Shown in pieces: positions 1 to 64,000 of a stretch of 64,000 bases of DNA (within the stretch, counting starts at the first letter, position 1; each line of letters opens with the position of its first letter). A program made the translations under genes and the position numbers. This DNA is from Desulfovibrio psychrotolerans (lineage in GTDB: Bacteria; Desulfobacterota; Desulfovibrionia; Desulfovibrionales; Desulfovibrionaceae): NCBI RefSeq assembly GCF_013340305.1, contig NZ_BLVP01000001.1, forward strand, positions 124,001 through 188,000. Direction: 5' to 3'. The notes beneath the pieces are model-generated. The model worked only from the letters and a program-made list of their open reading frames with translations. It did not search any database and was not told the DNA's origin.

Positions 1-108
1 GAATGGCAGATACCTTCACCCCCTCCGCATCATAACTTTGTGACGGAACCGGTGGTGGATCGCGGACCCTATGATTACAGGGGAGTGCAGCGCGATGAGT
101 GCGATTAA
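1..108 (+). CDS. ctaD: Cytochrome c oxidase subunit I, C-terminal end (partial)
   Basis: Only the last 35 codons are in the window, reading from base 1 to TAA at 106-108. The tail begins EWQIPSPPPHHNF, which matches the conserved C-terminal E-W-x-I-P-S-P-P-P-x-x-N-F signature of haem-copper oxidase subunit I. This is the catalytic membrane subunit holding the haem-Cu site for O2 reduction. The stop overlaps the start of subunit III by 14 bases, so the two are translated together. The catalytic residues lie outside the window. Confidence 0.85.
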   Translation, partial: EWQIPSPPPHHNFVTEPVVDRGPYDYRGVQRDECD

Positions 109-691
109 GGATTATACCGGCGCGAAACTGGGCATGTGGCTGTTTCTGTTCACGGAAGTGCTGCTCTTCGGCGGGCTGTTTTTGCTGTATGCCGCCTATC
201 TGCACAAGTTTCCGCAGGAGTTCCACGTTTCCGGTAAAGAACTGAATGTGGTGCTTGGCGGGATAAACACCGTGGTGCTGATTACCAGTTCATGGTTCAT
301 GGCACTTTCCATAAGCGCACTGCAGCAGGGGCATGTGGGGCAGAGCAAAAAGTTTTTACTGCTCACCCTTGCCATGGCAGCGGCATTTCTGGTGATTAAG
401 TACTTTGAATGGTCAGCGAAAATTCGTCTTGGAATTTTTCCTGATTCCCAAGTGCTGCTGGCCCGCCCGCCCGGCGATGTTATTTTCTTCGGGCTGTACT
501 ATCTGATGACGGGGTTGCACGGGCTGCATGTGATTATCGGCGGTGGGCTGCTTTCTTTTGCCTATTTTCTCATCCATACAGGCAGGGTAACACAGAAGGA
601 TTTTGTCTTTCTGGAAAACTCCGGGCTCTACTGGCATCTTGTGGACCTTGTGTGGATATATCTCTTCCCGCTCTTTTACCTGATAGCTTAG
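95..691 (+). CDS. ctaE: Cytochrome c oxidase subunit III
   Basis: A 198-residue integral membrane protein of the haem-copper oxidase subunit III family. It has about five hydrophobic segments and the typical ending 'YWHLVDLVWIYLFPLFYL'. The start at 95 is preferred over the in-frame ATG at 71 because a GGGAG ribosome site (80-84) sits just before it and the protein then opens MSAIKDYTGAKLG, as is usual. Nothing is missing at the C terminus. It lies in the oxidase operon directly after subunit I and before subunit IV. Subunit III stabilises the complex and does not bind the redox centres. Confidence 0.9.
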   Translation: MSAIKDYTGAKLGMWLFLFTEVLLFGGLFLLYAAYLHKFPQEFHVSGKELNVVLGGINTVVLITSSWFMALSISALQQGHVGQSKKFLLLTLAMAAAFLVIKYFEWSAKIRLGIFPDSQVLLARPPGDVIFFGLYYLMTGLHGLHVIIGGGLLSFAYFLIHTGRVTQKDFVFLENSGLYWHLVDLVWIYLFPLFYLIA

Positions 692-700
692 GAGTAATCC

Positions 701-994
701 ATGAAAGAGCAGCACGAAGCACATCACATTACATCTTACAGATTCAATGCCATCATATGGGGCGCTTTGCTGGTGCTCACGGTGGTTACCGTAGTGGCGG
801 CACAGTTCGACTTCGGCTTCCTGAATGTGGTGGTGGCCATGACCATTGCAACCACAAAGGCGGCTCTGGTCATTTTTTTCTTCATGCATCTGCATTATGA
901 AAAACCGCTGTTCAAGATACTCGTGTTCCTTACGTTTTTCCTGCTGGCCATAGCCATTGGCTTTACCTTCTTCGACATCGCCTACAGGTACTGA
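701..994 (+). CDS. ctaF: Cytochrome c oxidase subunit IV (prokaryotic type)
   Basis: A 97-residue protein with three hydrophobic helices and the pattern of the prokaryotic COX4 family, including 'TTKAALVIFFFMHLHYE' around residues 47-63. It starts 9 bases after subunit III with GGAG just upstream. The role is accessory: assembly or stability of the oxidase. The order I-III-IV-II here differs from the more common II-I-III order, but all are on one strand with minimal spacing, so one transcript is likely. Confidence 0.85.
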   Translation: MKEQHEAHHITSYRFNAIIWGALLVLTVVTVVAAQFDFGFLNVVVAMTIATTKAALVIFFFMHLHYEKPLFKILVFLTFFLLAIAIGFTFFDIAYRY

Positions 995-1004
995 GGATAC
1001 GAGC

Positions 1005-2234
1005 ATGCTTCCACAAAATTTTGATGCGGTGGCAAAGGTCGATTTTGCTTTTTATTACATCTTCGGCATATCAATCGTCCTGTTGCTGGGCATAACGGCT
1101 GTGGCGGGCTGGTTTGTCTACCGCTACCACCATACCAGAAATCCCAAGGCTACCGATATATCCGGCAATCTGTGGGCAGAAGTTGCATGGACGGTCATTC
1201 CGTCACTCATTGTCATGTCCATGTTCTATTACGGATGGGTGGGATACAAGGCCTTGCGCACGGTGCCGGATAACGCAATGACGGTAAAGGTCACTGCGCG
1301 CATGTGGTCGTGGGTGTTTCAATATGAAAACGGCAAACGCAGCAGTGTGCTGTATGTACCGCAGGGCACTCCCGTGCGGCTGGATATGACCTCTGTGGAT
1401 GTCATCCACAGTCTGTATATCCCGGCCTACCGCATAAAAATGGACACGGTGCCGCGTATGGATACCTATGCGTGGTTCAACCCGGACACGCAGGGGTCTT
1501 ACGACATATTCTGTGCCGAATATTGTGGCATGAAGCACGCCAACATGATTTCCACTGTGGAGGTGCTGACGCCCGATGAATTTGAAGCATGGTATACCGA
1601 TGCCAACGCTTCGGAAGGGGCGGGCAGGGCGGTGTCTCTGTTTGAGACATACGGCTGCCTCGGCTGTCATTCGCTGGACGGAACGGACGGCGTGGGACCA
1701 TCGCTCAAAAACCTGTATGGCGCGACACGGCAGGTGGTTATGCCCGACGGCACGAGCAAGGAGCTTGTGGCGGATGAACCGTATCTGCGCCGTGCCATTC
1801 TGGACCCCGCTGCGGAACTGACAGCAGGGTACGCTCCGGTAATGATGCCTTATGAGGGTGCCGTTTCGGAAGACGATCTTAAGGTTATGGTGCAATGGCT
1901 GATGCACGGGAACCAGGTATCCATTGACGCCGGACGCGACCTGATGATGGCTGAAGGGTGTATTTCGTGCCATTCCACGGACGGGACCATGATAGCCGGT
2001 CCTACGCTCAAGGATATATGGGGACGCTCTGTCACCGTGATTGAGAACGGAAAAGAGCGAACTCTGGCGGCGGACCGCGACTACCTGATTGAAGCCATTG
2101 TTGATCCTTCACGGACCATGGTGAAGGGGTTTGATCCCATTATGCCCCCTTATGAATACCTGACGCCGGAGCAGCTGGAGCTTATGCTGCAATATATGCA
2201 GTCGCTTTCTGAACCCGGTGCGGACGGGCAGTAG
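1005..2234 (+). CDS. ctaC: Cytochrome c oxidase subunit II with two C-terminal cytochrome c domains
   Basis: A 409-residue protein. Two N-terminal membrane helices (about residues 15-75) are followed by a periplasmic cupredoxin domain with the CuA ligand motif CAEYCGMKH beginning at C170, with M later in the motif. Two fused c-type haem domains follow, with CLGCH at 218-222 and CISCH at 319-323. Each has a later methionine that could be the distal ligand. The two haem domains align with each other ('LDPAAELTAGYAPVMMPYE' against 'VDPSRTMVKGFDPIMPPYE'), which suggests internal duplication. The start at 1005 has GAGG upstream and is preferred over the ATG at 957 inside subunit IV. The fused haems imply electrons arrive directly from periplasmic cytochrome c. 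Confidence 0.93.
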   Translation: MLPQNFDAVAKVDFAFYYIFGISIVLLLGITAVAGWFVYRYHHTRNPKATDISGNLWAEVAWTVIPSLIVMSMFYYGWVGYKALRTVPDNAMTVKVTARMWSWVFQYENGKRSSVLYVPQGTPVRLDMTSVDVIHSLYIPAYRIKMDTVPRMDTYAWFNPDTQGSYDIFCAEYCGMKHANMISTVEVLTPDEFEAWYTDANASEGAGRAVSLFETYGCLGCHSLDGTDGVGPSLKNLYGATRQVVMPDGTSKELVADEPYLRRAILDPAAELTAGYAPVMMPYEGAVSEDDLKVMVQWLMHGNQVSIDAGRDLMMAEGCISCHSTDGTMIAGPTLKDIWGRSVTVIENGKERTLAADRDYLIEAIVDPSRTMVKGFDPIMPPYEYLTPEQLELMLQYMQSLSEPGADGQ

Positions 2235-2243
2235 GTTCAAAAG

Positions 2244-3239
2244 ATGTGGCACATGCGAATAGCTATGCGCGATACCCCTGCACACAAGGAAGAATCTGCG
2301 CCTGTAGCTCATGACGGTGCGTTGAAACACGGGGACACGATTTCCGGCAGGCACAGCGGGCGGGAGATTCTGCCTGATTCCTGTGCACGGGCTGCCTGTG
2401 CGCTGTTCCGGTTGCCGGTGTCGTTTATGGTCGCGGTATCTTCCGCATTCGGCTACCTGCTGGTGCAGCCTGTACCTGATATACGTCTCGCTCTGACCTT
2501 TGCGGGCACGTTTCTGCTTGCTTCCGCATGCTCCGTGCTGAACCAGGTGCAGGAACGTGACACCGATGCCCTGTTCAGCCGAACGGCCGTACGTCCTTTG
2601 CCAGCGGGGCGGCTTACGCTCATGCAGGCACAGCTCTGTGCGTCTGCATGTTTCGCTCTGGCACTGGCCTGTTTTGTTGCCTTAAACGATTGGGCACTTC
2701 TCTGGTTGTATGTTGTGATCATTGTTCTGTACAACGGCGTGTATACTCCGTTGAAACGCAGAACAGCTTTTTCTCTTCTGGTGGGTGCCGTGCCCGGAGC
2801 ATTGCCCCCGGTTACGGGCTGGATTGCCGCAGGTGGCAGCGTGTGGGACACCGCGCTGGGGGCGCTGTTTGTTGTGTACTATCTTTGGCAGGTGCCCCAT
2901 TTCTGGCTCAGGGCGGAGCGCGATGCGGATGAATATGCGCGCGCCGGCCTGCCCGTGCCTATTCTGCATTTCGGCGCGACCCGATATGCACGCCTGTTGC
3001 GGGTATGGTTCCACGCCTATATTGTGGGGTTGCTCATGTTGCCCCTGTTCTCGTTTATGCATACCACGGCCATGCGCGTTTCCGTGACATTGTGCGCTAT
3101 GGCTGTGTTGCTTGCTGTGGGATTGCTGCTGCATGCAGGGCAGAACAGGCGGGCGCTGCACTGGATTAACGCCTCGCTTCTTGCCGTCATGGTCCTGCTG
3201 CTGGCAGACAGGATGTGGCTGGCTCATGGAATGCTGTAA
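2244..3239 (+). CDS. ctaB: Protohaem IX farnesyltransferase (haem O synthase)
   Basis: A 331-residue UbiA-family prenyltransferase with about nine hydrophobic helices. It attaches a farnesyl group to haem b to make haem O for the oxidase. The diphosphate-binding motif is seen as 'NQVQERDTDALFSRTAVRPL', matching the family's N-x3-E-x-x-D-x3-x-R-T-x-x-R-P-L pattern, and a second acidic loop reads 'RAERDADEYARAGLPVP'. The first about 50 residues are a hydrophilic extension; in-frame ATGs at 2253 and 2265 are alternative starts. It is the last gene of the oxidase cluster. No haem A synthase is seen in the window, consistent with but not proof of an o-type haem. Confidence 0.9.
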   Translation: MWHMRIAMRDTPAHKEESAPVAHDGALKHGDTISGRHSGREILPDSCARAACALFRLPVSFMVAVSSAFGYLLVQPVPDIRLALTFAGTFLLASACSVLNQVQERDTDALFSRTAVRPLPAGRLTLMQAQLCASACFALALACFVALNDWALLWLYVVIIVLYNGVYTPLKRRTAFSLLVGAVPGALPPVTGWIAAGGSVWDTALGALFVVYYLWQVPHFWLRAERDADEYARAGLPVPILHFGATRYARLLRVWFHAYIVGLLMLPLFSFMHTTAMRVSVTLCAMAVLLAVGLLLHAGQNRRALHWINASLLAVMVLLLADRMWLAHGML

Positions 3240-3368
3240 CAGACTGTTGGGAAAGACAATGCGTTGTATCTTGCTGAAAGAGCAGGGCCTTTTGTAGTTA
3301 CATTGTTTTCTCGACCGCCGGTTGTTTTTTAGCGCGATGTTTTGCCATTTCCGGGTTTGCTGTGGAAA

Positions 3369-3396
3369 TGGACTTTTTAACGGCTCTTACTATAGC
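3369..3396 (+). promoter_or_regulatory. Candidate sigma-70 promoter for the small membrane protein gene
   Basis: TGGACT (3369-3374) and TATAGC (3391-3396) are separated by 16 bases and end 20 bases before the ATG at 3417. Each hexamer matches the consensus at four positions. The 177-base gap after ctaB suits an independent promoter, but no transcript data are available. Confidence 0.4.
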
Positions 3397-3416
3397 GAAA
3401 GGATTGGGCACGGAGT

Positions 3417-3857
3417 ATGGATACCCGGTTGATCATGTGGATTCACCCGTTCATGCAGACTGTTGCAACCATTGCCGGATTTGCCGCCATGTACTGGGGA
3501 TTCAGGCGATTTCAGATGCTGCATCTCAAGCAGAAGGTGCTGTTCCCGTGGAAGAGCCATGTCCGATGGGGAACGGTAGCCTTGCTGCTATGGGCAGTGG
3601 GGCTGGGAGTGGGGTTGTTTGCCGCTCATGCCGGGTGGGGTTCTATTTTGCTCACGCAGGTGCATTACATGGTTGCCTTTGCCGTGGCCCCGCTGTGTGT
3701 GACGGCATATGCCACCGGGTACGTGATGGATAAATACAAAAAGAAACGCACCGTTCTGAATGTGGTGCACGGCCTGAATAACCTGCTGCTGTGCCTGCTC
3801 ATCTGCATACAAGTGGTAACAGGAGTTTGGGTGATTAAGGTGTTTCTCATGTACTGA
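3417..3857 (+). CDS. Small four-helix membrane protein, possible b-type haem protein
   Basis: A 146-residue protein with four predicted membrane helices and histidines at or near helix ends: 'WIHPFMQ' near residue 9, 'QVHYMVAFAV' near 80 and 'VVHGLNNLLL' near 120. This resembles DUF4079 and cytochrome b561-like proteins, where such histidines bind haem b. I cannot assign a function from sequence alone. It follows the cytochrome oxidase operon on the same strand, so a link to respiratory electron flow is plausible but inferred. A GGAG-like site lies just before the ATG. A strong bidirectional terminator follows. Confidence 0.7.
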   Translation: MDTRLIMWIHPFMQTVATIAGFAAMYWGFRRFQMLHLKQKVLFPWKSHVRWGTVALLLWAVGLGVGLFAAHAGWGSILLTQVHYMVAFAVAPLCVTAYATGYVMDKYKKKRTVLNVVHGLNNLLLCLLICIQVVTGVWVIKVFLMY

Positions 3858-3893
3858 AGGAAGAAGCGGTATTGCCGCATACGGGAAAATAAT

Positions 3894-3924
3894 AAAGCCG
3901 CCGTGCCTTGGGCATGGCGGCTTT
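3894..3924. terminator. Bidirectional intrinsic terminator
   Basis: A 14-bp stem (AAAGCCGCCGTGCC with its complement, one G-T pair) and a short loop, with A and T ends on both sides. It lies between convergent genes and can stop transcripts of both. Confidence 0.8.
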
Positions 3925-4007
3925 GCAGTTTGTTGTGCTTTGCTGCCTGCTGATGAAAAGAGGTTTTCGCAGCAAGTCAGCAGGTTGCTTGATAGTGCAG
4001 AACCCCG

Positions 4008-5309
4008 CTACAGTTCGCGGCTGTCGAACACCCGTTTGGCCTTTCCTGCGGAGCGTTCTATAGTGCGCGGTTCCACAAGGCGGACCTTGGTGGAAACCCC
4101 CAGAAACTCCTTTATGGTCTTCTGGATGCGTCCCTCTATGCGTTGCAGATTCTTGATGGCATCGGAGAACATGGCCTCGTCCACTTCCACCTGAATTTCC
4201 ATATGGTCCAGGTTGCCTTCTCTGGTGACGAGGATGCGGTAATGGGGAGATGCTCCTTCGGTCTCCAGAATGATGGATTCAATCTGCGAGGGGAATACGT
4301 TGACACCGCGGATGATAAGCATGTCGTCGCTGCGCCCGGTTACGCGGCGCATGCGCACATGGGTTCTGCCGCAGGAACAGGGTACGTAGTTCAGGGAACT
4401 GATGTCGCGCGTGCGGTAGCGGATGAGCGGAATGCCTTCTTTGGTCAGAGTGGTGATGACCAGTTCGCCGGTTGCCCCGGGGGGCAGTTGCTCTCCGGTT
4501 ACGGGATCGATGATTTCCGGCAGGAAATGGTCTTCATAAATATGCATGCCGTCTTTGGCCACCGCGCATTCCATGGATACGCCCGGCCCCATGATTTCCG
4601 ATAGGCCGTAGATATTCACGGCGGTGATGCCCATTTTTGTTTCAATATCGGCGCGCATTTCATCCGTCCACGGTTCGGCACCGAAAATGCCGATGCGCAG
4701 CGGCAGGGTGCGGATGTCTATGCCTGCTTCCAGCGCGGCCTCGTGAAGCACAAGTGCGTAAGAAGGCGTACTGCACAGCACTGTTGCGCCAAAATCACGC
4801 ATGAGCTGCACCTGCCGCTTGGTTCCGCCGCCTGATACCGGAATGACGGTGGCCCCAAGGCGTTCTGCTCCATAGTGAGCACCAAGCCCGCCGGTGAACA
4901 GCCCGTATCCGTAAGCATTATGAATGAAATCCTGCCGTGATGCCCCGGCGCACATGAAGGAACGCGCCATGAGCTCTGCCCAGTTGTTCACATCGCGTTG
5001 CGTGTAGCCCACAACCGTTGCCTTGCCTGTGGTGCCGCTGGAGGCGTGAAGGCGCACGATGTTTTCTTTGGGAACGGCAAACAGCCCGAACGGATAATTG
5101 TTGCGCAGGTCCTGCTTTTCGGTAAACGGCAGATACTTCAGATCGTTGAGAGATTTGATGTGCGCGGGCTGAATGCCTGCCTCATCAAACCGTTTGCGAT
5201 AGTGCGGCACGTTGGCGTACACGCGTTCGCAAAGGTTTTGGAGCCGCCGCAACTGGAGCGCTTCCAGTTCCTCGCGGGGAAGCGTCTCACGCTCAACGTC
5301 GAATATCAT
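4008..5309 (-). CDS. paaK: Phenylacetate-CoA ligase family protein
   Basis: A 433-residue member of the ANL adenylating superfamily, PaaK type. It activates an aryl-acetate (phenylacetate or a related acid) with ATP and CoA. The AMP-binding loop SSGTTGKAT is at about residues 90-98, followed by '[13 protein letters not shown]' and a C-terminal '[20 protein letters not shown]', all typical of PaaK, and the length matches. The start at 5309 is chosen because AGGAGA lies just upstream; the longer frame to 5366 lacks such a site. It stands alone, without other phenylacetate catabolism genes nearby. In anaerobes such ligases often serve aromatic amino acid oxidation (indolepyruvate or phenylpyruvate routes), so the substrate is uncertain. 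Confidence 0.88.
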
Positions 5310-5541
5310 ACCGTATCTCCTGCGTCTGAGTGGAAAAGAGTAGCTGTTTGTACTGTATACCGGCAACAGGCACCAACTACCGTGATGTGCCTCATTCCCG
5401 GCGTGCGGTCAAGGTGTGCCCCGGTAAGGAGGCATGCTGCAACCCCGGTTGTCCGTTACTCTTCCGTCATTTGCCTCGGCGGACAGAATACGTTAGGATT
5501 TGCCTTTCATTATCGCATAAAATGATATGCAAGGAGTTTCC

Positions 5542-6156
5542 ATGCCTGCTGAGACGCATATAGGTGGTCTGCCGGAATCTTTTCGTGAACTTGTACTGCA
5601 AAACCGCAGCTATCGCCGTTTTGCTGAATCTGAACGTGTTTCCGTCAAACTGCTTGAAGAGCTGGCGGAACTTGCCCGCTGCATTCCTGCCAGCGCCAAT
5701 CGCCAGCCTTTGAAGTTTGCCCTTGTTTCCGATGCGGACAAGTGCGCGGAAATATTTCCCAGTCTGGGCTGGGCCGGATATCTGCCGGAATGGAAAGGGC
5801 CTGAAGCCGGTGAGCGGCCTGCAGCCTACATTGTCATTCTGGGCGACGACAGCATCAGCACTGACACCCAGACAGACCTTGGCATAGCCGCGCAGACCAT
5901 TATGCTGGGCGCTGCCGCCTGCGGTCTTGGCGGCTGCATGATGGGGGCTATAAATAGAGAAAAGATCCACGCCACGCTTGGTCTTGCAGATACGCTGCGT
6001 GTTCTGCTGGTGCTCGCTCTTGGCCGGCCGGTGGAAAAAGTGCAGCTGGAACCCCTTGGCGCGGATGGAAATATCAAGTATTGGCGTGACGCCGAGGGCG
6101 GTCATCATGTTCCCAAGCGCAGCTTGGAAGAACTGATCGCTGCCCGGTACGCATAA
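5542..6156 (+). CDS. Nitroreductase family protein
   Basis: A 204-residue FMN-dependent nitroreductase-fold protein. It opens with the family signature 'NRSYRRFAESERVS' (residues 21-34), has 'ARCIPASANRQPLKFALV' as the FMN and substrate segment, and 'AAQTIMLGAAACGLGGCMMG' in the middle. These enzymes reduce quinones, nitro groups or flavins with NAD(P)H; the substrate cannot be read from sequence. The start at 5542 follows AAGGAG at 5531-5536; the ATG at 5527 contains that site within its own codons. It is transcribed away from paaK and is 22 bases from rsfS, with which it may be co-transcribed. Confidence 0.85.
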   Translation: MPAETHIGGLPESFRELVLQNRSYRRFAESERVSVKLLEELAELARCIPASANRQPLKFALVSDADKCAEIFPSLGWAGYLPEWKGPEAGERPAAYIVILGDDSISTDTQTDLGIAAQTIMLGAAACGLGGCMMGAINREKIHATLGLADTLRVLLVLALGRPVEKVQLEPLGADGNIKYWRDAEGGHHVPKRSLEELIAARYA

Positions 6157-6178
6157 TCAATTACAATCGGACACCCTA

Positions 6179-6568
6179 ATGACTGTATCCAAAGATAAGA
6201 AATTCTCCACCGTTCCCGTAGCGGAAAAGGTGGAGAACATTGTGAAATGGCTGGAAGAAAAGCATGCTTCCGATATCCTCGCGCTGAACCTTGAACGCGT
6301 GAATTCGTTTACGGATGCCGTGATCATCGTCACTGCAAAATCCGTCCGGCAGGGCCAGGCTATTGCCGAGCATGTCTATGCCATGGCCAAACAGGCAAAC
6401 TACGAATATCTGCGTGTGGAAGGAAAGGATTCCGGCCAGTGGATTCTGGTAGACCTGAACGATGTGGTCATAAACGTTTTTCAGGAAGACGTGCGTCGGC
6501 TTTTCAATCTGGAAAGCCTGTGGGCCGATGCCGCCATACTGAACACAAACGAGTCTGAACACGCATGA
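6179..6568 (+). CDS. rsfS: Ribosome silencing factor RsfS
   Basis: A 129-residue RsfS/YbeB/Iojap protein. It binds large-subunit protein uL14 and blocks subunit joining in starvation. Recognised by 'NSFTDAVIIVTAKSVRQGQA' and the core 'GQWILVDLNDVVINVFQED' near residues 80-98, which match the family closely. Its stop overlaps the start of gpmI by four bases (ATGA), so the two are coupled. A tail of about 25 residues follows the core. Confidence 0.92.
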   Translation: MTVSKDKKFSTVPVAEKVENIVKWLEEKHASDILALNLERVNSFTDAVIIVTAKSVRQGQAIAEHVYAMAKQANYEYLRVEGKDSGQWILVDLNDVVINVFQEDVRRLFNLESLWADAAILNTNESEHA

Positions 6569-8121
6569 GCACCCTTACCCCCACGCTGCTGCTTATTCTG
6601 GATGGCTGGGGCATGGCCCCGCAAGGGGAGGGGAACGCGGTCTCCTTGGCCCGCACCCCCGTGCTGGACAGTCTTCCGCTTCGGTTTGCCCACGCCCGCC
6701 TCACCTGTTCAGGCAGGGCGGTGGGGCTGCCCGAAGGGTTTATGGGCAACTCGGAAGTGGGGCACATGAATATCGGTGCCGGGCGCGTGATCTATCAGGA
6801 CATGACGCGTATAGACGTTGCCATTGAAGACGGCTCCTTCCGGGCCAATCCCGTTCTCGGCAAACTGCTTGCCGACATCAAGGCCTCGGGGGGCAGGCTG
6901 CACCTTATGGGGCTTGTCTCGGACGGGGGGGTGCACAGCCATATCCGCCACATTGTTGCTCTGCTGGAACTGGCCCGGGATGCCGGAGTGGAGGTCCTTG
7001 TTCACGCCTTCATGGATGGACGGGATACCGGCCCCACAAGCGGCAAGGGCTATCTTGAAGCCTTGCAGGGCGCCATGGACAACCTCAAGTCCGGCCGCAT
7101 AGCCACGATTTGCGGCCGGTATTATGCCATGGACCGTGACAAGCGATGGGACCGTGTGCAGGTGGCGTGGGATTGCCTTGTGCATGGCAGGGGGGATTCT
7201 GTACCCGAGGCGGTTGCTGCTGTTCAGGCTGCGTACGATGCGGGGGTAACGGATGAGTTTATCCGCCCCAGCGTAATCGTGGAAAACAGAGACGGAACGG
7301 AATTACAACCTGTGGCTCCTGTGCAGGATAATGACGGGATGTTCTTCTTCAATTTCCGTGCTGACAGGGCAAGGGAGCTTACCCGCGCGTTCATAGATGA
7401 TGCTTTTGAAGAGTTTCCCCGCGGCAGAAGGCCGAAGCTTGCCGGATTTGCCACCATGACCGCCTATGATGCAATGTTTCCGCTGCCTGTGGCATTCACC
7501 AAGGAGGCGGGCACGGACACGCTGGGTGAGACGGTTGCACACGCGGGGCTGCGGCAGCTGCGGATTGCGGAAACGGAAAAATACGCCCACGTAACCTATT
7601 TTTTCAACTGCGGACGGGAAGAACCTTTTCCGGGTGAAGACCGTATTCTGGTAAACTCCCCCCGCGATGTGGCCACCTATGACCTCAAGCCGGAAATGAG
7701 CGTGCCTGAGGTGACGGAACGGCTCTTGGAAGCATGGAAAAGCGGTGCATATGATCTTGTGGTCTGCAATCTCGCCAATCTGGACATGGTTGGGCATACC
7801 GGGAGCATTCCGGCCGCCGTGGCCGCCTGCGAAGCTGTGGATGGCTGCGTGGGACGCATTCTGCAGGCAGTGCTTGATTCCGGTGGCCGGGCTCTTGTCA
7901 CCGCAGACCACGGCAATGCGGAAGAGATGCTGGATGCCAAAGGCCTGCCCCAGACTGCGCACAGTATGAACCCTGTGCCCCTGGTGCTGGTGGAAAACAA
8001 CTCGCAGGTCACCTTGCAGCGGGAAGGCATTCTGGGGGACATTGCCCCCACCATATTAGACCTTTGGGGTACGAAGCAGCCGGACGCCATGACCGGCAGC
8101 AGTCTTGTGGTTAAAGCCTGA
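6565..8121 (+). CDS. gpmI: 2,3-bisphosphoglycerate-independent phosphoglycerate mutase
   Basis: A 518-residue alkaline-phosphatase-superfamily enzyme interconverting 3- and 2-phosphoglycerate with two Mn ions. The metal and nucleophile motifs are present: 'LLILDGWG' near residue 9-16, 'GNSEVGHMNIGAGR' with the phosphorylated serine at S63, 'MDGRDTGP' near 152 and 'VTADHGNAEEM' near 448. The length is normal for the family. It starts within rsfS (ATGA overlap) and is followed at 35 bases by a zinc-ribbon gene. It serves both glycolysis and gluconeogenesis. Confidence 0.96.
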   Translation: MSTLTPTLLLILDGWGMAPQGEGNAVSLARTPVLDSLPLRFAHARLTCSGRAVGLPEGFMGNSEVGHMNIGAGRVIYQDMTRIDVAIEDGSFRANPVLGKLLADIKASGGRLHLMGLVSDGGVHSHIRHIVALLELARDAGVEVLVHAFMDGRDTGPTSGKGYLEALQGAMDNLKSGRIATICGRYYAMDRDKRWDRVQVAWDCLVHGRGDSVPEAVAAVQAAYDAGVTDEFIRPSVIVENRDGTELQPVAPVQDNDGMFFFNFRADRARELTRAFIDDAFEEFPRGRRPKLAGFATMTAYDAMFPLPVAFTKEAGTDTLGETVAHAGLRQLRIAETEKYAHVTYFFNCGREEPFPGEDRILVNSPRDVATYDLKPEMSVPEVTERLLEAWKSGAYDLVVCNLANLDMVGHTGSIPAAVAACEAVDGCVGRILQAVLDSGGRALVTADHGNAEEMLDAKGLPQTAHSMNPVPLVLVENNSQVTLQREGILGDIAPTILDLWGTKQPDAMTGSSLVVKA

Positions 8122-8156
8122 CCAGAATTGATGCGCAAATTGAAGGAGAATGGGCT

Positions 8157-8402
8157 TTGTCTTCACGCAACAAAAAGCCGCTTGCCCCGGTTAAGCCGGC
8201 AGGGCTGGAAATGATATTCTTTTACGGGTGCCCTCATTGCAGCCACCGGGTGCCGCTGCTGGCCCCCACGCAACCGGCCATGGCGCAATGCGATGCCTGT
8301 GCACAGCATTTTCCCATTGTGCCGGTGGATGAAAAGACACTGCGATTTATGAAGACGATGCTTGCCAACGGCAGGGCAGGCATAGATCCTGACTTCATGT
8401 AA
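8157..8402 (+). CDS. Small zinc-ribbon protein
   Basis: An 81-residue protein with two cysteine pairs, 'GCPHCSHRVP' and 'QCDACAQHFP', about 20 residues apart, which together look like one zinc ribbon. No enzymatic motif is present. The start is TTG at 8157, supported by an AAGGAG site ending about 9 bases upstream; no in-frame ATG would keep the first cysteine pair. It is the last gene of the rsfS-gpmI operon, directly before a strong terminator. Function unknown. Confidence 0.75.
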   Translation: MSSRNKKPLAPVKPAGLEMIFFYGCPHCSHRVPLLAPTQPAMAQCDACAQHFPIVPVDEKTLRFMKTMLANGRAGIDPDFM

Positions 8403-8415
8403 CACTTGAAGCAAT

Positions 8416-8453
8416 AAAACCCCCGCAGGGTGCGAAAACACTGCGGGGGTTTT
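8416..8453 (+). terminator. Intrinsic terminator of the rsfS-gpmI operon
   Basis: A perfect 13-bp stem (AAAACCCCCGCAG and its complement) with a 12-base loop and a terminal T run. The A-rich 5' side makes it usable in both directions, so it may also stop the convergent gene ending at 8490. Confidence 0.88.
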
Positions 8454-8489
8454 GCTTGGCGCAGTATCGTAACCGCCTGTGTCTTACCA

Positions 8490-8936
8490 TTATCCCTTTG
8501 CAGCGATATAGGCTTCAGTCAGGCGCTTCATGATGTAGGAGCGCATGTCTTCGTCATCGCTTTCCAGATTAAGACACAGTGCATCTTCGCCCAGCAGTCC
8601 GCCGGGAACCCAGTCGCCGAGTTCGGCAGGGTCTGTAACCATGTCGGCGTAAAAGCATACGGAGAGCCAGCGCGCGTCCGGATCATCATCCACCACGTCC
8701 ACGAGAACGAACAGTTCCCGCTCTGACTGTGCAGGGTGCGATGCGCGAAGCGAATGACTGACGCCCGGACGGCTTTTAAACTGCAGGCGGATTCCGTCCA
8801 TAGCCTGCAGGTGATCACGAAAAGCCTCGAAAGCAGCCTTGGTTCTTGTCTCCGTGTCGTGCCACTGGGCAAGCAGGGCGTTCAGTTCGGTTGTCGCGTC
8901 CTGAGATAACGTGGGCGAGAGTATGGGTGAGAGCAT
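8490..8936 (-). CDS. Conserved hypothetical protein
   Basis: A 148-residue soluble acidic protein, not assigned to a family with confidence. It contains a basic-aromatic stretch 'GIRLQFKSRPGVSHSLRA' and an acidic 'FVLVDVVDDDPDARWLSVCF'. No signal peptide or membrane helix. The start at 8936 has GGAGG just upstream; the frame reaches 8984 but has no better site. The first residues (MLSPILSPTLS) come from a 12-bp direct repeat (8913-8936), so the start codon itself lies in duplicated DNA. It converges with the gpmI operon. Confidence 0.7.
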   Translation of the reverse strand: MLSPILSPTLSQDATTELNALLAQWHDTETRTKAAFEAFRDHLQAMDGIRLQFKSRPGVSHSLRASHPAQSERELFVLVDVVDDDPDARWLSVCFYADMVTDPAELGDWVPGGLLGEDALCLNLESDDEDMRSYIMKRLTEAYIAAKG

Positions 8937-9078
8937 GGGGCCTCCGGTAAAGCATTGCGAACAATGGGCGGCAGGCTGCCGCAAATGTCATGAAGTGAGT
9001 GGGTGCTTTCTCACATGCCGGGCATGCCTGTCAATGTTTCTGCCGGATTCCTCGCGGTGCTATACGCCTTCCCAGACC

Positions 9079-9106
9079 TTTACACCGCACGAACAATGCG
9101 TAGAAT
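9079..9106 (+). promoter_or_regulatory. Candidate sigma-70 promoter for the DJ-1/PfpI gene
   Basis: TTTACA (9079-9084), a 16-base spacer and TAGAAT (9101-9106). Each hexamer matches the consensus at five of six positions. It lies 33 bases ahead of the start codon at 9140. Confidence 0.6.
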
Positions 9107-9139
9107 GTCGCCTGTCGGCCACGGGCCAAAGGAGAGGAT

Positions 9140-9847
9140 ATGACCAGAACAGTTCTCATGGTGCTGACGTCACATAACCGGTTTGAAGCGATAGATCGTC
9201 CCACGGGCTGGTGGTTGGAAGAGGTGGCTGTGCCGTATCTTCTTCTCCGCGAGGCCGGGGTGGAAGTAACCATTGCCTCTCCGGCGGGCGGCAAGGCTCC
9301 CATGGACCCTGCCAGCGTAGAAGCGGACGTTGCGGATGATCTGACGCGCAGCTTCCTGAACGACAGGGAAGCCATGGACTGCGTGAACGACACCATTCCC
9401 CTCGGCATGGTGCGGGCAGAGGATTATGATGCGCTGTTTTTTCCCGGCGGCCACGGACCTATGTTTGACCTCTCCGTCAGTGAGGAAGTTGCGGAACTGG
9501 TTGCCGATTTCATTCGCGAAAAGAAACCGGTAGCTGCGGTATGCCACGGCGCTGCAGCATTGCTGCTGGCTGCGGACGATACCGGTTCTTCTGTCCTAGA
9601 GGGACGCCGTATCACCGGATTCTCCAACGAAGAGGAAACGGCAGTCGGGCTGCACGAGGCGGTTCCCTTCCTGTTGCAGGAGAGTCTTATCGCCCGAGGA
9701 GCAGAGTATGTGTGCGGACCGCCATGGCAACCACATGTGGTTGAGGACGGCCTCTTCATAACGGGGCAGAACCCTGCCTCGTCCATGCCGCTGGCTCAGG
9801 CTCTGCTCAAGCGGCTTGGAATACGCAGGTCTGTGCGACCCGTTTAA
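9140..9847 (+). CDS. DJ-1/PfpI family protein (Hsp31-like, class I amidotransferase fold)
   Basis: A 235-residue protein of the DJ-1/ThiJ/PfpI superfamily. The nucleophile elbow 'VAAVCHGAAALLLA' places the reactive cysteine at C135, preceded by 'DALFFPGGHGPMFDL'. The length and the N-terminal 'GWWLEEVAVPYLLLREAG', which holds the partner glutamate, fit the Hsp31-like glyoxalase III / chaperone branch. Members detoxify methylglyoxal or act as stress chaperones; which applies here is not shown. AAAGGAGAGG lies directly ahead of the start and a good promoter is seen at 9079. It appears to be a single-gene unit. Confidence 0.85.
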   Translation: MTRTVLMVLTSHNRFEAIDRPTGWWLEEVAVPYLLLREAGVEVTIASPAGGKAPMDPASVEADVADDLTRSFLNDREAMDCVNDTIPLGMVRAEDYDALFFPGGHGPMFDLSVSEEVAELVADFIREKKPVAAVCHGAAALLLAADDTGSSVLEGRRITGFSNEEETAVGLHEAVPFLLQESLIARGAEYVCGPPWQPHVVEDGLFITGQNPASSMPLAQALLKRLGIRRSVRPV

Positions 9848-9956
9848 TTCTTCCGGACTGTTCCATACCTTATTCGCGGCTGGCCGCAGTGTGCCATGCC
9901 TATAAAAAAATAACCGCAGCGGATTGATGCCGCGCGAATGACAGGATTTTTTGCGG

Positions 9957-10919
9957 ATGCTCCATGCTATTGGTGCCATTGTTTTTGGTCTCTGCCTTCT
10001 GGTTTGGAGTGCAGACCGCTTTGTGGACGGCGCTTCGGCCACGGCCCGTCATTTTGGTATGTCTCCGCTTCTTGTGGGCATAGTGATTGTTGGGTTCGGC
10101 ACCTCGTTGCCGGAAATGCTTGTTTCTGTTCAGTCGTCATTGCAGGGTAATCCGGGCATAGCGCTTGGCAACGCCTATGGTTCGAATATTGCCAATATAG
10201 CCCTGATACTGGGCATTGCCGCCCTTATTTGCCCCATGGCCGTCCATGCGCGGGTGCTCCGCAGGGAACTGCCGCTGCTGCTTGCCGTTTCCGGCCTTTC
10301 CGTGGCCCTGCTGTGGGACGGACATATTTCCCGGCTGGATGCGCTGGCGTTTCTGGGCATCTTCTTTCTTATCATGGGCTGGTCTGTGGTGCAGGCACTG
10401 CATTCCCGTGTGGATTTTTTGGTTCCGGATGCCGATGCGCAATCAAGGGCGCGCAGCATGGCGCTGCGCACAGCCATTTTTTGGCTGGTGGCAGGCGCGG
10501 TGGTGCTGGCCATAAGCTCACGCATGCTCGTATGGGGGGCGGTGCTGGTTGCGCAGGCTTTCGGAGTGAGTGACCTGATTATCGGGCTGACCGTCATCGC
10601 CATGGGAACCTCGCTGCCTGAATTGGCTTCTTCGGTGGCTGCGGCAGTCAAGCGGGAGCATGATATTGCCATCGGCAACGTGCTGGGGTCCAACCTGTTC
10701 AACACGCTGGCCGTGGTGGGGTTGGCAGGCAGCCTGCATCCGCTGGATGTGGAACAGGCGGTGCTCTTCCGCGACATGCCGGTCATGATAGGCCTAACCT
10801 TGTCGCTTATGCTGGTCGGGCTGTGGCCCAATCCGCGTCTCAACAGGCTGGAAGGCCTGCTTTTGCTGGCCGTGTACATTGGCTATATGAGCTGGCTCGT
10901 GGTGGACACTCTGGGCTGA
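9957..10919 (+). CDS. Calcium/sodium antiporter (CaCA family, YrbG-like)
   Basis: A 320-residue membrane protein with about ten helices and the two inverted alpha repeats of cation/Ca exchangers. The first repeat has 'VGFGTSLPEMLVS' and 'GNAYGSNIANI'; the second has 'IAMGTSLPELASS' and 'GNVLGSNLFNT'. The acidic residues within GTSLPE are the ion ligands. It exchanges Ca for Na or H across the inner membrane. The start is ATG at 9957, with AGGA about 10 bases upstream; TTG at 9951 in the same frame is an alternative. mtgA follows after 50 bases. Confidence 0.9.
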   Translation: MLHAIGAIVFGLCLLVWSADRFVDGASATARHFGMSPLLVGIVIVGFGTSLPEMLVSVQSSLQGNPGIALGNAYGSNIANIALILGIAALICPMAVHARVLRRELPLLLAVSGLSVALLWDGHISRLDALAFLGIFFLIMGWSVVQALHSRVDFLVPDADAQSRARSMALRTAIFWLVAGAVVLAISSRMLVWGAVLVAQAFGVSDLIIGLTVIAMGTSLPELASSVAAAVKREHDIAIGNVLGSNLFNTLAVVGLAGSLHPLDVEQAVLFRDMPVMIGLTLSLMLVGLWPNPRLNRLEGLLLLAVYIGYMSWLVVDTLG

Positions 10920-10969
10920 CGCCCCGACCATCTCCCCTACTGGCGCAGCGCTACAGGCGGAAACAAAAC

Positions 10970-11758
10970 ATGGATGACCGTTCTGTCGAAGCACATGCTG
11001 CTCCTTCGGGGGAACCCGACATTTCTTCCGCCTGCAGGAAGAGACGGACGTTTCGGCCCAACGTGTTGCGCTTGCTCGGTCGCCTGTTTTTTCTGGTGCT
11101 TCTGCTGGGTGGGCTGGATATGGGCCGCTATCTGGTCTGGCCCGATGTGGCAACACTTAAGACAGAGAATCCGGCTTCAACGTCTTTCATGGAATACCGT
11201 CAGCGCCAGTGGGAAGACAGCGGCAGAAAACACCGCATCCGGCATGAGTGGGTACCGCTCGGGCAGATTTCACGCCATCTGGTTCTCGCCGTCACCATTG
11301 CAGAAGATGATAAATTCTGGACGCATCAGGGGTTTGATGTGGAGGGAATGCACGAGGCGCTGCGACGTAACCTTGGGGAAGGGCGTCTTGCCGCCGGTGG
11401 GAGCACCATTACGCAGCAACTGGTGAAGAATTTGTATTTTACCCCTGAAAAAAGCGTGCTGCGCAAGCTGCGTGAGGCCATCCTTACATGGCGTGTGGAA
11501 AGAAACCTGCCTAAAAAGCGAATTCTGGAACTCTACCTGAACAACATTGAGTGGGGTGACGGCATTTTCGGAATAGGCGCGGCAGCCCGTCATTACTACG
11601 GAAAATCTGCCTCTGCGCTTACCCGGCAGGAAGCGGCAAGTCTGGCCGCCATTTTGCCCAATCCCCTTGCGTGGAAGCCGGATTCTTCATCCCGGACGGT
11701 GCAGTACCGCAAGCGGATTATCCTGCAACGTATGCAGCGGAGAAATTCCGGCCCTTAG
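10970..11758 (+). CDS. mtgA: Monofunctional biosynthetic peptidoglycan transglycosylase
   Basis: A 262-residue GT51 enzyme that polymerises lipid II into glycan strands. One N-terminal membrane helix (about residues 33-52) anchors a periplasmic domain with 'IAEDDKFWTHQGFDVEGM' (catalytic glutamate E112), 'GGSTITQQLVKNLYF' and 'RILELYLNNIEWGDGIFGIG', the three signature blocks. There is no transpeptidase domain, so this is the monofunctional form. The ATG at 10970 is chosen because it gives a short cytoplasmic tail before the helix; the frame is open further upstream into the antiporter gene. Confidence 0.92.
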   Translation: MDDRSVEAHAAPSGEPDISSACRKRRTFRPNVLRLLGRLFFLVLLLGGLDMGRYLVWPDVATLKTENPASTSFMEYRQRQWEDSGRKHRIRHEWVPLGQISRHLVLAVTIAEDDKFWTHQGFDVEGMHEALRRNLGEGRLAAGGSTITQQLVKNLYFTPEKSVLRKLREAILTWRVERNLPKKRILELYLNNIEWGDGIFGIGAAARHYYGKSASALTRQEAASLAAILPNPLAWKPDSSSRTVQYRKRIILQRMQRRNSGP

Positions 11759-11856
11759 CCATTTATGGGGAAAAGAACCTGCCCGACTGTGAAATGTTCG
11801 GATAGCCGCGCGTGGCTGACAATGCCCCTGGAAACAGGCTGAACAATACGATAGCG

Positions 11857-11889
11857 GGCGGATAAGGGGCGGATAAGGGGCGAAAAAGA
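11857..11889. repeat. Three tandem 11-bp repeats, the third degenerate
   Basis: The unit GGCGGATAAGG occurs twice exactly, followed by a third copy diverged after its first four bases. It lies between the converging mtgA and the minus-strand gene ending at 11924. The period is not a multiple of three and no reading frame crosses it. Confidence 0.75.
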
Positions 11890-11923
11890 GCAGGTAAAAT
11901 TCGGCCAGAATTCAAAAGGATGT

Positions 11924-12364
11924 TCAGTTCCCGCTGCCATCTTTGGGCGAGGCGGTTCTTCTGTCTGAAGCTTCCTGACCTGCCGCACCAGCATCTTCCG
12001 TTACATCAAATTGCCGCACATGGTGCAGCGGAACAAAGCTGAGCGTTCTGTCCAGCCGGGTTATCTGCAGCGTGTTGGAGTCTGTAATATCCCATGAAAG
12101 ACAGGGAATGCTGACAACGCCCCCGTCAGAATAGCGGATGGAGAGAGTGTAGCGCAGAGGGGCCTTTAAGCGCACCGCGTTAAGGGCATTCTGGTTGGCC
12201 ACATCTGCCTTCATGGCAATAATCCAGTGGAGAATGGCCTTTTTTTTGTTTTCCAGCGTATCGTGCTGCGGGCACAGGCCAACCTTCTGGCTGTCCGGCG
12301 CAGGAACAAAGCCGTGGATGAATCCGCCCGTGGCGTCCTTGCCGCATATGAAGCAGGGAACCAT
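11924..12364 (-). CDS. Hypothetical protein with an N-terminal cysteine cluster
   Basis: A 146-residue protein, not recognised. The N terminus MVPCFICGKDATGG has a CxxC pair and a later 'GLCPQHD' gives further Cys and His, together a likely zinc site (residues 4-32). The middle is beta-rich ('RYTLSIRYSDGGVVSIPCLS') and the last 20 residues are hydrophilic. CGGAGA lies just ahead of the start. It is downstream of purQ on the same strand, but a terminator hairpin at 12400 separates them. No function proposed. Confidence 0.65.
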   Translation of the reverse strand: MVPCFICGKDATGGFIHGFVPAPDSQKVGLCPQHDTLENKKKAILHWIIAMKADVANQNALNAVRLKAPLRYTLSIRYSDGGVVSIPCLSWDITDSNTLQITRLDRTLSFVPLHHVRQFDVTEDAGAAGQEASDRRTASPKDGSGN

Positions 12365-12399
12365 GCCATTATCTCCGTTATGCGATATGTCTGAAAAGA

Positions 12400-12435
12400 G
12401 GCATTCCCCGTCCGGAATGGGAGGCGGGGAATGCC
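12400..12435 (-). terminator. Intrinsic terminator downstream of purQ
   Basis: An 11-bp perfect stem (GGCATTCCCCG and its complement) that on the minus strand is followed by TCTTTTC. It lies about 130 bases after the purQ stop and upstream of the next minus-strand gene. Confidence 0.6.
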
Positions 12436-12562
12436 GGTTCTATGTATTCTCTCAGGTGTGTAAAGACGATTCTGGATATTGTTGAACCGAAAACGGACCT
12501 GTTTTCAAGTCTGTATCAATCCAGAAAACTGCCATCTTTAATCGTTCCTGCAAAACGGACTG

Positions 12563-13372
12563 TTAGCGTTCCTTAAGATACCGGATGCCGTTCTCCAGCA
12601 GCACAATCCCAAGAGAGCCGCCTTCGCCCGCCGTCCAGCCGGGATGGTTGGTGGGGTGGTTGTAGGCTTCCGGATGCGGCATAAGCCCCAGAATACGGCC
12701 AGAGGGGTCGGTGAGTCCGGCAATGCCCATGGGCGACCCGTTGGGGTTTTTCGGGTATTCCTGCGTGGGTATACCCGTTTCCGGGTCCGCGTACTGCAGG
12801 GCGATGAGATTGTTTGTGGTAAGAGCTTCACGCACCGAATCATCGCGGAATACAATTTTTCCCTCGCCGTGTCGGACGGGAAGGTAGAGCATGTCCACGT
12901 TCCTGGTGAACACACAGGGGCTTTGCGGGTTTGCCTTCAGGTGTACCCAGCGGTCTTCAAACCGTGCGGAATCGTTGTGCGAGAGTGAAACCTGACGGTC
13001 AAGGTAGGCTCCGTCCACGGCAGGCAGCATGCCCAGCTTGACCAGCAGCTGGAAGCCGTTGCAGATGCCCAGAATGATACCGCCTTCGGCATGAAAGGTC
13101 TTTAGCTGGTCCAGCAACGGCTCGCTGTGTTGCGTGGCGGCGTGTCTCCATCGCTGTGCCGCTGCGAGAGCGGAGCCGAGATCGTCGCCGTCCAGAAAGC
13201 CGCCGGGAAAAATGAGAAAGTTGTAGTCAGTGAGCCGGACTCGTCCGGCGACCAGATCGGAAAAAAAGGCGATGTCTGCCGTATCCGCGCCGGAAAGACG
13301 TGCCGCATGGGCCGATTCCACCTCGCAATTCGTGCCGTATCCGGTAATAACCAGCGTCTTAGCCTGCGCCAT
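12563..13372 (-). CDS. purQ: Phosphoribosylformylglycinamidine synthase, glutaminase subunit PurQ
   Basis: A 269-residue class I glutamine amidotransferase supplying ammonia for the FGAR to FGAM step of purine synthesis. Signatures: 'NFLIFPGGFLDGDDLGS' near 51-67, the nucleophile loop 'GIILGICNGFQLL' with C104, and 'LGLMPHPEAY' near the C terminus with the catalytic His and Glu. It is longer than small PurQ (about 225 residues), matching the longer form with extra loops. PurL and PurS are not in the window. It is transcribed away from pyrG across a 326-base gap. Confidence 0.9.
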   Translation of the reverse strand: MAQAKTLVITGYGTNCEVESAHAARLSGADTADIAFFSDLVAGRVRLTDYNFLIFPGGFLDGDDLGSALAAAQRWRHAATQHSEPLLDQLKTFHAEGGIILGICNGFQLLVKLGMLPAVDGAYLDRQVSLSHNDSARFEDRWVHLKANPQSPCVFTRNVDMLYLPVRHGEGKIVFRDDSVREALTTNNLIALQYADPETGIPTQEYPKNPNGSPMGIAGLTDPSGRILGLMPHPEAYNHPTNHPGWTAGEGGSLGIVLLENGIRYLKER

Positions 13373-15333
<1,961 letters not shown>

Positions 15334-15625
15334 CTGTATCCGGAACGGAGCCCTGTTTACAGCCATGATTGTCTATGCCGGATGCGTTTGCGAAACGCAG
15401 CACGGCTGCCACTCTGCCCCTGCCAGCTTGGCTTTGGTGGGTGCGCCCGGTGTGCTCATTTGGCGCATGTCTGGCGTACATATGGGGGCTTTAGCCATTC
15501 GGCATTGACATGAATCGGGGGTGCACAAGGGTGCATCCCCGATACGCACTTCCTTTCAGGGTGGTCTTACGTTACCATGTTCACCCCGTCGACGGGGAGC
15601 AACCGGACAGGATATCTGAAATCAT
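15334..15625. other. Intergenic region pyrG-kdsA with inverted repeats
   Basis: No gene seen. Two inverted repeats are present. The first, about 15514-15542, has arms ATCGGGGGTGCAC and GTGCATCCCCGAT around a short loop with one G-T pair. The second is a 14-bp palindrome CCCCGTCGACGGGG at 15584-15597, 28 bases before the kdsA start. A TTGACA occurs at 15505-15510 but no good -10 box follows. The hairpins lack T runs, so they look more like leader structure or a processing site than a terminator. Confidence 0.5.
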
Positions 15626-16447
15626 ATGCACGCAGAAAATAACGGCACCCTCTACGAAACCCTTGCCACCGGCCCGTTCATCTTTGCCGGCCCCTGTGCG
15701 CTGGAAAGCTTTGAACTGGCTCTGGAAACCGCTCACGCGGTGAAAGAGGCCGCGCTGGCCCATGGGCTTACGGCCGTTTTTAAAAGTTCCTACGACAAGG
15801 CAAACCGAACTTCTTTGGACGGGTTTCGTGGTCCGGGACTGGCCAAGGGGCTGGAATGGCTGGCCCGAATAAAGGAGGCCACAGGGCTGCCTGTGGTGAC
15901 GGATATCCATGAGCCGGAGCAGGCCGTTCATGTGGCTGAGGTGGCTGACGTGCTCCAGATTCCCGCCTTTCTGTGCCGCCAGACCAGCCTTTTGCTTGCT
16001 GCGGCCAACACCGGGCGCGTGGTGAACGTAAAGAAGGGGCAGTTTGTTGCGCCATGGGACATGAAGCCTGCGCTGGACAAGCTTTTCTCAACCGGCAACC
16101 GCCGAATCCTGCTCACAGAGCGAGGGGCCTCGTTCGGCTATAACAATCTTGTGGTGGATTTTCGTTCCCTGCCCATCATGCAAGGGTTCGGCGTGCCCGT
16201 TGTCTTTGATGCCACCCATTCCGTGCAGTTGCCGGGTGGACAGGGCGCAAGCTCCGGCGGAGACAGGCGGTTTGTGCCGCATCTGGCCCGCGCGGCGGTA
16301 GCCGCCGGTGTGAACGGGGTGTTCCTTGAATGCCACCCGGACCCGGACAAGGCCCTGTGCGACGGCCCGAACAGCTGGCCGCTGGACAAGCTGGACGCGC
16401 TTCTCGCTGATCTTTCAACCCTGTGGAACATAACGTATGCGTGCTGA
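15626..16447 (+). CDS. kdsA: 3-deoxy-8-phosphooctulonate (Kdo-8-P) synthase
   Basis: A 273-residue enzyme condensing PEP with arabinose 5-phosphate to Kdo-8-phosphate for the LPS inner core. Signatures: '[19 protein letters not shown]' (19-37), '[12 protein letters not shown]' (52-63), '[12 protein letters not shown]' and '[16 protein letters not shown]'. The C-terminal '[20 protein letters not shown]' is typical. Cys in 'GPCALE', with later His, Glu and Asp, would suit a metal-dependent form, which is an inference. It opens the LPS operon and overlaps kdsC by 11 bases. Confidence 0.95.
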
Positions 16448-16958
16448 GGAAATTGCCCGTAACATCCACGTTATCGTGCTGGACTGCGACGGGGTGCTCA
16501 CAGACGGGGGACTGTATTACGATGTGCAGGGAAACGTTTCCAAACGGTTCAACGTGCAGGACGGGCTGGGCATAAAGGTCGCGCAGAGTCAGGGCATTCA
16601 TGTGGCTGTTATCACCGGGCTTGAGTCCGAGGCGGTCAAAAGCCGGATTCTCTCGCTGGGCATAGATGACTATTTTGCGGGATATCTGGACAAAATGGAC
16701 TGTTTGGAGCAAATCCGAGTCAAGTACGGCATCGAATTGAGCCAGATGGCCTATGTGGGTGATGACTGGGTTGACCTTGCGCCTATGCGTGCCGTCGGTT
16801 TGGCCGTGGCAGTGTCCAATGCCCAGCCGGAGGTGTGCGAACTGGCGCACTTTGTTACCCAGAGGCGGGGCGGAGACGGAGCCGTACGCGAAGTGATACG
16901 GTTTGTCCTCAAGGCGCAGGGCAAGCTTGCAGACGCCATGGCCCGCTGGAACGAGTAG
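16437..16958 (+). CDS. kdsC: Kdo-8-phosphate phosphatase (KdsC-type HAD hydrolase)
   Basis: A 173-residue capless HAD phosphatase that removes phosphate from Kdo-8-P. Motif I is '[17 protein letters not shown]' (nucleophile and acid-base aspartates near residues 15-17) and motif III/IV is '[14 protein letters not shown]' near 102-115. It overlaps kdsA and directly abuts lptC. The C-terminal tail '[14 protein letters not shown]' is the family's conserved active-site-capping end. Confidence 0.93.
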
Positions 16959-17555
16959 ATGCGCACGCGCCACATCATCCTGCTTCTCGTGGCAGCCGCA
17001 GTGGCAGCCGCGGTGATCCACTCGTACGTGAGCAACCGTGCGGTGACAGAAATCAGGCAGGCTGTGCGCAAAGGACAGATGGGGCCTGAATCTGCCGTTG
17101 ATCTTTCTTTACGGGGTGTGGAGCTTACTCAGGGCGAGAAGGGCGAGGAAGTATGGAAGCTCAAGGCCCGTGGAGCATGGTATGAACAGGCAGGGGGCGT
17201 GATTCAGGTTTCGCAGCCCGAAATTGTTTATTATTTACGCTCGGACCACAGCGAACTGCTGGTGCGCTCCAGCAGGGGGGTGGTAAGCCAGCAGGACCGC
17301 CTTGCCAGGCTGTGGGAAAATGTGGAGATTGAACGGGACGGCGGCTTTATTCGCTCCGACCTGCTTATCTACAATGGAACCGACCACACGTTGAACATAC
17401 CGGGAGAGGCCCGATTTGACGGTCCCGACCTGTTCGGTACCGCTTCCGGAGTGACTGTTTATCTGAATGACAACGTTTTACGCGCCGAAGGCGGAGTGGC
17501 CGTAGAGATGCGCATCCGCCAAGGACTGAATGATATTATGGAGGGCAAACCGTAA
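16959..17555 (+). CDS. lptC: LPS export ABC transporter periplasmic protein LptC
   Basis: A 198-residue bitopic protein with one N-terminal membrane helix ('HIILLLVAAAVAAAVIHSYV', residues 5-24) and a beta-rich periplasmic domain ('EEVWKLKARGAWYEQAGGVI' through 'SGVTVYLNDNVLRAEGGV'), the half-jellyroll pattern of LptC. It passes LPS from LptB2FG to LptA. The start follows the kdsC stop with no gap. Sequence conservation in LptC is low, so the call rests on topology plus position between kdsC and lptA. Confidence 0.85.
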   Translation: MRTRHIILLLVAAAVAAAVIHSYVSNRAVTEIRQAVRKGQMGPESAVDLSLRGVELTQGEKGEEVWKLKARGAWYEQAGGVIQVSQPEIVYYLRSDHSELLVRSSRGVVSQQDRLARLWENVEIERDGGFIRSDLLIYNGTDHTLNIPGEARFDGPDLFGTASGVTVYLNDNVLRAEGGVAVEMRIRQGLNDIMEGKP

Positions 17556-17556
17556 C

Positions 17557-18150
17557 ATGATCCAAAGAATACACACGGAAACACCAGCCACAGGAATGCC
17601 GCGTTGCCGGGCTATGCGCTCCCGGACGATGTGCTGCCTGCTGCTGGCAGTCGGCGTTTTTGCCATGGCAATCTGCCTGGCCGGTCCTGCCCGCGCACAG
17701 GAGGAAATTCCTGTACGGATAACCTCTGACAAACTTTCCTATGACGCGACCGGACAGAATGTACGTTTTCTGGGCAAGGTGCATGTCACCCATCCGGATG
17801 CCCAGCTCTGGGCGGACTCCATAACCGTGGTGCTCTCTTCGTCCGGGAACAGCGGGAAAAAGAAAGAGGAAGCCCCCGCCATGGATGCTGGGCAAATTGA
17901 ACGCATCATCGCCGAAGGCAGTGTTCGCGTGACCATGCAGGATGGCAAAAATGGCTCCTGTGCCAAGGCTACTTACGATTTGACTACCGGTATTCTGGTC
18001 ATGGAGGGGCAACCCATACTCCGTGATGGCGAAAACAGCATTCAGGGGCACACCATCAACTTCTACGTCAAAGAGAACAAGAGCGAGGTGCTCGGGTCTT
18101 CCGACAAACCCGTGGAAGCCATTTTTACCGCTCCCAAGCGCTTCAACTAG
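17557..18150 (+). CDS. lptA: LPS transport periplasmic protein LptA
   Basis: A 197-residue OstA-like protein. An N-terminal signal peptide (hydrophobic run about 27-45, likely cleaved after 'AGPARAQ') is followed by 'IPVRITSDKLSYDATGQNVR' and 'DAQLWADSITVVLS', the repeating beta pattern of the LptA bridge across the periplasm. The start at 17557 lies one base after the lptC stop; methionines at 17596 or 17614 would give a more usual signal-peptide length and cannot be excluded. Between lptC and lptB, as is standard. Confidence 0.88.
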   Translation: MIQRIHTETPATGMPRCRAMRSRTMCCLLLAVGVFAMAICLAGPARAQEEIPVRITSDKLSYDATGQNVRFLGKVHVTHPDAQLWADSITVVLSSSGNSGKKKEEAPAMDAGQIERIIAEGSVRVTMQDGKNGSCAKATYDLTTGILVMEGQPILRDGENSIQGHTINFYVKENKSEVLGSSDKPVEAIFTAPKRFN

Positions 18151-18159
18151 CGGGTCCGC

Positions 18160-18882
18160 ATGTCGTTTCTGGAAGCGGAATCTCTGACCAAGCATTACGG
18201 CAAGCACGAAGTGGTGCGCGGCATTTCCCTGAGCATGAAGCAGGGGGAGGTGGTGGGATTGCTCGGCCCCAACGGTGCGGGCAAAACTACCACGTTTTAT
18301 ATGCTCATAGGCATAGTAAAACCTACCAGCGGCCTTGTGCGCTATGACGGCACGGACGTGACGGATTGGCCCTTGCATGAACGCGCACGCGTAGGCCTGA
18401 GTTATCTTCCGCAGGAAAGTTCCATTTTCCGCAAGCTCACTGTGCGACAAAATCTGGAGCTTATCTTAGAGCACACGGGACTCCCCATAAACGTGCAGCG
18501 AAAGCGGGCCGACATGCTTCTTGAGGAATTTCGCATCACCCGCATAGCGGATTCCATGGCAATGCATCTTTCAGGGGGCGAACGGCGCAGGCTGGAAATA
18601 GCCCGCGCACTTATCCGCAAGCCCCGGTTCATTCTGCTGGACGAGCCTTTCGCAGGAATTGACCCTCTGGCCGTGGATGATATTCAGAGCATCATACGCG
18701 GGCTCAGCAACCGTGGGATAGGGGTTCTCATTTCGGACCACAATGTGCGCGAGACCCTGAATATCTGCGACCGGGCCTATCTTGTATATGAGGGGCAGAT
18801 AATCCTTAACGGCACCCCCAGCCAGATAGTGAACGATCCCAAGGCTCGCAGGGTGTATCTGGGAGAAGGATTCTGCCTGTAG
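18160..18882 (+). CDS. lptB: LPS export ABC transporter ATP-binding protein LptB
   Basis: A 240-residue ABC ATPase powering LPS extraction from the inner membrane. Walker A is 'GLLGPNGAGKTTTFYML' (residues 33-49), the signature is 'HLSGGERRRLEIARALI' and Walker B is 'FILLDEPFAGIDPLAV'; the long match around 'SYLPQESSIFRKLTV' is LptB-specific. Its partners LptF and LptG are not in the window. It ends the LPS operon before a terminator. Confidence 0.95.
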   Translation: MSFLEAESLTKHYGKHEVVRGISLSMKQGEVVGLLGPNGAGKTTTFYMLIGIVKPTSGLVRYDGTDVTDWPLHERARVGLSYLPQESSIFRKLTVRQNLELILEHTGLPINVQRKRADMLLEEFRITRIADSMAMHLSGGERRRLEIARALIRKPRFILLDEPFAGIDPLAVDDIQSIIRGLSNRGIGVLISDHNVRETLNICDRAYLVYEGQIILNGTPSQIVNDPKARRVYLGEGFCL

Positions 18883-18943
18883 GTGTCGTGACTTTTTCCC
18901 GACCTTTTTGAATATTTTGCAAGACATTTCTTTCTGATCGCGC

Positions 18944-18968
18944 AAAAGCCCGTTTTACGGGCTTTTCT
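18944..18968 (+). terminator. Intrinsic terminator after lptB
   Basis: A 9-bp stem (AAAAGCCCG and its complement) with a TTTTA loop and terminal T run, 62 bases after the lptB stop. rpoN therefore probably has its own promoter in 18970-19109, although no strong box is seen there. Confidence 0.75.
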
Positions 18969-19109
18969 CTGTTGCATGGTTAGTGCTTGTATGGCAAAAG
19001 GGACTCAGGTTTGCAGTTTTGGAATGCTTCTTGATAGAGGTCCGGACCGCGCTTCCAGCAGCGCGTCAACCCCCTTGATGCACGGCACTACTCCGGGAAT
19101 ATCGTACCT

Positions 19110-20534
19110 ATGGCATTAGAACTACGGCAACAACTCAAGCTCTCCCAGCAGCTGGTTATGACCCCCCAACTGCAGCAGGCAATTAAGCTGCTGCAGCTCT
19201 CCCGGCTTGAACTGATGGAAACCGTACAGCAGGAGTTGCTGGAAAATCCCTTTCTGGAAGAATCTGCCGAGAGCATAACGCCCGCTGATGCCACGGAAGC
19301 TGCGGAAATACGTTCTGAGGCTGTGGAAGCCTATGATAAGGAGCTTGCCACCAACGCGGACTGGGAAGACTATCTGGGCGATTTTTCCAGTACCAGCAGG
19401 CAAACATCCTCCCGAGATGCCGAAATACCTGAAGAGATGACATCGTTTGAAGCGCGACTCACCTCGCGCCCATCGTTGGACGGCCATCTCTCGTGGCAGC
19501 TCACGCTTTCCTCCATAACGGAAGAGCAGAGAACCATAGGGGAAGTGATCATCGGCAATATCGGCTCCAACGGCTATTTGCAGGCCACGATGGAGGAAAT
19601 TGCAGATATGGCCGGGGCCACCGTACCAGAGGTGGAGGTAATGCTGCGCAGGGTACAGCGCTTTGACCCTGTGGGTGTGGCAGCCCGAAGCCCGCAGGAA
19701 TGCCTGCTGGTGCAGATAGAAGTGCTCGGATATGACCGCGACCCCGTTCTGGTGGAATTGGTGCGCGAACATCTGGAAGACCTTGAAAAGCGCCGCTACA
19801 AGCCCCTGTGCCGTAAGTTCCGTATAAACATGGACGATCTGAAGGAATATATCGACCTTATCCTCACGCTCGATCCCATGCCCGGTGCCAGCTTTGGCAG
19901 CAGCGAACCGCAGTATGTTTCCCCCGATGTCTTTGTGCACAAGTATGACGGCGAATTTGTCATTATTCTCAACGAAGAAGGACTGCCCAGTCTGCAGTTG
20001 AGCGATATTGTGGACTGTCTTCCCACTGTTTCCGGGCCGGATAAGGATTACTTTCAGGAAAAGATGCGCTCTGCCTCGTGGCTCATTAAAAGTCTGCATC
20101 AGCGGCAGCGCACCCTGTACAAGGTGATGGAAAGCATCGTCAAATACCAGAGAGGGTTCTTCGAAGAGGGGGTCACCCAGCTTAAGCCGCTCATTCTTAA
20201 AGACATTGCAGAAGATATTGGCATGCATGAATCCACGGTGAGCCGCATTACCACCAGTAAGTATGTGTCTACCCCGCACGGTATTTTTGAGCTTAAGTTC
20301 TTCTTTAACAGTGCCATAGGGATGGATGACGGCAGCTCGGTGGGTTCTGAGAGCGTAAAGGCCCTTATCAGACAACTGGTTCAGGGAGAAGACCCCCGAC
20401 GCCCGCTCAGTGACGAACGCATAGGTGAAATTTTGAAAGAAAAGTTGCAGTTGAATATTGCCCGCAGGACCGTTGCGAAGTATCGTACTGCAATGGACAT
20501 TCCCTCGTCCTCCAAGCGAAAGTCCGCGTTCTAG
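19110..20534 (+). CDS. rpoN: RNA polymerase sigma-54 factor
   Basis: A 474-residue sigma-54. Region I is glutamine- and leucine-rich ('QQLVMTPQLQQAIKLLQL', residues 11-28) and binds activators and core. The central core-binding domain spans about 100-290, the helix-turn-helix is near 'HESTVSRITTSKYVSTPHG', and the RpoN box 'ARRTVAKYR' (residues 451-459) recognises the -24 element. The length is normal. Downstream come hpf, ptsN and rapZ, the order seen in many proteobacteria, linking sigma-54 to nitrogen-PTS regulation. Confidence 0.97.
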   Translation: MALELRQQLKLSQQLVMTPQLQQAIKLLQLSRLELMETVQQELLENPFLEESAESITPADATEAAEIRSEAVEAYDKELATNADWEDYLGDFSSTSRQTSSRDAEIPEEMTSFEARLTSRPSLDGHLSWQLTLSSITEEQRTIGEVIIGNIGSNGYLQATMEEIADMAGATVPEVEVMLRRVQRFDPVGVAARSPQECLLVQIEVLGYDRDPVLVELVREHLEDLEKRRYKPLCRKFRINMDDLKEYIDLILTLDPMPGASFGSSEPQYVSPDVFVHKYDGEFVIILNEEGLPSLQLSDIVDCLPTVSGPDKDYFQEKMRSASWLIKSLHQRQRTLYKVMESIVKYQRGFFEEGVTQLKPLILKDIAEDIGMHESTVSRITTSKYVSTPHGIFELKFFFNSAIGMDDGSSVGSESVKALIRQLVQGEDPRRPLSDERIGEILKEKLQLNIARRTVAKYRTAMDIPSSSKRKSAF

Positions 20535-20662
20535 GTTTCCGCGTATTAGGAGAAACCCCGAATGTGCAGGCGGTATGCGCAGGACAGGGAATGCGGATAC
20601 ACTGCCAGAGATACCCGTGCGGACTCACACACGGTGCGCCCGCCGAACCTAAGGAGGCATAT

Positions 20663-21205
20663 ATGAACATCGCATTCACTTTCAAGAACTTCGAGCCTTC
20701 CGACCATCTGAAAAAGTATGCCCGTAGACGCTTTGAAAAGTTGGGGAAATTCATACGCCATTCCGGCAGGTTGGAAATGCAGGTGGGCATGTCCGTGGAA
20801 AACTACCGCCACAGGATTGATGTGACACTGGTTTCTGACAACCTCAACCTTTCCGCTTCTGAAAAGTCCGAAGACATGTACGCCACGGTCGATCTTGTGT
20901 TTGACAAGCTTGCCGCACAGGTGAAAAAGCATGCGGAAAAGAACAAGGATCATCGCCGCGGCGGAGCCAACATTGCCGTTCGCGAGGACATTATAAGCTA
21001 TGCGGATACCGGCTCCGGGCGGGAACGGACCATTGTGGGCACGGACCACTTTACGCCCAAGCCCATGGGTATTGATGAAGCCGCTCTGCAGTTGGATTCG
21101 CTGGACTACGACTTCCTTGTGTTTCTGAATGCCGAGACTGAGCGTGTGAATGTAATCTACCGCCGGAAAAACGGCGACTTCGGCCTGATTGACCCCACAT
21201 TCTAG
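20663..21205 (+). CDS. hpf: Ribosome hibernation-promoting factor (long form)
   Basis: A 180-residue HPF/RaiA protein. The N-terminal domain (1-105: 'MNIAFTFKNFEPSDHLKKYA', 'DVTLVSDNLNLSASEKSEDM') binds the decoding centre. The C-terminal domain ('PMGIDEAALQLDSLDYDFLV', about 132-151) is the dimerising segment of long HPF, allowing 100S ribosome formation without RMF. The start at 20663 is fixed by AAGGAGG at 20651-20657; the frame runs open to 20564. It follows rpoN by 128 bases and precedes ptsN by 10. Confidence 0.93.
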   Translation: MNIAFTFKNFEPSDHLKKYARRRFEKLGKFIRHSGRLEMQVGMSVENYRHRIDVTLVSDNLNLSASEKSEDMYATVDLVFDKLAAQVKKHAEKNKDHRRGGANIAVREDIISYADTGSGRERTIVGTDHFTPKPMGIDEAALQLDSLDYDFLVFLNAETERVNVIYRRKNGDFGLIDPTF

Positions 21206-21215
21206 GACACAGATA

Positions 21216-21665
21216 ATGAAACTGGGTGAATACCTGGATAAAACGATGATACTGCCCGAGCTTACCGCCAGCACCAAAGAGGAGGTGCTGGCGGAGCTTG
21301 TGGCACCTGTTATTGCCGCCTGTCCGCAACTGGACGCGGAAAGCGTAGTCAACGTGCTGCGTGAACGTGAAAGTCTGGGAACCACGGGCATTGGCGACGG
21401 CATAGCCATACCGCACGGCAAGCTCGACAATCTGGACCGGATAATTCTGGTTGCCGGAAGGAGCACAGGCGGAGTGGATTTTGAGGCTCTGGACTTTAAG
21501 CTCTGCACCATCTTCTTCCTTGTTCTTGCCCCGGAACAGGTGGCCGGCATGCATCTGCGCATACTTGCCCAAATTTCCCGGCTGCTCAAGGATCCCGAAT
21601 TCCGCAGTTCCTTTCTTTCCGCACCTGATGCGGATGTGCTGTGGCACCTGCTCAATAATGCCTGA
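21216..21665 (+). CDS. ptsN: Nitrogen-PTS EIIA component PtsN
   Basis: A 149-residue EIIA of the fructose/mannitol fold. The phosphorylated histidine is H67 in 'GIGDGIAIPHGKLDNL'. EIIA-Ntr relays phosphate status from EI/HPr to regulators rather than importing sugar. The ATG at 21216 is 10 bases after hpf; the frame runs back into hpf to 21189 but gives a non-family N terminus. The stop is close to the rapZ start, so the two are likely coupled. Confidence 0.92.
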   Translation: MKLGEYLDKTMILPELTASTKEEVLAELVAPVIAACPQLDAESVVNVLRERESLGTTGIGDGIAIPHGKLDNLDRIILVAGRSTGGVDFEALDFKLCTIFFLVLAPEQVAGMHLRILAQISRLLKDPEFRSSFLSAPDADVLWHLLNNA

Positions 21666-21678
21666 CCGGAATCCCGAC

Positions 21679-22569
21679 ATGGAATACGAATCATCTGCGG
21701 TTTTTCCCGTGCTTATTGTCACCGGGCTTTCCGGCGCTGGCAAGAGCACAGCACTGAAGGTGTTTGAGGATCTGCGATACTTTACTGTGGACGGCATGCC
21801 CGCTTCATTGGCATTGCAGATGCTTTCTGTGCTTGATGAACGCAGTCTTGCAAAACATCGTGGGCTGGTGCTGGGTATGGACCTGCGCCAGTTTGAGTTT
21901 GACAGCGAATTCAGAGAGGTGCTGGACGGGATGCAGCGTAAAGGCGTAGCTCCCGTCATTCTCTTTCTGGAGGCGCGTCCCGATGTCATCATCAGGCGTT
22001 ATAAGGAAACTCGCCGCCCGCATCCTTTGGAGAATCGGGACCTTGGCCTTGAGCAGGCTATGGAGCTCGAGAGAAACCTGCTTAAGCCCGCCCGCGACAT
22101 GGCCGACCTCGTCATTGACACGTCGGAGTTCTCCATTCACGATATACGGCGCGTTATCCAGCAAAAGTGGTCTATTCTGGAGGGTAACAGGCGCAGCCTG
22201 CGGGTACACCTGCTGACCTTCGGCTTTAAATACGGAACACCCGCCGAGGCGGATATGGTGTTCGACCTGCGTTTCTTGCCCAATCCGTATCATGACCCCG
22301 TGCTCCGTCCGCTTTCCGGCAAGGATAAAGCCATCGCGGAATATGTTCTGGGGTCAGAGCCGGGTAGGGAATATCTGGCCCGCCTGACAGATTTTCTGCA
22401 CTTCACGCTTTCGCAAATGGAAGCAGAAGGCCGCTACCGCGTTACCATAGCCATAGGCTGCACCGGCGGCAGGCACCGTTCCGTTTCTACCGCAGAAGCC
22501 CTTTTTGAGACTTTGAAAAACTTTGATTTTACGGTATCTATCGAGCATCGGCATATGGAGCTGGGTTGA
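21679..22569 (+). CDS. rapZ: RNase adapter protein RapZ
   Basis: A 296-residue P-loop protein of the RapZ (YvcJ/YhbJ) family. Walker A is 'VTGLSGAGKSTALKVFEDL' near the N terminus; 'DMRDLADLVIDTS'-like and 'FKYGTPAEADMVFDLRFLPN' blocks follow, and the C-terminal 'IAIGCTGGRHRSVSTAE' is the RNA- and GlcN6P-binding signature. In enterics RapZ controls glmS via sRNAs; that partner is not evident here. Start: ATG at 21679 with CCGGA upstream; ATG at 21658, overlapping the ptsN stop, is an alternative adding 7 residues. Confidence 0.93.
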   Translation: MEYESSAVFPVLIVTGLSGAGKSTALKVFEDLRYFTVDGMPASLALQMLSVLDERSLAKHRGLVLGMDLRQFEFDSEFREVLDGMQRKGVAPVILFLEARPDVIIRRYKETRRPHPLENRDLGLEQAMELERNLLKPARDMADLVIDTSEFSIHDIRRVIQQKWSILEGNRRSLRVHLLTFGFKYGTPAEADMVFDLRFLPNPYHDPVLRPLSGKDKAIAEYVLGSEPGREYLARLTDFLHFTLSQMEAEGRYRVTIAIGCTGGRHRSVSTAEALFETLKNFDFTVSIEHRHMELG

Positions 22570-22622
22570 ATACTGTATGATCCCCCATACCGGAGCGCTG
22601 CCGCCGGTGGAGAAGATATTTC

Positions 22623-23060
22623 ATGAGCGTTTCCAAGACAGAAGAATCGCAGGTGGGCGTGGTTCTGGTCACGCATGCCGATTATGGCTCCGCGCTGCTC
22701 CATGCTGCTGAAATCATACTCGGGCCGCAACAGGACTGTGGGGCTGTGAGTGTGGATGGCACGCAGGAAGTTACGGAGACCGTGGCCAGACTCAAAGAAA
22801 CCGTAGCCCGCGTTGACCGGGGACAGGGCGTGCTGCTGCTGACAGATATGTTCGGCGGCACACCCACCAATCTTAGCCTGTCTCTTCTGGGCGGCGGCAA
22901 TGTGGAAGTGCTCACGGGAGTCAATCTGCCCATGCTGCTTAAGGTATTCGGCAGCCGCAAGACGCCGCTGCATGAACTTGCTGAAGAGGCGAAGTCCGCC
23001 GGGGAAAAGGGCATTGTCCTTGCCGGCGAGGTGCTGCGTCGTAAAGTGAAGAACGGGTAG
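22623..23060 (+). CDS. Mannose-family PTS EIIA component
   Basis: A 145-residue EIIA(Man)-type domain. The active histidine is H18 in 'VGVVLVTHADYGSALL', and 'LLLTDMFGGTPTNLSLSLL' near 76-94 is the classic signature. It accepts phosphate from HPr and gives it to EIIB. It starts 53 bases after rapZ and is followed at 9 bases by EIIB. A sugar specificity cannot be assigned. Confidence 0.92.
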   Translation: MSVSKTEESQVGVVLVTHADYGSALLHAAEIILGPQQDCGAVSVDGTQEVTETVARLKETVARVDRGQGVLLLTDMFGGTPTNLSLSLLGGGNVEVLTGVNLPMLLKVFGSRKTPLHELAEEAKSAGEKGIVLAGEVLRRKVKNG

Positions 23061-23069
23061 GGCAACGCA

Positions 23070-23531
23070 ATGCTGTGGGTGCGAATCGACAACAGGCTCA
23101 TTCACGGGCAGGTCATCGAAACATGGCTGCCGTATACGCGCGCCAGACGCCTGCTTGTGGTGAATGATGAGATAGCAGGGGATGATCTGCAGCAGCAGAT
23201 AGCTTCTCTGGCTGTTCCAAGCAGAATTCATGCAGCATTCATACGTGTGGGCGAACTTTCCGCTTACGCTGCGGAGCATGCCGATGCAATGCAGAACACC
23301 TTGGTTCTGGTTGCTACCTGCGGTGATGCGCGACGCATTGTTGAAAACGGTTTTTCCATAAAGATACTGAATGTCGGCAACTTGCATTTTGCACCGGGTA
23401 AAAGGCAGGTGTGCGCACATGTGGCACTTTCCGAAGAAGATGAAGCCTGCCTGCGCTTTTTCAACAAACGGAGCGTGGAACTGGATTTTCGCTGCGTTCC
23501 TAATGACCCCGTTCAGCTTAAAGGGTGGTAG
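23070..23531 (+). CDS. Mannose-family PTS EIIB component
   Basis: A 153-residue EIIB(Man/Sor)-type protein. H12 in 'WVRIDNRLIHGQVIETWLP' is the phosphorylated histidine; 'RRLLVVNDEIAGDDLQQQ' follows as usual. The C-terminal 'RSVELDFRCVPNDP' matches the family end. It sits between EIIA and a frame-interrupted EIIC. No EIID gene follows. Confidence 0.92.
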   Translation: MLWVRIDNRLIHGQVIETWLPYTRARRLLVVNDEIAGDDLQQQIASLAVPSRIHAAFIRVGELSAYAAEHADAMQNTLVLVATCGDARRIVENGFSIKILNVGNLHFAPGKRQVCAHVALSEEDEACLRFFNKRSVELDFRCVPNDPVQLKGW

Positions 23532-23549
23532 TATGATGAGGGACGTGCC

Positions 23550-24241
23550 ATGGGTTCTCTGATTTCTTCACTCGTCTGGATGGCTCCCCTCGCTTTTTTT
23601 TTGCCGTAACGGCAGTATTTCGTTTTGCCGTTAACATCGGCTTTCTTGAGCGTCCGCTCACCATCGGCTTCTTCTGGGGGCTGGTCACAGGCGACTGGGC
23701 ACTTGCCGTAAACACGGCCATATTCTTCGAGCTGTTCTGGCTCGACCTCTTTCCCGCTGGCACCTATATTCCCCCCAACGCTGTTGCCTCCATGCTCTTG
23801 GTGCTTGGCGTTTCCCGCTATTTCGGCATAGATCAGGCTGCCTTGCTGGCTGTTCCCATCATGATCAGTCTGCCTGCCGCACTCCTTTCCGCCAAGGTGG
23901 AGTACTGGCAGCGACGCATGCAGGCTTCTGGTTACAACCGCATCATCAGGTGGGGACGCAAAGGCGAAGAATCTGACGGTGCCGGACGCGTCATCCTTTT
24001 ATCCCTTTTTCAAATATTGGCCCTGCATGTGGTTTTCCTGTGCGCTTGCCTGCTTGTGCTAATTGGAACGATCAGCGGGATGTCGTGGTATCTCGGACAC
24101 CTGCCGGCTGTGAACGGTATTTCATGGTTTCACCTGTGGTTCGTGGCGGGCATAGGGGGCATTATGTCCTTGCGGGTGCGCCGCTCGTATGCCTTGTTCC
24201 TTGCCATTCTTGCCTGCGTAACGCTGCTGCTCAGTCTGTGA
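23550..24241 (+). pseudogene. Mannose-family PTS EIIC component, reading frame interrupted at a T9 run
   Basis: Two frames together encode about 230 residues of a mannose-family EIIC permease. Frame 1 starts at ATG 23550 (GAGGG upstream) and encodes MGSLISSLVWMAPLAFF, then stops at TAA 23607. The -1 frame carries the rest: 'FLERPLTIGFFWGLVTGDW', 'FFELFWLDLFPAGTYIPP' and six or so membrane helices to TGA at 24241. Reading one T twice in the run at 23594-23602 joins them as ...LAFFFAVTAVFRF. The downstream frame has no start until ATG 23792, which would lose the ERP block. So this is a frameshift signal, a true indel, or a homopolymer error. Typed as pseudogene only because the frame is broken; function may be intact. 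EIIC alone, without EIID, is not a normal sugar transporter. Confidence 0.7.
23594..23633 (+). promoter_or_regulatory. Possible -1 ribosomal frameshift signal in EIIC
   Basis: The zero-frame codons GCT TTT TTT TTG give the heptamer T TTT TTT (23594-23600). Six bases later an 8-bp stem begins: TAACGGCA (23607-23614) pairs with TGCCGTTA (23626-23633) around an 11-base loop. The zero-frame stop TAA is the first part of the stem. Slippery heptamer, short spacer and stem match the known layout of -1 frameshift sites. A T9 run can also cause polymerase slippage. Confidence 0.45.
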
Positions 24242-24302
24242 CAAAAGCGGGGAGGCAAAAAAAATGTGCTTCTTACCCCCTTGCGGCACTTGGCAGACTT
24301 TT

Positions 24303-24328
24303 TAGTTTGTGCTATTTGGCACAAACTA
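24303..24328. promoter_or_regulatory. Perfect 10-bp inverted repeat in the ppaC leader
   Basis: TAGTTTGTGC (24303-24312) and its exact complement GCACAAACTA (24319-24328) flank a 6-base centre, 56 bases before the ppaC start. No T run follows, so it is not a simple terminator. A weak TTGGCA / TATTTG pair with 17-base spacing overlaps it, which would suit an operator over a promoter. A hairpin in the mRNA leader is the alternative. Confidence 0.5.
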
Positions 24329-24384
24329 ATTTCGGAAGAAGGCGAGAAGTCGCATAACCAAACCCAATTTTGGAGGAACCTACC

Positions 24385-25305
24385 ATGGCAGTTCTCGTAA
24401 TGGGTCACATGAACCCTGATACCGATTCCATTGTCTCCGCCATTGCCGTTGCCGACCTGCTCAGCAAGCGTGGCATGGAAGCAAAGCCCGTTGCACAGGG
24501 TGAAGTAACCCCTGAATCCGCTTTCGTTCTTTCCAAGTTCGGCCTGACCGCCCCTGAAGTTGTGACCTCTGTTGCCGGCAAGAAGCTCTGGCTGGTGGAC
24601 ACCACCGACGGCGCTCAGCTCCCCGCAGACATGAAGGAAGCTGAAGTTGTTGGCGTAGCCGACCACCACAAGCTCGGCGACGTGACCACTTCCAACCCCC
24701 TTGAAATGTGGGTATGGCCCGTGGGCTGCTGCGGCACCGTGATCAAGGCCATGTACGATTTCTACGGCATCGCCGTTCCCAAGGGCATTGCCGGCGGCCT
24801 GCTGTGTGCCATCCTGTCCGACACCGTCATGTTCAAGTCCGTCACCACCACCGATGCCGACAAGAAGGCCGTTGCTGAACTGGCTGGCATTGCCGGTATT
24901 GCAGACACAACTGCTCTGGGTATGGAGATGTTCAAGGTTAAGTCCGCTGTGGAAGGCGCCACCATGGAAGCCCTGGTGTTCCGCGACTACAAGGACTTTG
25001 ATATGAACGGCAACAAGGTTGGCATCGGGCAGCTGGAAGTTGTCGACCTGTCTATGCTCGATTCCGTGAAGGACGGCCTGTATGCTGAAATTCAGAAAGT
25101 GAAGGCCGGTGGCCGCCACTCCGTGTTCCTGCTGCTGACCGACATCATGAAGGAAGGATCTGAAATGCTTATCGTTTCTGACGATCCTTCCGTGGTTGAA
25201 AAGGCGTTCGGCGTTAAGGCCACCGGCAAGAGCGTGTGGCTTGACGGCGTAATGAGCCGCAAGAAGCAGGTTGTTCCCAACTTTGAAAAGGCTTTCAAGG
25301 GCTAA
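24385..25305 (+). CDS. ppaC: Manganese-dependent inorganic pyrophosphatase (family II)
   Basis: A 306-residue DHH-family pyrophosphatase. The metal motifs are 'VMGHMNPDTDSIVSAIA' (residues 5-21), 'LWLVDTTDGAQLP' and 'VGVADHHKLGDV', with 'GMEMFKVKS' and the C-terminal 'GVMSRKKQVVP' completing the active site. It hydrolyses PPi; in sulfate reducers this pulls the ATP sulfurylase step, so high expression is expected. Start: ATG at 24385 with GGAGG at 24372. It follows the PTS genes but the gap of 143 bases contains an inverted repeat and probably its own promoter. Confidence 0.96.
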   Translation: MAVLVMGHMNPDTDSIVSAIAVADLLSKRGMEAKPVAQGEVTPESAFVLSKFGLTAPEVVTSVAGKKLWLVDTTDGAQLPADMKEAEVVGVADHHKLGDVTTSNPLEMWVWPVGCCGTVIKAMYDFYGIAVPKGIAGGLLCAILSDTVMFKSVTTTDADKKAVAELAGIAGIADTTALGMEMFKVKSAVEGATMEALVFRDYKDFDMNGNKVGIGQLEVVDLSMLDSVKDGLYAEIQKVKAGGRHSVFLLLTDIMKEGSEMLIVSDDPSVVEKAFGVKATGKSVWLDGVMSRKKQVVPNFEKAFKG

Positions 25306-25328
25306 TACGGCCTGCTGAGATGATGTTG

Positions 25329-25361
25329 ACGCCCGGCGCGGAATACCGCGCCGGGCGTTTT
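25329..25361 (+). terminator. Intrinsic terminator after ppaC
   Basis: A 13-bp perfect GC-rich stem (ACGCCCGGCGCGG and its complement), AATA loop and a T run. It lies 24 bases after the ppaC stop and also separates ppaC from the convergent cca. Confidence 0.88.
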
Positions 25362-25385
25362 ATGTTTGCCGGTGATTTGTGAATT

Positions 25386-26555
25386 TCAGGCAATCTGATC
25401 GTGCCGCAACAGAGCGGCACAGCGCAGTTCGCGCAATCGTGCTCCGGACTCAGGGCCAAGATTGTGCAGATGATCCGGCAGGCGGACGGCGAGAATTGTT
25501 TTCATATCGTGCTCCATGCGTCGGGTCACGGCTTCGCCGCTGTCTGCCAGCACGAGTGCGGCAAAGGCGGGCAGCTGGGAGCTGCCCAGTGCGGAAAGCA
25601 TATCCACGCGCGTTCCCGGGCGCAGGGCTTTATAATTTGCGCCTTTCATGTGGTGCCGCGCCGCAAGGGCACCTGCACGAATAAGCTTGCCGGGAAGCTT
25701 GAGCCGGATGCCGAGCCGCGTTGCGGCCTCTTCTCCCGTTGCATCGTGCCCATGGTGGCGCGGGAGCATATCCGCCGGAGTGAGCATTTTCCCCAAATCG
25801 TGACAAAGGGCCATGTAGGCGGCTGCGGGGTTGCCGGCGCAGCGGTCCATGACCTGTGCCGTATGCTCAAGCACATTTTCCCTGTGATAGGGCAGGGGGC
25901 CGGCGGGAATTGTGTCAGCGCCCGCCAGTTCTGCAAACCACGGCGAAAGGCACTGCCCCTGGGCGAGAACGCGCAAGAATTGCCCCGGGGCCGGGGTTTC
26001 CAAGGCCTTCAGGATTTCTCCGCAGACGCGTTCGGGGGTAGCGGAGAGCAGGCGGCCTTCTGCCGCGACAGCGCGCATCTGCCCCAGTGTATCCTCATGA
26101 ATGGTAAAATCCGCAAAGGTTGCAGCAAAGCGGGCGGCCCGGAATACGCGCACCGGATCGTCATGCAAAGAGGTTGTGCTGGCCGTTCTGATGACTTTGT
26201 TGCGTAAATCTTCAAAGGCATGCGGATGCGCGAAGATTCTTCCAGTTTGTTCAAGGGCCAGAGCATTCATGGTAAAATCGCGCTTCAGTAGGTCGGTGAA
26301 GATATTTCCGTCCCTCAGCGGAGCGAATTCCACACCGCCGAGAATGCAGATGGGGAAGTCGTTTCCGGCCTTGCGCGCAGAAGGATTGCGGCATATAAAG
26401 CCTTCCACGGTGCCTGTGAAGGCAACATCCGTTTCACGAGGCGTGCGCCCGAGCAGCAGGTCGCGGACGGCCCCGCCCACGATGAATTCCTCTGTGCCCG
26501 TGCAGGGCAAATTGTTTCCGGCTGCCGCGTCCGGGCGGGCATTTTCCTTGGTCAT
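25386..26555 (-). CDS. cca: CCA tRNA nucleotidyltransferase with HD domain
   Basis: A 389-residue class II nucleotidyltransferase. The head has 'FIVGGAVRDLLLGRTPRETD' (residues 24-43), then 'LLKRDFTMNALAL' and 'DDPVRVFRAARFAATFADF', the tRNA nucleotidyltransferase blocks. The C-terminal HD part reads 'NVLEHTAQVMDRC' and 'ALCHDLGKMLTPAD', followed by 'LPRHHGHDATG'. This is the E. coli Cca arrangement rather than poly(A) polymerase. It adds or repairs the CCA end of tRNA. It is divergent from birA with only 44 bases between. Confidence 0.88.
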   Translation of the reverse strand: MTKENARPDAAAGNNLPCTGTEEFIVGGAVRDLLLGRTPRETDVAFTGTVEGFICRNPSARKAGNDFPICILGGVEFAPLRDGNIFTDLLKRDFTMNALALEQTGRIFAHPHAFEDLRNKVIRTASTTSLHDDPVRVFRAARFAATFADFTIHEDTLGQMRAVAAEGRLLSATPERVCGEILKALETPAPGQFLRVLAQGQCLSPWFAELAGADTIPAGPLPYHRENVLEHTAQVMDRCAGNPAAAYMALCHDLGKMLTPADMLPRHHGHDATGEEAATRLGIRLKLPGKLIRAGALAARHHMKGANYKALRPGTRVDMLSALGSSQLPAFAALVLADSGEAVTRRMEHDMKTILAVRLPDHLHNLGPESGARLRELRCAALLRHDQIA

Positions 26556-26599
26556 AGTGCGCCACCTCTCTGTCGCCCGAAGAGTACAGGTATCACGAT

Positions 26600-27532
26600 A
26601 TGTTGTACATCCTCAAAGATGGCTTGCGGGAGACTGCAGATTCCCTTACGCCTAAGAACCTAACAGCCGCACATGCAGCATGGGGTTACGGATTCGCTGA
26701 CGGCACATGGCGTGCGGATTCCATCAATGGTCATGCCGTGCTGGAATACGCACCTGCACTGGAAGAAACAGGACGAGAACTGGAAGACGCCGGACGAATT
26801 CTGGTGTGCGGTGCCTCAACCTCCAGCCTTGATGCGGCACGCCTGCTGACCACGGACGGCACCATGCGGGAATGGGACTCTGTACTCGCCGTTACCCAGA
26901 GAGCGGGGAGGGGGCAGTTGCGCCGCCCGTGGAGTTCTCCTGCCGGGAATATTCACGGGGCACTGCGCATGCCGTTCGGACAAGCGCATCTGGATGATTT
27001 TGCTCCGCTGACGCTCGGATATCTGTTCGCGGAGGCTTTCGGCACTTTGGGAATTCAGGTGTCCTTGAAGTGGCCCAACGATCTGTTGCTGCAAGGCGGC
27101 AAGGTGGGGGGGGTGCTGCTTGAAGAAGTGGGGGGCGCGCTGTTTGCCGGTGTGGGCATAAATCTTGTAGCCTCGCCGCCTGTTGGGGACCTCCGTGACG
27201 GGTGGGCTGTTCCTGCATGTAATCTGGCTGATGCCGGGTTTGAATTTTCCGTGACGACACTGTGGCAAACACTTGTTAACCGGATACGTTTTTGTTATGA
27301 GACGCAGGTTGTTCGCTACAACAGAGAAGAGTTGACAAGACGCGTGCAAAAATATCTTGCCTGGGTGGGCCGTGACGTCATTATTCACGGCGGTGATGCG
27401 GAGTTTCGTCCGGGCAGGCTTTTGGGTGTCAACGAAAACGGTGCGCTCCGTCTTCTCCTGTCCGGTCAAGAAGTTGTTATCCATTCCGGTAGCATTTCCC
27501 TTTCGCCTCACAGAGACCCAGCCAAGGTGTGA
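26600..27532 (+). CDS. birA: Biotin--[biotin carboxyl-carrier protein] ligase
   Basis: A 310-residue biotin protein ligase. The catalytic core has 'VTQRAGRGQLRRPWSSPAGN' (near 95-114; the GRG biotinyl-AMP loop), 'LKWPNDLLLQGGKVGGVLLE' and 'GVGINL'. The N-terminal 80 residues do not form the DNA-binding domain of E. coli BirA, so this is probably a ligase without repressor function, although the segment is unfamiliar. It lies 63 bases ahead of pyc, whose biotin lysine it would modify: a functional pairing. Confidence 0.9.
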   Translation: MLYILKDGLRETADSLTPKNLTAAHAAWGYGFADGTWRADSINGHAVLEYAPALEETGRELEDAGRILVCGASTSSLDAARLLTTDGTMREWDSVLAVTQRAGRGQLRRPWSSPAGNIHGALRMPFGQAHLDDFAPLTLGYLFAEAFGTLGIQVSLKWPNDLLLQGGKVGGVLLEEVGGALFAGVGINLVASPPVGDLRDGWAVPACNLADAGFEFSVTTLWQTLVNRIRFCYETQVVRYNREELTRRVQKYLAWVGRDVIIHGGDAEFRPGRLLGVNENGALRLLLSGQEVVIHSGSISLSPHRDPAKV

Positions 27533-27595
27533 TTTTTTCGCTCGCCCTTTAACCCGGAGGAACGCGAGCCTCCGGATATTGGATAACGAGGATTT

Positions 27596-30500
27596 ATGGC
27601 CAACAAGACGTTTGAACAGGTTTTGGACGAGGTGAAGGGCAAGCCGATTCTGGTTGCCAACCGCGGTATTCCCGCGCGCCGCATTTGCCGTTCCATACGC
27701 GAGCGGTTTGATGGCGTGGCCATCATGACCGCGACCGATGTGGATAAAACGTCTCCGGCCGCATCCGCAGCACAGGAACTATTGCTTCTGGGTAAAGATC
27801 CGCGGGCATATCTTGATATTGACCGGATCATCGATCTTGCGAAAAAGCGCGGGGTGGTAGCCATTCATCCCGGATGGGGTTTCGCCTCTGAAGACGACAC
27901 CTTTCCCAAGCGTTGCGCGGAAAACGACATCATTTTTATAGGCTCCACGGCACAGGCCATGAACCTGCTCGGCAACAAGGTGCAGGTGCGTGCCCTTGCC
28001 CAGCGTCTGGGCGTGCCGGTGGTGCCCGGCTCTGAAGGCGCAGTGGACGTGCCCCTGGCCCGCAGAATGGCAGAAGAAATCGGCTTCCCCATCATGCTGA
28101 AGGCTGAAGGCGGCGGTGGCGGACGGGGCATTTTCCTTGTGCAGAGCCAGGAAGAGCTTGAATCGGCCTTTATGAAGGCTTCCACCATGGCGCAGGCGTC
28201 CTTCGGCAACCCGCGCGTTTATGTGGAGAAGTATCTTTCTTCTGTCCGTCATATTGAAATTCAGGTTATCGCGGACAAATACGGCAACGTGTTCGCCTTT
28301 GACGAACGTGACTGTACCGTACAGCGAAACCACCAGAAACTGGTGGAAATAACTCCCTCGCCTTCGCCGCTCATTACTCCGGAATTGCGCGCCAAGCTCA
28401 AGGACTATTCGCGTCAACTTGTGCTGGCGGTGGGGTATGATTCCCTTGCCACCGTGGAATTTCTCGTCACCTCGGAGGGGGTTCCCTATCTTATTGAAGT
28501 CAATACGCGGCTTCAGGTGGAACACGGGATTACTGAGGCCCGTTACGGCATAGACCTGGTGGAAGAGCAGATCGCCGTTGCCTTTGGTGCGGAACTGCGC
28601 CTGAAGGAAGACGAAGTGCTCCCGGCCCAGTGGGCCATGCAGCTGCGCATAAACTGTGAAAACCCGCAAGAGAACTTTTCGCCCAACTGCGGGATTGTTT
28701 CACGCTACGTTTCGCCCGGCGGCCCCGGCATACGCATAGATTCCAACCTTTCGGCGGGCTATGAGTTTCCTTCCAACTACGACTCCGCCGGTGCGTTGCT
28801 CATTGCCTACGGTCGTGACTGGAACAAGGTGCTCGGCATTATGGAGCGCGCCCTGAATGAGTATGTCATCGGGGGCGTGAAGACGACCATACCGTTCTTC
28901 AAGCAGGTCATCGCCCACCCCAAGTTCCGGGATGCCGGCTACGATACCAACTTTATTGCCAAGACGCCGGAACTGCTGTGCTACACCGATATTGCGCGCG
29001 AGGCTGTACGCCTTTCGCGCCTCATCGCCTGCATAAGCGCAAAGGGATACAACCCGCATGTCCTGCTGGGAGAGTACCGCACGCCCGACACTCCGCGGGT
29101 GAGCAATACCCGGTTTGACCCGGTTCTGCCCACCATTCCCGCAAAACTTCTGAAGAGCGAGCCTGTGTACCCGCGGGGCGACCGCAAGGCACTGCTCGAT
29201 TTTGTGCGCGATTCTGACTACGTGCACTTCTGCGACACCACCCCCCGGGATATTACGCAGTCCAACTCCGGCAACCGCTTCCGCGTAGCGGAAGATATGC
29301 TCATCGGGCCGTATCTGGACAACTGCGGCTTCTTTTCCATTGAGAACGGGGGCGGTGCGCACTTCCATGTGGCCATGATGGCCAACATGACCTACCCCTT
29401 CACGGAAGCCTACCAGTGGAACCGGTTTGCTCCCAAGACGCTCAAGCAGATTCTCATCCGCTCCACAAACGTGCTCGGGTACAAGCCGCAGCCGAAAAAC
29501 CTGATGCGCCTGACTGGTGAAATGATCTGCGACCACTATCATGTGATCCGTTGTTTCGACTTCCTGAACCACGTGGACAACATGCGTCCCTTTGCGGAAG
29601 TGGCCCTGAGCAGAAAGGAAGTGGTGTTTGAGCCCGCCATATCACTGTCGTGGGCCAAGGGGTTTGACGTAGCCCACTATCTGGATGTTACGGCCGCCAT
29701 TCTGCGCATGATAGGCGATGTGGCCGGAGTGGGCGAGGCCAAAGCCAGCGGCATGATCATTCTCGGACTTAAGGATATGGCCGGCGTGTGCCCGCCCCGG
29801 TTCATATCGGAGCTTGTAACGGCCCTGCGCAAACGCTGGCCGCAGCTTGTGCTGCATTACCACCGCCACTACACGGACGGCCTTTTTGTGCCTTCCGTAG
29901 GCGCGGCTGCCAAGGCGGGCGCGCACATAGTGGATACGGGCATCGGAGCGGCCGTACGCTGGTACGGTCAGGGCGAAGTGCTCTCCACCGCCTCCTACAT
30001 GGAAGGCGAGCTGGGCCTGAAGACCAACCTGAACAAGGACATGATCCGCGAGTGCAACTTTGTGCTCAAGCAGATAATGCCCTATTACGACAGGTATACT
30101 GCCCCGTACTTCAGGGGAATTGACCACGATGTCGTTGAACACGGCATGCCCGGAGGCGCCACCTCCTCGTCGCAGGAAGGGGCCCTGAAGCAGGGGTATA
30201 TTCATCTGCTGCCGTACATGCTCAAGTTCCTTGCGGGAACCCGTAAGATTGTGCGCTACCACGACGTAACCCCCGGCTCGCAGATAACGTGGAACACGGC
30301 CTTTCTTGCCGTGACCAGCGCGTACAAGCGCGGCGGTGAAAACGAAGTGAAGTTCCTGCTCGGCGTTCTGGACGAGGTGAACAAAATGGGCGCATGCGAT
30401 GCATGCACGCCGGAAATGGCCGAGGCCCGTCTTGCCATATACGGCGACAGCAACGACGCCTTCCGTGATCTGCTGCTGGGCAAGTTCGGCAAGCTGCCTC

Positions 30501-31309
30501 TGGGCTTCCCTCCGGACTGGGTGTATCAGAGCGCCTTCGGCGACGACTGGCGTCAGGCCATTGCCTCCCGCACGGAGCATTCTCCGCTGGATACGCTGCA
30601 CGATATGGACTTTGTGGCTGAAGAAAAGAGCTTTATCGAGCACATGCGGCGCAAGCCCACGGACGAAGAGTTTGTCATGTACCTTAACCATCCCGCCGAT
30701 GCGCTGAAGACAGTGCAATTCCGCCACACCTACGGCAATCCCAACAGGGTGCCTCTGGATGTGTGGTTTGAAGGGCTGGAAGTAGGGCAGGAGCTTCAGT
30801 TTGTGGACAGCAGCAAGAAGCCCCACACCATGACCATTCTGCACATCACGGAACCGGACAAGTCCGGCAAAAGTGTGGTACGCTATGTGCTGGACTCCGA
30901 AATACTGAGCTACGATGTTCAGGTAAGAAAGCCGCTGGAGGAAGAGGGCATAGGCTACGAAAAGGCCGACAGGTCCAACCCCAACCATGTGGCGGCATCT
31001 TCCAACGGGGACCTGTGGGTTATGTACGTTCACCCCGGCGACATGGTGAAGAAGGGTGAGGAACTCTTCAACATATCCATCATGAAGCAGGAAAAGGCCG
31101 TTCTGGCCCCTGTGGACGGCATGGTGAAGCGCGTGCTCAAGACGGCAGACTTTAAGGAAAGCAAGGTCATGGTGCCGGTAAAGGAAGGCGAGCTTCTTGT
31201 GGAACTTGGCCCTGTACCCCGCAGATGCCCGGCAGAAGCATGCCGGAGACCTCTTTCTATGGAAGGCATAGGCTTTTGTCCCTTCTGCGGCGAAAAGCTG
31301 GAGGCGTAA
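27596..31309 (+). CDS. pyc: Pyruvate carboxylase with C-terminal four-cysteine tail
   Basis: A 1237-residue biotin enzyme making oxaloacetate from pyruvate, bicarbonate and ATP. The biotin carboxylase domain occupies about 1-470 ('MLKAEGGGGGRGIFLVQSQE', 'YLIEVNTRLQVEHGITEARY'). The carboxyltransferase domain spans about 530-1060 ('HFCDTTPRDITQSNSGNRFR' start; catalytic metal site further on). The biotinyl domain is near 1130-1200 with 'NISIMKQEKAV' and the biotin lysine at K1164; the usual AMKM is here IMKQ. After it comes an unusual end with C1211, C1216, C1228 and C1231, a likely zinc ribbon. The CT opening 'CDTTPRDITQSN' differs slightly from the common 'RDAHQS', so a related carboxylase is conceivable. 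Terminator follows. Confidence 0.92.
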   Translation: MANKTFEQVLDEVKGKPILVANRGIPARRICRSIRERFDGVAIMTATDVDKTSPAASAAQELLLLGKDPRAYLDIDRIIDLAKKRGVVAIHPGWGFASEDDTFPKRCAENDIIFIGSTAQAMNLLGNKVQVRALAQRLGVPVVPGSEGAVDVPLARRMAEEIGFPIMLKAEGGGGGRGIFLVQSQEELESAFMKASTMAQASFGNPRVYVEKYLSSVRHIEIQVIADKYGNVFAFDERDCTVQRNHQKLVEITPSPSPLITPELRAKLKDYSRQLVLAVGYDSLATVEFLVTSEGVPYLIEVNTRLQVEHGITEARYGIDLVEEQIAVAFGAELRLKEDEVLPAQWAMQLRINCENPQENFSPNCGIVSRYVSPGGPGIRIDSNLSAGYEFPSNYDSAGALLIAYGRDWNKVLGIMERALNEYVIGGVKTTIPFFKQVIAHPKFRDAGYDTNFIAKTPELLCYTDIAREAVRLSRLIACISAKGYNPHVLLGEYRTPDTPRVSNTRFDPVLPTIPAKLLKSEPVYPRGDRKALLDFVRDSDYVHFCDTTPRDITQSNSGNRFRVAEDMLIGPYLDNCGFFSIENGGGAHFHVAMMANMTYPFTEAYQWNRFAPKTLKQILIRSTNVLGYKPQPKNLMRLTGEMICDHYHVIRCFDFLNHVDNMRPFAEVALSRKEVVFEPAISLSWAKGFDVAHYLDVTAAILRMIGDVAGVGEAKASGMIILGLKDMAGVCPPRFISELVTALRKRWPQLVLHYHRHYTDGLFVPSVGAAAKAGAHIVDTGIGAAVRWYGQGEVLSTASYMEGELGLKTNLNKDMIRECNFVLKQIMPYYDRYTAPYFRGIDHDVVEHGMPGGATSSSQEGALKQGYIHLLPYMLKFLAGTRKIVRYHDVTPGSQITWNTAFLAVTSAYKRGGENEVKFLLGVLDEVNKMGACDACTPEMAEARLAIYGDSNDAFRDLLLGKFGKLPLGFPPDWVYQSAFGDDWRQAIASRTEHSPLDTLHDMDFVAEEKSFIEHMRRKPTDEEFVMYLNHPADALKTVQFRHTYGNPNRVPLDVWFEGLEVGQELQFVDSSKKPHTMTILHITEPDKSGKSVVRYVLDSEILSYDVQVRKPLEEEGIGYEKADRSNPNHVAASSNGDLWVMYVHPGDMVKKGEELFNISIMKQEKAVLAPVDGMVKRVLKTADFKESKVMVPVKEGELLVELGPVPRRCPAEACRRPLSMEGIGFCPFCGEKLEA

Positions 31310-31318
31310 CGAGGATAC

Positions 31319-31343
31319 GCCGCCCTGACGACAGGGCGGCTTT
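31319..31343 (+). terminator. Intrinsic terminator after pyc
   Basis: A 9-bp perfect stem (GCCGCCCTG and its complement), a 4-base loop and TTTG. The T run is short, so termination may be partial and allow some read-through to the next gene. Confidence 0.7.
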
Positions 31344-31559
31344 GTCAATGCAGATCTGACTACGCGGCGATGATTTAATTGACGCGACTAAGCATCGGAG
31401 ATACATAGCACAATGCCTATACGTGACAATTAGTCCCTGTACCATGCTGTAACGGTTGTGTGGTGGTGGGGATATAGTGCACTGTTCTGGCCCCGCTCAG
31501 GTCAATGTTTCCGGTTGTCAACGAAAGACGCGAAGTCTTTCTGCAAGGAGTAGCTTATT
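31344..31559 (+). promoter_or_regulatory. Leader region of the PEP-synthase-like gene
   Basis: A weak sigma-70 promoter is possible: TTGACG (31379-31384), a 17-base spacer and TACATA (31402-31407). A 7-bp hairpin GAAAGAC / GTCTTTC (31523-31541, 5-base loop) sits immediately ahead of the AAGGAG ribosome site at 31545-31550, where it could affect translation. No gene seen in this stretch. Confidence 0.35.
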
Positions 31560-34500
31560 ATGGCCAAAACCAAGGCTGAACCGGCCAAGGCCAATCAGGC
31601 CCCCGTGGCTGTGAATGTGGAAGAGCTCAAACAGAAGTATGTACTTACAGGTGCGGACATCGTTGCCATTGGCGAAGAGTCTGAGCTTCTGGTTGGCGGC
31701 AAGAACTACAACACCGCCATCATCAGCCAGGTGCCGGATATCCGTGCGCCTCAGTTCCGCGCCATTTCCTCTCTGGCATTCCACAAGCTCTTGGATGAAA
31801 CCAAGGTTAACGCCTCCCTTGTCCGTTCCATCGTGGACAAGGAATATAACCGCACGGACTGGAATGACCCGGAAATCAACAAAGATTCCGATTTTCTTCA
31901 GAAATTTGTCCGCAATCTCGCAAAAGAGATCAGGGCGGAGGTGAAGGCCACAGGTGCCGTAAACCAGCTGAAAACGAGAGTTTTTGTCAATAACGTTGTG
32001 GAAGGATTCGCCACCTCCCCTGAGGGTATAGACCAGTTGCGCAAGCGTTCTGTGCTTGTTCAGGCAGGTATTCTTTCCGTTGAAATGCCTGCTGAAGTAA
32101 GCGAATGCGTCCGGCGCGCCTATAACGACATCTGCAAGGATGCCGGAGTGGAAGACGTGCCCGTGGCCGTGCGCTCATCCGCCGCCGGTGAGGATTCCCG
32201 CAAGAAGGCCTTTGCCGGTCTGCAGGACACCTACCTGAACATTGTTGGCGAGAACATGTGCGTGGAAGCCTATCACTGGGACTGCGCCTCTGCATACAAC
32301 CTGCGTTCCATGACTTACCGCCGCGAAGCTATTCTGGACGCTATGGCCCGCGCCGAAGCGACCGGAGACGAAACCATTGCGCAGAAGGCCAAGCAGGAAT
32401 GGGCCATTGAGAACACCTCGCTTTCCGTATGCATCATGCGCATGATCAACCCTGTTATTTCCGGTACGGCCTTTTCCGCGGACACGGCCACCGGATGCCG
32501 GGGAACCACGCGCAAGGACCTTGTTTCCATTGATGCCAGCTACGGCCTTGGCGAAGCGGTGGTGGGCGGCATGGTTACGCCCGACAAGTTCTATGTGTTC
32601 AAGCGTGACGACCTGCAGGAAGTGGTCATCCGCCAGATGGGCTGCAAGGACAAGAAGATCGTTTATGACGAGAAGGGCGGCACCAAAATGGCCAAGGTGC
32701 CTGACAACGAGGCATTTCGCTGGTCTCTCTCCCTTGCGCAGGCAGAAGAAGTGGCCAAGGGGGTGCGCAATATCTCCAAAGCCTATGACAGCATGATCAT
32801 GGACACGGAGTTCTGCATAGACAGTGCAGACCGTCTGTGGTTTGTGCAGGCACGCCCAGAGACGCGCTGGAACGAAGAACTGGAACTGCACCCGCATACC
32901 ATTTTCATGCGCCGTCTTGAGGTGGATGCTAAGGCCGCAGCCGCTGCGGAAGTCATTGTTGAAGGCAACGGAGCCTCGCGCGGTGCGGGACAGGGGAATG
33001 TGAAATTCCTGCGTTCTGCCCTTGAGCTGAACAAGATCAATAAGGGCGATGTGCTTGCCGCCGAACGCACGGACCCCGACATGGTTCCCGGCATGCGCAT
33101 AGCCTCCGCCATTCTCGCGGATGTGGGCGGCGACACCAGCCACGCCGCCATTACCTCCCGCGAGTTGGGCATTCCGGCCATTATCGGCATTCAGCGCATA
33201 GAAATTCTGCGTGCTCTTGACGGTCAGGATGTGACCGTGGACGGCACGAGGGGCAAGGTGTATCGCGGCCTTCTTCCGCTTAAGGAAGTGGGCGGCGAAA
33301 TGGACCTGTCCAAGCTCCCCACCACCAAGACCAAGGTTGGGCTTATTCTGGCAGACGTGGGACAGGCTCTGTTCCTTTCCCGCCTGCGCGATGTGCCGGA
33401 CTTTGAAGTGGGCCTTTTGCGCGCCGAGTTTATGCTCGGCAACGTAGGTGTGCACCCGCAGGCTTTGGAAGCCTATGACAACGGCGAACTGGAGCATGTG
33501 GTGAACGCCAAGGCGAAGGAACTGGACGCAAGACTCACCAAACTGCTGCGCGAACAGCTTGCCGCAGGTGTTGTGGGCGTGGACATGAAGCTGCGCGAGT
33601 ATGTGGGGCATCTGACCGGACTTGCGCAGGAGATAACCCGCCTGACCGAGCAGGAAAACCTGCGTGGCACCGACGAGGTGCTGGCCGTGCACCGCAAGAT
33701 GCGCGAACTGGACCACAAACTGGATGATCACGTTGCACTGGCGACGCGGCGTCTGGATGTGCTGAAAACCTCGGACAACCTGTACGAACATATTCTGTGC
33801 GTGATGGGCTTTAAGGACGAACTGGCGGTGCTTACCGGCAGCGATCCGGAAACCAAGCGCCGTATTGCGGAGATAGATGCCATAACCAGAGCACGCGAGG
33901 ATGAGGCTTCCAAGATTCCTGCGGTTATGGAGATGATCAAGAAGGTCAAGGCACTGCGCAACGATGTGGCTCTTGCGACGGGCATGAAGAAGGAAATTGA
34001 AGAAATTCGTCAAATTCCTGAAAAGATTCGTGACGTTATCCGCTCGCGCGGCTTCCGGTCCGGCAAGGAGCACTACGTGCAGACGCTGGCGCAGGGTCTT
34101 GCCCTGTTTGCCATGGCCTTTTACGGAAAGGACATCATCTACCGCACCACAGACTTTAAATCCAATGAATACCGCAACCTGCTCGGCGGTTCCCTGTTCG
34201 AGCATTTTGAAGACAACCCCATGCTCGGGTATCGTGGAGTTTCGCGGAATCTGCATGACTGGGAACTGGAAGCCTTTAAACTGGCTCGCGGCGTGTTCGG
34301 CGGAGTGAATCTGCAGATCATGCTGCCGTTTGTGCGCACGCTGGAAGAGGGACGCTCCATGCGCCGGTATCTGGAACAGGTGCACAAGCTCAAGAGCGGC
34401 GTGGACGGACTGAAGGTTATTCTTATGTCGGAAATTCCCAGCAATGCTATTCTTGCCAAGGAATTCATCAAGGAATTCGACGGATTCTCCATCGGCTCCA

Positions 34501-35138
34501 ACGACATGACCCAGATGGTGCTTGCGACGGACCGCGACAACGCCAGCCTTTCGCACATTTATGATGAAGAAGACCCCGCCGTTGTGTGGGCCATTCTGTG
34601 CACCATCTTCACGGGACAGAAGTACGGCAAAAAGGTTGGGTTCTGCGGACAGGGCGTTTCTAACAGCGTTGTCCTGCGCGGGCTTGTGGCCATTGCCGGT
34701 ATTGTATCCGCATCTGTTGTGCCGGACACATACTACCAGACCAAGATGGATATGGCCGCCGTGGAGGCGGAGAACATTCCTACCAGCAAGCTGGGCGAAT
34801 GGCTGGGAGAGCAGTTCCTTGCCAAGGTGCGCCTGCTGCTGGAAAAGAACGGATACGGGCACATTCTCAAGAAGTACAAGAGCGCCAAGGACATTATGGA
34901 CTGGTACGAAGGCGAGCTGTGCCGGCTGCACGAGCAGCTGCGTGACTCCATTGAAACGCCCAAGGAAAAGTTCTACCGTCAGGAGCTGGAACAGTTCCGC
35001 GCCCTTTTCCACAAGCCTGTCATCTATGCCGGGTGGAACTGGTCGCAGACCGTGGAAGACGCCCTGCATCAATCCGGATTTGCCAGCTTTGACGAGCAGG
35101 CCAAGGCACTGGAAGCGCAGCGCGCAGCACAGTGGTAG
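31560..35138 (+). CDS. ppsA: Phosphoenolpyruvate synthase-like protein, enlarged
   Basis: A 1192-residue PEP/pyruvate-binding enzyme; E. coli PpsA has 792. The N-terminal ATP-binding domain has 'VAVRSSAAGEDSRKKAFAGL' near 200-219. The swivelling phosphohistidine domain has 'VGGDTSHAAITSRELGIPA' with H528. The C-terminal PEP barrel has 'LMSEIPSNAILAKEF', 'GFSIGSNDMTQMVLATDRD' and catalytic C1029 in 'VGFCGQGVSNS'. Between the swivel and the barrel lies an extra, charged helical region (about 640-830). About 100 residues follow the barrel. All PEP synthase residues I can check are present, so activity (pyruvate plus ATP to PEP) is likely. With pyc upstream it covers C3/C4 interconversion. Confidence 0.85.
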   Translation: MAKTKAEPAKANQAPVAVNVEELKQKYVLTGADIVAIGEESELLVGGKNYNTAIISQVPDIRAPQFRAISSLAFHKLLDETKVNASLVRSIVDKEYNRTDWNDPEINKDSDFLQKFVRNLAKEIRAEVKATGAVNQLKTRVFVNNVVEGFATSPEGIDQLRKRSVLVQAGILSVEMPAEVSECVRRAYNDICKDAGVEDVPVAVRSSAAGEDSRKKAFAGLQDTYLNIVGENMCVEAYHWDCASAYNLRSMTYRREAILDAMARAEATGDETIAQKAKQEWAIENTSLSVCIMRMINPVISGTAFSADTATGCRGTTRKDLVSIDASYGLGEAVVGGMVTPDKFYVFKRDDLQEVVIRQMGCKDKKIVYDEKGGTKMAKVPDNEAFRWSLSLAQAEEVAKGVRNISKAYDSMIMDTEFCIDSADRLWFVQARPETRWNEELELHPHTIFMRRLEVDAKAAAAAEVIVEGNGASRGAGQGNVKFLRSALELNKINKGDVLAAERTDPDMVPGMRIASAILADVGGDTSHAAITSRELGIPAIIGIQRIEILRALDGQDVTVDGTRGKVYRGLLPLKEVGGEMDLSKLPTTKTKVGLILADVGQALFLSRLRDVPDFEVGLLRAEFMLGNVGVHPQALEAYDNGELEHVVNAKAKELDARLTKLLREQLAAGVVGVDMKLREYVGHLTGLAQEITRLTEQENLRGTDEVLAVHRKMRELDHKLDDHVALATRRLDVLKTSDNLYEHILCVMGFKDELAVLTGSDPETKRRIAEIDAITRAREDEASKIPAVMEMIKKVKALRNDVALATGMKKEIEEIRQIPEKIRDVIRSRGFRSGKEHYVQTLAQGLALFAMAFYGKDIIYRTTDFKSNEYRNLLGGSLFEHFEDNPMLGYRGVSRNLHDWELEAFKLARGVFGGVNLQIMLPFVRTLEEGRSMRRYLEQVHKLKSGVDGLKVILMSEIPSNAILAKEFIKEFDGFSIGSNDMTQMVLATDRDNASLSHIYDEEDPAVVWAILCTIFTGQKYGKKVGFCGQGVSNSVVLRGLVAIAGIVSASVVPDTYYQTKMDMAAVEAENIPTSKLGEWLGEQFLAKVRLLLEKNGYGHILKKYKSAKDIMDWYEGELCRLHEQLRDSIETPKEKFYRQELEQFRALFHKPVIYAGWNWSQTVEDALHQSGFASFDEQAKALEAQRAAQW

Positions 35139-35166
35139 CCCGGACTGTTTGAATAGAGACGCATTG

Positions 35167-35201
35167 AAAAGGTGGCTTCCCGAAAGGGGAGCCACCTTTT
35201 T
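35167..35201 (+). terminator. Intrinsic terminator after the PEP-synthase-like gene
   Basis: Stem arms AAAAGGTGGCTTCCC and GGGGAGCCACCTTTT with a short CGAAA loop and a T5 run, 28 bases after the stop. Confidence 0.9.
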
Positions 35202-35275
35202 GTTTACTGAGGGTAAAGACTTCATCCGTTACATCAAGAAAGGTACGGCAACATCTTGCGAAACCGCATGGGACA

Positions 35276-35304
35276 ACAAAAAAGAGCGCGTTGCCGCGCT
35301 CTTT
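35276..35304 (-). terminator. Intrinsic terminator of the M23 peptidase gene
   Basis: A 10-bp perfect stem (AAAGAGCGCG and its complement) with a TTGC loop; on the minus strand it is followed by a T run. It begins 22 bases after the peptidase stop codon. Confidence 0.85.
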
Positions 35305-35326
35305 AAGAAAGGTTCAGAAACGGTGA

Positions 35327-36640
35327 TTATTCCAGTCTGCCGGTTATGTTGTCACGTATCCACTTGGGATCGAACCATTCCAGCGGCGTAACGGGGAAGC
35401 CGGAAACAACCATCTCGAAGTGCAGGTGATCGCCGCCCGCCATACCGGTTACGCCGGTTTTACCCAGAATGTCTCCCTTGGAAACTGCCTGACCGGGCTG
35501 CACGGAAATTTCGCTCAGGTGGGAGTAAAGGGACTGCAGCCCAAGACCATGATCAACCACCACGAGCAGCCCGTAAATGCCCAGGCTGTCTGCAAAGACA
35601 ACCTTGCCGTGGTTGCCGGCAGGCACGGGGGCATGACGCGTGGACGCAAGGTCGTGACCAAGGTGGTACTGCTCGTCTATCTCTGCATCGTTATAGATGT
35701 AGGTACGCTTTTCCGCAAAGCTGGCCCGGTTGGCTGCGTTGGGAAGGCGCATGAACTGGTCTTTCCATACCATCTCAGGCGCGGTCTGAAGACCTATGGA
35801 CATAAGTGCGGCCCGGTTGGCGACACGGATCTCTCTGTTTACTTTAAGGAAACGCTCCAGATGCGTCATGTCGCCGGGAACATCCTGCTCAAACTCCGGC
35901 ATCTTGGATTCGAAAAAGGAATCAGTAAGCCGGATTATGTCTGTCTTGAACTGCCTGTCCAGCGGATACACACTGAGAGGACGGTCGTATTCGTTTCCGG
36001 CAAGGTCGCGGGCGATGAGGCGCGGGGAAAATTCCTTGGGAGTGAGATAGTAGGGGAAGGCGAAGAAACACAGGTGGTTTCCGTTTGCCTGCCGGTAGCC
36101 GGGGAAAAACACATCGCCCACCATCACGCCCGTGGCAGAGGTTTCTTCTGAAACGGAATAGGCGACAACCCCTGTGCCACCACGCCGCACATAGGGGGGC
36201 ATGGTGATGGTTGAGACGCGGGGAGGGGTGTTGTCCATTCGGAAGGCGTATTCCCGCGTGGAGGTATTGCCCTTGCCAAAAGCGGCGAAGGAGTTGTCTG
36301 TGGCACGCACGATGACTTCAAACGCGCCTTCCTGAAGCTGGGCGGCGCTGAGATCTACCTTTTCCACGCGCTGGGAGGGGCTATCTGTCCAATCCTGCCG
36401 GTAGATGGTGCTGGTGGTGGTATTCTTGCGGATGAGGACTGTGAGATTCTTAAGCCCCGACTTTTCATCGGAAAGTGCGATTTCAAGGACGGAGTTTTTG
36501 TTCACGCGGCCATCGGCGGGGGCAAGCGAAATGGTGGGGCCCTGCTGATCCTTGAGAAGCATGTAGCCCCCCAGACCACAGGCAATAAGCAGAACAACAA
36601 ACAACATGGACGTTACTAAGCTTTTGGAATTAGACATCAT
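35327..36640 (-). CDS. M23 family metallopeptidase (LytM-type), membrane-anchored
   Basis: A 437-residue protein with an N-terminal membrane helix (about 8-29), a beta-rich Ig-like stalk (about 30-215), then a linker and a C-terminal LytM domain. The zinc motifs are intact: 'YHLGHDLAS' (HxxxD) and 'GGDHLHFEM' (HxH), with 'VVVDHGLGLQSLYSHLSE' between. It would be an active periplasmic peptidoglycan endopeptidase, unlike degenerate EnvC/NlpD activators. The stalk reads 'TISLAPADGRVNKNS' and 'DNTPPRVSTITMPPYVRRGG', typical Ig-fold phrases. It has its own terminator; the gene downstream is on the opposite strand. Confidence 0.88.
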   Translation of the reverse strand: MMSNSKSLVTSMLFVVLLIACGLGGYMLLKDQQGPTISLAPADGRVNKNSVLEIALSDEKSGLKNLTVLIRKNTTTSTIYRQDWTDSPSQRVEKVDLSAAQLQEGAFEVIVRATDNSFAAFGKGNTSTREYAFRMDNTPPRVSTITMPPYVRRGGTGVVAYSVSEETSATGVMVGDVFFPGYRQANGNHLCFFAFPYYLTPKEFSPRLIARDLAGNEYDRPLSVYPLDRQFKTDIIRLTDSFFESKMPEFEQDVPGDMTHLERFLKVNREIRVANRAALMSIGLQTAPEMVWKDQFMRLPNAANRASFAEKRTYIYNDAEIDEQYHLGHDLASTRHAPVPAGNHGKVVFADSLGIYGLLVVVDHGLGLQSLYSHLSEISVQPGQAVSKGDILGKTGVTGMAGGDHLHFEMVVSGFPVTPLEWFDPKWIRDNITGRLE

Positions 36641-36691
36641 TTTTCCTTATGGGTTCATAACAGGCAGCCATGTGGCGTGCCGCAGTCTAAC

Positions 36692-36731
36692 AAAAAGCCA
36701 TCCCACGGCTCTTAATCCGGGAATGGCTTGA
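36692..36731 (-). terminator. Intrinsic terminator of the CBS-domain gene
   Basis: Arms AAGCCATTCCC and GGGATGGCTT with one bulged base; on the minus strand a TTTTTG run follows. It lies about 20 bases after the stop at 36752. Confidence 0.7.
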
Positions 36732-36751
36732 TGGACGGAGCGGGCGGTTGG

Positions 36752-37180
36752 CTACAGAGCTTCAACCGCATCCATGAGACTGATGGTCAGTTTAAGAAAA
36801 TCTGCCTCGGTAATTATGCCCACAAGGCGGTCCCTGTCTACAACGGGCAGGCAGCCGTACTTGTGGTTAAACAGCATTTCGGCGGCATCGCGCAGGCGGG
36901 TATCCGGCGTGACGGTGATGACGTCTGTACGCATGATCTCGCTTACGGGAATGCCGGAGTCAATTTCATCCTGTATTTCCTGTTCCACGTCCGCAAAGCG
37001 GGAAATGGTGGAGGACAAAATATCTCGGTGGGTTAACAGGCCCAGAAAAAAACCCGGCTCATCAATAATGGGAATATGGCGTATGCGGGCGAGGTTCATA
37101 AGCGACTTCGCGGTCTTGAGAGAGTCTGTCTGCTTGAGCGTAAACAGATTGGTGGACATCAGATCGCTGACATACAGCAT
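36752..37180 (-). CDS. CBS-domain pair protein
   Basis: A 142-residue protein made of two CBS motifs. The first (about 8-62) has 'TLKQTDSLKTAKSLMNLA' and 'IPIIDEPGFFLGLLTHRDIL'; the second (about 85-138) has 'TVTPDTRLRDAAEMLFNHK' and 'LPVVDRDRLVGIITEADFL'. The pair forms a Bateman module, which usually binds adenine nucleotides. No catalytic domain is attached, so a stand-alone nucleotide sensor is likely. It is divergent from pcm. Confidence 0.85.
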   Translation of the reverse strand: MLYVSDLMSTNLFTLKQTDSLKTAKSLMNLARIRHIPIIDEPGFFLGLLTHRDILSSTISRFADVEQEIQDEIDSGIPVSEIMRTDVITVTPDTRLRDAAEMLFNHKYGCLPVVDRDRLVGIITEADFLKLTISLMDAVEAL

Positions 37181-37280
37181 GGTGTGCTCCCGCGGTTGAA
37201 GTGATGAATGATTTTCGCATACTCCCCGCGTATGTCAAGCAACTCCGTTCGGTTGACTTGCCTGGAAAAATCTGCTTCTC

Positions 37281-37317
37281 AATCCGGGCGAACTCATTTA
37301 GTCTTACCCGGATTTTT
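37281..37317 (+). terminator. Terminator-like hairpin in the pcm leader
   Basis: An 8-bp perfect stem (AATCCGGG / CCCGGATT) with an 18-base loop and TTT after it, 59 bases before the pcm start codon. It points toward pcm and nothing upstream on the plus strand needs stopping, so it may be an attenuator or a leftover. Confidence 0.45.
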
Positions 37318-37375
37318 GTGCCGAACGTATCCCGCCACGGCTCAACGTGCCGGTCACCGAAAGGAGATTCCTGTC

Positions 37376-38020
37376 TTGATTGTGGATATGCGGCGCAACA
37401 GGGAACGAATGGTGCGTGAACATCTTGAGGCGCGGGGGATTAAAGATACCCGCGTGCTTGCTGCAATGCGCGCCGTGCCCCGCCATTACTTCGTGCAGGA
37501 AGCCCTGCGCGCTCAGGCCTATGAAGATCATCCGCTGCCCATTGGCTACGGGCAGACCATCTCACAACCGTATATTGTGGCTCTGATGTCGGAGCAACTG
37601 GAAGCCAGGCCCGGTATGAGCGTTCTTGAAATCGGCACGGGGTCCGGTTTTCAGGCTGCCGTGCTGGCGGAAATGGGGTTGCAGGTGTTTTCTGTGGAAC
37701 GCATACGCGAACTGCACACGGCAACCCAGCAACTGTTGCGGAATCTTAAATACTACCGCATTCGCCTGAAGCTTGATGACGGTACCATGGGGTGGCCGGA
37801 AATGGGACCGTTTGACAGGATTATCGTAACAGCGGGGGGGCCTTCCATCCCTGAGCCGCTGGTGAATCAACTGGCCGACCCGGGAGTGATGCTTATTCCC
37901 GTGGGAAAGAACAAACGCATGCAGCAGCTGGTGCGCATTCGCAAACAAGATGGCGACGTTACTCTGGAAAAGCTTGGCGGAGTGGCGTTTGTGGATCTGG
38001 TGGGCACGCATGGCTGGTAA
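37376..38020 (+). CDS. pcm: Protein-L-isoaspartate(D-aspartate) O-methyltransferase
   Basis: A 214-residue SAM-dependent methyltransferase that repairs isoaspartyl residues. Signatures: '[20 protein letters not shown]' near the N terminus, '[20 protein letters not shown]', SAM motif I '[19 protein letters not shown]' and '[18 protein letters not shown]'. The start is taken as TTG at 37376, with AAGGAG at 37361-37366 spaced normally; ATG at 37388 is the alternative. The frame also runs far upstream without family resemblance. YqaA-like protein follows by 6 bases. Confidence 0.92.
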
Positions 38021-38026
38021 GGCGGC

Positions 38027-38614
38027 ATGGATATGATGAAAAAATGGCTGGATAAACTCTGGCTTCTGGCGGAATCGAAGGGGGCGCGGCGCACTCTGGC
38101 CACGGTTTCCTTTACGGAATCCATCTTTTTTCCGCTGCCGCCAGACCTGCTGCTTATTCCCATGGCGCTGGCAAACAGGAAGCAGGCGTTCCGGCTGGCG
38201 GCCATCTGCCTGTTCTCTTCGCTTCTGGGCGGCATTCTTGGGTACTATGTCGGTTATTTTTTCATGGATTTGCTCGGAATGCCCATCATACGTTTCTACG
38301 GTTTTGACGATAAGTATCTTGTCATCAAAGAATGGTACGACACCTATGACGCATGGGCTGTTGCCGCAGCGGGGCTTACGCCCATTCCGTACAAGCTGTG
38401 CACGCTGACGGCGGGGGCGTTCCGCATTGACCTGCTGGTGTTCATCGTGGCTTCCACGCTCAGCAGGGGAGTGCGGTTCTTCACCATAGCCGGGCTGATT
38501 TACCTGTTCGGCGACAGGGCAAGGTATTTTCTTGAGAAACGATTTGACCTTATTCTGCTGGGCACGCTTATCCTCGGCATTGCAGGGTTTGTTGCCATAG
38601 CGTTTCTTGAATAG
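38027..38614 (+). CDS. YqaA-type DedA/SNARE-associated membrane protein
   Basis: A 195-residue protein with about four or five membrane segments. The family motif region reads 'FTESIFFPLPPDLLLIPMAL' (29-48), then 'LLGGILGYYVGYFFMDLLG' and 'AAGLTPIPYKLCTLTAGAF', matching the YqaA branch of the DedA superfamily. DedA proteins are linked to lipid flipping and membrane homeostasis; no substrate can be deduced. It is 6 bases after pcm, so co-transcription is very likely. Confidence 0.85.
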   Translation: MDMMKKWLDKLWLLAESKGARRTLATVSFTESIFFPLPPDLLLIPMALANRKQAFRLAAICLFSSLLGGILGYYVGYFFMDLLGMPIIRFYGFDDKYLVIKEWYDTYDAWAVAAAGLTPIPYKLCTLTAGAFRIDLLVFIVASTLSRGVRFFTIAGLIYLFGDRARYFLEKRFDLILLGTLILGIAGFVAIAFLE

Positions 38615-38738
38615 TCTGCTGCGCGGCACAGAGCCGGGCTTGACGCATGGCGTATATTGTTTAGGTTTCCGTTCAGAACACACGCACGAACGTTCTGCGC
38701 TGCAAGCACGGAACGGTCTGTACATAAAGGAGAAAGTA

Positions 38739-39641
38739 ATGTCTTCATGCAGCGGTTGTTCCTCGTCTGGGGCCGGTCAGCCCGGTGCGGAGCACAAATC
38801 CAGCGCCAAGCAGAATATTCAGGATGCCCTTATCTGTTCCACTCTGGACAAAATTCGCTACAAGCTCTTTATCATGAGCGGCAAGGGCGGAGTGGGGAAA
38901 AGCTCGGTGACGGTCAATACGGCTGCCGCGCTGGCTGCCCGGGGGTACAAGGTGGGGATTCTGGATGTTGATATCCACGGTCCCAGCGTGCCCAACCTGC
39001 TCGGCGTGACTGCCCTTGGCATTGAGGCTGACCGCGGCGGGCTGCTCAATCCTGTGCAGGTGAACGAGAATCTGTGGCTTGTTTCCATGGATTCGCTCCT
39101 CAAGGACAAGGATACGGCTGTTCTCTGGCGAGGCCCCAAGAAAACGGCCGCCATTCGTCAGTTTGTCTCTGACGTGAACTGGGGAGATCTGGATTTTCTG
39201 CTCATCGACTCGCCTCCCGGAACCGGCGACGAACACATGACCGTGCTTAAGACCATTCCGGAAGCACTGTGTGTGGTTGTGACCACGCCTCAGGAAATTT
39301 CCCTTGCCGATGTGCGTAAAGCCATTAACTTTTTGCAGTACGCCAACGCCAATGTGCTGGGTGTGGTGGAAAATATGAGCGGTCTGGCCTGTCCGCACTG
39401 TGGCGGCGAGATAACCCTTTTCAAGAAGGGGGGCGGCAAGGAATTGGCAGAGCGCTACGGGCTGGAGTTTTTGGGCAGCGTACCGTTGGACCCGGCGACC
39501 GTTGTGGCCGCCGATATGGGCGTGCCCGTGGTTATGCTGGAGGGTGAATCGCACGCCAAAACAGGCTTCCTTAACCTTGCAGATGCCATTGTCACGGCAC
39601 TGGACAGAAGCCTTGAAGCCATTTCCGGCTCTCACGGATAA
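38739..39641 (+). CDS. mrp: Mrp/NBP35 family iron-sulfur carrier ATPase
   Basis: A 300-residue P-loop ATPase. Deviant Walker A is 'IMSGKGGVGKSSVTVNTA' (near 47-64), followed by 'VGILDVDIHGPSVPNLLGV' and 'FLLIDSPPGTGDEHMTVL'. The C-terminal CxxC 'GLACPHCGGEITLF' would hold a bridging Fe-S cluster in the dimer; an extra N-terminal 'SSCSGCSSSGAG' adds the NBP35-like cysteine pair. It delivers Fe-S clusters to target proteins. ATG at 38739 is supported by AAAGGAG; the frame is open to 38607 without similarity. Confidence 0.92.
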   Translation: MSSCSGCSSSGAGQPGAEHKSSAKQNIQDALICSTLDKIRYKLFIMSGKGGVGKSSVTVNTAAALAARGYKVGILDVDIHGPSVPNLLGVTALGIEADRGGLLNPVQVNENLWLVSMDSLLKDKDTAVLWRGPKKTAAIRQFVSDVNWGDLDFLLIDSPPGTGDEHMTVLKTIPEALCVVVTTPQEISLADVRKAINFLQYANANVLGVVENMSGLACPHCGGEITLFKKGGGKELAERYGLEFLGSVPLDPATVVAADMGVPVVMLEGESHAKTGFLNLADAIVTALDRSLEAISGSHG

Positions 39642-39655
39642 CCGGAGTTGCCTGT

Positions 39656-40351
39656 ATGAACCGCCGCACAGCAGCATGCCGAAGTTTTACGGCGTATGGG
39701 TGGCCTTTGACCATCCTGCTGTGTCTTGTCCTGCTGATTGCGGCGGTTGCTCCGGCGAAAGGGCAGACCATCTACTACTGGAAGGATGCCAAGGGAGAAT
39801 ACCACTTCTACACGACGCCAAAGCCGCCGGACGGGTTTGTGCTGCGTCCGCAGAAACAGGACTCCAATAACGCCGGGACGTCCCGCAAGACGTCTTCCGG
39901 AGCATATTCCGGCACATCAAGAACGGACAAAACGGCCAAGGCCGCCCGTTCGCAGAAAAAGCAGCAGATAGACAGGATTGCCGAGGTCTTCGGGCGGCGG
40001 CACCGGGTAGACCCGAAGCTGGTGCGTGCCGTTATTCAGGTGGAATCGTCTTACAACCATAAAAGCGTTTCCCGGGCCGGTGCGCAGGGGCTTATGCAGA
40101 TTATGCCCGCCACAGGCAAGGATCTGGGGTTACAGAATCCTTTTGATCCCATTGAAAACGTGGAAGCGGGGGTGCGCTACCTGCGCATGATGCTGGACCG
40201 CTTTAAAGATGTGCGGCTTGCTTTGGCGGCGTATAACGCCGGTCCCGCCGCCGTGGAAAAATATGGCACCATACCGCCCTATGCCGAGACAAGAGATTAT
40301 GTTACCAAAGTGCTTGCCCACTACAGAACCAACCGCATGAAGGCCAGATAG
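39656..40351 (+). CDS. Lytic transglycosylase (SLT domain) with DUF4124-like N-terminus
   Basis: A 231-residue secreted protein. The signal peptide is about 1-37. 'TIYYWKDAKGEYHFYTTPKP' (38-57) resembles DUF4124, then a Ser/Thr/Lys-rich linker (65-103). The C-terminal SLT domain has 'VIQVESSYNHKSVSRAGAQG' with catalytic E130, 'LMQIMPATGKDLGLQNPFDP' and 'LALAAYNAGPAAVEKYG'. It cleaves glycan strands with 1,6-anhydro ends. Only 1 base separates it from pgsA. Confidence 0.92.
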   Translation: MNRRTAACRSFTAYGWPLTILLCLVLLIAAVAPAKGQTIYYWKDAKGEYHFYTTPKPPDGFVLRPQKQDSNNAGTSRKTSSGAYSGTSRTDKTAKAARSQKKQQIDRIAEVFGRRHRVDPKLVRAVIQVESSYNHKSVSRAGAQGLMQIMPATGKDLGLQNPFDPIENVEAGVRYLRMMLDRFKDVRLALAAYNAGPAAVEKYGTIPPYAETRDYVTKVLAHYRTNRMKAR

Positions 40352-40352
40352 G

Positions 40353-40907
40353 ATGTTTAATCTCGCAAACAAGATCACGCTTGCCCGGATACTTATTGTT
40401 CCCTTTGTTGTCATCCTGCTCTATTTTCCCGGCAAGATGACCAATCTTATTGCTTTTTTCCTCTTTTTTATTGCATCCGCCACCGATATGCTGGATGGGT
40501 TTGTCGCCCGCAGGGAAGGGATTGTAACCAGTTTCGGCAAGTTTCTGGACCCGCTGGCGGACAAGCTGCTTATCTGTTCCGTTCTGGTCATGCTCAGCTA
40601 TCTTGGCTGGGTTCCCGCGTGGATAACCATAGTCATCATCTGCCGCGAGCTTATCGTGACCGGTCTGCGCGCCATGGCAGCCGATGAAGGTATTGTCATA
40701 GCGGCAGACAGGTACGGAAAACTCAAAACCATAATGCAGATGCTGGCATGTGGTCCGCTCATCATTCATGAGCCGCTCTTCGGCATACCTGTGGCATGGT
40801 TGGGAGAGATTCTTCTTTACATAGCGCTTGTTCTCACTGTATTTTCTGGTGGAAACTACCTGTACGGTTTTTATCGCAACTGGCTGCAGGAGACGGCAAG
40901 CAGTTAG
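40353..40907 (+). CDS. pgsA: CDP-diacylglycerol--glycerol-3-phosphate 3-phosphatidyltransferase
   Basis: A 184-residue CDP-alcohol phosphatidyltransferase for phosphatidylglycerol synthesis. The family motif D-G-x2-A-R-x8-G-x3-D-x3-D is seen as 'DMLDGFVARREGIVTSFG' followed by 'KFLDPLADKLL' (about 45-73). It has four or five membrane helices. It follows the SLT gene immediately and precedes a small gene and ftsB. Confidence 0.93.
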   Translation: MFNLANKITLARILIVPFVVILLYFPGKMTNLIAFFLFFIASATDMLDGFVARREGIVTSFGKFLDPLADKLLICSVLVMLSYLGWVPAWITIVIICRELIVTGLRAMAADEGIVIAADRYGKLKTIMQMLACGPLIIHEPLFGIPVAWLGEILLYIALVLTVFSGGNYLYGFYRNWLQETASS

Positions 40908-41000
40908 CGTTTTCGTTGCAGACGCAACGCCCGCACGCCGGAAGCGGTGCCCCGAACTGATCGGGATGACTTCCGAAACGGTATTTCTCAGGGGGTGGCC

Positions 41001-41273
41001 ATGCAGCAGCATGAAGCATTGCAGAGCAGGCTGCGCAACTGTCTGCAAACCATTTTGGAACTTGAACCAGACCTTGAAGGTTTGGAAATCGGCCATGATC
41101 TCATGAAGGAGTTCGATCTGCTCAAATCCTTTATGGAAAAGCTGGATGACGTGGAATTGCAGGAAGAGGATGTGCGCAGGATTGAAACTGCCACAGCCAA
41201 TTTTCTTGAAGAACTTAAAGGACCGCTTTCTGATATGCGGGAACGCAGCACCGCATCGCGGCGCCTGAATTGA
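41001..41273 (+). CDS. Small helical hypothetical protein
   Basis: A 90-residue acidic, fully helical protein without signal or membrane segment; 'LEPDLEGLEIGHDLMKEFDL' and 'LDDVELQEEDVRRIETATA' suggest an amphipathic bundle. I do not recognise the family. The ATG at 41001 has an AGGGGG site upstream and is chosen over 40947. It lies between pgsA and ftsB; its stop is 2 bases from the ftsB start, so it belongs to this operon. Confidence 0.7.
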   Translation: MQQHEALQSRLRNCLQTILELEPDLEGLEIGHDLMKEFDLLKSFMEKLDDVELQEEDVRRIETATANFLEELKGPLSDMRERSTASRRLN

Positions 41274-41275
41274 CC

Positions 41276-41602
41276 ATGTTTTGGAAGCGCGTACTGCTGG
41301 GGTTTCTGGTTATCCTGATCCTCTTTCTGCTGGGCAGGATGCTGATAAGCGATCAGGGGCTTTTTTCCTATCGTGAACTGAAGGCTGAGCATGAAGCCCT
41401 GGAGCAGCAACTTTCAGAATTGAGGGAAAAAAATCTGGCCTTGAGTCAGGAAATTCGCTTGTTGCAATCCAACCCTGAGTATATAGAGAAAGTAATTCGC
41501 CAGCGGATGAATTTCGTTAAGGATAACGAAATTTTGTATATCTTTCCGGATACAATTAAAGAGGGTAGAGCAGGAGCCGCTCCGGATGAAGGCAAAGATT
41601 AA
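41276..41602 (+). CDS. ftsB: Septum formation initiator family protein (FtsB/DivIC-like)
   Basis: A 108-residue bitopic protein: a membrane helix at about 7-23, then a coiled coil ('LKAEHEALEQQLSELREKNL', about 37-56) and the conserved end 'NPEYIEKVIRQRMNFVKDNE', which defines the DivIC/FtsB family. It would link FtsL and FtsQ in the divisome. TTG at 41270 overlapping the previous stop is an alternative start. The end overlaps the TPR gene by 17 bases. Confidence 0.88.
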   Translation: MFWKRVLLGFLVILILFLLGRMLISDQGLFSYRELKAEHEALEQQLSELREKNLALSQEIRLLQSNPEYIEKVIRQRMNFVKDNEILYIFPDTIKEGRAGAAPDEGKD

Positions 41603-42497
41603 ATGGTATCAGGAAGTTTTGGAACTGGAACCGAGTTCCAAGGTGTTCTTTCCGCTTGCCAAGCTGTTCGCCGAAAATGACCAGTACCCGGAAGCCATAG
41701 CAACGCTGAAGCAAGGGCTGGAACGGAATACCGAACATTTTGAAGCCCGGATGCTGCTCATAGACTGCCTTGGCAGAATGGCGGCAATGGATGCCCGACA
41801 CCGGCCCGCCATGGAAGCGGAGATACGCTCCATAGGTGATGTGCTGCAACGATATCCCGCCTTCTGGCAAAGCTGGGCCGGAACCCTTTCCGCACAGCCG
41901 CAGTCGAAAGATGCTGCGGTAGCCCTCTCTTTCCTTTCCGCCGCGTTCGCGGATGCCTCCATATCCTGGACCGAAATCATCGAGCAAGGCCTGCGCCAGG
42001 TACTCATGGGAGAGCAGGGGGCCGCAGCGGCATCCGCTTCACCTTCCATGGCACCGCTTAAGGTGGTTGCTCCTCCGCCCGTCCCATCGCACGAAGAAGA
42101 CGATGAATCCGATGGGGGTATTGTTTCTGCAACAGGCCCCATTCCGCTGGTGAGGGGACATGTTCAGCGAGGTTCCGGCGAGTTTTCCGGTGCGGACGTT
42201 GAGGACGAGGCAGAGGACGAGCCGTTTTCGCTGCGGACTCTTTCCATGGCCAAGGTGCTGGCGGAGCAGGGTGACACCAGAGGTGCTCTGGAAATCTGCG
42301 ACGAGTTGCTCGCCAGTGCACAGGAACCGGCAGAAAGGCAACGGGTGGAAGCTTTCCGCCACACAGTAGCCGCAAGCGGCAGAACCGCCGTGCCGGAACA
42401 TGTAACAGCGGAAAACCAGCCTCTTCAGGGAAAAACCAAACTTATCAACACCCTTGAATCCCTTGCGGAGCGCTTAGAGGCCCGTGCGGCGCGATAA
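41586..42497 (+). CDS. TPR-type repeat protein
   Basis: A 303-residue protein with TPR-like helical pairs at the N terminus ('VLELEPSSKVFFPLAKLFAE', 'YPEAIATLKQGLERNTEHFE'; 11-60) and near the C terminus ('SMAKVLAEQGDTRGALEICD', about 222-241). A Pro/Ala/acidic linker (about 145-205) joins them. No signal peptide, so cytoplasmic. It resembles FimV/TPR scaffold proteins found near envelope genes, but no specific function can be given. Overlaps ftsB and is followed by a SPOR lipoprotein. Confidence 0.75.
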   Translation: MKAKIKWYQEVLELEPSSKVFFPLAKLFAENDQYPEAIATLKQGLERNTEHFEARMLLIDCLGRMAAMDARHRPAMEAEIRSIGDVLQRYPAFWQSWAGTLSAQPQSKDAAVALSFLSAAFADASISWTEIIEQGLRQVLMGEQGAAAASASPSMAPLKVVAPPPVPSHEEDDESDGGIVSATGPIPLVRGHVQRGSGEFSGADVEDEAEDEPFSLRTLSMAKVLAEQGDTRGALEICDELLASAQEPAERQRVEAFRHTVAASGRTAVPEHVTAENQPLQGKTKLINTLESLAERLEARAAR

Positions 42498-42586
42498 CCC
42501 CCTTCCTTTCTGTGCCATCACCAGCCACAGCGCCGCCCCCGATCGGCAATCTTTGGTATAAACACAATCCTTTCAGGAGAGTATAC

Positions 42587-43849
42587 GTGCGTCGTCTGAT
42601 TTTTCTTATTGTCCTCATGGCTTTTTCGCTTTCTCTGGCCTCCGGCTGCAAGCAGGCCGCGAAGAATGTGTGGAAAGATACCCGCAGATACTACCGTGAA
42701 TACATAAATACCCCCGCCACACTGAAATTTCAGGAAGCGGATGCCTCTGCCGTGGAGGATAAGCTGGCAACCGTGTACACGCCTGTGGGCATGGCTCTGG
42801 AATCGTTCCGGCGCGACATGCTGGCGCAGGATGTCTTTCCCACCGAAGCGTGGGTGAATGACATGTTTGACCGCTATCCGTGGCTCAGCGGTATTGCCGT
42901 TGTCTCTCCGGAAGGGGATATGTATATGCAGCGCCCCTCCGTCTCCATGAAGAGCCTGGATTTTATGCCGCTGTTTGAGGAAGATGAGAAGATAAGCTAC
43001 CGGGACATGCGCGCCTATGCGCAGGACAATCCCCTTGGTCCCGAAGTCTACGTGGGTACCCCCTTCTTTGTGGATAACGAGATGAAGGGTATGGTTGTGG
43101 CCCATTTTGACCCGCGCAATCTGCTGCACCTGTGCCCGTCACCGGCGCGCCTTGTGATCCTGAGCCCCACCTTTACACTCTGGCCCGGCCATTATGTGAT
43201 GGAGGAGACACCTCTGGAGACTGTGGAGTGGGAAAAAGTTCTGCGCAGACGCTCCTCTGACACAGAGAGCAACAAGTACGGTGAGTTTTTGTGGATAGCC
43301 AAGTATATCGGCAATCTGCCCCTGGTGTTCGCCGCATCGACGGATGAGTATCCCATTGACCCCAGACAGTTGGAGGCGTTGGCCGCACCGGCCCCTGTGC
43401 GTGACGTGCCCACGGTTCCCGTTCCCGAGCCTGCCGCACAGGAAACCGAAGAGGAATCCAGCGAGTTTGAAATAATGGCAGCCCCCGCGCCGCAGCAGCC
43501 TGCTGCGGCTGATGCAGCCAAAGCCATAAGGCCTGCCATGAGTGACACCCCGGAACCCGCTCCGCTGACCAAGGACATTGTGTGGTCGGTGCAGATTGGT
43601 GCCTTCCATAATCCGCAATATGCGCAGGACCGCATGAACCTGCTGCGCACGTTTGGCTATTCGCCATGCCTGATGAAGCTCTACGACCGGCACGGACAGT
43701 TATGGCATGTTGTGCAGATTGCTGACACCCCCGACAAGGAAGAGGCGTTTAAGCACGTCAAAGAATTCCTCGGCAAGGGAACAGGACTGGACTACAATGT
43801 GGGTGCGCTGGATGCCGGTGTTGTGAGCCGCCGTAAAGAGTGCTTCTAA
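42587..43849 (+). CDS. Lipoprotein with Cache-like domain and C-terminal SPOR domain
   Basis: A 420-residue protein starting at GTG 42587, with CAGGAGA upstream. The lipobox 'LSLASGC' gives lipidated C21. Residues about 55-215 contain '[20 protein letters not shown]' and '[20 protein letters not shown]', resembling the PDC/Cache sensor fold. A Pro/Ala/Glu linker (about 265-330) leads to a SPOR domain ('[20 protein letters not shown]'), which in this family binds denuded septal peptidoglycan. I know no standard name for this combination. Context (pgsA, ftsB, TPR) points to the cell envelope and division. An upstream in-frame ATG at 42512 would destroy the lipoprotein signal. Confidence 0.8.
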
Positions 43850-43865
43850 GCCGGGAGGAGGAATT

Positions 43866-44876
43866 ATGCGTCAGGTTACCGTAACGGAACATGTTCTGCT
43901 TCATCAGACCAAGTCTCCTTCCGCGTCAGGCAAGTTCACGGCCTTGCTTTACGACCTTATTCTTGCCGCAAAGATCATTCAGCGCGAGGTGAACAAGGCC
44001 GGTCTGCTGGATATTCTCGGAGCAACCGGCGAGACCAACGTGCAGGGAGAGCAGGTTCAGAAGCTGGACGACTTTGCCAACCGTACGCTCATCCATCGTT
44101 TGCAGAGAACAGGGGTGCTGTGCGCCATGGCGTCTGAAGAGAATGCCGACCTTATTCTCGTTCCGGAGAAATTCCGCCGGGGAGATTACATTCTCATCTT
44201 CGACCCTCTGGACGGCTCCACGAATATTGACGTTAACATCAACGTGGGCACCATCTTTTCCATCCTTAAACGGAAATCCTCCTCGGAGGAGGACGTGACC
44301 ATGGCGGACGTTTTGCAGCGTGGTGCCGAACAGGTTGCGGCCGGGTATTTTCTGTACGGCTCCTCGACCATGCTCGTCTATACATCGGGCGAGGGCGTGC
44401 ACGGATTCACGCTGGACCCCAGCGTGGGCGAATTTCTGCTGTCGCACCCGGATATCCGTATCCCGGAGCGGGGAAAGGTTTACTCCGTCAACGAGGCCTA
44501 TTACCACTATTGGGATACCCGCACCCGCAAGGTGGTGGACTACTTCAAAAGCCCGGAAAACGAACGGGGCGCCCCCTATTCCCTGCGGTACGTAGGGTCG
44601 CTGGTGGCGGATTTTCACCGCAACCTGCTGAACGGGGGCATCTTCATGTATCCGATGGATCAGCGGAGCCCCTCCAGACCGCAGGGCAAGCTGCGGCTGA
44701 TGTGTGAAGCCTCTCCGCTGGCCTTTCTTGTGGAGCAGGCAGGCGGAAAGGCCATAGACGGCAGCAGGCGGATTCTGGATATACTCCCCGAGCACCTGCA
44801 TGAGCGGGTTCCCCTGTTTATCGGTTCTCCGAGAGATGTGGACACGGTTACCAGAATCTACTCGCAGACCGACTAG
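43866..44876 (+). CDS. fbp: Fructose-1,6-bisphosphatase class I
   Basis: A 336-residue Mg-dependent FBPase, the committed step of gluconeogenesis. '[20 protein letters not shown]' and the metal motif '[17 protein letters not shown]' (about 115-131) are clear, followed by '[20 protein letters not shown]' and '[20 protein letters not shown]'. AGGAGG lies directly ahead. It is 16 bases after the SPOR lipoprotein gene and may share its transcript. Completes the gluconeogenic set with pyc, ppsA and gpmI. Confidence 0.95.
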
Positions 44877-44977
44877 GATGCGTGTCTTCCTGCCTGCGCC
44901 CATGTGCTAAATGGCTCTGTGCGCGGATAAGGGGCGCATCCCGAAACGAATTCCAAAGCCAGATTCGCCAGATTCCA

Positions 44978-45029
44978 AGAACAGAGTCCGGGGACAAATT
45001 CCAGGGACAGGTTCCAAGGACGAGTTTCG
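44978..45029. repeat. Four degenerate 13-bp tandem repeats
   Basis: Four consecutive 13-base units with consensus RGGACARRTTCCA cover 44978-45029. The middle two copies differ by two bases. It lies in the 248-base gap between fbp and tsaD, about 95 bases before the tsaD start. The period is not a multiple of three, and the rest of the gap shows no gene. Confidence 0.75.
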
Positions 45030-45124
45030 CGGAAAAGTCCCGTTTGCCGGACGATGTATGTTGTCCGGCGGATGTCATTCCCCATGCTCCATGACCCGGC
45101 ACCGCTGCCAACCGGAATATCTTG

Positions 45125-46249
45125 ATGATCACGCTCGGCATTGAAACCTCATGTGACGAAACCGCTCTGGCCCTGATCCGGGACGGAAAGCTGCTGCACG
45201 ATGTTATTTCCTCACAGACGGACATTCACTCGCTCTTCGGCGGAGTGGTGCCGGAAATAGCCTCGCGCGAGCATTACAGGCTCATCGGCAGGCTCTTTGC
45301 CGACCTGCTGAAAAAGACAGACCTGTCCATAGCCATGATCGATACGGTGGCCGTTTCGCGCGGGCCCGGGCTGCTCGGCAGCCTGCTGGTGGGGCTGGGG
45401 TTTGCCAAGGGGCTTGCCGCAGCGAGTAACGCACGGCTGGTGGGGGTAAACCATCTTCACGCCCATTTGCTGGCCGCAGGTCTGGAGCAGCAGTTGCGGT
45501 TTCCGGCGGTGGGCCTGCTGGTCTCCGGCGGGCATACGCATATTTATCACATCCTTTCGGCAAACGACTTTCGACTTTTGGGGCGCACGCTTGACGATGC
45601 TGCCGGAGAGGCGTTTGACAAGGTGGCGAAAATGCTGAACATGCCCTATCCGGGCGGGCATCTGATTGACCGGATTGGCCGTATGGCCATGCCGGACGTG
45701 AAGCTGTTTACCAAGCCGTATGTTGATAACGACAACCTGGATTTCAGCTTCAGCGGCCTGAAGACCGCGGCTTCTCTGCATATTCAGCGCAACCCGCATC
45801 TTCGCTTCTCTTCGCCTGCCGAAGCTGCCCGCCGATGCGCTGTTGCTGAAGAAGAAACCACTTCGTTGCAGGAACTTGCGGTATTGTGCGCATCGTTCAA
45901 CCACACGGTGGCGCAGACCCTGCGTATAAAGATGCAGCGGGCCTTGGAGCGTCTTATGACGCAGGAGCAGGGCAGGCCGGTGTCTCTTGTGGTGGCTGGC
46001 GGCGTGGCGGCAAACAGCATGGTGCGCGAAGCAATGACCGGCCTTGCGGAGCATTTTGACGTGGAAGCAGTGCTGCCTTCGCTTTCGCTGTGTACGGACA
46101 ATGGCGCCATGGTGGCCTATGCCGGAGAGCAACTGGCACGGCTGGGACTGCGTCACCTGCCGGACCTGGAAGCCATTCCGAGGGGGCAGGCCATTCCGGA
46201 CGACATGGTGCGGGACGAAGGGGCTTGTCCCGCGATTTGCGGGAAATAA
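45125..46249 (+). CDS. tsaD: tRNA N6-adenosine threonylcarbamoyltransferase
   Basis: A 374-residue Kae1/TsaD protein, the catalytic subunit for t6A at position 37 of ANN-decoding tRNAs. 'MITLGIETSCDETALALI' at the N terminus, the metal motif 'VNHLHAHLLAAG' with H110 and H114, 'LLVSGGHTHIYH', 'DFSFSGLKTA' and the C-terminal 'SLCTDNGAMVAYAG' are all in place. Start: ATG at 45125; TTG at 45122 is in frame. TsaB, TsaE and TsaC are not in the window. Confidence 0.95.
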   Translation: MITLGIETSCDETALALIRDGKLLHDVISSQTDIHSLFGGVVPEIASREHYRLIGRLFADLLKKTDLSIAMIDTVAVSRGPGLLGSLLVGLGFAKGLAAASNARLVGVNHLHAHLLAAGLEQQLRFPAVGLLVSGGHTHIYHILSANDFRLLGRTLDDAAGEAFDKVAKMLNMPYPGGHLIDRIGRMAMPDVKLFTKPYVDNDNLDFSFSGLKTAASLHIQRNPHLRFSSPAEAARRCAVAEEETTSLQELAVLCASFNHTVAQTLRIKMQRALERLMTQEQGRPVSLVVAGGVAANSMVREAMTGLAEHFDVEAVLPSLSLCTDNGAMVAYAGEQLARLGLRHLPDLEAIPRGQAIPDDMVRDEGACPAICGK

Positions 46250-46270
46250 CCCGCTTGCAGAACCCTTCCC

Positions 46271-46299
46271 TTGACACACCCCGCAACCACTAATATTTG
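46271..46299 (+). promoter_or_regulatory. Candidate promoter for trxA-trxB-bamD
   Basis: A perfect TTGACA at 46271-46276, then TATTTG at 46294-46299 with a 17-base spacer (TAATAT at 46291 overlaps with shorter spacing). The trxA start is 99 bases downstream. Confidence 0.55.
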
Positions 46300-46397
46300 T
46301 AGTTGAATTGACGACATGAGGTAGCCCTTACTTCATGCCTCCATCATGCACGAAGGAACCGGCAGGAAGCCGGTCTAAACCTTGAAAGGAGCGAACC

Positions 46398-46721
46398 ATG
46401 GCAGTGCAGGTAACAGACGGCAATTTTGATGCTGAGATTCTCAAGTCCTCTATCCCCGCTCTGGTTGACTTCTGGGCACCCTGGTGCGGTCCTTGCCGAG
46501 CCATGGGGCCTGTAATCGATGAGCTGGCTGCCGAGTTCGAAGGCAAAGTACGCATCGCCAAGATGAACGTGGATGAAAATCCCGCCACTCCCAGCAAGTA
46601 TGGCATCCGCGCCATTCCCACAATCATCCTGTTCAAGAACGGCGAAGTGGTGGAGCAGATCACCGGAGCTGTTTCCAAGAGCAGCATCAAGGACATGATC
46701 TCTCAGAAGGCCCTTAGCTAA
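46398..46721 (+). CDS. trxA: Thioredoxin
   Basis: A 107-residue thioredoxin with the active site 'DFWAPWCGPCRAMGPVID' (C30 and C33), the cis-proline 'YGIRAIPTIILFKNGE' and normal length. It reduces protein disulfides with electrons from TrxB. An AAAGGAG site lies ahead. The stop and the trxB start share one base (TAATG). Confidence 0.96.
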   Translation: MAVQVTDGNFDAEILKSSIPALVDFWAPWCGPCRAMGPVIDELAAEFEGKVRIAKMNVDENPATPSKYGIRAIPTIILFKNGEVVEQITGAVSKSSIKDMISQKALS

Positions 46722-47638
46722 TGAAAGAGTATGATTCTCTGGTGATAGGGGGGGGGCCGGCAGGAATTACGGCCGCCCTTTATCTTTTGCGTTCAGGGCT
46801 TTCCGTGGCCTTTGCGGAGATGCTTTCTCCCGGCGGCCAGTTGCTCATGACCGAAGAAATTGAGAATTATCCCGGATTTCCCAAAGGGATAAAGGGATAC
46901 GAGCTTACCGATCTTTTTGCCGCGCATCTGGAAGGATATTCCTATGACCGGTATTCCGATGCAGTGAAGGAAGTGGTGTACGCTCCCGGTGCCAACAAGG
47001 TGCGCATAGGCGACGAGTGGGTGCTGGCAAAAACCGTAATCATCTGCACTGGGGCAAAATACAAAAAGCTGGGACTGCCCAATGAGGAACGCCTTATCGG
47101 GCGCGGCATCTCCTACTGTGCGCTGTGCGACGGCAACTTCTTCCGTGGTCAGGAAGTGGGCGTGGTAGGCGGAGGCAATTCCGCGCTGGAAGAGGCGCTT
47201 TACCTCTCCCGGCTTGTCAAAAAGCTGCACCTCATCCATCGCAGGGATGATTTTCGGGCCACCAAATGCGTGCAGGACAAAGTGTGCACCATGCCCGACA
47301 TAAACATCATCCGCAGTTCCGTTGTCACGGCCATTCATGGCGAGGAAAACCTGACCGGCGTGACAGTGAAGAACCTGAAAACGGGTGAGGAACGGCTGCT
47401 CACGCTGGACGGCTTGTTTATCTTTGTGGGCTATGAGCCTATCAAGGACTTTTATCCGGAAGGGCTCACCACCGATGCCAGCGGATTCATTGTTACGGAT
47501 ACGGAGATGGCGACCTGTCTGCCCGGCGTTTTTGCTGCCGGGGACTGCCGCTCCAAAAACTGCCGTCAGGTGACCACTGCGGTAGGCGACGGCGCAACAG
47601 CCGCCAACTCGGCATTCCATTATCTGGAAAAACATTGA
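46721..47638 (+). CDS. trxB: Thioredoxin reductase
   Basis: A 305-residue FAD/NAD(P)H disulfide reductase. FAD motif '[20 protein letters not shown]' (6-25), redox site 'CALC' (C133 and C136) within '[20 protein letters not shown]', nucleotide motif '[15 protein letters not shown]' and the C-terminal FAD motif '[20 protein letters not shown]'. The 'HRRDDFRA' segment keeps the basic residues used for NADPH. The stop overlaps the bamD start by one base, so the three genes are one unit. Confidence 0.95.
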
Positions 47639-48369
47639 TGCGAAGAACTGCAATACGCTTTGTGTTGCTGCTCCCGGTGCTTTTTATGCTCAACGGGTGC
47701 GGCATCATAGATTATTTTTACCTGCCGCCGCCGGAAGACACGGCTCAGGAGCTTTTTGAGGCCGGCAACGATGCCATGCGTGAAAAGGATTATGCGTCCG
47801 CCACTGAGTACTTTACCACACTCAAGGACCGGTATCCTTTCAGCCCGTACACCATAGAAGCGGAACTCTCGCTCGGCGATGCCTACTTCCTTGACGAGGA
47901 ATATATGCTGGCTGTGGACGCCTACAAGGAATTCGAAATGCTGCACCCGCGGCATGAGGCTATTCCCTATGTCCTGTTCCAGATTGGCAACGCCAACCTC
48001 AACAGTTTTATCTCCATAGACCGCCCGCAAACCAACATTGCAGAAGCATACCAGTACTTCATGCGTCTGCAGGAGGCGCACCCGGGCACGGAGTATGCGG
48101 CCAAGGCGCTGGAGTATCTGCACATATGCCGGAAATACATGGCCGAGCATGAAATATATGTGGCGGATTTCTATTGGCGCACCGGTCGCTATACATCGGC
48201 TTTTCAGCGGTATAAGACCGTTGTGGAACAGTATGCCGATGTGGAAGAATATCAGGAATACGCGCGGGAACGCGCACGGCTCTCCTACCTGAAAAGCCAG
48301 GAGCAGCTTACCGAATCTGAGCGGGAACGGCGCGAAGGTTCGTGGAAGGACTACTTCAAATGGCTCTAG
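47638..48369 (+). CDS. bamD: Outer membrane protein assembly lipoprotein BamD
   Basis: A 243-residue TPR lipoprotein of the BAM complex. Signal peptide with lipobox 'LFMLNGC' (C21); TPR units from '[20 protein letters not shown]' to '[20 protein letters not shown]'. '[20 protein letters not shown]' is the BamD signature. It helps fold outer-membrane beta barrels. Overlaps trxB by one base; TTG at 47635 is a less likely start. A near-perfect palindrome (48381-48398) and a terminator follow. Confidence 0.92.
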
Positions 48370-48412
48370 CCTGAGCATCGCCTGAACATCTGTTCAGGCC
48401 CAGACGTACTAC

Positions 48413-48445
48413 AAAAGGGCGGTTCCGTATGGGAGCCGCCCTTTT
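48413..48445. terminator. Intrinsic terminator between bamD and engB
   Basis: Arms AAAAGGGCGGTTCC and GGGAGCCGCCCTTTT with a short GTAT loop; A and T runs on the two sides allow use in both directions for these convergent genes. Confidence 0.85.
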
Positions 48446-48502
48446 CTGTTTTGCCAGAAACGATAGTGGACAGGGAGCGTACACAGGTGACAAATCAGGA
48501 GA

Positions 48503-49129
48503 TTACGCAGAAGGGGCGGCCTCCGGCTCTCCGGAAAGGGGGTCTGCCGCATCGCCCAACGCAGCCCTGCGCAGGGCTTCCCATATGGCGGCGAGCCCCA
48601 GACCGGACTCGGCAGAAGAAATGATGGGACGAACCCCGCCAAGCAGCGTAGCCCACTCCTTCTGCTTTTCAGCGCGTTCACGCTGTTTGCATTTATCCGC
48701 CTTGGTGAGAATGGGCAGCAGCGGCAGGGAAATAGAATGCGCATAGGCCGTTATGTCTATATCCAGCTTCTGCGGCGGGATGCGGCAGTCCAGAAGCACG
48801 GCCAAGGCCTTGAGGCCCGGCGTGCCGGTAAGATATGTATTGATGAGCTTTGCCCACTGTTCCCTGTCGGACTTGGAGGCGCGGGCATAGCCGTATCCCG
48901 GCAGGTCCACGAGATAGAAGCCCCACGGCTCAACGCGGTAAAAATTGAGGCTCTGGGTCTTGCCGGGAGTGGAGCTGGTGCGGGCCAGCTTTTTTCTGCC
49001 CGCCAGAGCGTTTACCAGCGAGGATTTGCCCACATTGGAGCGTCCCGCCAGTGCTACCTGAGGCACGCTGCCCAGCTTGAGCTGATCCAGCGTATAGATG
49101 GTATCTTCGAGAATAAGGGTCGGCTGCAT
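48503..49129 (-). CDS. engB: Ribosome biogenesis GTP-binding protein EngB/YsxC
   Basis: A 208-residue TRAFAC GTPase. G1 is 'GRSNVGKSS' (29-37), then '[16 protein letters not shown]', G3 '[14 protein letters not shown]' and G4 'ILTKADKCK'. It is needed for 50S assembly. The start at 49129 follows AAGGGA on the minus strand; the frame runs open another 600 bases upstream without family sequence. It is divergent from aroQ. Confidence 0.92.
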
Positions 49130-49154
49130 GGCATCCCTTAGGTGGTCAGTCTTC

Positions 49155-49183
49155 TTGACAGAACGGAATTGTTCGGAAAATAT
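49155..49183 (+). promoter_or_regulatory. Possible aroQ promoter
   Basis: A perfect TTGACA at 49155-49160 and a poor -10 (AAATAT, 49178-49183) after 17 bases. The only good box in the 123-base gap between the divergent engB and aroQ. Confidence 0.3.
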
Positions 49184-49252
49184 GCCTTGTTTTGCACTAT
49201 ATGCATGTGCATCACTATCAGAATGACGGTGCAAACACAAAGGGGAAAGCGC

Positions 49253-49711
49253 ATGGCCAAGTATCGGTTCCTTATACTGAACGGCCCCAATCTGGGGGCG
49301 CTGGGCAAGCGGCAGCCGGAAATTTACGGTACCGACGGTATGGAGATACTTCCCGTGCTTTTGGACAAGGTTATGGGCCACCGCACCGCCGATGTGGAGC
49401 TGGAGTATTACCAGTCCAACAGCGAAGGGGCGCTCATTGACCGGCTGGAGCAGGCGCGGGAACAGGGCATGCACGGCGTGGTGTTCAACGCCGGTGCCTA
49501 CACCCACACAAGCCTTGCTCTGGCGGATTGTCTGGCCTGGATACAGGTTCCCTGCGTGGAGGTGCATCTGAGCAACGTGCTTGCCCGCCCGGAGCCGTTG
49601 CGCCAGAAGAGTTTTATCGGCAGACACGTTATCGGTGTCGTAGCCGGATTCGGCATGCTCAGCTACGCACTGGCGGTGCAGGCTCTTGTGCAGCACCATG
49701 AAAAAGAGTAG
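49253..49711 (+). CDS. aroQ: 3-dehydroquinate dehydratase, type II
   Basis: A 152-residue type II dehydroquinase of the shikimate pathway. '[21 protein letters not shown]' matches the N-terminal active-site lid region, '[17 protein letters not shown]' the substrate site, '[20 protein letters not shown]' and '[12 protein letters not shown]' the catalytic core. The start at 49253 with AGGGGAAA upstream is chosen over 49142. efp follows after 77 bases. Confidence 0.94.
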
Positions 49712-49788
49712 GGTGCGCCGTTCCATAGCTGAACACGGTTCCCATCGAATATACTACCGGCATCATGCCGGAATTTTTGGAGGATAAC

Positions 49789-50349
49789 ATGTATTCCACT
49801 ACCGACTTTAAACGCGGCCTGAAGATCCTTATGGATGGCACGCCGTATGAAATTATCGAATTTCAGCACTTTAAGCCCGGAAAGGGCGGTGCCATGATAC
49901 GCACCAAATTGCGCAACCTGCTCAACGCACGCGTGGTGGACAAGACCTTCCGCTCGGGCGAAAAGGTGGGCAAGCCGGACATAGAACACCGGGACATGCA
50001 GTTTTTGTACATAGAAGGCGACAATCTGGTTCTGATGGATCTGGAGTCGTACGAGCAGCACTATATGTCTAAGGAAAATTCTGACGGTAAGGAAGATTTT
50101 CTGAAGGACGGACAGCAGGTTAAGATCATGCTGTATAACGGCGACCCCCTTGATCTGGAGCTGCCTGCATCGCTCGTGCTGGAAGTAACCCACACGGAAC
50201 CCGGTGCCAAGGGTGACACGGTTTCCAACGTCACCAAGCCTGCCACGCTGGAAACCGGACTGGTGGTGAACGTGCCTCTGTTCATCAACATAGGCAACCG
50301 CGTGAAGGTGAACACGGAAACCCGTGAATATCTGAGCAGGGAAAACTAG
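49789..50349 (+). CDS. efp: Translation elongation factor P
   Basis: A 186-residue EF-P that rescues ribosomes stalled at polyproline. The tip loop '[17 protein letters not shown]' contains the lysine modified in lysylated EF-P types. Three-domain length is normal. TTGGAGG precedes the ATG at 49789; the ATG at 49765 is too close to nothing recognisable. No modification genes (epmA/B) nearby. Confidence 0.95.
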
Positions 50350-50396
50350 CACGCCTTTTGTCGTCCCCTGCCGGCAACCCCGCGCACGGTGGACGT

Positions 50397-52811
50397 ATGC
50401 CGGAGAATACGATAAGGGATATGGTTGTAAGGGCCGTATCCCTTTTTCCTTTAATGTTTTTTACGGAGGGTAGCGCTACGGATGGCAACCGTGTAGCCCG
50501 GGAATTGTTCGGCCTGTTTCTCATCTTTTGGGGTCTTCTGATTTTTCTCAGCCTCGCCACGTATGATAATGCGGACCCCGGCCTGAACCATGTCGTTACA
50601 TCTCCGGTCAACATCAGCAACGCCGTCGGGCTGTTCGGAGCCTATCTTTCCGGTATGCTTGTCGATTTCTTCGGCATTGCAGCCTATGTGTGGGCTGTTG
50701 CCTTTGTTTTCGCAGGTGCAAGGCGGTTTATTCCGGGCCTCACCGCCATGTGGTGGCGCTGGACAGGGGTTCTTCTGTGCGGCATCAGCCTTAGTTGCCT
50801 TGGAGCGGCTGCGGAGATGGGCATGGGACATATTGCGGGCGGCGGCTTTCTGGGTACTTCTCTCCACCGGGTAGGCTGGTATTTTCTGCGTCCTGTCGGT
50901 GCCAGCCTGTTATGGCTTTTCATCACCTTATGCGGCCTGCAGCTCACGTTCGGCAGTTCATGGGCTGAGCTTTTTTCCAATGTGCGGCGCGGCACCAGGC
51001 AATTGCTTGAAATGATGAAGAACTTCATACAGAACGCGAAAGATGAAGCCATAAGCCCGCCGGAAGAAAGACGCGAAAGAAAGGCCATGCGCCTTTTCCG
51101 GCCCAAGCCCAAGACAGACAGGGGAGCACTGCTGGCTCTGGCGGACGGTAAAGGCGATGCGGATGCCATTACCGTGGACGTGCAGGCGGATGCAAAACCC
51201 GCCCGTACCGCGCGCTCTTCCGCGCCGGAAGCAGAGAACAATGCTTCGGGACCGGTGGCCCGCGTGGTTATAGACGAGCCGCACGGGCCTGTTGCGGGCA
51301 AGGGGGCTCCGCAGAAACCCAAGGCGCGCAGTTCGGCGGCATCCGGGCGCACGATACGCCTGCCCGGGCTGGACATGCTCTCTGCCCACGCTACAGACGC
51401 CAAGCGGACCACCAAGGATGTTCTGGAAAACAAGGGGCGCATGCTCATTGAGTGCCTTGCGGATTTTGGTGTGCAGGGCGAGTTGCAGCGCATTACCCCC
51501 GGCCCCGTGGTCACGATGTTTGAAATCAAACCCGCCCCGGGCGTGAAGGTGAGCCGCATCGCCAATCTGGCGGATGATCTGGCCATGGCGTTGCGCGCCA
51601 TTTCCATACGCATTCAGGCTCCCATTCCCGGTAAGGACAGCGTGGGCATAGAGATACCCAACGAGCACCGGGAAACTGTCTGCCTGCGCGAACTCATCGC
51701 CTCCGATGTTTTTCGCAAGGCAGACCTGCCGCTCACGCTCGCCATCGGCAAGGATATCTCCGGTGCCCCCTTTGCCGCCGACCTTGCCAAGATGCCGCAC
51801 CTGCTTGTGGCCGGGGCTACAGGGCAGGGGAAGAGCGTGTTCATTAACTCCGTGCTCATGAGCCTGCTGTTCCGCACCACCCCTGAGGAACTGAAGCTGC
51901 TGCTCATAGACCCCAAGCGCATAGAGCTGGCCGTTTATGCAGACATGCCGCACCTGGTGCATCCGGTGGTTACGGATATGTCGCAGGCCAAGAACGCCCT
52001 CGACTGGGCCGTGCACGAAATGGACAAACGCTACGAGGCCATGGCGGTGCTCGGCGTGCGGAACATCATCGGCTACAATGAAAAACTTAAAGGATTGGGT
52101 GAAGAACGGCCGGAGCAGTTTGCCGCTCTGGAATTCATGCCCTATCTTGTCATCATCATTGATGAATTGGCAGACCTTATGCTCACTGCAGCCAAAGAAG
52201 TGGAGACGAGCATTGTTCGCCTTGCGCAGCTTGCGAGGGCGGCGGGGATTCATCTCATTCTGGCGACGCAGCGTCCCAGCGTGGACGTGGTGACCGGGCT
52301 TATCAAGGCCAACTTTCCGTGCCGCATATCGTTTCAGGTTACCGCAAAGCACGATTCGCGGACCATTCTGGACACGGTGGGCGCGGAGCATCTTCTGGGC
52401 AAGGGCGACATGCTGTTCAAGGCGGGCGGCGGCAAGCTGCAACGCATGCACGGCGCCTTTGTGAGCGATGAAGATGTAAGTGCCGTGGTCAGCTACTGGA
52501 AGTCGCAGATGCCTGCCTCCTACAACGTGGACTTTGCGGAGTGGGGGAACGAGGGGACGGGCGATTTCGGGTTTGACGGTAACGGGGGACCGGCAGGTTC
52601 TGTGGCTGACGACCCCATGTACAGCGAATGCATTGCCTTTGTCATGCAGCAGGGCAAGGCATCTATTTCGCTTATCCAGCGGCGTTTCCGCATCGGCTTT
52701 AACCGCGCGGCCCGCTATGTGGAACAGATGGAACAGGACGGCATTATCGGTCCCGCAGACGGCAGCAAGCCCCGAGCCATCATCGGCAGCGGCAGCCGTG
52801 GAGATATGTAG
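50397..52811 (+). CDS. ftsK: DNA translocase FtsK/SpoIIIE
   Basis: A protein of about 804 residues. Four N-terminal membrane helices (about 35-185), a hydrophilic linker (about 200-330), then the motor: Walker A 'VAGATGQGKSVFINSVLMS' and Walker B 'LVIIIDELADLMLTAAKE', 'ATQRPSVDVVTGLIKANFPC' and the C-terminal gamma winged helix 'KASISLIQRRFRIGFNRAAR'. It pumps DNA through the division septum and activates XerCD recombination. Start at ATG 50397 with GGTGGA upstream; TTG 50358 is in frame. Confidence 0.95.
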   Translation: MPENTIRDMVVRAVSLFPLMFFTEGSATDGNRVARELFGLFLIFWGLLIFLSLATYDNADPGLNHVVTSPVNISNAVGLFGAYLSGMLVDFFGIAAYVWAVAFVFAGARRFIPGLTAMWWRWTGVLLCGISLSCLGAAAEMGMGHIAGGGFLGTSLHRVGWYFLRPVGASLLWLFITLCGLQLTFGSSWAELFSNVRRGTRQLLEMMKNFIQNAKDEAISPPEERRERKAMRLFRPKPKTDRGALLALADGKGDADAITVDVQADAKPARTARSSAPEAENNASGPVARVVIDEPHGPVAGKGAPQKPKARSSAASGRTIRLPGLDMLSAHATDAKRTTKDVLENKGRMLIECLADFGVQGELQRITPGPVVTMFEIKPAPGVKVSRIANLADDLAMALRAISIRIQAPIPGKDSVGIEIPNEHRETVCLRELIASDVFRKADLPLTLAIGKDISGAPFAADLAKMPHLLVAGATGQGKSVFINSVLMSLLFRTTPEELKLLLIDPKRIELAVYADMPHLVHPVVTDMSQAKNALDWAVHEMDKRYEAMAVLGVRNIIGYNEKLKGLGEERPEQFAALEFMPYLVIIIDELADLMLTAAKEVETSIVRLAQLARAAGIHLILATQRPSVDVVTGLIKANFPCRISFQVTAKHDSRTILDTVGAEHLLGKGDMLFKAGGGKLQRMHGAFVSDEDVSAVVSYWKSQMPASYNVDFAEWGNEGTGDFGFDGNGGPAGSVADDPMYSECIAFVMQQGKASISLIQRRFRIGFNRAARYVEQMEQDGIIGPADGSKPRAIIGSGSRGDM

Positions 52812-52854
52812 TCCCATTACACGCAGACAATCCTGATCAGGAGCATTGACTGGC

Positions 52855-53580
52855 ATGATTCGCAGTATCAGAACAAAAAACTATACGGTGTGGGCGGTAT
52901 TGAACCGCATCCCGCTGAAATGCATCGCCGCATCCGCAATTGCCGCTATGGCCCTGCTGTGGCTTCCCGCAGCAGCCTTTGCGGAAGATATCACCGCAAG
53001 CATTCAGGCACGATACAGGGCTATGACGTCCATGGAGGCCTCGTTCTCACAAAATCTGAGCCACAAAGAAAGCGGCAGCACGGAATCCCGCTCCGGCACC
53101 TTCCATTTTCTTGCTCCCGACCGCATACGCTGGGATACGAAAACGCCTGCCCCTGAGCTGCTGGTGATAAATCCCGATGCAGTATGGAATTATTTTGTGG
53201 AAGAGGAAGTGGTGTACAAGTATCCGGCATCACTGGTGCACGAAACCAAGACCGCCCTGCGGTTCATTACCGGACAGGCCAACCTTAAGGAAGAGTTTTA
53301 CGTGGAAGAGGCTGCTCCGCAGGATGGGCTGGCCGTTCTGCACCTGTTTGCCAAGGAACCGACAACGGATCTCACCGAAGCCACGCTGTGGATAGGTGCC
53401 GACTACAGTGTGCAGCGCATTCTTACGGTGGACTTTTACGGTAACGAGAACGAAATCCGCTTCAGCGGAATGCGGTTTAATACCGCTCCCGCCGCATCGC
53501 TTTTTGAATTTACACCCCCTGCCGGAGTGGATGTGGAAGATCGCACGCAGGATGTGCAGGAGAAGAAGATCGGAGAGTAG
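52855..53580 (+). CDS. lolA: Outer membrane lipoprotein carrier protein LolA
   Basis: A 241-residue periplasmic protein. Signal peptide about 20-43 ('AAMALLWLPAAAFAEDI'), mature 'SIQARYRAMTSMEASFSQNL' and 'SGTFHFLAPDRIRWDTKTPA', the LolA fold pattern, with 'DYSVQRILTVDFYGNENEIR' in the C-terminal half. It shuttles lipoproteins to the outer membrane. Follows ftsK by 43 bases, an arrangement common in proteobacteria. TTG at 52846 is in frame but too close to the CAGGAG site. Confidence 0.9.
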   Translation: MIRSIRTKNYTVWAVLNRIPLKCIAASAIAAMALLWLPAAAFAEDITASIQARYRAMTSMEASFSQNLSHKESGSTESRSGTFHFLAPDRIRWDTKTPAPELLVINPDAVWNYFVEEEVVYKYPASLVHETKTALRFITGQANLKEEFYVEEAAPQDGLAVLHLFAKEPTTDLTEATLWIGADYSVQRILTVDFYGNENEIRFSGMRFNTAPAASLFEFTPPAGVDVEDRTQDVQEKKIGE

Positions 53581-53603
53581 TGTCTCTTCATGACCAACAA
53601 TAA

Positions 53604-53643
53604 CGCCCCCCGCTGTTTTATGAACGGCGGGGGGCGGCTTTTT
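53604..53643. terminator. Intrinsic terminator after lolA
   Basis: A 10-bp GC stem (CGCCCCCCGC and its complement) with a 13-base loop and a T run (GCTTTTTTGG), 24 bases after the lolA stop and 16 bases before the convergent rluB end. Confidence 0.88.
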
Positions 53644-53658
53644 TGGGAAGAGGGGGCC

Positions 53659-54735
53659 TTATTCCAAACCGGCGGAACGGCGAAGCAGGGAGACTTCCGC
53701 CTCATCGAGCATACGGAACTTTCCCCTTTCCAGATTGCCGAGGTCCAGCGGTCCCTGCCGGAACCGCTTCAGAGAAAGGATGGTGAGGCCAAGGTCGCGG
53801 CACATGCGGCGAATCTGTCTGTTCACCCCCTGCATGAGATGCATTTCCAGCGTGGTTATGTCGTTCTCTTCACGCAGCACGTTCACCTTGACCGGGGCAA
53901 GCTTTTCACCCTCTGCCAAGGTCATGCCTGAACGCATGATCTTGAGGGCCGAATCCGGAACAGAGCCGCGCACACGCACCCTGTATACCTTGGTCAGATG
54001 CCACTTCGGATGTGTGAGCCGGTAGGTCATTTCGCCATCATCCGTGAGAAGCAGCAGGCCTTCTGAAAAAAAGTCCAGCCGACCGACAGGATAGAGACGA
54101 CCGTTCTTCAGTTCCGCAGGCAGAAGATCGAGAACCGTTGTACGTCCTTGCGGGTCCTTGACCGTGGTGACCACCCGCGCAGGCTTGTTCATGATGATGT
54201 AGGCGAAGGAACGAGTCTGGCCGAGAAGATTGACGGCCACACCGTTTACGGCGAGCACGTCCTTACCCGGCATCACCTTTACGCCGGGAGTGGTGACAAC
54301 CTGCCCGTTGATGGAGACAGCCCCCTGCGCAATCAGGTCATCGGCTGCTCGGCGTGAGCATATGCCTGCGGCAGCCAGTGCCTTGTTCACGCGCACGGGT
54401 TCGTCGGGCATAACAGTGGATTGAGAGGATTGCGGGGATTGTGCGGGATGCGCAGATTGCCCGGATTTTTCCGTTTGCGCGATGTCGCTTTTATCCTTGG
54501 AGTATGCGCCGGACTCCTGAAACCGCTTTCCCTTAGCCGGGTGTGCTCCTTCGCCACGAGGCGTGCGGGGAGCACCAGCCTTCCGGGAAGAGGTCGCGGG
54601 GGGCGCAGTCTCCTGCGACCATGAGGGAGAGCGGCGCGCCTTGTTCCTGTCCCTGTCACCTGACCTGCCTGTAGCAGATCTGTCTTCCCGGAGCCTGTCC
54701 TTGGACTGGCCGGGCACGTCTTTCTTGCCTGACAT
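53659..54735 (-). CDS. rluB: Ribosomal large-subunit pseudouridine synthase (RluB/RsuA family) with N-terminal extension
   Basis: A 358-residue protein. Residues 1-108 are a low-complexity, basic then Ser/Gln-rich extension. An S4 domain follows ('VRVNKALAAAGICSRRAADD', about 114-133), then the RsuA/RluB catalytic domain with 'LYPVGRLDFFSEGLLLLTDD' (catalytic D221) and 'QGVNRQIRRMCRDLGL'. The extension ends in a three-residue repeat, produced by a degenerate 9-bp tandem repeat (about 54426-54470). A start at M109 would give family length but lacks a ribosome site. yedF lies 12 bases upstream on the same strand. Confidence 0.88.
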   Translation of the reverse strand: MSGKKDVPGQSKDRLREDRSATGRSGDRDRNKARRSPSWSQETAPPATSSRKAGAPRTPRGEGAHPAKGKRFQESGAYSKDKSDIAQTEKSGQSAHPAQSPQSSQSTVMPDEPVRVNKALAAAGICSRRAADDLIAQGAVSINGQVVTTPGVKVMPGKDVLAVNGVAVNLLGQTRSFAYIIMNKPARVVTTVKDPQGRTTVLDLLPAELKNGRLYPVGRLDFFSEGLLLLTDDGEMTYRLTHPKWHLTKVYRVRVRGSVPDSALKIMRSGMTLAEGEKLAPVKVNVLREENDITTLEMHLMQGVNRQIRRMCRDLGLTILSLKRFRQGPLDLGNLERGKFRMLDEAEVSLLRRSAGLE

Positions 54736-54747
54736 TGACGATTGTTC

Positions 54748-55362
54748 CTAGGGCCGTATGACTTTGGCAGCCAACTGCATGCTTGTGACCACGTCCAGCA
54801 TATTCGTTGTCTGACCAACGGCCCGTTTATCAAGAAGGTTAAAGAAATCGAGGCAGGTACCGCACACAAGGATGGAAACCCCGTCTGCTTCCAACCGTTG
54901 CAGTTCTCCCAGTACGGGGCTATCTTCCACAGCCAGCTTCACCCCCGCGTTCACCATGACAATGCGCCACAGGTCCGCTCCCAGCTCCGGCAGGGTAGCC
55001 ATAAAATTCTTCATCAGCCTTCCGCCAAGCTCGTCGTCTCCGCTGCCGATGACGTCGGAGGCGATGAACACGCAGATTTTGCGGTCAATGGATGCCAGTT
55101 GCGGAGCGTTCATGACTTCGCAGGCGCAGTCCTGCGCAGACATATCCGACGCTGTGGCGACTATGCGCCAGCCGCCCGCAACGGGCTGCACCTCTGCGGT
55201 ATACCCTTTGCTGCCGATAAAACGCGAAACATTCTCACGAGCGGCATCATTATCCACCAGGATGGAAAACGCGGCGGGGGTTTTCGATTCAATAAGTTTC
55301 TTGCATTCCAGCACGGGCTGGGGGCATGCAAGGTTCTGGCAGTTCAGTTCAATTTCTGGCAT
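54748..55362 (-). CDS. yedF: Sulfurtransferase-like selenium metabolism protein YedF
   Basis: A 204-residue two-domain protein. The N-terminal TusA-like domain has 'NCQNLACPQPVLECKKLIE' with C13 in the CPxP motif. The C-terminal DsrE-like part has 'KICVFIASDVIGSGDDELGG' and 'GVSILVCGTCLDFF'. This fusion is known with selenium-related genes, which suggests the host makes selenoproteins, though selD and selA are not here. Start at 55362 with AGGAGG upstream. It is divergent from msbA. Confidence 0.9.
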   Translation of the reverse strand: MPEIELNCQNLACPQPVLECKKLIESKTPAAFSILVDNDAARENVSRFIGSKGYTAEVQPVAGGWRIVATASDMSAQDCACEVMNAPQLASIDRKICVFIASDVIGSGDDELGGRLMKNFMATLPELGADLWRIVMVNAGVKLAVEDSPVLGELQRLEADGVSILVCGTCLDFFNLLDKRAVGQTTNMLDVVTSMQLAAKVIRP

Positions 55363-55466
55363 GGTATTCCTCCTGTGTGTCCTAGGAGATATCAGCCGCT
55401 GGTGGCTGGTCAAGTCAAAAAACACATTGCCGTTACGCTCCTGCGCGGAGCCGGGAAAATATTTGC

Positions 55467-57287
55467 ATGTCTGATCTGGTGAAATACGACAGGAAAAGCG
55501 ATCACATAAAAAGCATTCCCCTTCTCAAACGCTGCCTCAGCTACTTCAAACCCTACAAAGGCAAAATTGCCATAGCCGTTGCGGCCATGCTGGTTGTTGC
55601 CGCAGCAGAGGGCGGCACGGCCTATATTGTTCAGCCCGCCTTTGATGACGGCCTGAATGCCAAGGATATGCAGGCCATGATGCTCATTGTGCTGGCCATG
55701 GTGGGCATTTTTACCGCCAAAGCCGTGGGCCGCTATGTGCAGAACTTTCTTATGCGCTATTGCGCCCTCAAGGTCTTGGAGCAACTGCGCAACGAAATGT
55801 ACGACAAGATGATTTTTCTGCCCATGAAGTTCTTCGAGCGGGAAAAAGTGGGCGATCTTATGTCGCGCATCATTCAGGATGTGGTGCTCATCCGTTCAAG
55901 CCTGCCCGCCGTGGTCATGATGATACGTGAAGGGTTTACCATGGCCGCTCTCATCGGCGTGGTGTTTTATCAGGATTGGTATCTTGCCATCTGGGCAGTG
56001 CTGGTACTGCCCATTGCCGGTTTTCCCATTATCTTCTTTGGCAAAAAACTGCGCAAACTGGGCAGGAAAAATCAGGTGAAACTGGCGGATATCTCCATTT
56101 TTTTACAGGAGGTATTCAGCGGAATCCGCGTGGTCAAGGCGTTCCATACGGAAAAGAGGGAGGGGGAGAACTTTCGGCGTGAAAACGGCAGGCTGGTGAA
56201 GATAGCCGTAAAAGAGGTCATCTACAGCGAACTCTCATCGCCTGTCATGGACATTGTGGGTGCCATAGGCGCAGGCATGGTTCTGCTTGCAGGCGGCATG
56301 CGCGTGGCGGAAGGGGCCATGACCGTGGGCGAACTGCTTTCTTTTCTCACCGCTCTCGGGCTGTTGTACGCGCCGGTTAAGAAACTGAACTCCGCCAATC
56401 TGGACGTTCAGAGAGCGCTTGCCGGGGCGGAGCGGGTATTCGAGATTCTGGATTCGCAAAAGATTGTGGTGGAAAAGGACGGCACAATACCGTTTACCCC
56501 GCCTTTCAATCAGCTGGAGTTCCGGGATGTAACGTTTGCCTATGAAGGCTGCCCGACCCCTGCCCTGAACAACGTGAACTTTACCGTCCGTGCGGGTGAA
56601 CGGGTTGCCATAGTCGGGCCGAGCGGGGCGGGGAAAAGTACCTTTGTCAACCTGATTCCCAGATTCTACGAACAGCAGCAGGGGCAGATACTGGTCAACG
56701 GGCGGGACATACGTGAATATACCCTGGCCACTCTGCGCCGGAATATTGCCATGGTTTCGCAGGATGCGTTTTTGTTCAACCTCTCCGTTCGCGACAATAT
56801 TGCCTACGGGCAGACTGACGTACAGGATGACGCCGTTCACGCCGCCGCCCGCGCAGCCTTTGCACACGACTTCATCCTCTCGCTCCCGGAAGGATACGAA
56901 TCCGTGGTGGGAGAACGGGGAACGAAGCTCTCCGGCGGGCAGAAGCAACGCCTGACCATTGCCCGGGCCATTCTCAAGAACGCGCCGCTGCTCATTCTGG
57001 ACGAAGCCACCAGCGCGCTGGATTCGGAATCGGAGCGTATTGTCCAGCAGGCTCTGGAGAACCTTATGCAGCAGCGCACCAGCATTGTCATTGCCCACAG
57101 GCTCTCCACCGTGCTTTCGGCAGATCGCATTCTGGTCATGGATGGCGGCTCCATTGTCTCGCAGGGCAGGCATGAGCAATTGCTGGGGACGTGCCCCCTT
57201 TATTCCAAGCTGTACGACATGCAGTTCAATACGGACAGCAAGGGCGATGAACCGAAAACGTGTCCCGCTCCCGGAGGGATGGTCTAG
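55467..57287 (+). CDS. msbA: Lipid A export ABC transporter MsbA
   Basis: A 606-residue half-transporter. Six membrane helices in about 30-320, then the ATPase domain: Walker A 'VAIVGPSGAGKSTFVNLIPR', Q-loop 'NIAMVSQDAFLFNLSVRDNI', signature 'KLSGGQKQRLTIARAIL' and Walker B 'APLLILDEATSALDSESE'. It flips lipid A-core across the inner membrane. It is immediately followed by two acyltransferase genes, so specificity for lipid A is well supported by context. Confidence 0.92.
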   Translation: MSDLVKYDRKSDHIKSIPLLKRCLSYFKPYKGKIAIAVAAMLVVAAAEGGTAYIVQPAFDDGLNAKDMQAMMLIVLAMVGIFTAKAVGRYVQNFLMRYCALKVLEQLRNEMYDKMIFLPMKFFEREKVGDLMSRIIQDVVLIRSSLPAVVMMIREGFTMAALIGVVFYQDWYLAIWAVLVLPIAGFPIIFFGKKLRKLGRKNQVKLADISIFLQEVFSGIRVVKAFHTEKREGENFRRENGRLVKIAVKEVIYSELSSPVMDIVGAIGAGMVLLAGGMRVAEGAMTVGELLSFLTALGLLYAPVKKLNSANLDVQRALAGAERVFEILDSQKIVVEKDGTIPFTPPFNQLEFRDVTFAYEGCPTPALNNVNFTVRAGERVAIVGPSGAGKSTFVNLIPRFYEQQQGQILVNGRDIREYTLATLRRNIAMVSQDAFLFNLSVRDNIAYGQTDVQDDAVHAAARAAFAHDFILSLPEGYESVVGERGTKLSGGQKQRLTIARAILKNAPLLILDEATSALDSESERIVQQALENLMQQRTSIVIAHRLSTVLSADRILVMDGGSIVSQGRHEQLLGTCPLYSKLYDMQFNTDSKGDEPKTCPAPGGMV

Positions 57288-57926
57288 GTGAAGCCGAAGA
57301 AATTGACCGTGCCGGCATGGCTTGTTGCCCCCGTACTCTATGGCATTGTGCGAACGCTCTACGCCACACTCCGCTTTACCGAGCAAGGGCGTGAAACCGT
57401 GGACGACTTGGACGCACGGGGTGAGCCCATGGTCTTTGCCCTGTGGCACGATGAATTGTTCCCCGTGGTGCACGCCAAGAGAAATCTTGGCCTTGTTGCC
57501 GTGATAAGCCAAAGCAGCGATGGCGAATACCTTTCCCAGTTCATGGAGATGTTCGGGGTGCGCACCGCACGCGGCTCCAGTTCGCGCGGCGGGGTTAAAG
57601 CATTACTTCAAGTTTCGAGAATGCTACGCAAGGAAGGGCTCCACGCCTGCCTCACAGTGGATGGTCCGCGCGGACCGCGTCACAAAGCCAAGGAAGGAGC
57701 CGCCTTTATCGCCGCAAGGGCCAATGCCCGCATTGTGCCCATTCGTCTGCACATGGACAGAAGCTACAAGTTTGAGCGGGCATGGGACAAGTTTCAGATC
57801 CCTCTGCCTTTTTCTCGCGTACACGTTGTCTTTGGCGAACCGTATCATCTGCCGGAAGGAGAGATGGATAAAGAGTTTCTTGAGCAGGCAAGCCGCGACC
57901 TTGAAGCACGGCTTAACACACTGTAG
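57288..57926 (+). CDS. DUF374 lysophospholipid acyltransferase-like protein
   Basis: A 212-residue protein of the DUF374 group, related to LPLAT acyltransferases. 'VFALWHDELFPVVHAKRNLG' provides the H-x4-D-like motif and 'SQSSDGEYLSQFMEMFGVRT' plus 'SSRGGVKALLQVSRMLRKEG' follow, then 'LTVDGPRGPRHKAKEGAAFI', all typical. The start is GTG at 57288, directly after the msbA stop, with GGAGGG upstream. Position between msbA and an lpxL-type gene suggests a lipid A acylation role, which is unproven. Confidence 0.85.
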   Translation: MKPKKLTVPAWLVAPVLYGIVRTLYATLRFTEQGRETVDDLDARGEPMVFALWHDELFPVVHAKRNLGLVAVISQSSDGEYLSQFMEMFGVRTARGSSSRGGVKALLQVSRMLRKEGLHACLTVDGPRGPRHKAKEGAAFIAARANARIVPIRLHMDRSYKFERAWDKFQIPLPFSRVHVVFGEPYHLPEGEMDKEFLEQASRDLEARLNTL

Positions 57927-57937
57927 GCGGTGGGAAC

Positions 57938-58870
57938 ATGAAACCATTTTATGCTGCTGTCGCCAATCTGGCCCCTAAGCTGGGTTTCAAAGGGGTGCGT
58001 GGTCTTGCGGGTGTTCTGGCTTGCTGCATGTGGCACCTTGTGCCCTCTCGGCGCAAGTTAGCCATTCGCGCCATTGAGAAGCATATTGACGTTTCGCCTG
58101 AACAGGCGGCGCGCATAGCCCGATCCAGTTTTACCCATAATTTTCAATCTTTTCTGGAGCTTTTTCTCTCCGGTCGGGTGGATGAGGAGTTTCTGCAACG
58201 CCATATCCGGGGAATACCTCCCAACGGCCTGCAGCAGGCGTTGAAATATGACGGCCCCATTATTGGGATTACCGCACATTTAGGCGCATGGGAGTTTCTG
58301 GGAGGCGCTCTGGGCAACACCATCAGAAAAGAACGTAAAGAGGCGCTGGTGGTGGTCCGGCGTAATAAGAACCCGGACATCCACGAACTCATCACGCATT
58401 TTCGCCAGATAGGCGGGACGCGGGTGGTAGACCACAGGCAGGCCGTGTTCACCGTGCTTAAAGTTCTGAAAAAGAAAGGGCTGGCCGCTTTTCTGGTAGA
58501 CCACAACTGCCCGCGCAACGAGGCCATCTTTCTGCCGTTTCTCAACGATATTGCAGCCGTAAACATGGGGCCGGCCGTTCTTGCCGTGCGTTCCGGCGCG
58601 GCGGTATTGCCCGTGTTTCTGGTACGGGACGGGCAGGGTGGGTATGAAACCCATGTAGGCAAGATGCTGACACCTGAAGAACTGACCGGCTCACGCGATG
58701 ATAAAATCCGTCAGGTGGCGCGGTTCTATACACAACAGGTGGAAGACTATGTTAGAAAGTACCCGGAGCAGTGGTTCTGGATGCATAAGCGCTGGAAAAC
58801 AAGGCCGGAAGCAGGGCAGGACAACCGTTCCGCCTCTGAGAGCACGCGGGAGGAGAAACTGGTCGGCTGA
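57938..58870 (+). CDS. Lipid A biosynthesis acyltransferase (LpxL/HtrB-like)
   Basis: A 310-residue inner-membrane acyltransferase. The catalytic 'GITAHLGAWEFLGGALGN' carries the HxxxxE form seen in LpxL/LpxM, and 'VVVRRNKNPDIHELITHFRQ' and 'GLAAFLVDHNCPRNEAIFLP' (family D-Q/H block) follow. N-terminal membrane helix about 18-35. It adds a secondary acyl chain to Kdo-lipid A. It follows DUF374 by 11 bases. Confidence 0.88.
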   Translation: MKPFYAAVANLAPKLGFKGVRGLAGVLACCMWHLVPSRRKLAIRAIEKHIDVSPEQAARIARSSFTHNFQSFLELFLSGRVDEEFLQRHIRGIPPNGLQQALKYDGPIIGITAHLGAWEFLGGALGNTIRKERKEALVVVRRNKNPDIHELITHFRQIGGTRVVDHRQAVFTVLKVLKKKGLAAFLVDHNCPRNEAIFLPFLNDIAAVNMGPAVLAVRSGAAVLPVFLVRDGQGGYETHVGKMLTPEELTGSRDDKIRQVARFYTQQVEDYVRKYPEQWFWMHKRWKTRPEAGQDNRSASESTREEKLVG

Positions 58871-58969
58871 CGCAGGTTTTCCGCCTTTGCATGCCCCTTG
58901 ACGCCGCACGTGGCACACGTGAACACATCCGGGGCCAGAAAACAGCCGATGAAACAGGAGGATGCCACA

Positions 58970-61339
58970 ATGGCGTTGCGTACCGGACCGCTTCGTTCCT
59001 TCCTGAAAAGACACTTTGAAGGACGACTTCCTGTTGTGGCTACAGGGCTGGCCGCCACTTTGCTCATGGGTTGCCTCTTCCTCTGGAACCCCCTTTTTCT
59101 CCGCATTCTGGAACACAAGGTTTATGACCAACTTCTCATAAGCACCCACACATCGGAAACGAGCGGGGTGCCTGTCATTGTGGACATAGACGAAAAGTCG
59201 CTGAAAAAACATGGGCAGTGGCCGTGGCCCAGATATCGTGTTGCCATGCTGCTGGCCCTTATCCAGCATTACGGTGCGGCGGGAGTAGGGCTGGACATAG
59301 TATTTTCCGAGGCAGACCGCACCTCTCCCAAGGTGTTGCAGCAGACCATGGCGGATGACCTGCGGGTGGAGATGGCTTTTTCCGGCCTGCCTGTGGAGCT
59401 TATGGATAATGACGCGCTGCTGGCTTCCAACCTCGGACGGGGTCCGTTCGTTCTTGGCTACCACTTCAACTTTGAAGCCACAGCAGGTGAGGATGAAGAA
59501 TGCCTTCTGCACCCGGTAGCCCCCATCATCCTCAGTGCGCCAGACGCACCGCAGCCTGCGCAGGCACTCTTCAACGCTCCTGAAGCGGTGTGCAATCTTC
59601 CCGTTCTCAGCCGCTCCGCCTCCGGTTCCGGGTTTTTCACCACGGTTCCGGATCTGGACGGCATGCTCCGCAGAACTCCCCTGATCATAGCCTATAAGGA
59701 TAAGCTGTATCCCAGCCTGGCTCTTTCGCTGCTCATGGTCACGGGGGGGGATAACAAGGTCGTGCTCAAAATGCGGGAGGGCGGGGTGGAATCCATCCGC
59801 TTTGCAGACAGAATCATTCCCGTGGACAGCAAAGGCTGCCTTGCTCTCAACTACCGGGGCAAAGGACAGACTTTCCCTTATATTTCAGCCTCTGATATTT
59901 TGGAACAGAGCCTGCCCAAGGATGCCCTGCGCGGCAAGCTGGTGCTCATAGGCACATCTGCTGCAGGATTGAAGGACCTGCGCGCCCAGCCTTTCGACCC
60001 CGTATTTCCGGGTGTGGAAGCCCACGCCACCGTGCTGGACAACATTCTGAAGGGCGATTTTCTGACCCGGCCATGGTACGCACGTATTGTGGAGTTTAAT
60101 GCCGTGCTTGTGGTGGGTATTACCTCAACGCTTCTCCTTTCGTTCACGGGGGCCATTCCCGCCCTTATTCTGTGCTTCGGCGCGGGGGTGGGACTCACAG
60201 GGCTGAGCCACTGGACCTTTGCCACGCAGGGCCAGTTTTTTTCGCCGCTCACACCGCTGCTTACACTGGTGCTGAACTTTGCCCTGCTCACTGTCATGAA
60301 GTTCAGAAGAGAGGAGGGGCACAAAAAGTTCCTTACGGCCACCTTCAAATCATACCTTTCACCGGAACTCATCGAAGAGATGATCACGGAACGCAATATG
60401 CCGGAACTGGGCGGCGAAGCCCGCATTCTGACAGCATATTTTACGGATATTCAAAAGTTTTCCACCTTTTCGGAAATTCTTACGGCCCCGCAGCTTGTGG
60501 AACTTCTGAACGAATACCTTTCCGCCATGACGGACATTCTTATCGCGGAGGGGGGGACGCTGGATAAGTATGAGGGCGATGCCATTATTGCCTTTTTCGG
60601 GGCTCCCATCCATTTTCCGGACCACGCCCTGCGTGCCTGCCGGGTGGCAGTGGACATGCAAAGGACGCTGCTTACTCTGCGGCGCAAGTGGGTGCAGGAA
60701 ACCTACGACCCCGCCGTGAAGGAGCGCAACAAAAAGGGATACGGCCCGGAAATATGGCCCACAGGCAGCAAGTGGCCGGTGAACGTGCACAACATGCGTA
60801 TGCGCATAGGCATAAACAGCGGCGAAATAGTGGTGGGCAACATGGGCAGTGCCATGCGCATGAACTACACCATGATGGGCGACCCCGTGAATCTGGCGGC
60901 CCGACTGGAAGCAGGGGCCAAACAGTTCGGCATTTACACGGCCGTGAGCGCGTTTACCCTGAACCTAGAGATAGCAGACGGACAGGGGGGCAGTGCGCCG
61001 GTGCGGGATATGGTTGAAGCCCGCTTCATAGACCGCATTGCCGTGGTGGGAAAGAGCGAACCGGTCGAGGTATTTGAGCTGGTAGCCATGAAGGGGGAAC
61101 TGACGGAACAGGAACAGGCGCTATTCCGGCTGTTTGCGCTGGGCATGGCGCGCTATCAGGCACAGGAATGGTATGAGGCGATAGACCTGTTCACGCAGGC
61201 ACAGGAAGTGGAACGGTTCCCTGATGCGGGCATAACCCCTTCCGGCGTGTTCATCAAACGCTGCCATGAGTATAAAGAGCACCCGCCTGTACCGCCCGGA
61301 ACACCTTGGGATGGTGTGTATCGCATGACGAGCAAATAA
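58970..61339 (+). CDS. CHASE2-domain adenylate/guanylate cyclase
   Basis: A 789-residue class III cyclase. An N-terminal membrane helix (about 22-42) is followed by a periplasmic CHASE2 sensor ('VPVIVDIDEKSLKKHGQWPW' near 62-81, up to about 365), then three membrane helices (about 370-440). The cyclase domain spans about 480-690: metal aspartates in 'ILTAYFTDIQKFSTFSEIL' and 'LDKYEGDAIIAFFGAPIHF', and 'GINSGEIVVGNMGSAMRMN' with 'YTMMGDPVNLAARLE'. The TPR-like end (about 700-780) is common in this group. All metal residues are present, so activity is likely; the signal is unknown. ATG 58970 with AGGAGG upstream. Confidence 0.9.
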   Translation: MALRTGPLRSFLKRHFEGRLPVVATGLAATLLMGCLFLWNPLFLRILEHKVYDQLLISTHTSETSGVPVIVDIDEKSLKKHGQWPWPRYRVAMLLALIQHYGAAGVGLDIVFSEADRTSPKVLQQTMADDLRVEMAFSGLPVELMDNDALLASNLGRGPFVLGYHFNFEATAGEDEECLLHPVAPIILSAPDAPQPAQALFNAPEAVCNLPVLSRSASGSGFFTTVPDLDGMLRRTPLIIAYKDKLYPSLALSLLMVTGGDNKVVLKMREGGVESIRFADRIIPVDSKGCLALNYRGKGQTFPYISASDILEQSLPKDALRGKLVLIGTSAAGLKDLRAQPFDPVFPGVEAHATVLDNILKGDFLTRPWYARIVEFNAVLVVGITSTLLLSFTGAIPALILCFGAGVGLTGLSHWTFATQGQFFSPLTPLLTLVLNFALLTVMKFRREEGHKKFLTATFKSYLSPELIEEMITERNMPELGGEARILTAYFTDIQKFSTFSEILTAPQLVELLNEYLSAMTDILIAEGGTLDKYEGDAIIAFFGAPIHFPDHALRACRVAVDMQRTLLTLRRKWVQETYDPAVKERNKKGYGPEIWPTGSKWPVNVHNMRMRIGINSGEIVVGNMGSAMRMNYTMMGDPVNLAARLEAGAKQFGIYTAVSAFTLNLEIADGQGGSAPVRDMVEARFIDRIAVVGKSEPVEVFELVAMKGELTEQEQALFRLFALGMARYQAQEWYEAIDLFTQAQEVERFPDAGITPSGVFIKRCHEYKEHPPVPPGTPWDGVYRMTSK

Positions 61340-61443
61340 CACCTCGTCTGACTCCAACGGGTATGCAGCGAACAGGCCATGCCCGTGCCGTTTTCCGTGT
61401 TCGTGTCGTGCAAAAGAGTTTGGGGTGTGTCGTCAGCTTACTG

Positions 61444-61476
61444 AGGCTTCAGAATCGATTCTGAAGCCTTTTTTTG
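61444..61476 (+). terminator. Intrinsic terminator of the cyclase gene
   Basis: A perfect 26-base inverted repeat (arm AGGCTTCAGAATC) directly followed by T7, about 105 bases after the cyclase stop. Confidence 0.88.
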
Positions 61477-62051
61477 TGTTGGTCCCATCCTCAACTTCAT
61501 ACAAGCTTCAATCACGCCGGAAAGGGCACCCTGAAGTCATCCCCGAAGTCACCCCTGAAATGTCGTTCCGTGAACGTCTGCCTGAAGCGGGGCGCCGTGC
61601 CGGACCATCGTGCGCGTGGTGCGAACTTCACTTGAACCCCGAATGCAATCGTGGGTCTGCACTATGTGGAGAACAGGCCAGGGCTGGACAGATCAGGAGA
61701 GTACGGCGCTGTGGGTGTGCAAAACTTATCGATTGTTTCACGACATTCCACATGGACATAACCAGCTTGAAGAAAAGGGTTTTACTTATTTCAAAGTTAA
61801 CATAATTTACATTATGAGACATTAGAACAGGCAAGTCGGCACCTCTCCAACCTCTCCAACAGGCCCTCCATTGCAAGGCGACTTCCTTAAAGCGGTACCT
61901 TCCGTATCATTTTCCTCATCCTTATCCGTAGGTCTTCATCAGGCCTTCTCATCAGAAGACCTTCTCATCAGACCACTTCAGGATTCCTTCATGTGAACGC
62001 CGCTCCGGGCTCCGGAAACAACTCATCTGGTACGTTTCCCCTGCCTGACCC
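61477..62051. other. Gene-poor region with short repeats and an AT-rich patch
   Basis: No convincing gene in about 575 bases between two strong terminators. Contents seen: three 12-bp degenerate tandem units (61529-61564, consensus CCCTGAAGTCAY); an AT-rich patch (61770-61820) with palindrome CATAATTTACATTATG at 61801-61816; a duplicated 9-mer ACCTCTCCA at 61841-61858; a pyrimidine-rich plus strand (61845-61990) with three copies of a CTTCTCATCAG-like core (61934-61971). The open frames at 61425-61805 and 61610-61825 have no recognised similarity. A small RNA or a decayed gene is possible. Confidence 0.5.
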
Positions 62052-62091
62052 AAAAAAAGAGCCGCAGAACGAATTCTGCGGCTCTTTTTTT
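62052..62091. terminator. Bidirectional intrinsic terminator
   Basis: A 12-bp stem (AGAGCCGCAGAA and its complement) with a CGAA loop, flanked by A7 and T7. On the minus strand it ends the talC transcript; on the plus strand it would end any transcript from the gene-poor region. Confidence 0.9.
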
Positions 62092-62113
62092 GGCGGGAAT
62101 CAGAAGCAAAAAT

Positions 62114-62776
62114 TTACGGGGTGCCGATGACCTTCTGCCAGTCTTTCAGGAACGCTTCCAGACCGGAATCCGTCAACGGGTGATGCGCAAAGGATTTAAG
62201 CACCGCAAAAGGTACCGTCACCGCATGCGCCCCCATTATAGCAGCATCCAGCACATGACGCGGATGCCGCACGCTGGCTACTAGCACCTTGGTGGCATAG
62301 CCGTAATTGGCGTATATGGTGAGAATTTGCTGAACAAGGTGCATGCCGTCCTGCGCAAGCCCGTCCAGCCTGCCCACGAACGGAGACACATAGGTTGCTC
62401 CTGCCTTGGCGGCGAGCAAGGCCTGCAACGGCGAAAAAACGAGGGTTACGTTGGTCTCTATCCCCAGTGCGGTCAAAGCGCTTACAGCCTTTATCCCTTC
62501 GGGAATCATGGGGATTTTTACCACCACATTAGAGCCGAACCGGACAAGGTCGCGGGCTTCTGCAATCATCTCTTCGGCGGTCAGCCCCACCACTTCAAGG
62601 CTCACGGGTCCGTCCACCTCGCGGCACACGTCCGCGGCAATGTCTCTCCAATCCCCCTTCTCCTTAGAAATTTCTTTGGAAAAAAGGGTCGGGTTGGTGG
62701 TCACCCCGTCTATGAGGCCGAAGGCTTTGGCTTCCCGTATTTCAGGCAGATTGGCGGTATCGATAAAGAACAGCAT
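62114..62776 (-). CDS. talC: Fructose-6-phosphate aldolase / small transaldolase (TalC-like)
   Basis: A 220-residue TalC/Fsa-type aldolase. 'MLFFIDTANLPEIREAKAFG' (1-20), 'DGVTTNPTLFSKE' and the Schiff-base lysine segment 'NVVVKIPMIPEGIKAVSALT' are typical, with 'TNVTLVFSPLQALLAAKAGA' and 'YVSPFVGRLDG' after it. Enzymes of this size act as transaldolase or as fructose-6-phosphate aldolase and sequence does not decide. The ATG at 62776 is preceded by GAGGTGAG. Upstream is a 343-base gap with tandem repeats. Confidence 0.92.
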   Translation of the reverse strand: MLFFIDTANLPEIREAKAFGLIDGVTTNPTLFSKEISKEKGDWRDIAADVCREVDGPVSLEVVGLTAEEMIAEARDLVRFGSNVVVKIPMIPEGIKAVSALTALGIETNVTLVFSPLQALLAAKAGATYVSPFVGRLDGLAQDGMHLVQQILTIYANYGYATKVLVASVRHPRHVLDAAIMGAHAVTVPFAVLKSFAHHPLTDSGLEAFLKDWQKVIGTP

Positions 62777-63119
62777 GCTCACCTCGTCTCTTGCCACGGT
62801 TGCGGACCGGGCGATTCAGGAAACAGCCAGACTTTTCAACCTGACTTTTCAACAGGATTCTTCAGCTGCCGCACTCCCCTGCATATTCGCATGCTTTACG
62901 GAATACAGCGCAGGCACCGACAAGGGCACAGGCGCGGCACTGGGCTATGCCGACACAACCATTACGTTTATTCCCAAACTATACACATCCGCATCGCGTG
63001 CGGCAATGTCCTGCCTGACTCTTTTGCAGACATTCCCCCGAAAGCGACCAGATACGAGTGGGCACGACCGGACACGACCATGCACGACAGGATACGACAG
63101 GCCGCATATGCGGGAAAGA
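62777..63119. other. Intergenic region upstream of talC
   Basis: No gene supported. It holds a duplicated 13-mer (62829-62854, unit WGACTTTTCAACM) about 55-80 bases ahead of the talC start on the minus strand, and the 10-bp phased repeat at 63043-63102 (own entry). Any talC promoter must lie here, unless read-through comes from the gene ending at 63120. Confidence 0.5.
63043..63102. repeat. Six degenerate 10-bp tandem repeats in helical phase
   Basis: Six consecutive 10-base units, consensus YACGACMRGA, run without gaps. The last four are closest to each other; the first two more diverged. It ends 17 bases from the stop of the 63120 gene, in the upstream region of talC. A period of 10 places the ACGA cores on one face of the helix. 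Confidence 0.75.
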
Positions 63120-63416
63120 TCAGGCTTCCTCTTTGCTCTCTGCAGGAATTTCGCGCCCGTTCTTCTCCAACTGCGTGAGGTACTTGTCGCGGCATTCATA
63201 GCTGCAGAAGCGGTGAATCTGCTCGCCGTCGCGGATGCGGATTTCCTGATCCAGCGAGACATACGCGCCACACACCGGGTCCTTTACCATGTCGCCGGTG
63301 GCGACCTGTTTCTCCATCTTCTTTTCTTTCTTTTCGGCCTTCTTTCTGCTGTCGTTGGTGATAAGCTTGAAGAGCGCCCAGCCACAGATGGCGAAAATAA
63401 GCAATTTTATGAGCAT
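63120..63416 (-). CDS. Small membrane-anchored protein with YHS/TRASH-like cysteine motif
   Basis: A 98-residue protein: a membrane helix at 2-20, a Lys/Glu-rich stretch (23-36), then 'MVKDPVCGAYVSLDQEIRI' and 'IHRFCSYECRDKYLTQL'. The order D-P-V-C-G then F-C-S-x-x-C resembles YHS/TRASH-type metal-binding domains and the PP0621-like family. It may bind a metal in the cytoplasm near the membrane; function unknown. It lies 21 bases after the folK stop on the same strand. Confidence 0.75.
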   Translation of the reverse strand: MLIKLLIFAICGWALFKLITNDSRKKAEKKEKKMEKQVATGDMVKDPVCGAYVSLDQEIRIRDGEQIHRFCSYECRDKYLTQLEKNGREIPAESKEEA

Positions 63417-63437
63417 TGGCGGGTCCTGCGGTTAACG

Positions 63438-63959
63438 TTATTGCCAGATTCTATCTTCCTCGACCCTGTATGTCAGGGCGTTCAAGGCTTGTACCAGAGT
63501 TTTTCCGCCGGGAAAAGTCAGTTCCGGCGCAACATCAAGCAAAGGCACAAGAACAAAGGCCCGCTGCTGCATCCGGGGATGCGGCAGCGTGAGAAGGGAG
63601 GTCTGCATTGCGCAGGTTCCGAAAAGCAGCAGGTCGATGTCGATGATGCGGGGGCCGAAACGGTCTTCAGGGGCGTTGCCATTACGGCAACGCCCCATGG
63701 AAGACTCGATGTTCAGCAAAGAGGTAAGCAGTCCTTCCGGGGAGATATCGGCATGGCAGGCGATGCGGAGTACCTGATTGGCAAACCATTCCTGCTCGCG
63801 CTTTTCCTGCGGTTCCGTAAGAAACACACGGGATTGCGCTTCAACCGTCACCCCTTTCAGCTCCGTAATGGCATGGATTGCACCGGCCAGATTGGCCCGC
63901 GTGTTCCCCATGTTGGAACCGAGGCAGACAAAGGCCGTTACAGATTGGCGATGCGTGAT
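63438..63959 (-). CDS. folK: 2-amino-4-hydroxy-6-hydroxymethyldihydropteridine pyrophosphokinase, unconventional start
   Basis: A FolK (HPPK) of folate synthesis. 'EDRFGPRIIDIDLLLFG' (catalytic R and D residues) and 'LTLPHPRMQQRAFVLVPLLD' are family signatures. The conserved N-terminal strand 'TAFVCLGSNMGNT' includes GSN, needed for the fold, but the first ATG (63911) falls right after GSN. In frame upstream of it, back to the TGA at 63968, there is no ATG, GTG or TTG. GAGGAGG at 63970-63964 points to initiation at ATC (63959) or nearby ACG. I give the longer form (about 173 residues); the conventional ATG form would be 157 residues. Confidence 0.8.
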   Translation of the reverse strand: MTHRQSVTAFVCLGSNMGNTRANLAGAIHAITELKGVTVEAQSRVFLTEPQEKREQEWFANQVLRIACHADISPEGLLTSLLNIESSMGRCRNGNAPEDRFGPRIIDIDLLLFGTCAMQTSLLTLPHPRMQQRAFVLVPLLDVAPELTFPGGKTLVQALNALTYRVEEDRIWQ

Positions 63960-64000
63960 ACGGCCTCCTCAAGGCGGGCGTCATTCACGGTAAGGGAAAT
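63938..64000 (-). CDS. C-terminal end of an upstream gene, possibly an aminotransferase (partial)
   Basis: The last 20 residues (ISLTVNDARLEEAVSRIANL) and TAA at 63940-63938 of a gene continuing beyond the window. The pattern resembles the end of class I/II aminotransferases such as DapL (R-x-S-L-T-x-x-x-x-R-x-x-E-A-V-x-R-I), but 20 residues are too few for certainty. It overlaps the extended folK by 22 bases, so the two are probably translationally coupled. Confidence 0.45.
   Translation of the reverse strand: MSLTVNDARLEEAVSRIANL

Follow-up and report, generated by a model that had tools for sequence, protein, structure and literature searches.

Cache domains are known mainly as the external parts of transmembrane receptors. 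Among the dCache receptors, TlpA of Helicobacter pylori (6e09; Z 12.5, 3.6 A, 190 residues), sporulation kinase D of Bacillus subtilis (4jgp; Z 11.9, 3.2 A, 168 residues) and the extracytoplasmic sensor PctA of Pseudomonas aeruginosa have the fold predicted for residues 51-256 of the protein described here. FtsN, DamX, DedD and RlpA share with this protein a SPOR fold, its conserved Gln and its C-terminal position. A transglycosylase domain and an FtsN-type transmembrane anchor are features of known SPOR proteins, and RlpA is a lipoprotein too. A third comparison is offered by WalK (YycG), a transmembrane histidine kinase with a Cache domain that PMC9210968 ties to cell-wall homeostasis.

The window, that is, the whole stretch of 64,000 nt of Desulfovibrio psychrotolerans DNA that was analysed, encodes a lipoprotein that combines these elements differently (Table 1). 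In contrast to the dCache receptors, it is anchored by lipid and lacks flanking transmembrane helices and any kinase, chemoreceptor or cyclase output. Unlike FtsN, DamX, DedD and RlpA, it has neither a transglycosylase domain nor an FtsN-type anchor, and its partner domain is dCache. The extracellular part of WalK aligned to one module only (5is1, residues 60-183; Z 10.7, 2.7 A, 114 residues), and WalK has no SPOR domain and no lipid anchor. The protein belongs to a family of Cache lipoproteins that stand alone, with no output domain, and carries a lineage-specific SPOR fusion, a new arrangement of known domains. The dCache lipoprotein itself, which is old and widespread in the order, is more unusual than the pairing of Cache with SPOR, and a search limited to the open-access literature found no description of it. 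Our main reading, to which we give a probability of about 0.55, is an exported, Cys21-lipidated dCache protein that acts in trans and whose SPOR tail, in one lineage, holds septal glycan. A separate SPOR lipoprotein of the same genome (L001) was read as RlpA.

Table 1. Features at the lipoprotein locus (window positions, unless a locus is named)
Feature	Position	Strand	Evidence
pgsA, conserved neighbour	40353..40907	+	TIGR00560 E 2.3e-52; 74/78 loci
Small hypothetical gene between pgsA and ftsB	40947..41273	+	found in 67/78 loci
ftsB/DivIC family, conserved neighbour	41270..41602	+	PF04977 E 8.2e-20; synteny
TPR protein, conserved neighbour	41586..42497	+	Pfam; synteny
Ribosome-binding site AGGAG, 7 nt 5' of the GTG start	42575..42579	+	sequence read directly
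Lipoprotein gene, 420 aa	42587..43849	+	translation; homologues
Lipoprotein signal peptide (predicted), residues 1-20	42587..42646	+	model helix 2-19; ASG precedes Cys
Cys21, predicted lipidation site; Lys at +2	42647..42649	+	translation; family alignment
Double-Cache (dCache) domain (predicted), residues 51-256	42737..43354	+	AlphaFold model; Foldseek and VIA matches
Pro/Ala/Glu-rich linker, residues 257-330, mostly low model confidence	43355..43576	+	model
SPOR domain (fold residues 331-409) and C-terminal residues to 420	43577..43846	+	Pfam; alignments; model; folds
fbp, class 1 fructose-bisphosphatase	43866..44876	+	NF006778 E 6e-152; 75/78 loci
SPOR/TPR protein of ~620-720 aa, copy in G517	L191:4911-6779
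SPOR/TPR protein of ~620-720 aa, copy	L105:4920-6797
SPOR/TPR protein of ~620-720 aa, copy in the window's genome	L190:494-2656

Lipoprotein signal and predicted dCache domain

Read from the window sequence, the gene runs from a GTG start at 42587 to a stop codon that ends at 43849. The N-terminus of the product, [21 protein letters not shown]21, contains the lipobox ASG before C21. This Cys was present in all 79 rows of the family alignment, and of the 84 family ORFs, 75 had a match to a PROSITE-like lipobox expression close to where it was expected. Because the Cys is kept in every aligned row, the predicted lipid anchor characterises the family and is no accident of one sequence, which agrees with the assignment as a lipoprotein in the earlier note. 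The signal helix (residues 2-19) was the sole hydrophobic N-terminal helix in the model, and no cytoplasmic output domain was found in the protein by Pfam or in the AlphaFold model. By the lipoprotein sorting rule, the Lys at +2 suggests residence in the outer membrane; the predicted location is most likely the inner leaflet of that membrane.

The middle region was nearly silent in sequence searches. In the window protein, Pfam matched the SPOR domain alone, with dCache_1 (PF02743) unmatched at E 1, and NCBIfam gave no match to the middle region. A search of solved structures with the full protein sequence gave no meaningful match. Within the family, dCache_1 was weakly reached by three of the 79 members (best E 0.022), no member matched any NCBIfam model at E 0.01 (0/79), and the family profile gave only weak matches to solved sensor or chemotaxis proteins (best E 0.046).

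The earlier note had proposed a Cache-like sensor here and named structure prediction as the check, with a fold other than PDC/Cache counting against it; the AlphaFold2 model, built from the 79-row family alignment, gave a dCache fold at residues 51-256, with block pLDDT values of 90-98 across residues 51-260. In the model, a long N-terminal helix is followed by two successive PAS-like modules, which form a compact double Cache. Foldseek returned 77 solved chains at E <= 0.001, the best 50 of which were sensor or receptor structures, including one biosensor built from such a domain. The 50 matches listed by VIA-align were likewise sensor or receptor structures or a biosensor derived from one, with 5ere from Desulfohalobium retbaense at the top (Z 13.7, 3.3 A, 190 residues, within the span 51-256). 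Several core positions were strongly conserved, namely W99 and W215 (79/79), G110, P117 and F174 (76/79) and D175 (75/79). Compared by eye with the conserved amino-acid-binding motif of the dCache_1AA distal module, as given in PMC10104139, D175 could match the terminal Asp, and the R-x-W-Y stretch was not seen.

Distribution and gene neighbourhood

The core protein was found by homologue search in 108 of the 119 genomes of the window's family; the 11 genomes without a match comprised 10 that were less than 90% complete and one that was 99% complete. Across the order Desulfovibrionales, the family profile matched 145 of 150 genomes and all 36 genera sampled. Twenty of these matches, which belonged to two other families (f97 and f98), were weak (E 1.9e-16 to 3.5e-4) and mostly covered the N-terminal half, and the five of them that were read fully (L183-L187) resembled lipoprotein ORFs and had the same genes around them. 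At the level of the phylum, 14 of 297 genomes matched, 11 of them from the window's family and three from outside the order, the latter weakly (E 4.8e-5 to 4.9e-4). Plasmids searched by tblastn gave no match, and a single-protein scan of genome contigs found nothing. Alignment A1 omitted L006 (identical to the window locus), L014, L042 and L110 (genus, length and ends as in L041), L101 (whose ORF runs off the contig) and L084 (which lacks a start within range); in alignment A4, some first codons were read as Met.

The neighbourhood was compared at the loci of 78 genomes, taken from the 108 family genomes and spread over genera, with flanks of up to 5 kb. The order ftsB-TPR-lipoprotein-fbp on one strand was kept at 73 of them. 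The five exceptions were three loci cut by contig ends (L049, L101 and L104), one without fbp within 5 kb (L073) and a weak member with none of ftsB, TPR and fbp (L103). Adjacency to pgsA, ftsB and a TPR gene had already been remarked on in the earlier note, which did not mention fbp, and this arrangement proved to be conserved well beyond the window. Moreover, ftsB and the TPR gene lay upstream and fbp downstream in all 18 loci chosen from five other families of the order, several of which had an extra 0.7-1.6 kb between the TPR and lipoprotein genes. The small product encoded between pgsA and ftsB gave no Pfam or NCBIfam match at E 1, and no signal peptide was seen by eye in the TPR protein. 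In the window, the cluster also contained tsaD, trxA, trxB and bamD on the downstream side and pcm and an Mrp-like gene on the upstream side; the product of 38027-38614, which had no match in NCBIfam at E 1e-5, was taken for a DedA-like membrane protein. Most of the conserved neighbours (pgsA, fbp, tsaD, trxA, trxB and bamD) are mixed housekeeping genes, so the proximity of ftsB is a weaker functional clue, and in such a mixed cluster even a long-standing linkage is not sufficient proof of a division function.

A sensor fold that stands alone on a lipid anchor could also be that of a periplasmic ligand-binding protein that passes its ligand to a distinct receptor or transporter in the membrane, in the manner of substrate-binding lipoproteins, and has no role in division; the best solved match, 5ere, is indeed described as an extracellular ligand binding receptor. 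However, the neighbours named by family search included no receptor, kinase, chemoreceptor or transporter, and a housekeeping cluster would seem an unusual place for a nutrient receptor. We therefore consider this explanation quite unlikely.

SPOR domain and its putative glycan site

The C-terminal SPOR domain named in the earlier note was recovered both by the Pfam profile PF05036 (residues 333-390, E 1.2e-6, 29.2 bits against a cut-off of 21) and by the predicted fold. From an alignment that included 31 relatives, the tail, taken as residues 311-420, was modelled with a mean pLDDT of 87.3 and, in the model and its fold matches, had the RNP-like beta-alpha-beta-beta-alpha-beta fold of SPOR domains. 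The tail sequence alone gave no meaningful match among solved structures, and a profile of the tail and its SPOR relatives matched FtsN (1uta, E 1.5e-9), RlpA (9.5e-6), DedD (0.0013) and DamX (0.0026). With the tail model, Foldseek gave no PDB match at E <= 0.001; its first row was CwlC, and DedD and RlpA were within the first six. In VIA, the first rank was taken by 6ozd, an exported protein of Burkholderia (Z 10.7), and ranks 2 to 6 by the SPOR structures of RlpA (two entries), CwlC, DedD and DamX, with Z scores of 8.6 for RlpA, 8.5 for CwlC, 7.3 for DedD and 6.5 for DamX; FtsN was a weak structural match, with a Z score of 4.3. The RlpA match was 6i09, a SPOR domain with bound denuded glycan (3.0 A over 76 residues). 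Designed repeat proteins, which were also matched in the tail searches, were rejected as composition artefacts.

Five residues, Q336, A339, C361, W373 and C419, were invariant across the four SPOR-bearing relatives. According to PMC6895207, the glycan-contacting Gln is Q270 in RlpA and Q251 in FtsN, and FtsN Q251 and W283 are reported to be necessary for septal localisation. In the profile alignment, Q336 aligned with FtsN Q251 and RlpA Q270, and W373 aligned with FtsN W283. The residue aligned with R285 of FtsN, a basic residue in the glycan site of that protein, was V375, so the glycan affinity of the tail may be weaker or differently built. The C252/C312 disulfide of FtsN, which appears in the same paper (PMC6895207), was considered as a parallel for C361/C419 and rejected, as these cysteines lie elsewhere in the domain.

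Among the four SPOR-bearing proteins, dN was 0.17-0.35 for the SPOR domain, 0.10-0.31 for the dCache domain and 0.36-0.57 for the linker, whose residues 262-325 changed faster than the dCache domain and, mostly, than the SPOR domain. Because the SPOR values resemble those of the dCache domain and the linker values are higher, the tail looks constrained; dN/dS was not used because dS was saturated in many pairs. By analogy with the septal SPOR proteins, the tail should tether the SPOR-bearing version to septal peptidoglycan.

Outside the core family, the nearest relatives of the tail were N-terminal SPOR domains in frames of 623-648 aa from genus g8, which matched the tail profile at E 5.2e-22 to 1.1e-11. 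The best of these (genome G517) belonged to a Pel-like exopolysaccharide operon that also encodes PelG (E 1.5e-142) and a glycosyltransferase resembling PelF. Proteins of ~620-720 aa of this kind had an N-terminal SPOR-like domain, TPRs and a C-terminus that by eye resembled an outer-membrane barrel; Pfam did not report SPOR at E 0.01 in the copy of the window's genome (L190).

Because its closest relatives in these searches belong to an outer-membrane protein of a Pel operon, the tail might be a recent fusion without a septal function, serving, for example, exopolysaccharide or general glycan binding. A nearest relative need not share a role, however, and in its fold and its key Gln the tail agrees with SPOR domains that have denuded glycan as their ligand, whereas all 12 aligned g8 relatives have Arg at the position of Q336, a difference in binding site between the two groups. 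A tail without septal function thus appears very improbable.

Probable gain of the SPOR domain

The SPOR-bearing form was present in four of the ten genomes of the window's genus (G000, G079, G119 and G120), which represent one Halodesulfovibrio lineage and include the window's genome. In the other six genomes, the products were 257-261 residues long or, in two of the six, an open frame of 263 was read. In the Pfam scan of 79 family members, SPOR was found in two and was without a match in 77. The combined Cache and SPOR architecture of the earlier note therefore stands in that both domains are real, but falls as a defining design.

In a core tree of 25 chosen rows, the genus was grouped with a support of 99/97, and the four SPOR-bearing proteins were grouped together (90/99, below the star of the tool) as sister to the other six. 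The tail profile matched 43 of 199 genomes of the order, a sample that did not include G120. The full tail was matched in the lipoprotein gene in three of the 43, all from the window's genus (E 3.6e-64 or better). The other 40 matches had E values of 5.2e-22 or weaker and lay elsewhere in the genome wherever positions were comparable; 12 of these 40 genomes were outside the core search. Additionally, the SPOR tail was absent from the listed ORFs read at all 18 loci taken from elsewhere in the order, outside the window's family, and a profile comparison of the core family with the SPOR set gave no match. A broken SPOR remnant downstream of the gene in SPOR-less members was considered and rejected at the one locus read, L037, where the stretch before fbp was AT-rich, contained a hairpin resembling a terminator and, when inspected by eye, showed nothing that could be read as SPOR.

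The SPOR tail was thus probably a later addition, gained once at the base of the four genomes; loss in the other six is less likely because the outgroups lack SPOR. Since the core is kept without SPOR across the order, its conserved role cannot depend on SPOR, and the family as a whole is not characterised by a septal role, given the six of ten genus genomes and 77 of 79 members that lack the domain. The four genomes with and six without SPOR in one genus offer a natural contrast on what septal tethering contributes.

Proposed mode of action

In the main reading, the lipoprotein would be exported and would receive at Cys21 a lipid that anchors it in one of the envelope membranes, from which a short helical stretch would carry the dCache domain into the periplasm. 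With no transmembrane segment and no output domain, the dCache domain must act in trans; we infer that it binds a ligand or an envelope protein in this way and would influence its partner by contact. Because the core is encoded near ftsB and a TPR gene, its role across the order is probably in envelope or division housekeeping. One Halodesulfovibrio lineage would then have gained a flexible linker of ~70 residues and the SPOR domain. As in FtsN, DamX and RlpA, by analogy, the added tail may bind denuded glycan and concentrate the protein at the septum, and we infer a septal localisation for the SPOR-bearing form. The lipid anchor, the sensor fold without output and the wall-binding tail together probably make this form a contact regulator of envelope proteins near the septum.

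The Cache domain of WalK is reported to be bound by peptidoglycan fragments (PMC9210968) and in that respect sets a precedent for linking such a domain to the wall. A bolder and rather doubtful proposal is that the order-wide Cache lipoprotein reads the state of peptidoglycan, perhaps through wall fragments as in WalK, and relays it by contact to the division complex containing FtsB, with the SPOR lineage being parked on denuded septal glycan. If true, the SPOR-bearing lineage would have a two-input wall sensor without a transmembrane segment. A lipid-anchored Cache fold near ftsB that lacks an NCBIfam model marks an unstudied envelope family of sulfate reducers, for which the phenotype of a deletion would be directly informative.

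C-terminal diversity of the family

Without SPOR, the products were 249-512 aa long from the predicted start, and their C-terminal tails differed strongly between genera, with some relatives being almost tailless. This variation, together with the absence of transmembrane and output domains, could be explained by a structural tether or spacer between the outer membrane and peptidoglycan, in which the dCache domain is a degenerate, non-sensing scaffold and the variable tails, SPOR in this protein and long Pro/Ala-rich stretches in other members, are interchangeable wall contacts. We regard this as unlikely: dCache positions such as W99 and W215 are strongly conserved, and the existence of nearly tailless relatives argues against tethering by the tail as the common function.

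An aromatic C-terminal end (WFF, WLF, LFF, etc.), often after acidic residues, was seen in 15 of 84 family ORFs, including L066, L072, L075, L080 and L085. Meanwhile, the Pro/Ala-rich tails of genus g40 and some relatives had a conserved RPSPFGP-like motif in or near the end (L027, L044, L046, L047, L048, L020 and L055), which is perhaps a docking motif.
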